A stretch of 30,054 nucleotides of DNA from a virus, in IMG/VR virus record IMGVR_UViG_3300047163_000243, positions 1 to 30,054 of that record; one strand, given 5' to 3'. This document shows, piece after piece, positions 1 through 30,054 of the stretch. The position numbers and the translations under genes are program-made. The notes beneath the pieces are model-generated. The model worked only from the letters and a program-made list of their open reading frames with translations, did no database searches and was not told the origin of the DNA. Position 1 is the stretch's first letter, and each line of letters starts with the position of its first letter.

Positions 1-3000
1 CATGACGTCCGCCGCGCCGGCTTGCGCGTGCCAGCCCGCCGAGCCGATGGGGTCCACGATGCGCTTGAAGTCCGCCGGCAGCTCCGCTTTCTCTTCCGCC
101 GTCACCGCCCGCCGCGCCACGCCGCGTTCCGCCATGTCTTGCAGAACGTGATGCGCCAACAGGAAGCGATCCATCTCGCGAGCCTTCATCAGGATCAGCC
201 GCACCGGGTTATCGCTGACAGGCTTCAGTCCCGCTTCCAGAGCTTCCTGGAACGTCGGGAAGTCGCGATGTTGGAGGAACGATTTGGACCCCTCGAAGCG
301 CCGGTTGCCGTCGAAGAACGTGTTGACGAACTTCCCGGCGTCCGCGGGCCGTTCGAAGATGTGCGGGAAGTAGTTCTTGTAGAACTGTTGCAGGTCGCCC
401 TCTCCGAGTCCCTGCACTTCGCGCCGCCGCTGGTCCATCATGTTGCGCAGCGCCCCGGCCACCACGTCCAGGTCCGGATTCTCCTGCTTCTGGCCCCGCT
501 CCATGCGGTCGATGAAGTCGTAGTTCTGCTCGGGAGTTCGGGCGTCGAAGAAGCGGTCGGCTTTGGCGAGCCGCATCTGGGCCTGGTCGGAGCGCCGCGC
601 GAACTGCGCCATGCGGTGCCGGAGTGCCAGCCCCATCATCTCGGCCTGGCGGCTGAGCATGGTGGGCGCGACCAGGCGAAACACGGCGTCCCTGGCTTCG
701 GAGACGTCGCCAGCTACCCGCTGGATGGTGGGGATTACGTCGTCTTGGGCGAACCTGCGGATTCCGAGGGTGAGGAGATCGGGGTCGATGGATCCGCGCT
801 CGGGATTGCGGGAAGTCTCGCCCGTTACTTGCCTGGTGCGCGAGGATGCGGAATGAACCTGACCCGTCTCGTGTCCTGGTTCACCTCCAGGTGGCCGCCG
901 GAGTGATTGCTGAATGTCCCCATCGGCGTCTCCACTTGGTGTGGGGCGGCCGGGTGAATTCTCCTCAACTCCTGCTGGAGGCCCACCTCCCCCTTCCGGT
1001 CCAGAGCGTCCAGGCAATTCACCAGGTTTTCCTGGGCGTTCCCGCCGGAGGGCTTCGAAGACTCTACGGGCCACTTCTCTCGACGCAACATGACCATACT
1101 CCTCTCTTAACGATCTCACGTATCGGGCGCCCAAGGAGCGAGCTTCCGCGAGGGTTAGTCCCAATTGCTCTCTACCTGAAGCGCGCATGAGGCGCACTCC
1201 CACCTCGGCTGCCGCATGCCCTGCCGAACGAAATGTGTGTCCGTAATTCTCGGAGAGATTTCTCAACGCGGTTAAGGCAAGCGCCCCCGTCTTGAATGTA
1301 TCGGCACGCGTTCCTAAATGATTCGTCAGGTTGCCGCCGGTTAGAGAACGCTGCGCGGCGTGATCCAGTTCCTCGGTCAGCGCGTCTGCCCGCTGCTGGT
1401 CGGGAATCGCGGCATGATCCTTCACAAAGATCAGCGATTTTCCGCCGTCGCGGGCCTCTCTTACGATACCGGCGAGTTGTCTCAGAGCCGCCGGCGGCTT
1501 CGAGAACTCCGCGGCGTCCACGGCAATGTTATTGGCGAGGGCGTCCATCTGGTCCGGGGAAATATGCAGTGCATCCACCGATAGAGCCGCCTCATCGGGG
1601 TCGTAGGCGCCGGTCATTCGCCCCAGGTATTCCATCCCACTCAGATTTGTCGTATGCGCGACCGCTCTTCCAGCATCTTCAACTGGCAGTGTAATCGCCT
1701 CGAAGCGCGCCTTGGACGCATGATGAAGGTCGGGAGCGTCAGGCCAATAGGGTTCATCGCGGTTGCCTTCGAGCCGCGGGGGGTCAATGCGCCGCTGACG
1801 CGCGTTCTCCATCCCTACAGCGCGTTTTGCGCCAAACGCCGAGCCGAACGCCTCCTGCCTGCTCGGCGGTGTGAAGAGGCTGGACTGCGATCCATCCCGG
1901 CTCAGCGCCTCGTCGTTCGCATACTGCCGGAACGCCGCCGCCACATTCGGACCTTCCTGCAACTTCTTCGCGATCGCCAGCGCCTCCGGCGAGTGCGGCT
2001 TCATCGCCTCCCCGCCGCCGATCCGCGTCTGACGTCCCAGATCGTCCAGATTCCTGATCCCGTGCGCCTTCGCCTCCGCCAGCGCCGCCACCGCCTGCCG
2101 CACCTGCGGCGTAATGCTCCAACTCGGCCTGCCCTCCACGCGCAACACATGCGGCGCAATCCGCTCGCGTTCCGCCATGTCTTGCAGAACGTGATGCGCC
2201 AACAGGAAGCGATCCATCTCGCGAGCCTTCATCAGGATCAGGCGTACCGGGTTATCGCTGACAGGCTTCAATCCCGCTTCCAGCGCTTCCTGGAACGTCG
2301 GGAAGTCGCGATGTTGGAGGAACGATTTGGACCCCTCGAAGCGCCGGTTGCCGCCGAAGAACGTGTTGACGAACTTCCCGGCGTCCGCGGGCCGCTCGAA
2401 GATGTGCGGGAAGTAGTTCTTGTAGAACTGTTGCAGGTCGCCCTCTCCGAGTCCCTGCACTTCGCGCCGCCGCTGGTCCATCATCTTGCGCAGCGCCCCG
2501 GCCACCACGTCCAGGTCCGGATTCTCCTGCTTCTGGCCCCGCTCCATGCGACCGATGAAGTCGTAGTTCTGCTCCGGAGTTCTGGCGTCGAAGAATTTGT
2601 CGGCTTTGGCGAGCCGCATCTGGGCTTGGTCGGAGCGCCGCGCGAACTGCGCCATGCGGTGCCGGAGAGCCAGACCCATCATTTCGGCCTGGCGGCTGAG
2701 CATGGTGGGGGCCACCAGACGAAATACGGCGTCCCTGGCTTCGGAGAGGTCGCCAGCTACCCGCTGGATGGTGGGGATTACGTCGTCTTGGGCGAACTTG
2801 CGGATTCCGAGGGTAAGGAGGTCGGGGTCGATGGATCCGCGCTCGGGGTTGCGGTCTACTTCGCCTGGCCATCCGGAGGCGTCTTCTTCCGCCAGGTCAC
2901 GAACGGGCGGTCCTTCCCTGGAGCCGAGAACGGCAGGCCCTTCTGTTGAGCGGCGTGCGCCTCTATATCCTTCACCAGGTTGTCGAGTCCCTGGGGCGTG

Positions 3001-6000
3001 TACTTCCTCACGTCCTCCAGAAACGCGTGGCCCCGCGGGTTCAGGTCGAGCGAGCGCAGGGCGCCCTTGTCCCGGAGGAGATCCTCTACCTTGGGAAGTT
3101 TGCGCAGGCGCATTAACGCCGCCGCTTCCTGTGCTAACTGGCTGAGACGTTCCATGGAACGGTTTCAGTATACGGGAAAATCCGCGATTCTGAAATACCT
3201 CCGAAGGATGATGCATGGCCAGCAGGCCACGCAGGTAATGCTGGCGGAGCCTCTCGGCTTCTGCGAGCGAAAGACCCATCGCATCCCAACCCGTCGGGCC
3301 TTCTTCGAGGTGAGCACCAATCTCAGCAGCCATCTCCTCCCGGTCGCCGCGGTCGTAGAACCTGCCCAGGTTGTCTGCCGCCTTAATCGCTTCGGGATGC
3401 TTCAACAGAGCGCGGGCGTCTATGTGCCCGTCGGTTGTGCCGTTTATTCCCAGCCGCCTCTGGGCTTCGTGGGCCCGCTCGTGCGCAAGCACTTCCGGAG
3501 ATTGGCCGATGTTAAGCTCTTCCCACCGCACCAGCGCGCGATTCAAGGGATCAAGCAGCGCATACAGATCGCTCTTGGTCCACGGCGTTCCCGGAATTCC
3601 TCCCTTTTGCACCGCGTCGTACACGTTCCTGCGGAAGTCTCGGACTTGCCCGGGGGACATGTTGAGACCCAGCAACTCGGAATCCGGAGGAGCGCCCTCA
3701 TAGAAGCGAAACACATCGTCGACCAGAGCGGCAGCACGGCCGTTACTCATCAACGTGCCGGCCATCCCGCGCTTGCCGGGTGCGTATTCAAACCGCACCG
3801 GCTCGGCTGGTTCGCGGACTATTGTGGGACGGCGCCTCCCTGCCAACGGCTTCCCATTCCCAAACGCTAAACCGAATGCTTCCGCCTTTGTCGGCGGCAT
3901 GAAGAAACTCGACTGTCGTCCATCGCGGCTCATCTCCTCCGCGTTGGCGTAGTCCCGGAACGCCCGCGCCGCCGCGTTCGGATTCTGCTGCATCGCCTTG
4001 GCGATGGCGATCGCTTCCGGCGAGTACGTCCGATTGCTTCCATTGCTTCCGGATTGCTTCGGAAGCAATGAAGATTGCTTGGCCAGATCGTCCAGGTTCT
4101 TAATCCCGTGCGCCTTCGCCTCCGCCAACGCCGCCACAGCCTGCCGCACCTGTGGCGTGAGGTTCCACCCCGGCCTGCCCTCCACCCGCAGCACATGCGG
4201 CGCAATCCGCTCCAGCTTCGCCCGCAGCTCCGGCGGCGCCTGCGCGAACTGCGCCGGACTCTCGAACAGCCGCCCCACCAACGCCTTGGCGATGCGATCC
4301 TTGGCAGCCGGGGTGAGGTGCTCGCGCTCGTCCACCATCCCGTTCGCTTCCTGGCGAGTCAGAACGCCGTCTTTGACCAGCAGATTCAGAACTTCGGCCC
4401 CGCCCTTACCCTGGATCGCTTGCGCCAGCGTGGAATCCTGACCGGCATCCTCCATCCTGCCCGCCAGATTTTCGATAGTGGCCTTGCTCATCCGTCTGCC
4501 GTCGGCGACCGCCTGCTCTTCCGGCTTGTACTCCGCGCCGGACTTCTTGTTGAGATCCGTCACGGCATTCTGCGCGGCCGGGCCCGGCGGCATCGGCTGT
4601 CTGAGTTCGCGGACCAGCACCGGTTTCCGCATCCCCCGCACCGCCGCCGGGTCGATCCCGAACTGGGCAGCCTTGGCGGCGATCTCTTCGCGGTACGCCG
4701 CCGCCCGCTCCGGGTGCATCTCGTAGGCCCGCTTGATCGCCATGGAACGGTTGTTGCCGCCCAGGGCGTTGCCCGCGGAGTCGACGACCGGCGCGCCGAG
4801 CTCCGCCGTGGGCGATTCGGTGGTTACCTCGCCGTTCTCGTTGAGGCGCTTCGCGTGGTCGATGACGCGCGCGGCGTTTTCCGGTTCGCTGTAGTTGCGG
4901 TCGTTCTGGTGCGGGTACGCAGGGTTCGGTTCGAACGAAAACGGGTTATGCGAAGCCTGCACATCGTCGGCCTCGCGGACGGCATAGCGCGCCGGGTACT
5001 TGGTCGCTTCCCCAGGGACGGCGATCTGCACGTCCTTCCCGTAGGACGCCTTTTGGCGAACCTCTTCCGCAGTCGGAGCCGCCGCGGACTTCCCTGCCAG
5101 CACCGAATCCGGCAGCTTCGTATCCGGATCCACCTGAACCGGAAAAGACTCCTGCCCCCGTCGCGCCGCTTCGGCGATCCGGTGGCGTCCGTCCGTCACA
5201 TCCACGCCGCGGTCCGTCACGGCAACGTGCGGATAGGCGTCCACCGAATCCAGACCGCGCAGCGCCGCCGCCCTCTCCGGACTCCAGGCCAGCGGCTCGC
5301 CCCGGCCTTGCTCGTATTGCCTCTGGAACTCCGCCGGATCGATGTTCACCAGGTGCGTCCCCAATTGATCGCGAAGCGCCGCGCTCTTCGGCGATTCTTC
5401 TACCCGGAGCGGGTTCGCCTTCGTCTGAGGCTCTGTAGGCGGGGTGGGCGCTTGTTGGTGGGATTCCTGGAATTCCTGGAAGGGAGCGGGAGTCGCTTCG
5501 GGTGCAGGCGTGGCCTCGGGAGGGGGAGTCGGTGCCGGCTCTTGGCGTGTCGCGTCCGGAGCTGCTGCCGGCTCCGGTACCGGAGTCGGTTGCGGTGGCG
5601 GCGGTTCCGGCGCTGCCGTGGGTGCGGGTTGAGCCGGTTCGTCGCCGGGAAGTATCCCACGCTGCGCGGTGCGCCGCCGAATCTCCGACACCAGATCGCT
5701 CATCCGGGTGGTGTCGCCCTGCCCATAGGCACGGTTGAATTCGGTGACGATGGCCGGGTCCGGGTATTTCTTCTGGTTGGAGTAATCGACGACTTCGGCG
5801 TTGGCGGGGATTGCCTTGCCGTACTTGCCGCCTGGGCGGAATTCTGCCGGTCCGCGCGCGAGTTGGTCCGCGCCCGTCGAAAGTGCGTCGTTGGCGTGGA
5901 GCCCCGCGAGCACCGTGAAGACACTGGCGAGCCCCGCGCTGCCTAGCTTTGCAAACGCCTCGTCCGTGTCGCCGCGCTTGAACGCAGCGTAAGCCTCTGG

Positions 6001-6576
6001 GAAGTCGTGGGCCGCTTGGAGGCCCGCCTCGGTCGCGAAGTAGGCAGACAGGCCGGATTGAGCGGCGTTGAGCGCGCCCTGTGCGACCATCGGGAGCTTA
6101 CCCGCCACTGCCGACACGCCTCCGGTGGCTACCGCAATCGCCGCATTGAGCGGAGTCGCCGTCTGGAGCAAACCCTTGATGACCCCGCGGTGGAGCGCGA
6201 ACGGCCCTACCAGGAAAGAGCCAAGCTCGCGGTCGATGTCTTCCACCGGCAGGGGATTCTCGGTGAGCGCCTGAGTGAGAGTGGAGGGTGGACTCTTCTG
6301 AACGGGTTGCACGGATTCCGGCGCTTGGTCGTAGTGCAGCGGCCTCACGATAGCTGGTCCCCGATTTGGTTCGTCCGTCAGGATCGGCACGGAGCCGTAG
6401 CGGACGGCGCCGCGATTATCCGGCTCCGGCGCGTCCGGACGCAGACCGGGCGGGAGCGGGGGCTTGGGCATCCCCGGCAGTTTCAGCGGGGGAGGCTCCC
6501 CCATCGATGTGGCAAATGCTTCGAAGTCGCCCGTTGGCTGAGACTTGACGAAATCCGCGAACGGGGTATCCGCCAT
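1..6576 (-). CDS. Giant polyvalent (ParB/zincin) phage protein, ejection-protein position, C-terminus outside window
   Basis: One frame is open from the ATG at 6576 to the window edge: 2,192 codons with no stop, checked triplet by triplet. The start directly follows the TAG of the gp20-like gene. Layout by residue: N-terminus with Gly/Ala-rich hydrophobic helices at about 150-240; Pro/Ala/Glu-rich linker at about 313-386; ParB-like segment with DGRHR at 462-466; DdrB-type ParB domain at about 535-720 with GGNNRSM at 606-612; zincin HERAH at 1032-1036 with a possible third ligand E1085; a helical module at 1242-1470 repeated at 1923-2151; and a degenerate EELDH at 1735-1739. Such multi-domain proteins (polyvalent class) are known to be injected with phage DNA to counter host defences. 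The position after gp7/gp20-like genes matches P22 gp16. Residues about 1141-1240 and 1829-1918 look poorly coding in this frame (see nested ORFs), so the locus may really be several genes. Confidence 0.8.
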   Translation of the reverse strand, partial: MADTPFADFVKSQPTGDFEAFATSMGEPPPLKLPGMPKPPLPPGLRPDAPEPDNRGAVRYGSVPILTDEPNRGPAIVRPLHYDQAPESVQPVQKSPPSTLTQALTENPLPVEDIDRELGSFLVGPFALHRGVIKGLLQTATPLNAAIAVATGGVSAVAGKLPMVAQGALNAAQSGLSAYFATEAGLQAAHDFPEAYAAFKRGDTDEAFAKLGSAGLASVFTVLAGLHANDALSTGADQLARGPAEFRPGGKYGKAIPANAEVVDYSNQKKYPDPAIVTEFNRAYGQGDTTRMSDLVSEIRRRTAQRGILPGDEPAQPAPTAAPEPPPPQPTPVPEPAAAPDATRQEPAPTPPPEATPAPEATPAPFQEFQESHQQAPTPPTEPQTKANPLRVEESPKSAALRDQLGTHLVNIDPAEFQRQYEQGRGEPLAWSPERAAALRGLDSVDAYPHVAVTDRGVDVTDGRHRIAEAARRGQESFPVQVDPDTKLPDSVLAGKSAAAPTAEEVRQKASYGKDVQIAVPGEATKYPARYAVREADDVQASHNPFSFEPNPAYPHQNDRNYSEPENAARVIDHAKRLNENGEVTTESPTAELGAPVVDSAGNALGGNNRSMAIKRAYEMHPERAAAYREEIAAKAAQFGIDPAAVRGMRKPVLVRELRQPMPPGPAAQNAVTDLNKKSGAEYKPEEQAVADGRRMSKATIENLAGRMEDAGQDSTLAQAIQGKGGAEVLNLLVKDGVLTRQEANGMVDEREHLTPAAKDRIAKALVGRLFESPAQFAQAPPELRAKLERIAPHVLRVEGRPGWNLTPQVRQAVAALAEAKAHGIKNLDDLAKQSSLLPKQSGSNGSNRTYSPEAIAIAKAMQQNPNAAARAFRDYANAEEMSRDGRQSSFFMPPTKAEAFGLAFGNGKPLAGRRRPTIVREPAEPVRFEYAPGKRGMAGTLMSNGRAAALVDDVFRFYEGAPPDSELLGLNMSPGQVRDFRRNVYDAVQKGGIPGTPWTKSDLYALLDPLNRALVRWEELNIGQSPEVLAHERAHEAQRRLGINGTTDGHIDARALLKHPEAIKAADNLGRFYDRGDREEMAAEIGAHLEEGPTGWDAMGLSLAEAERLRQHYLRGLLAMHHPSEVFQNRGFSRILKPFHGTSQPVSTGSGGVNAPAQTSQGRGSPPGQGRPALARPEPAGPRVSGGREEVHAPGTRQPGEGYRGARRSTEGPAVLGSREGPPVRDLAEEDASGWPGEVDRNPERGSIDPDLLTLGIRKFAQDDVIPTIQRVAGDLSEARDAVFRLVAPTMLSRQAEMMGLALRHRMAQFARRSDQAQMRLAKADKFFDARTPEQNYDFIGRMERGQKQENPDLDVVAGALRKMMDQRRREVQGLGEGDLQQFYKNYFPHIFERPADAGKFVNTFFGGNRRFEGSKSFLQHRDFPTFQEALEAGLKPVSDNPVRLILMKAREMDRFLLAHHVLQDMAERERIAPHVLRVEGRPSWSITPQVRQAVAALAEAKAHGIRNLDDLGRQTRIGGGEAMKPHSPEALAIAKKLQEGPNVAAAFRQYANDEALSRDGSQSSLFTPPSRQEAFGSAFGAKRAVGMENARQRRIDPPRLEGNRDEPYWPDAPDLHHASKARFEAITLPVEDAGRAVAHTTNLSGMEYLGRMTGAYDPDEAALSVDALHISPDQMDALANNIAVDAAEFSKPPAALRQLAGIVREARDGGKSLIFVKDHAAIPDQQRADALTEELDHAAQRSLTGGNLTNHLGTRADTFKTGALALTALRNLSENYGHTFRSAGHAAAEVGVRLMRASGREQLGLTLAEARSLGARYVRSLREEYGHVASREVARRVFEALRRERPGKPGELPGRSGPEGGGGPPAGVEENSPGRPTPSGDADGDIQQSLRRPPGGEPGHETGQVHSASSRTRQVTGETSRNPERGSIDPDLLTLGIRRFAQDDVIPTIQRVAGDVSEARDAVFRLVAPTMLSRQAEMMGLALRHRMAQFARRSDQAQMRLAKADRFFDARTPEQNYDFIDRMERGQKQENPDLDVVAGALRNMMDQRRREVQGLGEGDLQQFYKNYFPHIFERPADAGKFVNTFFDGNRRFEGSKSFLQHRDFPTFQEALEAGLKPVSDNPVRLILMKAREMDRFLLAHHVLQDMAERGVARRAVTAEEKAELPADFKRIVDPIGSAGWHAQAGAADVM
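124..810 (-). repeat. Direct repeat Z2 (second copy of 687-bp helical module)
   Basis: This matches 2167-2853 without gaps at a constant offset of 2,043 bp. My hand count gives about 27 mismatches in 687 positions. The encoded 229 residues begin NPERGSIDPD and end HHVLQDMAER, with only about six amino-acid differences, so most changes are synonymous. After this copy the protein continues with VTAEEKAELPADF, apparently the natural continuation of the domain. Copy Z1 instead runs into module X2. Confidence 0.93.
825..1091 (-). CDS. Nested small ORF S2 overlapping the giant ORF, unknown function
   Basis: The 88-residue frame lies in the +1 frame relative to the giant ORF. The start at 1091 is chosen because AGAGAGGAG stands 7 nt upstream; an ATG at 1097 is too close to that site. 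A TAA in the same frame lies just before the ribosome site. About 79% of third codon positions are G/C by hand count, against a mixed Gly/Pro/Arg-rich product in the giant frame over the same bases, so this frame looks like the constrained one. It ends with APGK and a TAA 15 bp before repeat Z2. The product is hydrophilic (residues start MLRREKWPVESSKP), with no domain I recognise. It could be a separate gene or an alternative C-terminus of the upstream module. Confidence 0.55.
   Translation of the reverse strand: MLRREKWPVESSKPSGGNAQENLVNCLDALDRKGEVGLQQELRRIHPAAPHQVETPMGTFSNHSGGHLEVNQDTRRVRFIPHPRAPGK
1831..2166 (-). repeat. Diverged repeat X2 in giant ORF
   Basis: It encodes a segment starting ERIAPHVLRVEGRP and ending near EAFGSAFG. 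It is clearly homologous to X1 (3859-4212), roughly two thirds identical at protein level by eye. X1 and X2 are about 2.03-2.05 kb apart, the same period as Z1/Z2, so X-Y-Z behaves as one tandemly duplicated unit. Confidence 0.88.
2167..2853 (-). repeat. Direct repeat Z1 (first copy of 687-bp helical module)
   Basis: This is the partner of 124-810. It starts directly after the stop of the nested ORF at 2856-3155 and ends at the junction with module X2. The junction, MAER followed by ERIAPH, is where the duplicated unit rejoined in frame. Confidence 0.93.
2856..3155 (-). CDS. Nested small ORF S1 overlapping the giant ORF, unknown function
   Basis: The 99-residue frame is in the same +1 frame relative to the giant ORF as S2. 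Hand count gives about 80% G/C at third positions, against about 43% for the giant frame over the same bases. The product looks like a normal helical protein: MERLSQLAQEAAALMRLRKL, then an LEDVRKYTPQGLDNLVKDI-type amphipathic stretch and a basic tail ending PPDGQAK. An in-frame TGA lies just upstream, so the ATG at 3155 is the first possible start, but I see no good ribosome site. The stop at 2856-2858 abuts repeat Z1. It shows no clear similarity to S2 despite the equivalent position. Function unknown. Confidence 0.5.
   Translation of the reverse strand: MERLSQLAQEAAALMRLRKLPKVEDLLRDKGALRSLDLNPRGHAFLEDVRKYTPQGLDNLVKDIEAHAAQQKGLPFSAPGKDRPFVTWRKKTPPDGQAK
3859..4212 (-). repeat. Diverged repeat X1 in giant ORF
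   Basis: This is the partner of X2 (1831-2166). It is six codons longer because of a short repetitive insertion at 4031-4080 encoding a Ser/Gly/Asn-rich stretch. It encodes ERIAPHVLRVEGRP near its start and EAFGLAFG at its end. Confidence 0.88.
4031..4080. repeat. Short ATTGCTTC repeat cluster with hairpin
   Basis: ATTGCTTCC occurs in tandem at 4033-4041 and 4042-4050. ATTGCTTC follows at 4053-4060, with an inverted copy immediately after (GAAGCAAT, 4062-4069) and another ATTGCTT at 4074-4080. The 8-bp arms form a near-loopless palindrome. It lies in the linker of module X1 and accounts for the length difference from X2. Confidence 0.75.
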
Positions 6577-7911
6577 CTACTTCACCTGATAGCCTTCCGC
6601 AATGGCCTGGGCCTTTGCTGCCGCGCTCGTGATGCCCTTCTTTTTGGCGTAAGCGTCGATCACGGCTTGCGTCGTGAACTTGGCGGGCGGAGGCGGTGTC
6701 GCCGCGGCGGGCGGCGGTACTGCGGCGGGGGGTTGCGGCAGTTGCGCTCCCGCGCCCGCCGATCCGTTTCCGGTGGCGCTGCCTCCGTTGGACTGCTGAC
6801 CGCTGCTCATCGGAGCCAATCCCCGCTTGCCCCTCACGTCGTTCAGCGCGTTCGTCGCAGCGGTGAAGCGCTGAGTCAGTTGCGCCCGCTTCGTCTCGTC
6901 CATCGCGACTTCCTTCTTCGTGGTGGGGTCGTAGTAGTTATCGCCGTCTTTGGTGGCGAGGATCGCCCCAAGCGACAGGCGTTGCTGGTGGAACGCATAC
7001 TCCGACTGAGCGAGTTTGATATCCTGCTCCCGCAGAACGCGATCGTTCGTCGCGCGTCCGTTGGCCGTCATTGGCTTGCCCGAGCCGTCTACGGCCTCGT
7101 CGGCATACTTCTTCTGCGCAAGGTTGAGGTGGCCCGCCGCGATGTTATTCCGAGTTTGCTCGTTCCGGTCGGTCGCGATGTCGCGGAGGTGGGTTTCGGC
7201 GCGCGTGGCGGCTTGCCCGTCCAAATCCTCGCGGTCCTTCTGCGTCATGCCCAAGGTGGCGAACTGGCTCAGGACGATCTTGTCCTTCTTCCCCTGGGTC
7301 CGCTTGTTTTCGGTGTCCACGCCCCGTTCTTTGTTCATGCTGTCGGCGACGGACTTCTCGCGATCCTCTTTGACCTGGGCGAGCCTGGCCGCGCTCGCGT
7401 CCTTGCTCTGCGCCACGATGGTGTCGAGCGTGGACTGGACCTTATCAGGATTAGCCTGCAGGAACTGCCACAACTGCTGCGCGTGCTGCGCGTAGCCGGG
7501 GTACGCCTTCGCCGATGTGTCGAGCCACGCCTGCAGCGCCTGGGGCGTCGCGCCCGCCCGCTGCACTCCGAGGGCGCCGCGGCCGAAGAAGTCGGACTCG
7601 GAATCCGCCGCTTCGTTGGCAGACTTGGCGGTCGCCGCTTTCTCTTTCGCGCCCTTGGTGATGTCTTCCTGCGCGGCGAAATAGAACTTCGGCGACACCT
7701 TGCCCGCCACGTCGTAGAGAGCGCCCTGCATGTCGCCCCGGTGCCGGCCCATGGCCTGCTTCCACTGGGCGTCGTCGGCCTGGTTCTCCTGCAACTGCTG
7801 CATCTGGAGCTGGTGCATCTGGCCTTGCGCGGCGATGTTGCGGAGCTGGAGGCTCTGCATCGCCGCTTCGGTCGGGGTCTGCACCTCCGGTGGTTTGATC
7901 GTCCAGTCCAT
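6577..7911 (-). CDS. Internal virion / DNA ejection protein (gp20-like)
   Basis: 444 residues, starting one base after the TAA of the gp7-like gene. The N-terminal 60 residues are rich in Gln/Met/Leu helices (LQLRNIAAQGQMHQLQMQQ). The middle is a long charged helical region (about 160-350), and a Pro/Ala-rich linker (about 370-405) precedes a short C-terminal helical segment that ends EGYQVK. No signal peptide or enzyme motif is visible. The helical, low-hydrophobicity composition and the position after a gp7-like gene fit P22 gp20-type proteins. These are packaged in the capsid and expelled into the host envelope during infection. The assignment rests mainly on position and composition. Confidence 0.6.
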   Translation of the reverse strand: MDWTIKPPEVQTPTEAAMQSLQLRNIAAQGQMHQLQMQQLQENQADDAQWKQAMGRHRGDMQGALYDVAGKVSPKFYFAAQEDITKGAKEKAATAKSANEAADSESDFFGRGALGVQRAGATPQALQAWLDTSAKAYPGYAQHAQQLWQFLQANPDKVQSTLDTIVAQSKDASAARLAQVKEDREKSVADSMNKERGVDTENKRTQGKKDKIVLSQFATLGMTQKDREDLDGQAATRAETHLRDIATDRNEQTRNNIAAGHLNLAQKKYADEAVDGSGKPMTANGRATNDRVLREQDIKLAQSEYAFHQQRLSLGAILATKDGDNYYDPTTKKEVAMDETKRAQLTQRFTAATNALNDVRGKRGLAPMSSGQQSNGGSATGNGSAGAGAQLPQPPAAVPPPAAATPPPPAKFTTQAVIDAYAKKKGITSAAAKAQAIAEGYQVK

Positions 7912-9063
7912 TTAGTTGCCTCCCCATGGCATCGGAGCGTACTGGCTATAGCTGCCTTGGTAGGGAGCAGAAGGAGCGAGGCCGCTGTAGTTCGGCGGCG
8001 CCGTGTAAGCCCCGTTCACCAAGCTGGTGATGCCGCTGGAACTCGGTTGCGAGTATCCGCCGCCCCAGTTCGGGACGCCGCTGATCGCGCCGGTTGGCGA
8101 GAACCCGCCCCCGCCGCCGAACCCGCCGTAAAGGATCGAATTCACGCCGTTGCCGATCCCGCTCAACATCCCGTTCCAGGCGTTCGCGCTGCCGATGATC
8201 CCCTGAGCCTTGGCTTGTCCCGCGCCGATGGCGTCGGCGCCCTGTTGCTGCGCCCCCTGCATCCCGACCGTCCCGAGCCACTGGTTGCCCTGGTTGGTCT
8301 GCGACGCGGTGCTCATGGTGTCCGCGCCCACGACATCGCCCGCGTGGACGGTGTTGGCTGCCGCCTGCCCAGTCGCCGCCATGGTGTTCGCGCTCGTTCC
8401 GGCTCCGAAGTTCTGGCCCGCCTGCAGGAACTGTGCGTCGGCCTGCTGCCCCATGCCCGCCACGCCGCTCAACATGCCGTAGGTCTGCTGCTGCTGCTTC
8501 GTGTAGCGGTCGAACGCCGCGCCGTACTCGCTCGACGCCAGCCCTTGCGAATACCGCGCCAGGGACTTCGCCGCCCCGCCGCCCATCTGTCCTCCCGCCG
8601 CCGCCGCCGAGCGCTGCAACGCTTGCTCGCCTTGCTGCAAGCGGAACTGGTAGCCGGGGTCGTTGGCCTCCATCATCGAGGCGTTGAACGGCGTGTTGAG
8701 ACTCCCTCCAGGAGCCATGTCGGCGGAGAGCGTGCCCACCGCCGCCGCGCCGGCGTCGCGGTACGGTTGGGTGGTCGATCCCGCCGTCCCGTACACATCG
8801 GCCAGCGTCTTGTTGGCGTTGGTCATCCCCACGCCCAGGCTGTCGTTCGCCTGCTGCACGCCTCCGGTTACGGCGGAGGTGGCGTTGGCGAGTCCGGTCC
8901 CGAGCGCGGCAAGGCCGGTTGCTCCGTAGCCCTGCGCGGCCGTCGTCGCGTTTTTGATGAGATTGCTCGCGCTGTCGTAGGCGCCCGAGAGCGCCGCGCC
9001 TGCATTCTTCGAAGCGGACGCGCCTTGGATTCCTCCGATGATTGAGGTAACGATTGAAGCCAC
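7912..9063 (-). CDS. DNA transfer / ejection protein (gp7-like)
   Basis: 383 residues. The sequence is dominated by Ala, Gly, Gln and Ser. An N-terminal small-residue segment (SIIGGIQGASASKNAGAAL) is followed by helical repeats. A more conserved-looking core near residues 130-190 has a DPGYQFRLQQGEQALQRSAA motif, which I recognise from phage internal-virion proteins. The C-terminus is Gly/Ser/Tyr/Pro-rich and disordered. P22 gp7 and its relatives are carried in the head and injected, helping to build a DNA conduit across the periplasm. It lies between the GNAT-like gene and the gp20-like gene, as expected for an ejection cluster. Confidence 0.72.
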   Translation of the reverse strand: MASIVTSIIGGIQGASASKNAGAALSGAYDSASNLIKNATTAAQGYGATGLAALGTGLANATSAVTGGVQQANDSLGVGMTNANKTLADVYGTAGSTTQPYRDAGAAAVGTLSADMAPGGSLNTPFNASMMEANDPGYQFRLQQGEQALQRSAAAAGGQMGGGAAKSLARYSQGLASSEYGAAFDRYTKQQQQTYGMLSGVAGMGQQADAQFLQAGQNFGAGTSANTMAATGQAAANTVHAGDVVGADTMSTASQTNQGNQWLGTVGMQGAQQQGADAIGAGQAKAQGIIGSANAWNGMLSGIGNGVNSILYGGFGGGGGFSPTGAISGVPNWGGGYSQPSSSGITSLVNGAYTAPPNYSGLAPSAPYQGSYSQYAPMPWGGN

Positions 9064-9067
9064 TTGA

Positions 9068-9532
9068 TTACTCCTTGCGCGAGATCCCGAGGTGGATCAC
9101 ATCGCGTAACTTGCCGTTCTTGAGGAAGCTGCTTGGGTTGCGGCCCCACTCGGCAAACCCTGTCGATTTGGCGAAAGCGATCGCCAGCGGATTGCTGACC
9201 GCCACCGCGCCGACGATCCGCGCGCATCCGGTGTGGACGAAGGCCCACGCCACCGCGCCGCGCATGGCATCATGCGCCCGCTCGCCCCACGCCGTAGGCA
9301 GAAAGGCCACATGGACATCCAGGCAGACCGCGCCCTGCGGCACGAACATCACCAGGCCCAGCAGCTCCGCGCCGTCCCAGGCGAGGAGGTAGATGATCCG
9401 CTCGTCTTCGTTCGGCCGGAAGTCTGCCGGCGCCGGAGCTGCGTCGTCGGTAACGTGGCGGAAGATGGCCGGATGGGTGAGGATGCCGCGAATCAGGCCG
9501 TAGTTCCGCGTCGGCTCGAAGCGCATCGTCAC
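9068..9532 (-). CDS. GNAT-fold acetyltransferase-like phage protein
   Basis: 154 residues if started at the GTG (9532), whose GTGA overlaps the upstream stop; an ATG lies two codons later at 9526. The segment WDGAELLGLVMFVP is followed by RIVGAVAVSNPLAIAFAKST and GFAEWG, which matches the strand-helix pattern of GNAT motifs A and B (V..SN..A..FAK..GF). The usual acetyl-CoA loop Q/RxxGxG/A is not clear, so catalysis is uncertain. A GNAT-like fold next to ejection genes recalls T7 gp13, a virion-associated protein I believe has this fold. It may act in assembly or modify a host target. Confidence 0.65.
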   Translation of the reverse strand: MTMRFEPTRNYGLIRGILTHPAIFRHVTDDAAPAPADFRPNEDERIIYLLAWDGAELLGLVMFVPQGAVCLDVHVAFLPTAWGERAHDAMRGAVAWAFVHTGCARIVGAVAVSNPLAIAFAKSTGFAEWGRNPSSFLKNGKLRDVIHLGISRKE

Positions 9533-10089
9533 GCCAACTGGAAGATGCTCACGTAGGTAAATCCCACGATCGTCAGCAGCGCCCCGCCCGAATCCTGGTA
9601 AGCCTGCAGCGTGATGACATCGCCCGCCGCGAGTGCGACTAAAGCAGCCGGAGCCGGCTGATAGATCGCCGCGCTGCCGACTGGAGCGCTGCCCGCGACG
9701 ATCTGGAGCGAGGCCCCGTTCTTGTACCACTCCGCATAGCGGGTGGTTCCCGCCGCGCTGCCCGCGAATCCGATCGCTCCGGACAGGAAGTAGAGGCCGG
9801 TGGTCGGCACGGTGAACGCGCCGCTGCTCCGGCTGATCCCAATCGGCGTGATGACATCCACGCTGAGCGCAAGGGCCGTCCAGGTGGCGGTCGGAACGCT
9901 GGTCGCCACGCCCGCCGAGGCGTAGGCTCGCGGCTGGAGCGTCGAGGTCCAACTCCCGATGTTCGACATCTTGAACCCATTCACGTTCACGTCTCCGCCA
10001 TGGGTGCGGAGGTCGTTGCCGAAGCCCTGGAAATCCGCGTTCGTCGGGTGGTAGCTCGAAGAGTAGGAGGTCTGCGTGTTCCAGGCCAT
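9529..10089 (-). CDS. Tail fibre/appendage protein with C1q-like jelly-roll domain
   Basis: 186 residues. The start ATG overlaps the previous TAA (TAATG). The N-terminus is polar (NTQTSYSSSYHPTNADFQGF). The second half, from about residue 60, has the alternating beta pattern TGLYFLSGAIGF...TRYAEWYKNG...YVSIFQLA. This is typical of trimeric C1q/TNF-like knobs found at the tips of phage fibres. It is likely a homotrimeric head or adaptor of the tail fibre encoded just upstream. Confidence 0.65.
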   Translation of the reverse strand: MAWNTQTSYSSSYHPTNADFQGFGNDLRTHGGDVNVNGFKMSNIGSWTSTLQPRAYASAGVATSVPTATWTALALSVDVITPIGISRSSGAFTVPTTGLYFLSGAIGFAGSAAGTTRYAEWYKNGASLQIVAGSAPVGSAAIYQPAPAALVALAAGDVITLQAYQDSGGALLTIVGFTYVSIFQLA

Positions 10090-10280
10090 TACGAAGCCGC
10101 TCCGTTCAGGAAGCCGGATCGGTCGTCGAGCAGCGTCCAGTTGCCCGTCGCTCCCTTGGCTACGGCCAGGGCGCCGACTGCGGCCTTATAGGCCCGTTCG
10201 GCGATCACGAACTGCATCGCATACGGCTCCAGGAAAGCGCGTTCCTGGGGAGTCAGCGGAATATCGGGTTTTTCGTCCAT
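10089..10280 (-). CDS. Small phage protein, unknown
   Basis: 63 residues from an ATG at 10280, with AAAGGGA about 10 nt upstream. The product (DEKPDIPLTPQERAFLEPYA near the start, NWTLLDDRSGFL near the end) is predicted mostly helical and soluble. It is translationally coupled to the C1q-like protein gene, so a chaperone or tail-assembly role is plausible. I recognise no family. Confidence 0.6.
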   Translation of the reverse strand: MDEKPDIPLTPQERAFLEPYAMQFVIAERAYKAAVGALAVAKGATGNWTLLDDRSGFLNGAAS

Positions 10281-10301
10281 AAGTTGTGGTCCCTTTGAGG
10301 A

Positions 10302-10685
10302 ATGAAGTTCGCTGCTGCTATTGCCGTTGCCGTTGCCGCTGTTGCTCCGGTATCGGCCAACTGGCCCCGCATTGTCGTTGCGCCGGGTCCATGGTCCGTC
10401 TGCGAGGTCACCCCGGATATTCCCTGCGATCCGGTGCAGGTACCGGAGCCGTGGTGCGTATGGGTATGGGGCCAAAACGACCATGCCGGCGTCGTCGCCT
10501 ATCTCGTTACGGTCCACTATCTGAATCCGCAAAAAGAGGCCGGAACGCTTACGTTTGTGTTGCGCCGAGCCCAAAATGAAAGCGGGTACTCGTCGATCTG
10601 GGTCGGTCTTGGCCGCGTCGATATCGTTTCGAGCGACATCACTCCCTTGCGAGGCGACTCACCCGCCGAATCTATTCCTAGGTAA
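10302..10685 (+). CDS. Secreted Trp/Cys-containing protein on the opposite strand (moron candidate)
   Basis: 127 residues starting MKFAAAIAVAVAAVAPVSA, a classic Sec signal peptide with cleavage probably before NWPRI. The mature part has three Cys (in SVCEV, IPCDP, PWCVW), a Trp cluster WCVWVWG and a likely beta-rich body. It fills the only gap in the minus-strand operon between the small 63-aa gene and the tail fibre, overlapping the fibre gene tail-to-tail by 8 bp. Its start is only 21 bp from the divergent start at 10280. GAGGA lies almost against the ATG, so initiation looks weak. I recognise no family. A lysogen-expressed exported protein (moron) would fit. Confidence 0.6.
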   Translation: MKFAAAIAVAVAAVAPVSANWPRIVVAPGPWSVCEVTPDIPCDPVQVPEPWCVWVWGQNDHAGVVAYLVTVHYLNPQKEAGTLTFVLRRAQNESGYSSIWVGLGRVDIVSSDITPLRGDSPAESIPR

Positions 10686-12456
10686 CCAAGCCGTGAACCT
10701 GGAGTGCGGCCAGAAGCGCCGCACACCAAGTTTGCGCCGCGCCCAGGGTCGCGAAAACTGGATTTCCCGGTCCCGCTTGTCGAGCGGTAAGGACCTGACT
10801 GCCGCCAAAAGATAAGTACTGCGCGTTCATCTGCCCGTTGTTCGCGCTGGAATCCGAGAGCGAGAGTACTGGAAATCCGCCGATGAGGTTGACGGCCACG
10901 CCGCCTGGATGCCCGAAGCCGATGGCGTTCGATGTCAGATACAGCCCAGTGCAGGCCACCTGCGCAATGTAGGTAACCGCTGGAGTTGTCCCAATGACGC
11001 CCGAGACGAGCAAACCGGAGGCGTTCCCATTCAACGAGGTGTTGTTGATGGCGGTCGTAATTCCGTTTAACGCGAGGGTGAGGCTGGTACCTGTGATCGC
11101 GCCGCCATTGCACGTCAGAGCCGTGATCGTGACTGCGGAGATCGTGCCGGCGGTGATCTTGCTGGCGCTCAAATTGGCGATGTGGGCGTCGATGATGGCC
11201 CCGTTCGCCACCTGGAGCGTCCCGATCGCCGCGTTCGCGATCGCCGCGGTAGTGACCGCCAAATTCGCGATTTTCGTGGCCGTCACCGCGCCTGCCGCGA
11301 GTTGCGCCTGGCTGACCGATAGCCCCTGCAACAGGGCACCCGCGTCGAGCGAATTCCCCACGATCCCGAAGAACCCCTGGTTCGTCGAGAAGTACGACGC
11401 CACGGACGTGAGGATCGTATTGTTCAGGTTGATGGTGCCGGTGACGCTGCCCATGGTGATCTGCGCGCTTGGGGTCACTCCGGGGACGTAGGTGTTCACG
11501 TTACCGGTTTTGTCGTAGGACAGCGCGTAAATCGTGATCGTCGTGAGGACAGCCGTCGTCGGCAGATTGATGACGTAGCTGCCGCCGACCAGCTTCCCGA
11601 CGGGGATGTTGTCGATCTCCGGAGGAGCCGTCGGGTTATCCCAGACCGAGTGAAAGGCGACGCCCACGAGCCGGGTGTCCGTGCGATAGGTGAACGCGCC
11701 CGCCCTGCCCTTGATCTCCACCTGGGGCAGGCCGAACGTGAGGGTAATCGGGGTAACCAGCTTTCCGTCGCCACGGTCGAACGCCGTCCCCGCGCTCGCC
11801 GTCAGGCCGGTGAGATTGCCCGCGTACTCCACTCCCGTTCCCGAGCCGCCTACCGGAGCGCCGGTGGTCGCGGAGGGAGCCACGACCGTAATCACGGTCG
11901 AGGGAGTCGCGCCGCTGGCGGCGGTAGCCCGCACCAGGGCCGGGGTGCTGTTGGCGTCGTAGGTGATGAGATACGCGCGGAAGTCGGTTGGATCGGCCGG
12001 CGCGATCAGGCCTGTGAACTTGACCTCATGGACGCTCGCCGCGGGGTCGTAGAGCGTCTTGCCGAAGTCGATGGGGTGCCAGTTCCCCGCCAGCGAAGCG
12101 CTACCGTCGAGCGTCGAGGTCCCGTCCAGCTTGAGGACGTTCGGGGTAGCGCTTTGGTCGGGAAACTCGTACCAGCAGTCCACGCCGATGCCGGTCCACG
12201 TCGGCGGGACAACGTAGGTCACGGTGACCGTGAGCGAGAGATTGCCGAAGGCGTCGGGCGTCGCGCCATAGCTCGCGGTGATCCCGGTGATGATGACGTT
12301 GGTTGAGGTCGCCGCGCTCGCCGTCGCCGCCGTCGCACTCTGCGCCGCGATCCCGTCGAAGAACTTCGACCACGCCAGCGTCATGGTGCCATCGGCGTTA
12401 TACATCGGCGACCGCTTCGGCGGGAGTGGAGCCGCGTTCGTTTGCGCCCGCGCCAT
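10678..12456 (-). CDS. Tail fibre / receptor-binding protein with central repeat region
   Basis: 592 residues. The start is the ATG at 12456, overlapping the previous stop by one base (TGATG). The N-terminal part (about 40-340) has fibronectin-like beta features. Residues 375-452 form a repetitive trimerisation-like stretch of short Ala/Ile repeats (AVTATKIANLAV, AAIANAAIGTLQVANGAI, IDAHIANLSASKITAGTI), as seen in the C-terminal half of lambda J and related tail-tip proteins. The end (TLGAAQTWCAALLAALQVHG) is a helical cap often found at fibre termini. Its role is probably host recognition. Confidence 0.72.
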   Translation of the reverse strand: MARAQTNAAPLPPKRSPMYNADGTMTLAWSKFFDGIAAQSATAATASAATSTNVIITGITASYGATPDAFGNLSLTVTVTYVVPPTWTGIGVDCWYEFPDQSATPNVLKLDGTSTLDGSASLAGNWHPIDFGKTLYDPAASVHEVKFTGLIAPADPTDFRAYLITYDANSTPALVRATAASGATPSTVITVVAPSATTGAPVGGSGTGVEYAGNLTGLTASAGTAFDRGDGKLVTPITLTFGLPQVEIKGRAGAFTYRTDTRLVGVAFHSVWDNPTAPPEIDNIPVGKLVGGSYVINLPTTAVLTTITIYALSYDKTGNVNTYVPGVTPSAQITMGSVTGTINLNNTILTSVASYFSTNQGFFGIVGNSLDAGALLQGLSVSQAQLAAGAVTATKIANLAVTTAAIANAAIGTLQVANGAIIDAHIANLSASKITAGTISAVTITALTCNGGAITGTSLTLALNGITTAINNTSLNGNASGLLVSGVIGTTPAVTYIAQVACTGLYLTSNAIGFGHPGGVAVNLIGGFPVLSLSDSSANNGQMNAQYLSFGGSQVLTARQAGPGNPVFATLGAAQTWCAALLAALQVHGLVT

Positions 12457-14246
12457 CAGGACGCCTCCAGGCCGACATTGACGATGGCGATGCGCGAGGT
12501 GGCCGAGATCTGGAGTTCGAAGACGCGATCGCGCCCGCTGCCGAGCCGCCGCCACTCCTGCGCCACCACGTTGGCAAGGTCGCCGTTGGACACTTTCGTC
12601 CCGCTTGGCACGATGGCCGTGTTGAACGTTTTTCCCGCGTCGTTCGACCAGCTCAGCGTCACGGTCAAGCCGGTGGCGGGCTCCATCTCCAGGCGAAAGG
12701 CAGCATAGAACTTGCGCTTCAGCAGCGTCGTGACGTGCGGACAGCGGCGAATCCCGAGTATTGCGGTGCCATTATCGTCGTAGTAAGTGTTCGCCATTTT
12801 GTAGAGCACTCCCGTCTGGTAATCGCCGACCAGGTGAAAGCCGAACACGTAGCCATGGCAGCGGGCGCGGTGCTGCCCGCCCGCCGAGTACTGGCGCTCA
12901 TGCCAGACGCGCTCCGTCCCGTCGTACACCCAAGTCGTGTTCGCAGTGGGGAAATTGATGTGCCAGAACTCGTGGCCGTCCAGTTCGTAAACGAAAGCCT
13001 CCGCGTCCGCGACGGTCGAGTATTGGCTCCAGGCGTACTCCTGCGCGTGTGTGGAAATGCGGACTGGCTGATAGCCGGTGGCCGCGTAGGCGACGACTTG
13101 CCCCTGCGGATCGCCGCCGAGCCACTTGACTGACTGGCTCGCGGTGCAGCGTACGGTGGCGTTGGGCGCGACATTGCCCAGGTGCATCACTGCGCCCGCG
13201 TTTCGCTGCAGCGGGAAGTCCGCGTTGCCCGAGTCGGTCCACACTTCCGCCGTCTGCGTGCCGAAGACATACAACTCTTCGTGATCGACCAGCAGCGCCG
13301 CGATATTGTCGGGATACCCTTCCTTGACGGCTTTATCGATCGGGTCCCAGTGCGTGCCGTCGTTCGGCGCGCTGATATTGAACTGCTTGGTGCTTGGCGT
13401 CGCGACGATGAAATACCCGTCGAGCACCGCGCCGCAACTGGCGGTGACGGGTACTTGCGCCCAGTAATCGAGGGTCGCGGCCGCGAGACTGCCTGTGATT
13501 GTGATTGTGACGGTGTTGAGGCTGTTGACGTGCGCCACGGGGTAGGACGTGCCGCCGATGTTGATGCTGCCCCCATACATCCCGTAGTCGAATTGGTCGC
13601 CACTCACCCAGGTAACCGTGCTGCCGGAAACCGCGACCGTGCCGGATAGCGGCATGGAGTAGGCCACGTTCGTTTGCGTGCCGGCGCTGGTGGCGAGCAC
13701 CAGATTGTAAGAGTCGGTGAGTGACGCGATCTTATAAGCCGCGCCCGCGATCAGCATGTAGGAGCCGATCATCGAAGCATCGAAGTAGTCGCCTCCGGTG
13801 CAGTTCACCGCCGTCCCCGAGGTCGTCACGGTCCCTTGCGCGCTCGAATAGTACGGCTGCACCAGGGTCGTCCCGGTGTCGATGTAGACGTAGCCGCCCG
13901 CGATAATCATGACTTGCGTGCCGTTGGGGAAAATCTGGACGGGACTTGAGGGGGTTGTGTCCGCCCCGATCGATCCGCGGTCCGTGTAGGTCCGGTTGTA
14001 AAAGACTTCGTAGTAGTGCGATCCCGCCGCGACGAAGCAGCGGTTCTCGCCGATCCAGATCCCCCGAATCGGCGAAGTCGGTAGCGTCAGCCAGCTCAAC
14101 AGGCCGGGACAGCCGTACATCGTGGCCGTGTTGGAGCCGTCGCCGCTCTCCACCGTCTCGGTGTAGAGATTGACGAGCCGGGAATCCGCCGCGGAGGGCG
14201 AACGCGAGACGTAGGAGCCGCCGATAAAGTGCGTGAACGCTATCAT
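12456..14246 (-). CDS. Packaged-DNA stabilisation / tail hub protein (gp10-like)
   Basis: 596 residues; the start ATG overlaps the previous stop (ATGA). The N-terminal pattern SAADSRLVNLYTE and YGCPGL and the beta-strand-rich body are typical of the P22 gp10 family, which sits below gp4, plugs the portal and anchors the tailspike and needle. P22 gp10 is about 470 residues. The extra length here comes largely from an insertion at about 138-253 made of two similar units (138-189 and 202-253), each with a G-D-x-F-D/G-x-x-M pattern and beta strands. The C-terminal region returns to the conserved fold. Confidence 0.75.
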   Translation of the reverse strand: MIAFTHFIGGSYVSRSPSAADSRLVNLYTETVESGDGSNTATMYGCPGLLSWLTLPTSPIRGIWIGENRCFVAAGSHYYEVFYNRTYTDRGSIGADTTPSSPVQIFPNGTQVMIIAGGYVYIDTGTTLVQPYYSSAQGTVTTSGTAVNCTGGDYFDASMIGSYMLIAGAAYKIASLTDSYNLVLATSAGTQTNVAYSMPLSGTVAVSGSTVTWVSGDQFDYGMYGGSINIGGTSYPVAHVNSLNTVTITITGSLAAATLDYWAQVPVTASCGAVLDGYFIVATPSTKQFNISAPNDGTHWDPIDKAVKEGYPDNIAALLVDHEELYVFGTQTAEVWTDSGNADFPLQRNAGAVMHLGNVAPNATVRCTASQSVKWLGGDPQGQVVAYAATGYQPVRISTHAQEYAWSQYSTVADAEAFVYELDGHEFWHINFPTANTTWVYDGTERVWHERQYSAGGQHRARCHGYVFGFHLVGDYQTGVLYKMANTYYDDNGTAILGIRRCPHVTTLLKRKFYAAFRLEMEPATGLTVTLSWSNDAGKTFNTAIVPSGTKVSNGDLANVVAQEWRRLGSGRDRVFELQISATSRIAIVNVGLEAS

Positions 14247-14698
14247 TTGCCTCCCAACATCAACAGCAGCTTCGCAACGGATCCGACGGTCAGCATCTGG
14301 ACTAAGCCGAGCGCGCCGAGCGCGCGATTCGAGAAGATTTCCTGTTTGCGCATCCGCTCTTCGAGGTCGTCAACCTCATGGAGCGGCATGCGCGCTTCGA
14401 GCGCGCGCAAACGGCTCTCCACCGACTCCGCTATGGAAGCCTGCAGTACCCGCAACCCTTCCGGCATTCGAATTTCGAGCGCATGCAGACGCGACTCGAT
14501 CAAGTCGGCCACCGAGGTCTTGAGTTCTCTCAGTTCTTCCACGACTCGCGGCACTTGATACCCCGCCAAGGTGATCTGCATCTCTACTTGCTTGCTTTCG
14601 ATGTTGCGCAATTGCACGCGCATGTCGACAACTCCGCCGGCGATGGCCTTGATGGCTTCGGACAACGCCATGAGCGCGGGCTCTGGGATTTCAGCCAT
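14243..14698 (-). CDS. Coiled-coil protein with hydrophobic C-terminus, tail-needle or envelope-interaction candidate
   Basis: 151 residues, mostly heptad-patterned helix. Two related segments (LIESRLHALEIRMP, 66-79, and SVESRLRALEARMP, 92-105) repeat with a 26-residue period. The C-terminus (about 125-149, RALGALGLVQMLTVGSVAKL) is hydrophobic enough for membrane contact. It lies between the gp4-like and gp10-like genes. In P22 the trimeric coiled-coil needle gp26 is encoded next to gp10, so a needle-like role is possible, but length and polarity differ. A membrane-anchored accessory protein is the alternative. Confidence 0.6.
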   Translation of the reverse strand: MAEIPEPALMALSEAIKAIAGGVVDMRVQLRNIESKQVEMQITLAGYQVPRVVEELRELKTSVADLIESRLHALEIRMPEGLRVLQASIAESVESRLRALEARMPLHEVDDLEERMRKQEIFSNRALGALGLVQMLTVGSVAKLLLMLGGK

Positions 14699-14704
14699 AG
14701 CAAG

Positions 14705-15346
14705 TTATCCGGCCGGGGCGGTCGCCGGGGCCGGCGCGTCTCCCAGGTCCCGCATGTTCCAGCCCCCCAGCGCCGTTTTCGCCGCCATCGCGCTCTGCAT
14801 CAGGCTCTCCGTAAGAGGTTTCTCGAATTGCTCGCAGAGATCCACGGCCAGCAACAGCGTCAACATCCGCGCGTGGCCCTGCGGCAGATCGATGGATGTC
14901 GAGAGAGACGAGAACTGCGTCAGCGGCATGTAGTTGTAGAGCGTGAGCGCCGCCGACGTCGACGGCCAGATGTAAATGTTCGAAGTCGGATAGGCGTAGT
15001 CGCAGAATAAGTGCGTGCAAAGGCTGGACGTCGTGCCGGCGTCGTTGATCTGGGCGTACTCTTCGGCCGAACAGATTTTCACGGGTCCGGCGAACCCGGA
15101 GGCGGCGCTGACAGCGGCCTTGATTTTACTGGGACGCGCGGTCGTGAAGGGACCTCGCCCGCCCGTCGAGACGCTGACAACGGTGAGTTGGATGAGATCG
15201 ACGCCCTCCCCGCCGAGCGAGTCGATCAGTTTGTTGAGCGAAACGAGCCCATCTGCCAACTCCTGCGAAGAGGGAGATTCGGCGGATGCTACGACGGCGA
15301 TCGTGCGCAGCGCGTCCGTGATGAGATTGGTCCCGGTGATTGTCAT
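14705..15346 (-). CDS. gp4-like tail accessory factor, second copy
   Basis: 213 residues from the ATG at 15346, overlapping the previous stop by one base. The N-terminus TNLITDALRTIAVVAS followed by ELADGLVSLNKLIDSLGGEG is the helical signature of the P22 gp4 / head-completion adaptor family. Proteins of this family ring the portal exit after packaging. The middle holds YIWPSTSAALTLYNYMPL and a helical end. It resembles the gene immediately upstream, suggesting a tandem paralogue pair, each perhaps forming its own ring. Confidence 0.7.
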   Translation of the reverse strand: MTITGTNLITDALRTIAVVASAESPSSQELADGLVSLNKLIDSLGGEGVDLIQLTVVSVSTGGRGPFTTARPSKIKAAVSAASGFAGPVKICSAEEYAQINDAGTTSSLCTHLFCDYAYPTSNIYIWPSTSAALTLYNYMPLTQFSSLSTSIDLPQGHARMLTLLLAVDLCEQFEKPLTESLMQSAMAAKTALGGWNMRDLGDAPAPATAPAG

Positions 15347-16065
15347 CAGGAAGTTCCTTTCAGGTAGTTGTAGAGCCCGCCGCCAGACCGCGAACCGCCC
15401 GAGTAAATGGCGGGAGACTGACTGTTCTTGCTCTGGATCTCTTCGAGCGAGGTCTTGGCGATCTCCTGCGCGTCGGGCGTGAGTTGCGTGCGCCAGAGCG
15501 CGGCGAGCCGCTTGGCGAGGTTGTAGATGACCGCTTCCTCGTAGCCGGGGGGAAACTGCACCGCATCGCCCGCCGTCACAAAGGCCGTGAGCGCCTGCCA
15601 GCAGAACATCTCGATGGTGTAAACGTCGTCTGGAATCGGGTAGAAGAACAGCGTCGAAATGGGCGCCGCGCCATCGTTGTAAAGCTCCAGCGGGATGGAG
15701 TAGACCTGTCGCACCGCCCTTGCCGCCCATTGCGCCGTCGTCAGGAGTACCAGGGGACGGCGCACGGAGGGACTCGTATTGAACAGGACGTTGGCGCGCT
15801 CGATGCGCTCAGGACGCGGCCCGCCCGCGAAGCTCCCCGCCGCGCTAGGGCCGATCTGGTAGCTCTGCGTGTTGCCCACTGTGTTGTATGAGTACGTGGT
15901 GAGGTTGGGAATCCTCAGTCTGTTGGCGTTCCAGACAAGGATCATGTTCTGGAGCGCCAACAGCGCATCGGCGGCCGCCGGAGTGGTGGAGGCGTAGCTG
16001 TGGCCCGCGCCGCGCAACACGCCCGCGATCCGCATCGCCTGATAGGTGATGTCGGAAACGATCAT
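15346..16065 (-). CDS. gp4-like tail accessory factor, first copy
   Basis: 239 residues. The start ATG overlaps the stop of the tailspike-like gene (ATGA). VSDITYQAMRIAGVLRGAG followed by AADALLALQNMILVWNANRL matches the same helical signature as the next gene. The middle contains STLFFYPIPDDVYTIEMFCW and then FPPGYEEAVIYNLAKRLA, both common in head-tail connector proteins of podoviruses. It probably attaches to the portal and extends the tail tube. Translational coupling to an exported-looking tailspike gene is odd, because gp4 works in the cytoplasm. Confidence 0.75.
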   Translation of the reverse strand: MIVSDITYQAMRIAGVLRGAGHSYASTTPAAADALLALQNMILVWNANRLRIPNLTTYSYNTVGNTQSYQIGPSAAGSFAGGPRPERIERANVLFNTSPSVRRPLVLLTTAQWAARAVRQVYSIPLELYNDGAAPISTLFFYPIPDDVYTIEMFCWQALTAFVTAGDAVQFPPGYEEAVIYNLAKRLAALWRTQLTPDAQEIAKTSLEEIQSKNSQSPAIYSGGSRSGGGLYNYLKGTS

Positions 16066-18005
16066 GGCACCGCCGCCGTAGTCGTGATTCGGTAAGCTGC
16101 CGGCGTCCCGCCGGGAGTGTAGCCGCCGATCTGCGCGCCCCAGATGTAAATGCCGCTGGAATTGTCGCCGGTGTACGTCGCGGTGCCGTCGGCGCTCGAC
16201 TGGCCGATCTCGAAGACGGAAAGCGAAGTGCCCGCGTAGATCGCGCAGGCCTTGTACCAGCCGGTTCCGGGCGCGGCGGCGATGGTCGCCGTGATTCCGC
16301 TGTCCACCGTGCCTACGGCTCCGGTACCCAAATTGACCCAGGCGCGTTTGACTCCCGAGTCGGTGTTGAGCTGCAGGTAGGCGATGGAGCGGGTGGCCTG
16401 CTTCACATAGGCGCACGCCGCCAGCGGTCCCGATTGCGCGATCGACTGATAGATGCCGTGCTGGTTGCTGGTGTTGTTCTCCTGCGTGAGAAACGCCGTG
16501 CTCGTGCCGTCGGGCGCGGTGTTGTTGGAGCTGGGCAGGGAGAGCGAGGCGACGCTCCACGCCGCGTTCGAGAAGAGCTGCGAGTACAACAGGTTGTTCC
16601 AGCCGCTATTCGTCGGCGCGGTGTCGCTGTTGATGTACCAGTTCGTGACCAGGCCCGGGCCCGCGAAAAGATTCGACCAGTAGGTCGGCGAGCTGGTCGT
16701 CACCCGCCCCGCGTAGAGCTTCTTGATCGTCCCGCTAATACTGACAGCCGGACCCGCTACGTAAGAAAACAGGGTATCGATGACTACCTTTTCCCACGTT
16801 CCCCCGATCAGAATCGGCGGGTAGCCGGTGTCGTAGTGGTCCACGTAGTCGCGGATCGCAATCTCCCGTCCGGTGGTCGGCGCGAGGTTCAGTTTGGCGT
16901 ACGTGAAGGAGCCGCGCACGGTCGAGATGAACACCGAGCCGATATCGGCGGCCTGGTTTGCTGCCGAGAGCGTGCTGTCGAGGCTGTTAGAGACGGTGAC
17001 CGCGTAACCGGCGGCCTGCACTCCGTTTCCGTTGATGTCGCGAATTACGACATCGCGGATGGGATAGCCGACCGCGCCCTCCAGGCGCACCAGCGCCGCT
17101 CCGGGAGCGCGTCCGGACACGTCCTCGATCACCATGCCGGCGATGCTGCCCGAGCGGCTGTCGTAATTCGTCCAGCCCCATGCGGTGAGAGCCACCATGT
17201 CATCTCCGGTGCTGCCGCGCACGGTGCGGATTACCCCATTCCGCGCGGGCCCGTCCACGTGTACGCCGTCCTGACCGCCCGACGACGAAGTCGCCACAAT
17301 GCGAGTCACCGCAAAATCGCTGGCGTCTGCCACCAGGATGAAGTACTTCCCGGTCGTCCAACTCGCCGTGAGGTTGTCGAGGACGAGGTTATTGACGCCC
17401 TGGAACCGCAGCAGGTACGTGCCCATGTAAGTCCCCGCGCTCCCCGCCCGCCCGAACGCTCCCCCGGTCACTTTGATGTTTGCGTCGCGTGCATAGATCG
17501 CCGCCGTGACTCCGGTGCCCGACAGGGGAACGACGTCGGCGAGCTGCGCCGTGGTCGCGTTGGTCACGCTGAGAATCTGGGTTTGCAACTGCACCGAGCC
17601 GGTGTTGACCGCGTTCAGCCAGATGGATTGCCCCACGTCCGCGCCGGTGAACGCGGCGGTGGCAGACGTCATGATCTGCGAACCCGCCGTCGTCACGGCG
17701 TCGGTGAAGGTGCGCGTGGCCGACGCCGTGGCGGCGTAGTTGATGAGCAGGTTGTCCCCGCCGTTGGGGAATGTCAGAGTCGCTTGCCCAAGCTCCAGCC
17801 AGGTATTCGAGTAGATCGTGAGATGGTTCGAGATGACGCACGTACCCGAGAGGCGCACGAGTCCCGCACTGGTCAGCCGCGCCTGGATCGCGGAGGTGTC
17901 GTCCACTCCGCTGCATGGCAGGGTTCCGCCTGCGGGCCCGACAACAACGGTCTGCGCCGCGAGCTGCGCCGCGAACCAGACGGCGAGGGCAAGCGCGCGC
18001 CTCAC
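16062..18005 (-). CDS. Beta-helix tailspike / polysaccharide-degrading protein with signal peptide
   Basis: 647 residues. The GTG start at 18005 overlaps the previous TGA (GTGA) and gives RRALALAVWFAAQLAAQ, a Sec signal peptide. Longer upstream extensions overlap coding sequence in another frame and are rejected. Residues about 25-430 show the GVDDTSAIQARL entry motif and repeated short strands (ANIKVTGGAF, NLVLDNLTAS, DGVHVDGPARNGVIRTVRGS) of a pectate-lyase-like right-handed beta-helix. Residues about 470-640 resemble the carbohydrate-binding C-domain of tailspikes (WNNLLYSQLFSNAAW, AYVKQATRSIAYLQLN). It is likely to bind or cleave host polysaccharide. A signal peptide is unexpected for a virion spike assembled in the cytoplasm. 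Confidence 0.75.
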   Translation of the reverse strand: MRRALALAVWFAAQLAAQTVVVGPAGGTLPCSGVDDTSAIQARLTSAGLVRLSGTCVISNHLTIYSNTWLELGQATLTFPNGGDNLLINYAATASATRTFTDAVTTAGSQIMTSATAAFTGADVGQSIWLNAVNTGSVQLQTQILSVTNATTAQLADVVPLSGTGVTAAIYARDANIKVTGGAFGRAGSAGTYMGTYLLRFQGVNNLVLDNLTASWTTGKYFILVADASDFAVTRIVATSSSGGQDGVHVDGPARNGVIRTVRGSTGDDMVALTAWGWTNYDSRSGSIAGMVIEDVSGRAPGAALVRLEGAVGYPIRDVVIRDINGNGVQAAGYAVTVSNSLDSTLSAANQAADIGSVFISTVRGSFTYAKLNLAPTTGREIAIRDYVDHYDTGYPPILIGGTWEKVVIDTLFSYVAGPAVSISGTIKKLYAGRVTTSSPTYWSNLFAGPGLVTNWYINSDTAPTNSGWNNLLYSQLFSNAAWSVASLSLPSSNNTAPDGTSTAFLTQENNTSNQHGIYQSIAQSGPLAACAYVKQATRSIAYLQLNTDSGVKRAWVNLGTGAVGTVDSGITATIAAAPGTGWYKACAIYAGTSLSVFEIGQSSADGTATYTGDNSSGIYIWGAQIGGYTPGGTPAAYRITTTAAVP

Positions 18006-18373
18006 TGGACACCCACGTACTTGATCGCCACCGTGGGCGAGCTGCCCCCCGTGAGCGCCGTGAGGTTCGCGCGGATGCCGGTCACCGGGCGATCCGCGAC
18101 GTGAAAGGTCACCGATGAGGTGCAAGTCTGCGATCCGCTGAGGTTCGCCCAGTCCGGTGAGTTACTCGTCACATCGTCAAGCGTTCCCTCAAGCTGGATC
18201 GCACAAGTCGTGGGCCCGCCGGCCGTGATGACCTGGACGGTGTGTTTGTGCGCCACTGGCCCGATGTTGACCCCAAACGTCGTCCCGACCGCCGCGAGCG
18301 TTCCGAGGTTGTAGGTCGAGCTGCGCTGCGCGAACAGGGCCAACGCGCAGAGGCCGAGGAGGAGAGCTTTCAT
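18002..18373 (-). CDS. Small exported protein in virion block, unknown
   Basis: 123 residues. The start ATG overlaps the stop of the 79-aa gene (ATGA). The N-terminus KALLLGLCALALFAQ is a short Sec signal peptide. The mature part (STYNLGTLAAVGTTFGVNIG, then TCAIQLEGTLDD and VTFHVADRPVTGIRANLTAL) is beta-rich, with two Cys that could pair outside the cytoplasm. It is coupled on both sides, so it should be co-translated with the tailspike-like protein, perhaps as its partner. No family recognised. Confidence 0.65.
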   Translation of the reverse strand: MKALLLGLCALALFAQRSSTYNLGTLAAVGTTFGVNIGPVAHKHTVQVITAGGPTTCAIQLEGTLDDVTSNSPDWANLSGSQTCTSSVTFHVADRPVTGIRANLTALTGGSSPTVAIKYVGVQ

Positions 18374-18609
18374 GCCTTGCCCCGCTTCTTCTTCGGTTCG
18401 GCGGCCGCCGGCTCGTCGGCTGCCGGGGGATCCGCCTGCGGAAACGTCACGCGCCGCTCCGCAATTTCGGGATCGGGGATCTTGCCGGGCGCCGTCTCGA
18501 TCCCGAAACACGCGGGAGAGTCCAGCCATCCCGCCTCTTCTTGGTCCGCGCCCTGGATCAGGCGCGCGGAGATGCCGTCGTACCGCCAACATGGATAGGT
18601 CAAGGTCAT
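18370..18609 (-). CDS. Small phage structural-block protein, unknown
   Basis: 79 residues from an ATG with AGGAG 7 nt upstream. The N-terminus TLTYPCWRYDGISARLIQGA and the W-x-D-x-P motif (GWLDSPACF) recall small conserved head/tail-block proteins in many phages. The C-terminus is acidic and Pro/Ala-rich and ends in a basic tail KKKRGKA. No signal peptide. It opens a coupled run (79-aa, 123-aa, tailspike-like, gp4-like) after a terminator-like hairpin. Confidence 0.6.
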   Translation of the reverse strand: MTLTYPCWRYDGISARLIQGADQEEAGWLDSPACFGIETAPGKIPDPEIAERRVTFPQADPPAADEPAAAEPKKKRGKA

Positions 18610-18626
18610 TGTGGAACTCCTGGGGG

Positions 18627-18660
18627 AAAAAGAGGGGCGATCCCGAGAGGGGGCCGCCCC
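18627..18660 (-). terminator. Intrinsic-terminator-like hairpin inside the virion operon
   Basis: On the plus strand, GGGGCG (18634-18639) pairs with CGCCCC (18655-18660), with an inner CCC/GGG pair. Read on the minus strand, the hairpin is followed by TCTTTTT. It lies between the stop of the 247-aa exported protein and the start of the 79-aa gene. It may attenuate transcription after the coat/decoration genes. Confidence 0.5.
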
Positions 18661-18672
18661 AAGGGAGAAAGG

Positions 18673-19416
18673 CTAGTAGCTGGCGTAGAACTTCGCGGTC
18701 CCCGGATCGTACTGGAACACGATGGGTTTCCCCACCACGGCAGTCGTCGCGGTGGCGCTGTTATTAGTCGCCGTGACGCTGAAGATCGCATCCGGAATCA
18801 CCGTGAAGCTGCCGAAGGCAAAACCGACCGGGATATTCCAGCCGGTGATGGCGTTTGAGCCGGTGATGTGAAACAACGGACCCGAAGGAGTAGTGAGTCC
18901 CGCCACGGACGCGACCGCGGCGGTCGTCGTCGGAGACGCATAGTCGTTGTTCCAGCCGCCTACCCAACTGAGGGTGACCGTCGAACACAACCACTGCGCG
19001 CCCGTATTCGTGTTGACGAAGGGAGTGACGTAGGTGTTCGCGGCGGTGCAGGCGCCCTGCGGATCGTAAGAGTAGAACCAGTTCGGCTGACCCGCGAGCA
19101 CCATGGCGCCGTTGGTGTGCGCCGTGGCTTGCGTGCCGCCTCCGCCGCGACGGACGGTGATTACCGTGCCGCTGACCGAGACGACGGGCATGATTTCGCC
19201 CTTGGAGCCGGGGTCCTGTACATACAACTGCGATCCCACGACACCGCCGCGCACGTTGGGCGCGTTGATGTTGGTGGCGGAAGTGACGTTGATGATGGTG
19301 TCGCTGGCCAGCGCGGCCGTCGAGAGCGAGGTCTGGGTGAGAGTGAACGTCTGGGCGTCGGCCAGCCCTCCGAAGAGGGCCAGCGCGAGTGCGAAAACCG
19401 AGAGAAGAGTTTTCAT
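18673..19416 (-). CDS. Exported beta-rich protein directly after coat gene (decoration-like candidate)
   Basis: 247 residues from the ATG at 19416, with AAAGGA about 8 nt upstream. KTLLSVFALALALFGGLADA is a clear Sec signal peptide, with cleavage probably before QTFT. The mature part is beta-rich: TIINVTSATNI, LYVQDPGSKGEIMPVVSVSG, VITVRRGGGGTQATAHTNGA, and a C-terminal unit with AVVGKPIVFQYDPGTAKFY. Such domains are common in phage decoration and fibre proteins. The location next to coat suggests a head or surface protein, yet the signal peptide would send it out of the cytoplasm. I do not recognise a named family. Confidence 0.68.
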   Translation of the reverse strand: MKTLLSVFALALALFGGLADAQTFTLTQTSLSTAALASDTIINVTSATNINAPNVRGGVVGSQLYVQDPGSKGEIMPVVSVSGTVITVRRGGGGTQATAHTNGAMVLAGQPNWFYSYDPQGACTAANTYVTPFVNTNTGAQWLCSTVTLSWVGGWNNDYASPTTTAAVASVAGLTTPSGPLFHITGSNAITGWNIPVGFAFGSFTVIPDAIFSVTATNNSATATTAVVGKPIVFQYDPGTAKFYASY

Positions 19417-19451
19417 GTGTTTTGTCCTTTGAAGGTCGTCTGGGACGGCGA

Positions 19452-20705
19452 CTATCCGTTGATCGCGCAAGCCATTTCGCGATACATGGGAGCCATATCG
19501 TAGAGCATGTCGAAGCGGTTGACGTGGACGCGGCGCACCGGATCGAACGCGCGGATGAACGAGAGCGAGATTCCCGTTTCGGGGTCCGTCTGCTCCGACA
19601 CCATTTCCACGCCCTTTTCATCGGGGTTGGCGAGAGGCACGCAAACGAACGCGAAAGAGTTCTTATGGAGCAACAGGCCCTGGGGAGAAGTTTGGTTGGC
19701 AGCTCCCTCGACGGTGATCCCGGCCCCATCGCCGGGAGCCGAATCGGTGTTCTGATACTGGCCGCTTGGCGTGATGGCGGGAGCGACCAGAACGCCGCCC
19801 TTGCCGGTTCCGTCGCTGGAGAACGCGGACAACACGACGAACCCCTGCAATGCGCCCGTGGACTGGCGAGTCTGCGGATGGACGCTGAAGACGTTAGCGA
19901 TGGTGAAGCGGTCGCCGACGTTCAGGCGCGCCGCCGCCGCGGCCGGCCAGCCCTTCGTCTTGAGCGTCATGGTGCCGTTGTTGCCGCCATCCGCCGTCTG
20001 TGCGGCCGTGGAGGCATCCACGAGAGGAGTGCCGCCCAGGGGTCCCACGGTGCGCGTGTAGATCGTCTGGTCGCGGTAGATCTTGTATCCGAGAGTCGCG
20101 TCGGACATCTCGCCCTTTTCGAACTGGGCGCCGATGGTTCCCATCGGGTTGTAGAGGGCCTTGACGCCATGGACGAAAGTGCTGCTGAACTTGCGGTTAA
20201 CGATGAGCGCAAGCGGCTCGCCTTCGGGAAGGCCCTGCTGGACGATCAGATCGCCCGCGGCGAGGTACGGCTGTTCGTCGGCAGGCGTGGTGCCGGGAGT
20301 CCCAACCGAATTAAAGGTGTTCTGCGCGATGAACTGGGCGCACTCCGAGTTGATTTTGCTCGCGAGCGCGATGCCGGCGGGCTTGGCGTAGAGTTCGGAC
20401 ACTTCGCGCAAACTCAACGTGCGCTCCACCGAATCCCACTCGAAGTGGACGCCGGCGACCTGGCTAACCTTCACGTTGAAGAACTGGTCGGTGATGGCCT
20501 GGGGCTGGTAACCGAGTCCCTTGGTGACCTGGAAGCGGTACGGCTTGCGGACCGAAACCGTGTCTCCGGGCTTGTTGTCCTTCGGTTTGCCGTATTCCTT
20601 CTTGACCTCGGTGCTCATGTTGCGCGCCACGTTCAGCGAGCCGCCCAGGTGCATCAGGGTCATTTTGGTGAAAATGTTGGGAGTGACTAGAAGATTGTTT
20701 GCCAC
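19452..20705 (-). CDS. Major capsid (coat) protein, P22 gp5-like
   Basis: 417 residues, GTG start with AAGGA about 11 nt upstream. Length and position (after scaffold) match P22 coat, about 430 residues with an HK97 fold plus an inserted domain. N-terminal features include MLMHLGGSLNVARN-like helix residues, then GDTVSVRKPYRFQVTKGLGY. LREVSELYAKPAGIALASKI forms the long spine-helix region. A Gly/Thr-rich inserted beta domain spans about 240-340 and the C-terminus is FDMLYDMAPMYREMACAING. It forms the icosahedral shell with the scaffold and portal. Confidence 0.85.
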   Translation of the reverse strand: MANNLLVTPNIFTKMTLMHLGGSLNVARNMSTEVKKEYGKPKDNKPGDTVSVRKPYRFQVTKGLGYQPQAITDQFFNVKVSQVAGVHFEWDSVERTLSLREVSELYAKPAGIALASKINSECAQFIAQNTFNSVGTPGTTPADEQPYLAAGDLIVQQGLPEGEPLALIVNRKFSSTFVHGVKALYNPMGTIGAQFEKGEMSDATLGYKIYRDQTIYTRTVGPLGGTPLVDASTAAQTADGGNNGTMTLKTKGWPAAAAARLNVGDRFTIANVFSVHPQTRQSTGALQGFVVLSAFSSDGTGKGGVLVAPAITPSGQYQNTDSAPGDGAGITVEGAANQTSPQGLLLHKNSFAFVCVPLANPDEKGVEMVSEQTDPETGISLSFIRAFDPVRRVHVNRFDMLYDMAPMYREMACAING

Positions 20706-20751
20706 TGTGAGATCGTTCCTTTTCGAGCGCTAAGAGCGCCGATGTTGGCCG

Positions 20752-21627
20752 CTATGCAGGGCGCGTTACCTTGGAGAACTCCCGCTTGAAGACCGCCATG
20801 GAGCACTTGTCGAGGTCCACGGACGGGGCGGCGGAGCCGCCAAGTACGGCGGGAGGTTTGGGCAACGGCGCCGCCGTTTTCGGGGCGGGTTTCTGGGTTT
20901 GAGGAACGGCGGTGTCGGCGGCGAGCGAGGCTTCGAGCCTGCCCAGCGCGCGCACGGCTGCTACGGGAGTCAGCGCCGCGAGCCGCTTACATTCCTCTGG
21001 ATTTTTCGCGAGATGATAGGCGAGTTGCGGCCCTAGATCCGAGCCGAAGATGGCTTCATGCATCGCGGGGGTGATGGGGATCGCGGCATCGGCGATCGCC
21101 GAATCGTAGTCGGGATGCTCCGCCTTGACCGCTTCCGCCTTGGCTTGCCACGCTTCGAGCGAGGCTTTCGCCACCGCTTCGTTGCGGGACTTCAGTTCCG
21201 CCTTCGCGCGTTCGGCTTCGCGGGTTTCCAACTTCCAATCGGTGAGGGCTTCGATGTACTGCTCGTAGTCCGGGAAGTTCTCCGCGATCGGTTTGCCGGG
21301 TGCTTCTGCTGGCGTGGCCGGCTCTTTTACGGGCGCCGTTGCCCGAACTTGCGCCGCCAGCTCGGCGCGGAACCGTTCCGCGTCGGCCCGTGCCTTGACC
21401 GCCTTGTCGATCTCTTTCTGAATTCTCTTTTGCACGCCCTTCGGCAGTTCCGCCTCGGGCTCGTCTTTGTCGTCGGATTCCGGTTCCGGAGCCGGATCGG
21501 TTTTGGCGACTGCGGGGGCGGTCGCCGCGGGGGTTGCTTCGTCGATCTGTACGCCTTCATCGGCGAGCGCTGCGCGGATATCCGCGAAGCTCGCATCTTC
21601 AGGCACGGCGGCATTTACATCTGACAA
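20752..21627 (-). CDS. Scaffolding protein, P22 gp8-like
   Basis: 291 residues, TTG start with AAAGGA 6-7 nt upstream. The sequence is acidic and Ala/Glu/Lys/Pro-rich, almost wholly helical, with KGVQKRIQKEIDKAVKARAD as a coiled-coil stretch near 63-85. The C-terminal segment is short and basic (MAVFKREFSKVTRPA), like the coat-binding helix-turn-helix of P22 scaffold. The place between portal and coat is diagnostic. It guides procapsid assembly and exits before maturation. Confidence 0.85.
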   Translation of the reverse strand: MSDVNAAVPEDASFADIRAALADEGVQIDEATPAATAPAVAKTDPAPEPESDDKDEPEAELPKGVQKRIQKEIDKAVKARADAERFRAELAAQVRATAPVKEPATPAEAPGKPIAENFPDYEQYIEALTDWKLETREAERAKAELKSRNEAVAKASLEAWQAKAEAVKAEHPDYDSAIADAAIPITPAMHEAIFGSDLGPQLAYHLAKNPEECKRLAALTPVAAVRALGRLEASLAADTAVPQTQKPAPKTAAPLPKPPAVLGGSAAPSVDLDKCSMAVFKREFSKVTRPA

Positions 21628-21694
21628 ATTGAGTCCTTTGTGGGAATCGCGCGGTGTTTATCCCCGCCGTGAGGGAGTGAGTCGGTCGGAAGGT

Positions 21695-23872
21695 CTAGGC
21701 CGCTTTGGGTTGCTGTTCCTGCGCGTCCTGCTGCTGCTGCGCCGCGTCGGAGTCGGCCTGATTCTGGTCCTGCTGCATCCCGGCCTGATGCGCCTGGGAG
21801 TCCTGCTGCATCTGCTGTTCGTGCTGCTGTTGCGCCGCCTGGAGAGTGGCCGCGTGCTGTTGCGCCGATTGCTGCGACGCCGCTGCTTGCTGCTGCCCAA
21901 ACTGTTCTTTGAGGATGTTCACTTCCTGAGCGAGCACGCTCAAGCCGTCCTTCTGCGAGAGCGTCGCCAGGGCGATGACACGCTTCGTCTCTTCCTGGAG
22001 TTTTGCGATTTCGAGCTTGTTCTGCTGTTCGGCCGAGCGCGTCTCCAACTCCTGCGCCTGCTTGTGAACCACCTGCACCAACTGGGCGTGCTGTTGGGTC
22101 AGCATCGCCATTTGCTGCTGCATCTGCTGTTGCTGTTGCTGCCCGCCCGCCTTCTGCGGTTGCAGCGGCGGCGGGAGCAGCTTCTCGTAGCGGTCCGCCA
22201 GTTCGTCCGAACCGGGCGCGTCCATGGCGCGGAATAGCACGTCCCCGGCGACGCTCATGAAATTCTTGTCGGCGGTCGCAAGCTGGCTATAGATATCGAA
22301 AGCCTCTTGCCGCTGGCTCGTGTAACTCTGTCCGGTGGCGATGGAACAGCCATAGCTGCCCTGCGTCAAATCATGGTGGATCGGCTCGCCGGTGTCCACG
22401 TCGGTCGAAGGAGCGTTGATCTTGACCAGCTTCGTCTTGCCATCGACGCTGCGCGTGGGCACTGTGCGCTCGCCCTTGTCGACGAGTGGGATGAGCTGGA
22501 GCAGGGTGCGTCCGATAGCCCGCCGCGTGCGGGCTTCGTTGTCGTGGAAGTGGAAGTTGGCGTTGTCGCTTTCCTTTTGGCGCTTCTGGATCGCAATCCC
22601 GGATGTTTCGCGCGCCTGCCCGCCCAGGCTCGCGTCGAAGATGCCCATGGACGCCTTGATCGCGTCGATGGCTTGATTGAGGCCGAGAGTCAGGGCTTGG
22701 ATCGGCGGCTCGTTCTGGATGCGCTGTGGCGCGCCCACGACCGTCCCGTCGAGGGCGCGCGGTTTGTAGAGAACCACGGCCTTCGGCGAGGTGTTGATGT
22801 TCTCCCAGGCCTCTTCGTGGTTGGTGATTTGCCCTTCCGCCGCGAGGTAGGGCGTCTTTGGCATCTGCGCGATTTGCTCCGCGATGTTCGAGACGTACAG
22901 ATTGACCAGCTTTTGCGGGTGCTTCGAGTTGCGGATCAGGCTCGCCGTGCGGCGCTTGCCCTTGACGAAACTCTCACGTCCCCATAGCGGGAAGATCGGG
23001 ATGGTGTCGATCAACCATTCCGTCTCCTCCAGGATCTCGACGCCGTTGATGATCGATTGAACGACGGTAACGGTGTCCTCGTCGCGCCGGTTGGTGATCG
23101 CCGATTCCGGCAGGCCTGGGGGAAGCTCGTCCTCATAGAGCGACTTGCCGCCGTGGATCTCGCACAGGACGCGGATCTTGTGTTTCTTGTGCCAGTACTC
23201 CGCCACCTGGATCTCTTCGCCGCTCTCCCCGACGCCGATCCAGGCCGGAGCCGGGTTATCGGTTTTGAAGAAGTCGCTACGCGATACCTCGGTATCCTTG
23301 CCGAATTTCCGTTCGTAGGCTTCCTTGCTGAACGTCGTGACAATGAACCAGAACTCCGCGTCGCTGCGGTCGTAGAGGTGCGCGGAATGGTCGCAGACCA
23401 CCGTGAACTGGTCCTCGATCCGCTCGATTCGGATCTCCTGCTGGAACGTGCCGGGGAGGAACCGGGTGTTAACCCTGATGAACCCCCGACCGCTGATGAC
23501 TTGCTGGTCGCGGGCGGTGTCGTAGGCGATGTCGGCGTCCGACTCGTACTCGATGTGCCGGATACGGGACTGGAAGAACTCCGCGGTGGCCTTGGTGCCG
23601 CCGTCCATCGCGGCCACCTTGATGGCGGGCTTCGACTGGCGTCCGTCGTTGATGACCTGCGCGCTAAAGACGTGGAGCCGGTTCCAGGTGAGTACGGGCC
23701 TGCCGGCGTCCACGCGCGCCGCGATGTCGTCGGCATCCCATTGCGCTTCGCCGCCTTGCGCGAACGTATTGTCGGCGATCGCTTCGGCGCGGTCTTCTTC
23801 GTCGGCGGCTCTGGCGGCGTCGTAACGTTCGCGCGCGGTTTCGAGGAATTTGCGAAGCGCTTCTGAGGTCAT
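21695..23872 (-). CDS. Portal protein, P22 gp1-like
   Basis: 725 residues. The N-terminal core (about 1-570) carries motifs familiar from P22-type portals: VLTWNRLHVFSAQVINDGRQ, DADIAYDTARDQQVISGRGF, PKTPYLAAEGQI and SGIAIQKRQKESDNANFHF. From about 580 to the end it is extraordinarily Gln-rich coiled coil (QQQQQQMQQQMAML and later Gln/Ala repeats), corresponding to the long C-terminal barrel of P22 portals inside the head. Twelve subunits would form the packaging vertex and DNA exit. Confidence 0.92.
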   Translation of the reverse strand: MTSEALRKFLETARERYDAARAADEEDRAEAIADNTFAQGGEAQWDADDIAARVDAGRPVLTWNRLHVFSAQVINDGRQSKPAIKVAAMDGGTKATAEFFQSRIRHIEYESDADIAYDTARDQQVISGRGFIRVNTRFLPGTFQQEIRIERIEDQFTVVCDHSAHLYDRSDAEFWFIVTTFSKEAYERKFGKDTEVSRSDFFKTDNPAPAWIGVGESGEEIQVAEYWHKKHKIRVLCEIHGGKSLYEDELPPGLPESAITNRRDEDTVTVVQSIINGVEILEETEWLIDTIPIFPLWGRESFVKGKRRTASLIRNSKHPQKLVNLYVSNIAEQIAQMPKTPYLAAEGQITNHEEAWENINTSPKAVVLYKPRALDGTVVGAPQRIQNEPPIQALTLGLNQAIDAIKASMGIFDASLGGQARETSGIAIQKRQKESDNANFHFHDNEARTRRAIGRTLLQLIPLVDKGERTVPTRSVDGKTKLVKINAPSTDVDTGEPIHHDLTQGSYGCSIATGQSYTSQRQEAFDIYSQLATADKNFMSVAGDVLFRAMDAPGSDELADRYEKLLPPPLQPQKAGGQQQQQQMQQQMAMLTQQHAQLVQVVHKQAQELETRSAEQQNKLEIAKLQEETKRVIALATLSQKDGLSVLAQEVNILKEQFGQQQAAASQQSAQQHAATLQAAQQQHEQQMQQDSQAHQAGMQQDQNQADSDAAQQQQDAQEQQPKAA

Positions 23873-23875
23873 TTT

Positions 23876-24091
23876 TTAGTAGAGGAAGGCCACCGTGATG
23901 TAGTCGTGTTCGTCCCAGGCGTTCCACGGCTGCACGCGAGGGAAGATGAGCGCGTTGGCGTAGTCGAGGGTGTAGTCCACCGCTTCGCGCAGCAACACGC
24001 CGTTGCGCCACACCTGGACGTTGCGGCCCGCCTTGAAGTAGTGCCAGGTGCCGTCAGGCAGCATGACGGCGATCTGGTTGACGTACTGCAC
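23876..24091 (-). CDS. Small phage protein between terL and portal, unknown
   Basis: 71 residues if started at GTG 24091, ten bases beyond the terL stop. A longer open frame overlaps terL out of frame and is not supported. The product (QYVNQIAVMLPDGTWHYFKA ... VWRNGVLLREAVDYTLDY ... WDEHDYITVAFLY) looks like a small beta-sandwich appendage domain of the kind found in tail proteins. No clear ribosome site; translation may rely on reinitiation after terL. Confidence 0.6.
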   Translation of the reverse strand: MQYVNQIAVMLPDGTWHYFKAGRNVQVWRNGVLLREAVDYTLDYANALIFPRVQPWNAWDEHDYITVAFLY

Positions 24092-24101
24092 CGGAGCATG
24101 G

Positions 24102-25352
24102 TTAAGACATCCAACTGCCCTTTTTCGAGGGCGTCTGATACGGTCGTTTCTGTTCCGGGCGGCGCATTCCCACGGCGAAGTACCGAAAGGCGTCGGATCC
24201 ATGACTCGCGTGGTTGTGCAGCGGTTCGCGCGTCGGAACGCCGAGAACCTTGGTTTCCCCGTAACGGTAATGGCGCAGCGAGTTCAGCCCGTCCGCGCAG
24301 CGCTCCTTGTCGAACCAGCACTGCGGGAAGATGGTCCGCGCCGCGTTGATGCCGTCGCTGACGAGCAGCTTCGGCACGATCGCCACGCGCCGGCCCGCCT
24401 CGCGCATCAGCTCCTCGATCGAGCGCCCCGAGCCAAGCTCTTGCGCTGCTCCGTCCCACGGCAGATGATCGGTGCCGTAGATGTAAGGCCGGTCCTGGAG
24501 CTTCTTCAGGTAGTACGTCAACGGCTTCCGGCTGTCCTCGATGTAGTCGATCAGCCGGAACTCGAACGGAAACGACTGCGCGAGCCAGATGGCCGTGTTA
24601 TCCCCCCAACCGAGATCCCAGAACGTGTCCACCGGGCGCGTGGCGTCGTAAGGGACGGCCCTGATCCGGTTCTCCGCGTCGCACAACCGCAGCTCCTCGG
24701 CGTAGATCGCGTTCTCGAGATACGAGATCGTCTCGCCAAGCCAGACATGGCGGTAAGCCTCCGGACTGCGAGACTTGAGGACTTCCATCTCTTCCCGCAG
24801 CACGGCGGGAAACCACGGATTGTCGTCGTAGTTGACTTTGACAACCAGCGCATCGGGACGTGGATTGCCCACGAACATCTCGTAGATGGCGTCGGTTTCC
24901 AGATCCGGATTGAAGCTGAACCAGAGTTCGCTCCCTTCCTTGCGGATCGTCGGAATCAGCACTTCGAGCGACGCCCGCGAACAGCTTTGGGCTTCCTCCA
25001 CCCAACAGATGTCCACCGCCTCATAGCTCTTGAGCGCCGCCGCGTTGTGGCGGAGGCCTGCGAAGATGAACTCGCTGCCGTTGGCGCCGCTGATGCGCGC
25101 CTTCTCGACCGTGTAGAAGGACGAGAGGCCCAGTTCGGCGATCTTGTCGCCAAGCAGCTTGTGAACGGAGTCCGCGATGGAGCGCATCGTCTCGCGGGCG
25201 CAGAGCACGCGCAGAGGCTTCGCCGACGCCTGGAGCAGAAGCGCCGTCGCGAAGCTCTGCGACTTGGCGGCGCCGCGCCCGCCGTAGAAAACCTTGTAGC
25301 GCCGCGGCTCAAATAGCCCTTCGAAGGCCTGCGGAAGTCGCGCGGTCACCAC
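24102..25352 (-). CDS. terL: Terminase large subunit (ATPase/nuclease)
   Basis: 416 residues, GTG start. Walker A GGRGAAKS at 24-31, Walker B VDICWVEE at 113-120 with catalytic Glu, and coupling motif SFNP at 146-149. The C-terminal RNase H-like nuclease shows D246 (in FWDLGWGD), D300 (in HLPWDG) and D387 (in HGSDAFRYF). This is the family of motors that cut concatemers and pump DNA through the portal. Length fits the PBSX/Terminase_3-like group. The gene is immediately upstream of the portal block. Confidence 0.95.
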   Translation of the reverse strand: MVTARLPQAFEGLFEPRRYKVFYGGRGAAKSQSFATALLLQASAKPLRVLCARETMRSIADSVHKLLGDKIAELGLSSFYTVEKARISGANGSEFIFAGLRHNAAALKSYEAVDICWVEEAQSCSRASLEVLIPTIRKEGSELWFSFNPDLETDAIYEMFVGNPRPDALVVKVNYDDNPWFPAVLREEMEVLKSRSPEAYRHVWLGETISYLENAIYAEELRLCDAENRIRAVPYDATRPVDTFWDLGWGDNTAIWLAQSFPFEFRLIDYIEDSRKPLTYYLKKLQDRPYIYGTDHLPWDGAAQELGSGRSIEELMREAGRRVAIVPKLLVSDGINAARTIFPQCWFDKERCADGLNSLRHYRYGETKVLGVPTREPLHNHASHGSDAFRYFAVGMRRPEQKRPYQTPSKKGSWMS

Positions 25353-25356
25353 GGCC

Positions 25357-25497
25357 TCAGCAGGCGGGTTTGGCCGGCCTCTTCGCCTTCGGAGCCTGTT
25401 TGGCCGGCGGTTTGCCGAGTCCTTTTTTCGCGGGCAGAGCCAGGTCGGACAGCTTCATGGCCGGCCGACGGGCGGGGTTCAGTTTGTTGATGCGCAC
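25357..25497 (-). CDS. Very small basic protein upstream of terL
   Basis: 46 residues from GTG 25497 (GAAAGAG about 7 nt upstream), ending 4 bp before the terL start. The product begins RINKLNPARRPAMKLSDLAL and ends with a Lys/Pro/Ala tail (KAKRPAKPAC). An internal ATG at codon 14 is an alternative start. The strong positive charge suggests nucleic-acid binding. Its position, tight coupling to terL and regular codon use support it, but it is short and has no recognised family. Confidence 0.45.
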   Translation of the reverse strand: MRINKLNPARRPAMKLSDLALPAKKGLGKPPAKQAPKAKRPAKPAC

Positions 25498-25553
25498 GGA
25501 ATCACTCTTTCAGTTCGAAAAGCTGCCACTATGAATCCAGGAGAATTTCGTTC

Positions 25554-25847
25554 ATGGCCGCAGCAGCAGCAAAAACAACCAAGAAACAGGCGTTGGTTCA
25601 CGCTTTCAGTCCGCCGGAAAGAGCGTTAGCCAATCAGATCCGGCGTGAAAATTCCAAGTCGCTCACCAAGGCCTTCACCGCCTACGTGCTTGCGATTCAC
25701 AAGATCGAGGGCAAGCTGGACGCGGAGTGGAAAGGCATCGCCGCGCCCGCCGCGGCGGCCAAGACGGTAGCGAAGGCCACGAAGACGGCGAAGGCCGCGA
25801 AGACGGGGAAGCCCAAGGCCATGGGAGCGGCTGTAACAGCAGCCTAG
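25554..25847 (+). CDS. Lys/Ala-rich histone-like small protein on plus strand
   Basis: 97 residues with AGGAG 10 nt upstream of ATG 25554. The middle (SPPERALANQIRRENSKSLTKAFTAYVLAIHKIEGKLDAE) looks helical and folded. The C-terminal third is a repetitive basic tail (AKTVAKATKTAKAAKTGKPK), like histone H1 or bacterial H1-like tails. It starts 56 bp from the divergent 46-aa gene and overlaps the small terminase gene tail-to-tail by 4 bp. It may be a DNA-condensing or DNA-masking protein, but function is unproven. Confidence 0.65.
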   Translation: MAAAAAKTTKKQALVHAFSPPERALANQIRRENSKSLTKAFTAYVLAIHKIEGKLDAEWKGIAAPAAAAKTVAKATKTAKAAKTGKPKAMGAAVTAA

Positions 25848-26245
25848 GGTTTCACGAAGACCACTTCGATTTGCAGGGGACCGCCCGACGGTCCCGTATG
25901 TTCGACCGCGTAGTTCTCGCGGAACTCGTTCCTGACGCGCTTCAACATAAACATGAGCAGCGTGTCCGAGAACTCCCGAATCCCGCCGCACCGTTTCCCC
26001 TTGTAGAAAACCGGCTTCAGCACGCCCTTGAGCGCCCGCCGTCTTACTTCCTCCTCAAGCGCGTCGCACGCCTGTTCGTGGGCCTCGTCGAACGCCGCTT
26101 TATAGAGCGGATCGTCGAGCCAGAGGTAGTGTTGCGAGCGCGGGAGCTTCGCCACGCGCGCGGCCGCTGTGACGTTGCCCAAGGTCGCATAGGCGAGCAG
26201 GAACGCCCCTTGCTTGGGTGGCTTGCGGGTTTTCTTCTCGGGCAT
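25844..26245 (-). CDS. terS: Terminase small subunit
   Basis: 133 residues. The N-terminal helix-turn-helix (FLLAYATLGNVTAAARVAKL, then SQHYLWLDDPLYKAAFDEA) is the homeodomain-like fold typical of small terminases. The helical middle and the C-terminal EHTGPSGGPLQIEV tail are also characteristic. It recognises the packaging site and loads the large subunit. Two small divergent genes separate it from terL. Confidence 0.82.
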   Translation of the reverse strand: MPEKKTRKPPKQGAFLLAYATLGNVTAAARVAKLPRSQHYLWLDDPLYKAAFDEAHEQACDALEEEVRRRALKGVLKPVFYKGKRCGGIREFSDTLLMFMLKRVRNEFRENYAVEHTGPSGGPLQIEVVFVKP

Positions 26246-26246
26246 T

Positions 26247-26840
26247 TCAGGCGGCGGCAGCGACCGCCAACGATACTGATCGGATCGTGCGCCTCATCGG
26301 ATTCGGGCGCAAAACGATCATCCTCGCCAGCTTGCTTTCGCGCTCCATGGCCAACGTGCTGTATGCGAACTTCTTTCCCGCGCCGAAGTAGTCTGAAACC
26401 GGATAGAGCGAGTACGGTTCGCTGTCGGCGATCGCCCGTCCCATGCGAACACTGACCCGGTATACCAGGTGCCAGTATTCGCCCCGGTCAAGGTCCATCC
26501 GGCGCATGTAGATATGCCGGGGCTCGCCATTCAGGAAGCGGGAGCGGAACAGGGACAGCAACTCATCGGGCAGCGTGCGCTTGGCTAGCATTACGAAGTC
26601 GGCCCGAAAGTCCGCGCCGCGCATCCGCGATCCGCGCATGTTGTGGATTTGCGTGGACTCGCCGTAGGGCGCGATCCGCACAGGCGGAAGCTCCAGATTA
26701 TGATAACCGCGCAGACACGAGCGAAAAATCTCCCGGTAGACGCAATTGCAGGTACCCTTCTTGCCCTTTGCGGGGACGCCAAGGCCCTGACAGTACACGC
26801 ACTCGGAGGACGCGGCGGCGAGCGCGATTCCGGCGATCAT
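26247..26840 (-). CDS. Cys-rich (probable zinc-binding) phage protein
   Basis: 197 residues; start ATG overlaps the previous stop (ATGA). Cysteines at 14, 17, 31, 33 and 42 (CVYCQGLG ... CNC ... C) could form a zinc ribbon of DnaJ-like style near the N-terminus. The remainder holds mixed helix/strand with a basic middle (LFRSRFLNGEPRHIYMRRMD) and a C-terminus RTIRSVSLAVAAAA. It sits in the operon just ahead of terS, and a regulatory or DNA-binding role is possible. No named family recognised. Confidence 0.6.
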   Translation of the reverse strand: MIAGIALAAASSECVYCQGLGVPAKGKKGTCNCVYREIFRSCLRGYHNLELPPVRIAPYGESTQIHNMRGSRMRGADFRADFVMLAKRTLPDELLSLFRSRFLNGEPRHIYMRRMDLDRGEYWHLVYRVSVRMGRAIADSEPYSLYPVSDYFGAGKKFAYSTLAMERESKLARMIVLRPNPMRRTIRSVSLAVAAAA

Positions 26841-27220
26841 CGAAGCCTCGTGAACGTCCAGACGCCTCGAGGATTCGTGGGCGTCTCGGAGTTGTGCGAG
26901 TAGGTCGTGTGGGAGGCGGGGGAGCCGCTGGCGATGAGTTTCTGGTAGCTCACGGTGCGAAGTACTTTCAACCGGCCTTTGCGCGTAAAGACAGCTTCGG
27001 CGGTCTGCGATTTGAGCATTCGCCGCCCTTGCTCCTCCGTCAGCCACTCGATACGGCGGCCGGAGGCGTCGACCAATTGGACGAGCCTCCGGCGTAGGGG
27101 TGCTGCAGGGGTGACTGGGGAGTCCGATTCTTTAACGTCGCTGGCACGAGCGACTTGCGCGATCCCAGAACGCGCCGGCTGCGGGAGAAGGAGCCTGTCT
27201 GCCTGGAGAGTGTCCAGCAT
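26837..27220 (-). CDS. Hypothetical phage protein
   Basis: 127 residues, between the sigma-like gene (12 bp upstream) and the Cys-rich gene (ATGA overlap). Residues about 43-92 (RRRLVQLVDASGRRIEWLTE ... KVLRTVSYQKLIASGS) look like a compact mixed alpha/beta unit; the ends are disordered. I recognise no motif. Operon position suggests early/middle regulation or packaging preparation. Confidence 0.55.
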   Translation of the reverse strand: MLDTLQADRLLLPQPARSGIAQVARASDVKESDSPVTPAAPLRRRLVQLVDASGRRIEWLTEEQGRRMLKSQTAEAVFTRKGRLKVLRTVSYQKLIASGSPASHTTYSHNSETPTNPRGVWTFTRLR

Positions 27221-27232
27221 GGCGAAAAACTC

Positions 27233-27739
27233 TCACGCCGCCGAGGGAAAATTCCGCAACTTGGATTTCGCGCGGTTCTTGCGCAGCCGGAGTTGGGCTT
27301 CGGTCAGCATCAGCGCTTCGCAGATTTCGTGGTTGGTCTGCTCGTCGAGGTAGAAGCGCCACAAGATCTCGCGGTTCAGCGGCTGCGGGACCTCATCGAC
27401 GACAGCGCGGAGCCGCCAGCGGCGTTCCTTCTTTGCCAGCTCCTCCTCGGGAGTTAAACGGCGGTCTGCCACGTCGGGCATTTGACCGTTGTAGCGTAGG
27501 CGCCGCGCCTTCTGGATCTCGCCAATCGTCTGACAGACGCGCTTGCGCACGATCCCGATGGCGTAGCCTTCCGGGTCGCGAATCTCCGCGCCATGACGCA
27601 CCGCTTCGACGGCAGCGAGGAAGCACTCAGCCAGAACGTCGTCGGCCTGGTCGCTGCCGATCTGCTGGCAGATCCATCCGCGTACTTTCAGTTGCGCGCG
27701 GTAGATCGCGCCGATTAGCAGGTCTTCGGACTCGGTCAT
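27233..27739 (-). CDS. Sigma-70-family-like phage protein, likely late-gene regulator
   Basis: 168 residues from ATG 27739, which overlaps the previous stop (ATGA). A longer frame upstream is out-of-frame shadow. Residues 28-70 (SDQADDVLAECFLAAVEAVR ... DPEGYAIGIVRKRV) match the pattern of sigma region 2 (DxxDDVLxExFLxAxxxxxx...Pxxxxxxxxx). Residues 118-160 (PQPLNREILWRFYLDEQTNH ... LTEAQLRLRKNRAKSKL) match a region-4-type helix-turn-helix. The full size is ECF-like. Such proteins upstream of terminase often switch on late genes. Confidence 0.7.
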   Translation of the reverse strand: MTESEDLLIGAIYRAQLKVRGWICQQIGSDQADDVLAECFLAAVEAVRHGAEIRDPEGYAIGIVRKRVCQTIGEIQKARRLRYNGQMPDVADRRLTPEEELAKKERRWRLRAVVDEVPQPLNREILWRFYLDEQTNHEICEALMLTEAQLRLRKNRAKSKLRNFPSAA

Positions 27740-28128
27740 TGCAGCGGAACTACCTTGAGCGCGCGATGGCCGGTGGGCGCGGTCTTCGTGAGCGCCTGGG
27801 CGTCTTCGGCGGAGACGTTGGCGTCCAGGTCGGCCAGGGTGATCTTCGCGAGGCGGAGGAAGCGCAGCTTGCCCAGCAGTGCGAACAGCTTCCCCATGGA
27901 AGCGATTTTTCGTTCGGTCTTGCAGGGGGAAACTTGCAGGGTGTATCGCTTGCCGGTCTCCTGGAACGTGGCGAGCGGAGAAGCGCCGGCGTACCAACCT
28001 TGAATGATGGCGGCAACCTGTTTGTGACGCGCTACGGCGGGCGCGTGGCTTGCGATCTGGCGGCACAGCTCGCCGTACTCGTCAATAATAATGCGGCGGT
28101 CGACGGTGGCTGTCTTAACAGCGGACAC
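27736..28128 (-). CDS. Hypothetical first gene of the leftward operon
   Basis: 130 residues from GTG 28128 with AGGGGGAG 4 nt upstream. It faces the divergent regulator gene across 143 bp. The product has a helical N-terminal half (IIIDEYGELCRQIASHAPAV) and a short strand-rich middle (TGKRYTLQVSPCKTERKI) followed by helices. It overlaps the sigma-like gene by 4 bases, so the two are co-translated. No family recognised. Confidence 0.62.
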   Translation of the reverse strand: MSAVKTATVDRRIIIDEYGELCRQIASHAPAVARHKQVAAIIQGWYAGASPLATFQETGKRYTLQVSPCKTERKIASMGKLFALLGKLRFLRLAKITLADLDANVSAEDAQALTKTAPTGHRALKVVPLQ

Positions 28129-28271
28129 AGTTCTCCCCCTAAGAAAAATCTTTGAAAAATCCGAATGTGCTCAATTCTGAAGTGTCTGAGACTCGGGGTT
28201 TATCTCGAAAATTGTGGCGCGGGTAACTTTGCTGGAGTTGTCGGAAACTGGTGGAGGAGGTTCCAGGAAAC
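28129..28271. promoter_or_regulatory. Divergent control region between leftward operon and HTH regulator
   Basis: 143 AT-richer bases separate the GTG at 28128 (leftward) from the ATG at 28272 (rightward). AAAAATC occurs twice 11 bp apart (28144-28150, 28155-28161), one helical turn, which could be an operator. A leftward TTGAGC with an AT-rich hexamer 17 bp on is a weak promoter candidate. A GGAGGAGG ribosome site at 28253-28260 serves the HTH gene. No convincing sigma-70 promoter can be fixed by eye. Confidence 0.4.
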
Positions 28272-28817
28272 ATGGACTGGCTGACAAAATCGGAGGCGGC
28301 AGCGGTGTTGGGGACGAGCGAGAAGACGGTGCAAACGCTCGCCAAGGGCGGAAAGATCCAGGAAAAGTGGCGGATCAACGAAGGGACGAACAAGAGGGCG
28401 AGGGTGTATCATCCCGGCGATGTGGACAGGGAGCGCAAAGCGCGAAATGCCGGCAAACCGTTCGTGATGCCAGAGGAGCCGGTCGCCGTCGGTAAAGCGC
28501 TGGAGGTGCTCCAAGGGGCAGGCAAGTTGGAAATGCTGGAAAAGTTGTTGGCGGCTTCCAATCAGGCGCACGCGGCAGTCATCGAGAAGATGCTGACGCG
28601 TTTACCCGCGCCAGCTCCGGGCCCGAAGGAGTGGCCGATGTTTCTTACGTTGGCGCAGGCCGTCGAGTACTCGGGGCTCCCTCGGCGGGTCATCAAGGAC
28701 GCGATGAGGCGTGGCCTGAAGACAATGGCAATCGGCAAGACGCGCCGCAAGATCTCGCGGACAGGGTTGGAGACGTACTTCTACCTGCAGGCGGAGGCTT
28801 CTGGCGACGGGGCCTAG
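28272..28817 (+). CDS. Two-domain helix-turn-helix regulator/excisionase-like protein
   Basis: 181 residues from ATG 28272, chosen over an upstream GTG because GGAGGAGG is 11 nt ahead. Residues 1-57 (DWLTKSEAAAVLGTSEKTVQ) are a winged helix of the excisionase/MerR-like HTH type. Residues 122-171 (PMFLTLAQAVEYSGLPRRVI ... GKTRRKISRTGLETYF) form a second copy of the same type. The middle is helical (74-110). Such proteins bind att sites or operators. The location near the integrase suggests Xis or a lysogeny switch. Confidence 0.65.
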   Translation: MDWLTKSEAAAVLGTSEKTVQTLAKGGKIQEKWRINEGTNKRARVYHPGDVDRERKARNAGKPFVMPEEPVAVGKALEVLQGAGKLEMLEKLLAASNQAHAAVIEKMLTRLPAPAPGPKEWPMFLTLAQAVEYSGLPRRVIKDAMRRGLKTMAIGKTRRKISRTGLETYFYLQAEASGDGA

Positions 28818-29062
28818 GAGCGCAGCTTTTCGATGGCCCACTTCTCGAACATCGTCAGTTGCCGCGGCTCGGCCGGAGTAACGGCAGCAGCGAGAGCGGC
28901 CCGTTGAGCGCGCGCGTCGGCCTCGTGGCGCGCGTTGTCGAGGAGGCGCTTCTCCCTCCTCCGCATTTGGCGGAACTCGAAGCCCACCATCCTCTCATGC
29001 ACCAGCTGGTAGGGCGTGAGCCTTTTCGGCGAGGGGAGGAAAGCGCGCTGTCTTCCGGCCAT
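28814..29062 (-). CDS. Small basic helical protein, unknown
   Basis: 82 residues, convergent with the HTH gene (4-bp overlap at the stops). Highly charged helix (TPYQLVHERMVGFEFRQMRR, then REKRLLDNARHEADARAQRA) ending EKWAIEKLRS. It lies 65 bp downstream of the integrase, probably co-transcribed. No family recognised; DNA binding is possible from its charge. Confidence 0.5.
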   Translation of the reverse strand: MAGRQRAFLPSPKRLTPYQLVHERMVGFEFRQMRRREKRLLDNARHEADARAQRAALAAAVTPAEPRQLTMFEKWAIEKLRS

Positions 29063-29078
29063 GGCACCAGTCTACCCG

Positions 29079-29119
29079 AACCGCGCAAATCGTCCGACCC
29101 GTGGTGGATTTGCGGGGTT
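29079..29119. repeat. Inverted repeat downstream of integrase (terminator or att-region candidate)
   Basis: AACCGCGCAAATC (29079-29091) and GATTTGCGGGGTT (29107-29119) pair at 12 of 13 positions around a 15-nt spacer. It starts 8 bp beyond the integrase stop. No T-run follows on the minus strand, so a plain intrinsic terminator is not certain. Arms of this type also occur in integrase-binding att regions. Confidence 0.55.
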
Positions 29120-29127
29120 AGCGGTGC

Positions 29128-30054
29128 TTATCCGGCCTGGAGCAGCAGATCCCAGGCGTCCGCCGCCCGTGCGTCGTCCGGCGGCATCGCGTGGGCGTAG
29201 ATCCGCGCCGTGATGCTCGGATTGGCGTGTCCCAGGCGTACCGAAACCGCCGGCAACGGCACTCCCTGGGAGAGGAGCGTCGAGGCGTGGCTGTGCCGGA
29301 GGGTGTGCAGGCTGGCGTTCCGGATGCCCGCCTTGCGCAGCCGCCGCGTCACGATCTGGGAGACGTAGGCGGGAGTCCGGTGGCCTCCGCAGGGGTCGGG
29401 GAAGAGCAGCGCTCCGCTCCGCGCGAGCACGTCCAAAGCCTCCAGCGCGACCAGAGGCAGAGTACACCGCCGCGAACGCCCGCTCTTCGGAGTTTTGACG
29501 CGCAGGCCGGCCTTCGTCTCCTCGAGCGACTTCGAGATCGTCAGAACGCGCGTCTGACGGTTCAGGTCCGCCCACTCGAGCGCGAGCAGTTCGCCCCGGC
29601 GCGCCCCGGTCGCCATGGCGAGTTCGACGTACGCGAAGGTCCAGTCCTCACGGCACACGCGGCGGAGCGACTGCATCTCTTCGAGCGTCAGGAAGCGCGC
29701 TTCCCGGATCGCCAGCCGAGGAAGATCGACCTTTCTCATAGGATTTGTCTGAATTAGGTCCAGACGCCAAGCCTTTTGAAGGGACGCCGAAATGAGGCCG
29801 CCGAGGAGCCGGACCGTCTTTGCGGAGAGCCGTTTTTTACGCTGTCCGAAGTTCTGTAGCGCCAGCAGCCCGGCTTCCAGTGCGATATGGGAGAGGTTGA
29901 CGAGGTTCGTCTCGGCGACCTGACGGAGCGGATCCGGGCCCGTTTCGAAGTACTTGGCAAGGCTGCCGTAGCGCTCGATGGTCTTCCGCGAGCAGCACCG
30001 GAGAGGCGCGTAAGTCTCGATCCAGTGCCGAATCCAGGACGTAAGTGTATACAT
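29128..30054 (-). CDS. int: Tyrosine recombinase (phage integrase)
   Basis: 308 residues in view; the ATG coincides with the window edge, so an upstream start cannot be excluded. The N-terminal helical SAM-like core-binding domain spans about 1-115. The catalytic domain shows Arg in TGARRGELL (R152), a Lys in the beta-hairpin VKTPKSGRSRR (about 187/190), HTLRHSHAS (H250, R253), LGH (H276) and the nucleophile in ARIYAH (Y286). It catalyses site-specific integration of the phage into the host chromosome. Confidence 0.92.
   Translation of the reverse strand: MYTLTSWIRHWIETYAPLRCCSRKTIERYGSLAKYFETGPDPLRQVAETNLVNLSHIALEAGLLALQNFGQRKKRLSAKTVRLLGGLISASLQKAWRLDLIQTNPMRKVDLPRLAIREARFLTLEEMQSLRRVCREDWTFAYVELAMATGARRGELLALEWADLNRQTRVLTISKSLEETKAGLRVKTPKSGRSRRCTLPLVALEALDVLARSGALLFPDPCGGHRTPAYVSQIVTRRLRKAGIRNASLHTLRHSHASTLLSQGVPLPAVSVRLGHANPSITARIYAHAMPPDDARAADAWDLLLQAG

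Follow-up and report, generated by a model that had tools for sequence, protein, structure and literature searches.

A giant polyvalent-type reading frame in the third ejection slot of an uncultivated P22-like phage, with candidate overlapping genes in its linkers

Introduction

Polyvalent proteins are among the largest proteins of phages, and their presumed task is to disarm the host when the phage enters. Genes embedded within such giants may bear on how the cell that makes them tolerates and packages them. Polyvalent proteins that combine a DdrB-ParB domain with a metallopeptidase and are encoded near virion genes have already been described (PMC5512222), and gp16-like ejection proteins are reported to differ greatly in both length and domain make-up (PMC8954989). 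In the Bcep22-like phage JC1, proteins of 196, 510 and 4,515 aa are encoded in the same order as the three proteins discussed here, and gp68 and gp69 were found in virions (PMC9144972).

Here we analyzed a 30,054-base IMG/VR virus fragment of an uncultivated phage (record IMGVR_UViG_3300047163_000243), referred to below as the window, meaning the whole stretch of DNA analyzed. Its features are listed in Table 1. Our preferred reading, to which we assign a probability of about 0.72, is that the window encodes a virion-delivered polyvalent protein in the gp16 slot, with dual-coding linkers that hold separately started +1-frame proteins and with a doubled cassette that is probably chimeric.

Table 1. 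Positions of the features of the giant frame and its upstream neighbors in the window
Feature	Position	Strand	Description
gp7-like ejection protein, 383 aa	7912..9063	-	phrog_598 'DNA ejection', E 6.6e-14
Second ejection slot, 444 aa	6577..7911	-	gp20-like by position
Giant polyvalent-type ORF, third ejection slot	1..6576	-	2,192 codons, ATG at 6576
ParB-like stretch, aa 388-500	5077..5415	-	DGRHR motif at aa 462; marginal PHROG matches, E 0.01-0.2
DdrB-like ParB domain, aa 524-658	4603..5007	-	PF18763, E 3.7e-20
Tandem unit 1, aa 789-1470	2167..4212	-	end of DdrB extension, zincin-like A, embedded gene 1, helical C-domain
Zincin-like domain A	3208..3795	-	HERAH at aa 1032; motif; distant homolog of domain B
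Embedded +1 ORF 1, 99 aa	2856..3155	-	linker after zincin-like A
Tandem unit 2, aa 1471-2151	124..2166	-	same order as unit 1; zincin-like B, embedded gene 2
Zincin-like domain B	1045..1761	-	EELDH at aa 1735; EExxH family
Shine-Dalgarno-like GAGGAG	1099..1104	-	7 nt upstream of ATG 1091
Embedded +1 gene 2	825..1097	-	90 aa from ATG 1097; 88 aa from ATG 1091; after zincin-like B
Helical C-domain, copy 2	124..813	-	YFPHIF motif; 41-47% identity to G046 and G580

Results

The giant frame ends a P22-like virion module

The genes on the same strand as the giant form a P22-like virion module comprising terminase, portal, scaffold, major head protein, Hc3, tail proteins and a gp7-like gene. Within this module, PHROG matches were obtained for the portal (phrog_156), the P22-type major head protein (phrog_283) and the head closure protein Hc3 (phrog_578). 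The window has the order of the P22-type trio: a gp7 homolog and, behind it, the genes of the second and third ejection slots close the virion operon. The sequence-only reading had placed the giant after gp7- and gp20-like genes. The gp7-like assignment is supported by its profile match, and homologs of this protein occur in 17 of 23 clade records. The 444-aa protein, on the other hand, is a putative gp20 only by position and weak N-terminal similarity: it matches the second-slot gene of relative G031 (36% over 85 aa, E 1e-5) and, weakly, G001, and profile searches with it gave no match.

Relatives were recovered by portal alignment and then by zincin-B alignment; pattern-based searches for the whole ORF, the C-domain or the 444-aa gene in IMG/VR, and for the whole ORF in GTDB genomes, found none. 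We found that the order of a gp7-like protein, a protein of ~500-700 aa and a giant recurs in uncultivated relatives, with third-slot open frames of 2,088 (G046), 2,574 (G035), 5,168 (G033) and 6,544 codons (G036) and the same order in G039. Third proteins of 1,200-1,400 codons are present in G023:C933, G028, G029 and G051. In G001 and L042, close relatives that lack a giant, the slot is filled by proteins of ordinary size (493 and 637 aa), and third-slot proteins span 493-6,544 aa across relatives. The giant showed no similarity to the third-slot proteins of G001 and L042 and no match to PHROG ejection profiles. The proposal that a giant polyvalent protein occupies the gp16 slot is therefore upheld by its DdrB-ParB domain and by the repeated slot order, but not by homology to gp16. 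The locus does not represent a new kind of delivery system, given the 4,515-aa virion protein of JC1 (PMC9144972), a cultured precedent supported by mass spectrometry, and the polyvalent proteins already described near virion genes (PMC5512222). The first reading was largely right, and the giant is a member of an already known kind of arrangement.

Other genes of the window also gave profile matches. Profile NF048003, which describes the 'GTA spike fiber' head-spike fiber domain, was matched at E 5e-21 by the C-terminus of a tail protein (16062-18125, minus strand), a small virion protein (9529-10089, minus strand) matches phrog_13989, a virion structural protein, and has a weak C1q/BclA-like C-terminal match, and an ECF-type sigma-70 factor (27233-28066, minus strand; TIGR02937, E 1.3e-13) lies near the terminase genes. 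The ejection-slot giant of G035 (L126) contains a histidine phosphatase domain (PF00300, E 5.3e-21).

Domain architecture of the giant

The sequence-only reading had recognized ParB-like, DdrB-type ParB and zincin motifs in the giant. Searches against Pfam and PHROG confirmed the DdrB-ParB domain, which scored 72.7 bits against a curated Pfam cut-off of 27.6, and gave marginal matches to the ParB-like stretch, but zincin-like domains A and B did not match any zincin profile, even with cut-offs as loose as E 10 for Pfam and E 5 for PHROG. The giant thus joins several disparate domains in one polypeptide (DdrB-ParB strongly, ParB-like marginally, zincin-like by motif only) and is encoded beside virion genes, as expected of polyvalent proteins (Iyer et al. 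2017).

In an alignment of nine family members of domain B, EExxH..Q and AExGVRLM are invariant. At the place of the putative zinc motif, copy A has HERAH, and all nine members of family B, copy B included, have EExxH; on account of this invariance we rejected the reading of EExxH in copy B as a decayed HExxH. The AF2 model of domain B is confident (pLDDT 91.8, pTM 0.88), and Foldseek found no match to it in PDB and BFVD at E <= 0.001, the top viral match being a putative M34 endopeptidase at E 0.3. The zincin reading of the motifs found no support in the profile searches with both domains or in the fold search with domain B.

True HExxH motifs (HEIGHH, HEIGHQ) occur further downstream in G580 and G046, past the point that corresponds to the end of the window contig. 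The giant would accordingly run from a hydrophobic N-terminus through ParB-like, DdrB-ParB and zincin-like EExxH domains to a helical C-domain and, past the contig end, would continue as in the relatives with an HExxH segment and a long C-terminus.

In genome screens, the zincin-B domain was present in 1 of 396 Acidobacteriota genomes and in 9 of 257 genomes from the order of G023. At positions 8343-9330 of G023:C801 (L120), a Bryobacterales MAG contig, a stand-alone EExxH gene and an overlapping partner lie amid bacterial chromosomal genes, and this pair possibly represents domestication or a prophage remnant.

A tandem re-entry inflates the open frame

Reading the minus strand from 6576 to 1 encounters no stop, as had been claimed; the frame begins at an ATG, and its 3' end is open, running off the contig at position 1 with the C-terminus missing. 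Relative G580 has a colinear open frame of 2,279 codons; this relative, like G514, comes from a bacterial assembly and may be a prophage remnant. The description of the ORF as uninterrupted holds for stop codons but conceals an in-frame tandem re-entry and two stretches that lose the codon signal. A codon-usage scan and the G580 alignment ruled out that the frame is one simple gene lacking internal structure.

Self-comparison of the giant ORF revealed the re-entry, with units of 682 codons, or ~2,046 nt. When aligned with the unduplicated G580, residues 511-1466 of the giant correspond to 543-1491 and residues 1468-2178 to 816-1520, which places the re-entry point of unit 2 at G580 residue 816. 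Nucleotide identity between the two units is 96% in the C-domain (693 nt) and 90%, falling to 75%, in the DdrB extension; the middles of the units are only distantly related. The length of the giant ORF is inflated by this re-entry.

The junction falls inside both domains that it joins, so that the C-domain and the DdrB extension are each truncated, and it brings together divergent alleles. We therefore take the doubled cassette for a probable chimera, in which two alleles were joined by assembly or by very recent recombination, rather than for a stable architecture. Alternatively, the duplication could be a true feature of the phage, giving a larger protein with two different zincin-like/partner cassettes. 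The reading frame is kept across the junction, and the junction is nearly free of overlap, which is unlike the product of a k-mer assembler by itself. However, no self-duplication was found in eight other giants, the units differ as two alleles would (96%, 90%, 75%, then unrelated), and the end of the repeat lies close to the contig end. We therefore consider a true duplication unlikely, and favor the chimera.

Candidate overlapping +1-frame genes in the linkers

The codon-usage scan showed that the giant-frame signal is lost at ORF nt ~3422-3721 and ~5480-5752, where +1 is the better coding frame. Both embedded +1 genes sit in the linker after a zincin-like domain. Embedded ORF 1 scored 0.66 in the +1 frame versus -0.33 in the giant frame. 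Its product would be a natural-looking helical protein, for which no homolog was found, and its start codon, like that of L140, lacks a good Shine-Dalgarno site. Embedded gene 2, which likewise reads as a natural-looking helical protein, scored 0.43 versus -0.19, and AF2 predicts a helical hairpin at aa 21-47 of its product (pLDDT ~89-97 over aa 21-50).

A conserved +1 protein with the pattern ENLVxCLDALDxxGExGLxxELxRIHP is shared by the window, G047, G049, G580 and G514. In all pairwise comparisons among five aligned members, conservation was higher for the +1 protein than for the giant frame. The differences fell on +1 codon positions 1, 2 and 3 in 84, 57 and 134 cases (permutation P 0.00015). 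The family of gene 2 therefore shows purifying selection in the +1 frame, and most homologs have their own start and ribosome-binding site; most embedded starts are ATG or GTG behind AAGGAG- or GAGGAG-like sites, and the place of the start is conserved.

In window unit 2, L134-L138 and L140, the giant frame stays open through the linker alongside a +1 ORF of 60-100 aa, a combination repeated in G580 and G514, which were found later. The +1 frame outscored the giant frame in 9 of 9 loci. Given the +1 protein, the probability of an open giant frame is 0.02-0.26 per locus, yet it is open in all eight fused loci; for eight loci, window unit 1 among them, the joint probability is ~4e-8 if they are independent. 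Therefore, the linker is very probably translated in the giant frame too. The C-domains of G046, G580 and G035 lie in this same frame beyond the linker. These computations support dual coding of the linker, from which we infer that the small proteins are expressed.

We considered whether the +1 segments could instead be parts of the giant protein, with one shift into the +1 frame and a second one back, whether programmed or due to sequence error. The codon signal does pass from the giant frame to +1 and back in the linkers, and at some loci the +1 frame has no stop in the 15-20 codons that precede the ATG. Such compensating frameshifts are nevertheless improbable, as every +1 ORF has its own stop and its own start, usually with a Shine-Dalgarno site, and none of the fused loci has a stop in the giant frame, an outcome that would be unlikely if this frame were untranslated there. 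Moreover, independent records of cultured phages show the same pattern. Two relatives also separate the genes: the bacterial contig G023:C801 encodes the zincin-like protein and its partner in distinct genes that overlap, and in G471 a stop directly behind the zincin-like domain ends the giant frame but not the +1 frame.

The stand-alone zincin-like/partner pair of G023:C801 would also fit a different reading, in which the giant ORF is illusory and consists of adjacent DdrB, zincin-like, small and C-domain genes with chance-open sequence between them in GC-rich DNA. In keeping with this, the third-slot protein ends just past the DdrB domain in the close relatives G023:C933, G029 and G028. Against it, the window has no start codon between the embedded stop and the C-domain, all eight loci are open, and G580 joins the DdrB, zincin-like and C-domains in one 2,279-codon frame at 44-46% identity. 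We regard this as very unlikely, the least probable of the readings considered, and retain a single giant protein with dual-coding linkers.

Because the zincin-like domain and the embedded gene both differ between the alleles while their flanks stay 90-96% identical, the two may form one cassette; this covariation argument comes mainly from one contig, which may itself be chimeric.

Embedded ORFs in other giants and in cultured phages

A blind scan was made of 17 giants, most of which had been gathered by portal, DdrB or zincin-B similarity and none for an embedded ORF. It returned 14 embedded ORFs in 12 of the 17, all in frame +1. Gly/Pro-rich linkers can mimic a +1 codon signal, but synonymous shuffles (60 per gene for each of the 17 giants) yielded no embedded ORFs, a null that speaks against linker composition as the sole source of the signal. 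Among 252 other long reading frames (167,862 codons), matches lay only at or near ORF ends, where they are neighboring-gene overlaps or false antisense frames, with three internal exceptions that were all giants: Aeromonas phage phiARM81mr again, G044 and G583. Non-giant control ORFs gave no internal embedded +1 matches.

Several of the embedded ORFs are in cultured phages. phiARM81mr has an unannotated one of 64 aa in frame +1, at 50936-51130 of KT898134, and BcepIL02, BcepMigl, JC1, CSP3 and DC1 have embedded ORFs of 107-112 aa with AAGGAGG or AAGGAG before the ATG. In these five Bcep22-like phages, changes that are synonymous in +1 and nonsynonymous in the giant numbered 28 against 15.9 expected; the embedded frame of this family shows purifying selection, and its start and ribosome-binding site are clear. 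The embedded protein of Erwinia phage PEp14 matches positions 2084-2173 of phrog_938 (E 1.8e-19). In the annotated records of embedded-ORF giants that we examined, no gene is listed at these sites, and the published descriptions of these cultured phages that we consulted (including PMC9144972) mention embedded genes for spanins only, or none. Conserved overlapping genes inside polyvalent giants appear to be unreported in the literature searched, outside which most subscription journals lie.

These results bear on the view that the +1 ORFs are unexpressed by-products of Gly/Pro/Arg-rich linker composition. They do lie in low-complexity linkers, and proline-rich stretches also lower the giant-frame score. 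The absence of embedded ORFs from all 60 x 17 shuffles, the stronger conservation of the +1 protein and the profile match of the PEp14 protein make such an origin improbable, and expressed +1 genes remain our preferred explanation.

Other embedded ORFs were noted as well. The giants of G033 (L124) and G036 (L123) hold unrelated embedded +1 genes of 151 and 115 aa after a domain ending in YGTxxxxxxIVIDKxG; their products share the pattern PKLxPxxVLxAxxR and seem to be related. The strongest embedded signal, an 85-aa ORF scoring 1.13 in +1 versus -0.51, is at codon ~1039 of the G020 giant (L037). A second, shorter +1 ORF of 48-54 codons and odd-looking composition lies behind CAGGAGG in BcepIL02 (giant L160, codon ~964), BcepMigl, DC1 and CSP3.

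Discussion

By analogy with JC1 and P1, the giant would most likely be packaged and ejected with the DNA. Translation of its frame would continue without a break through the Gly/Pro-rich linker that follows the zincin-like domain, and the same linker would encode in +1 a separate protein of 60-125 aa, started at an ATG or GTG of its own that in most cases has a Shine-Dalgarno site in front of it. We favor the view that this small protein may serve the adjacent domain as its cognate partner in the producing cell, be it as inhibitor, chaperone or assembly factor; alternatively, it could act as a chaperone or in packaging, or be an effector in its own right. A broader proposition, that virion-delivered polyvalent giants commonly hold expressed +1 linker genes, each moving as a cassette with a neighboring effector-like domain and encoding its cognate partner, such as an inhibitor left in the producing cell, is tentative, and we would give it somewhat less than an even chance. 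If embedded proteins accompany single domains, they would be candidates for inhibitors or for factors in packaging. In that case, gene callers that do not allow nested genes would have missed them even in cultured phages. BcepIL02 gp70 and phiARM81mr offer directly testable loci.

Comparison with known systems places the locus as follows. With P22 gp16 (609 aa) the giant shares its place after gp7 and second-slot genes and a hydrophobic N-terminal region, but it is several times larger and has no detectable sequence similarity. With P1 DdrB, a DdrB-ParB protein with a C-terminal metallopeptidase (PMC5512222), it shares the DdrB-ParB domain, a late-gene context and, in relatives, a C-terminal HExxH. 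P1 is, however, a myophage whose DdrB is processed before packaging (PMC5512222), whereas the window giant lies in a podovirus ejection slot and has extra domains and embedded genes. Its zincin-like domains resemble the zincin-like MPTases of polyvalent proteins (PMC5512222) in a motif-like core (EExxH or HERAH), a downstream AE[IV]G and a similar architectural place, and differ in that the first histidine is glutamate in 9 of 9 family-B members and the AF2 model has no Foldseek match. Like Rz/Rz1 spanins and other embedded phage genes (PMC6139136), the embedded genes are small, out of frame and have their own start; unlike Rz/Rz1, they lie in the linker of a giant virion protein, with no link to lysis seen.

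A further parallel is provided by the DarB-like giants of Bcep22-like phages (Lessievirus), such as JC1 gp69 (4,515 aa) and BcepIL02 gp70, which also end the virion module. These likewise follow two virion-associated genes and likewise contain embedded +1 ORFs, and for JC1 the giant itself was found in virions (PMC9144972). The DarB-like giants carry transglycosylase, helicase and methylase domains (DarB), whereas the window giant carries DdrB-ParB and zincin-like domains, and the embedded protein families of the two differ.
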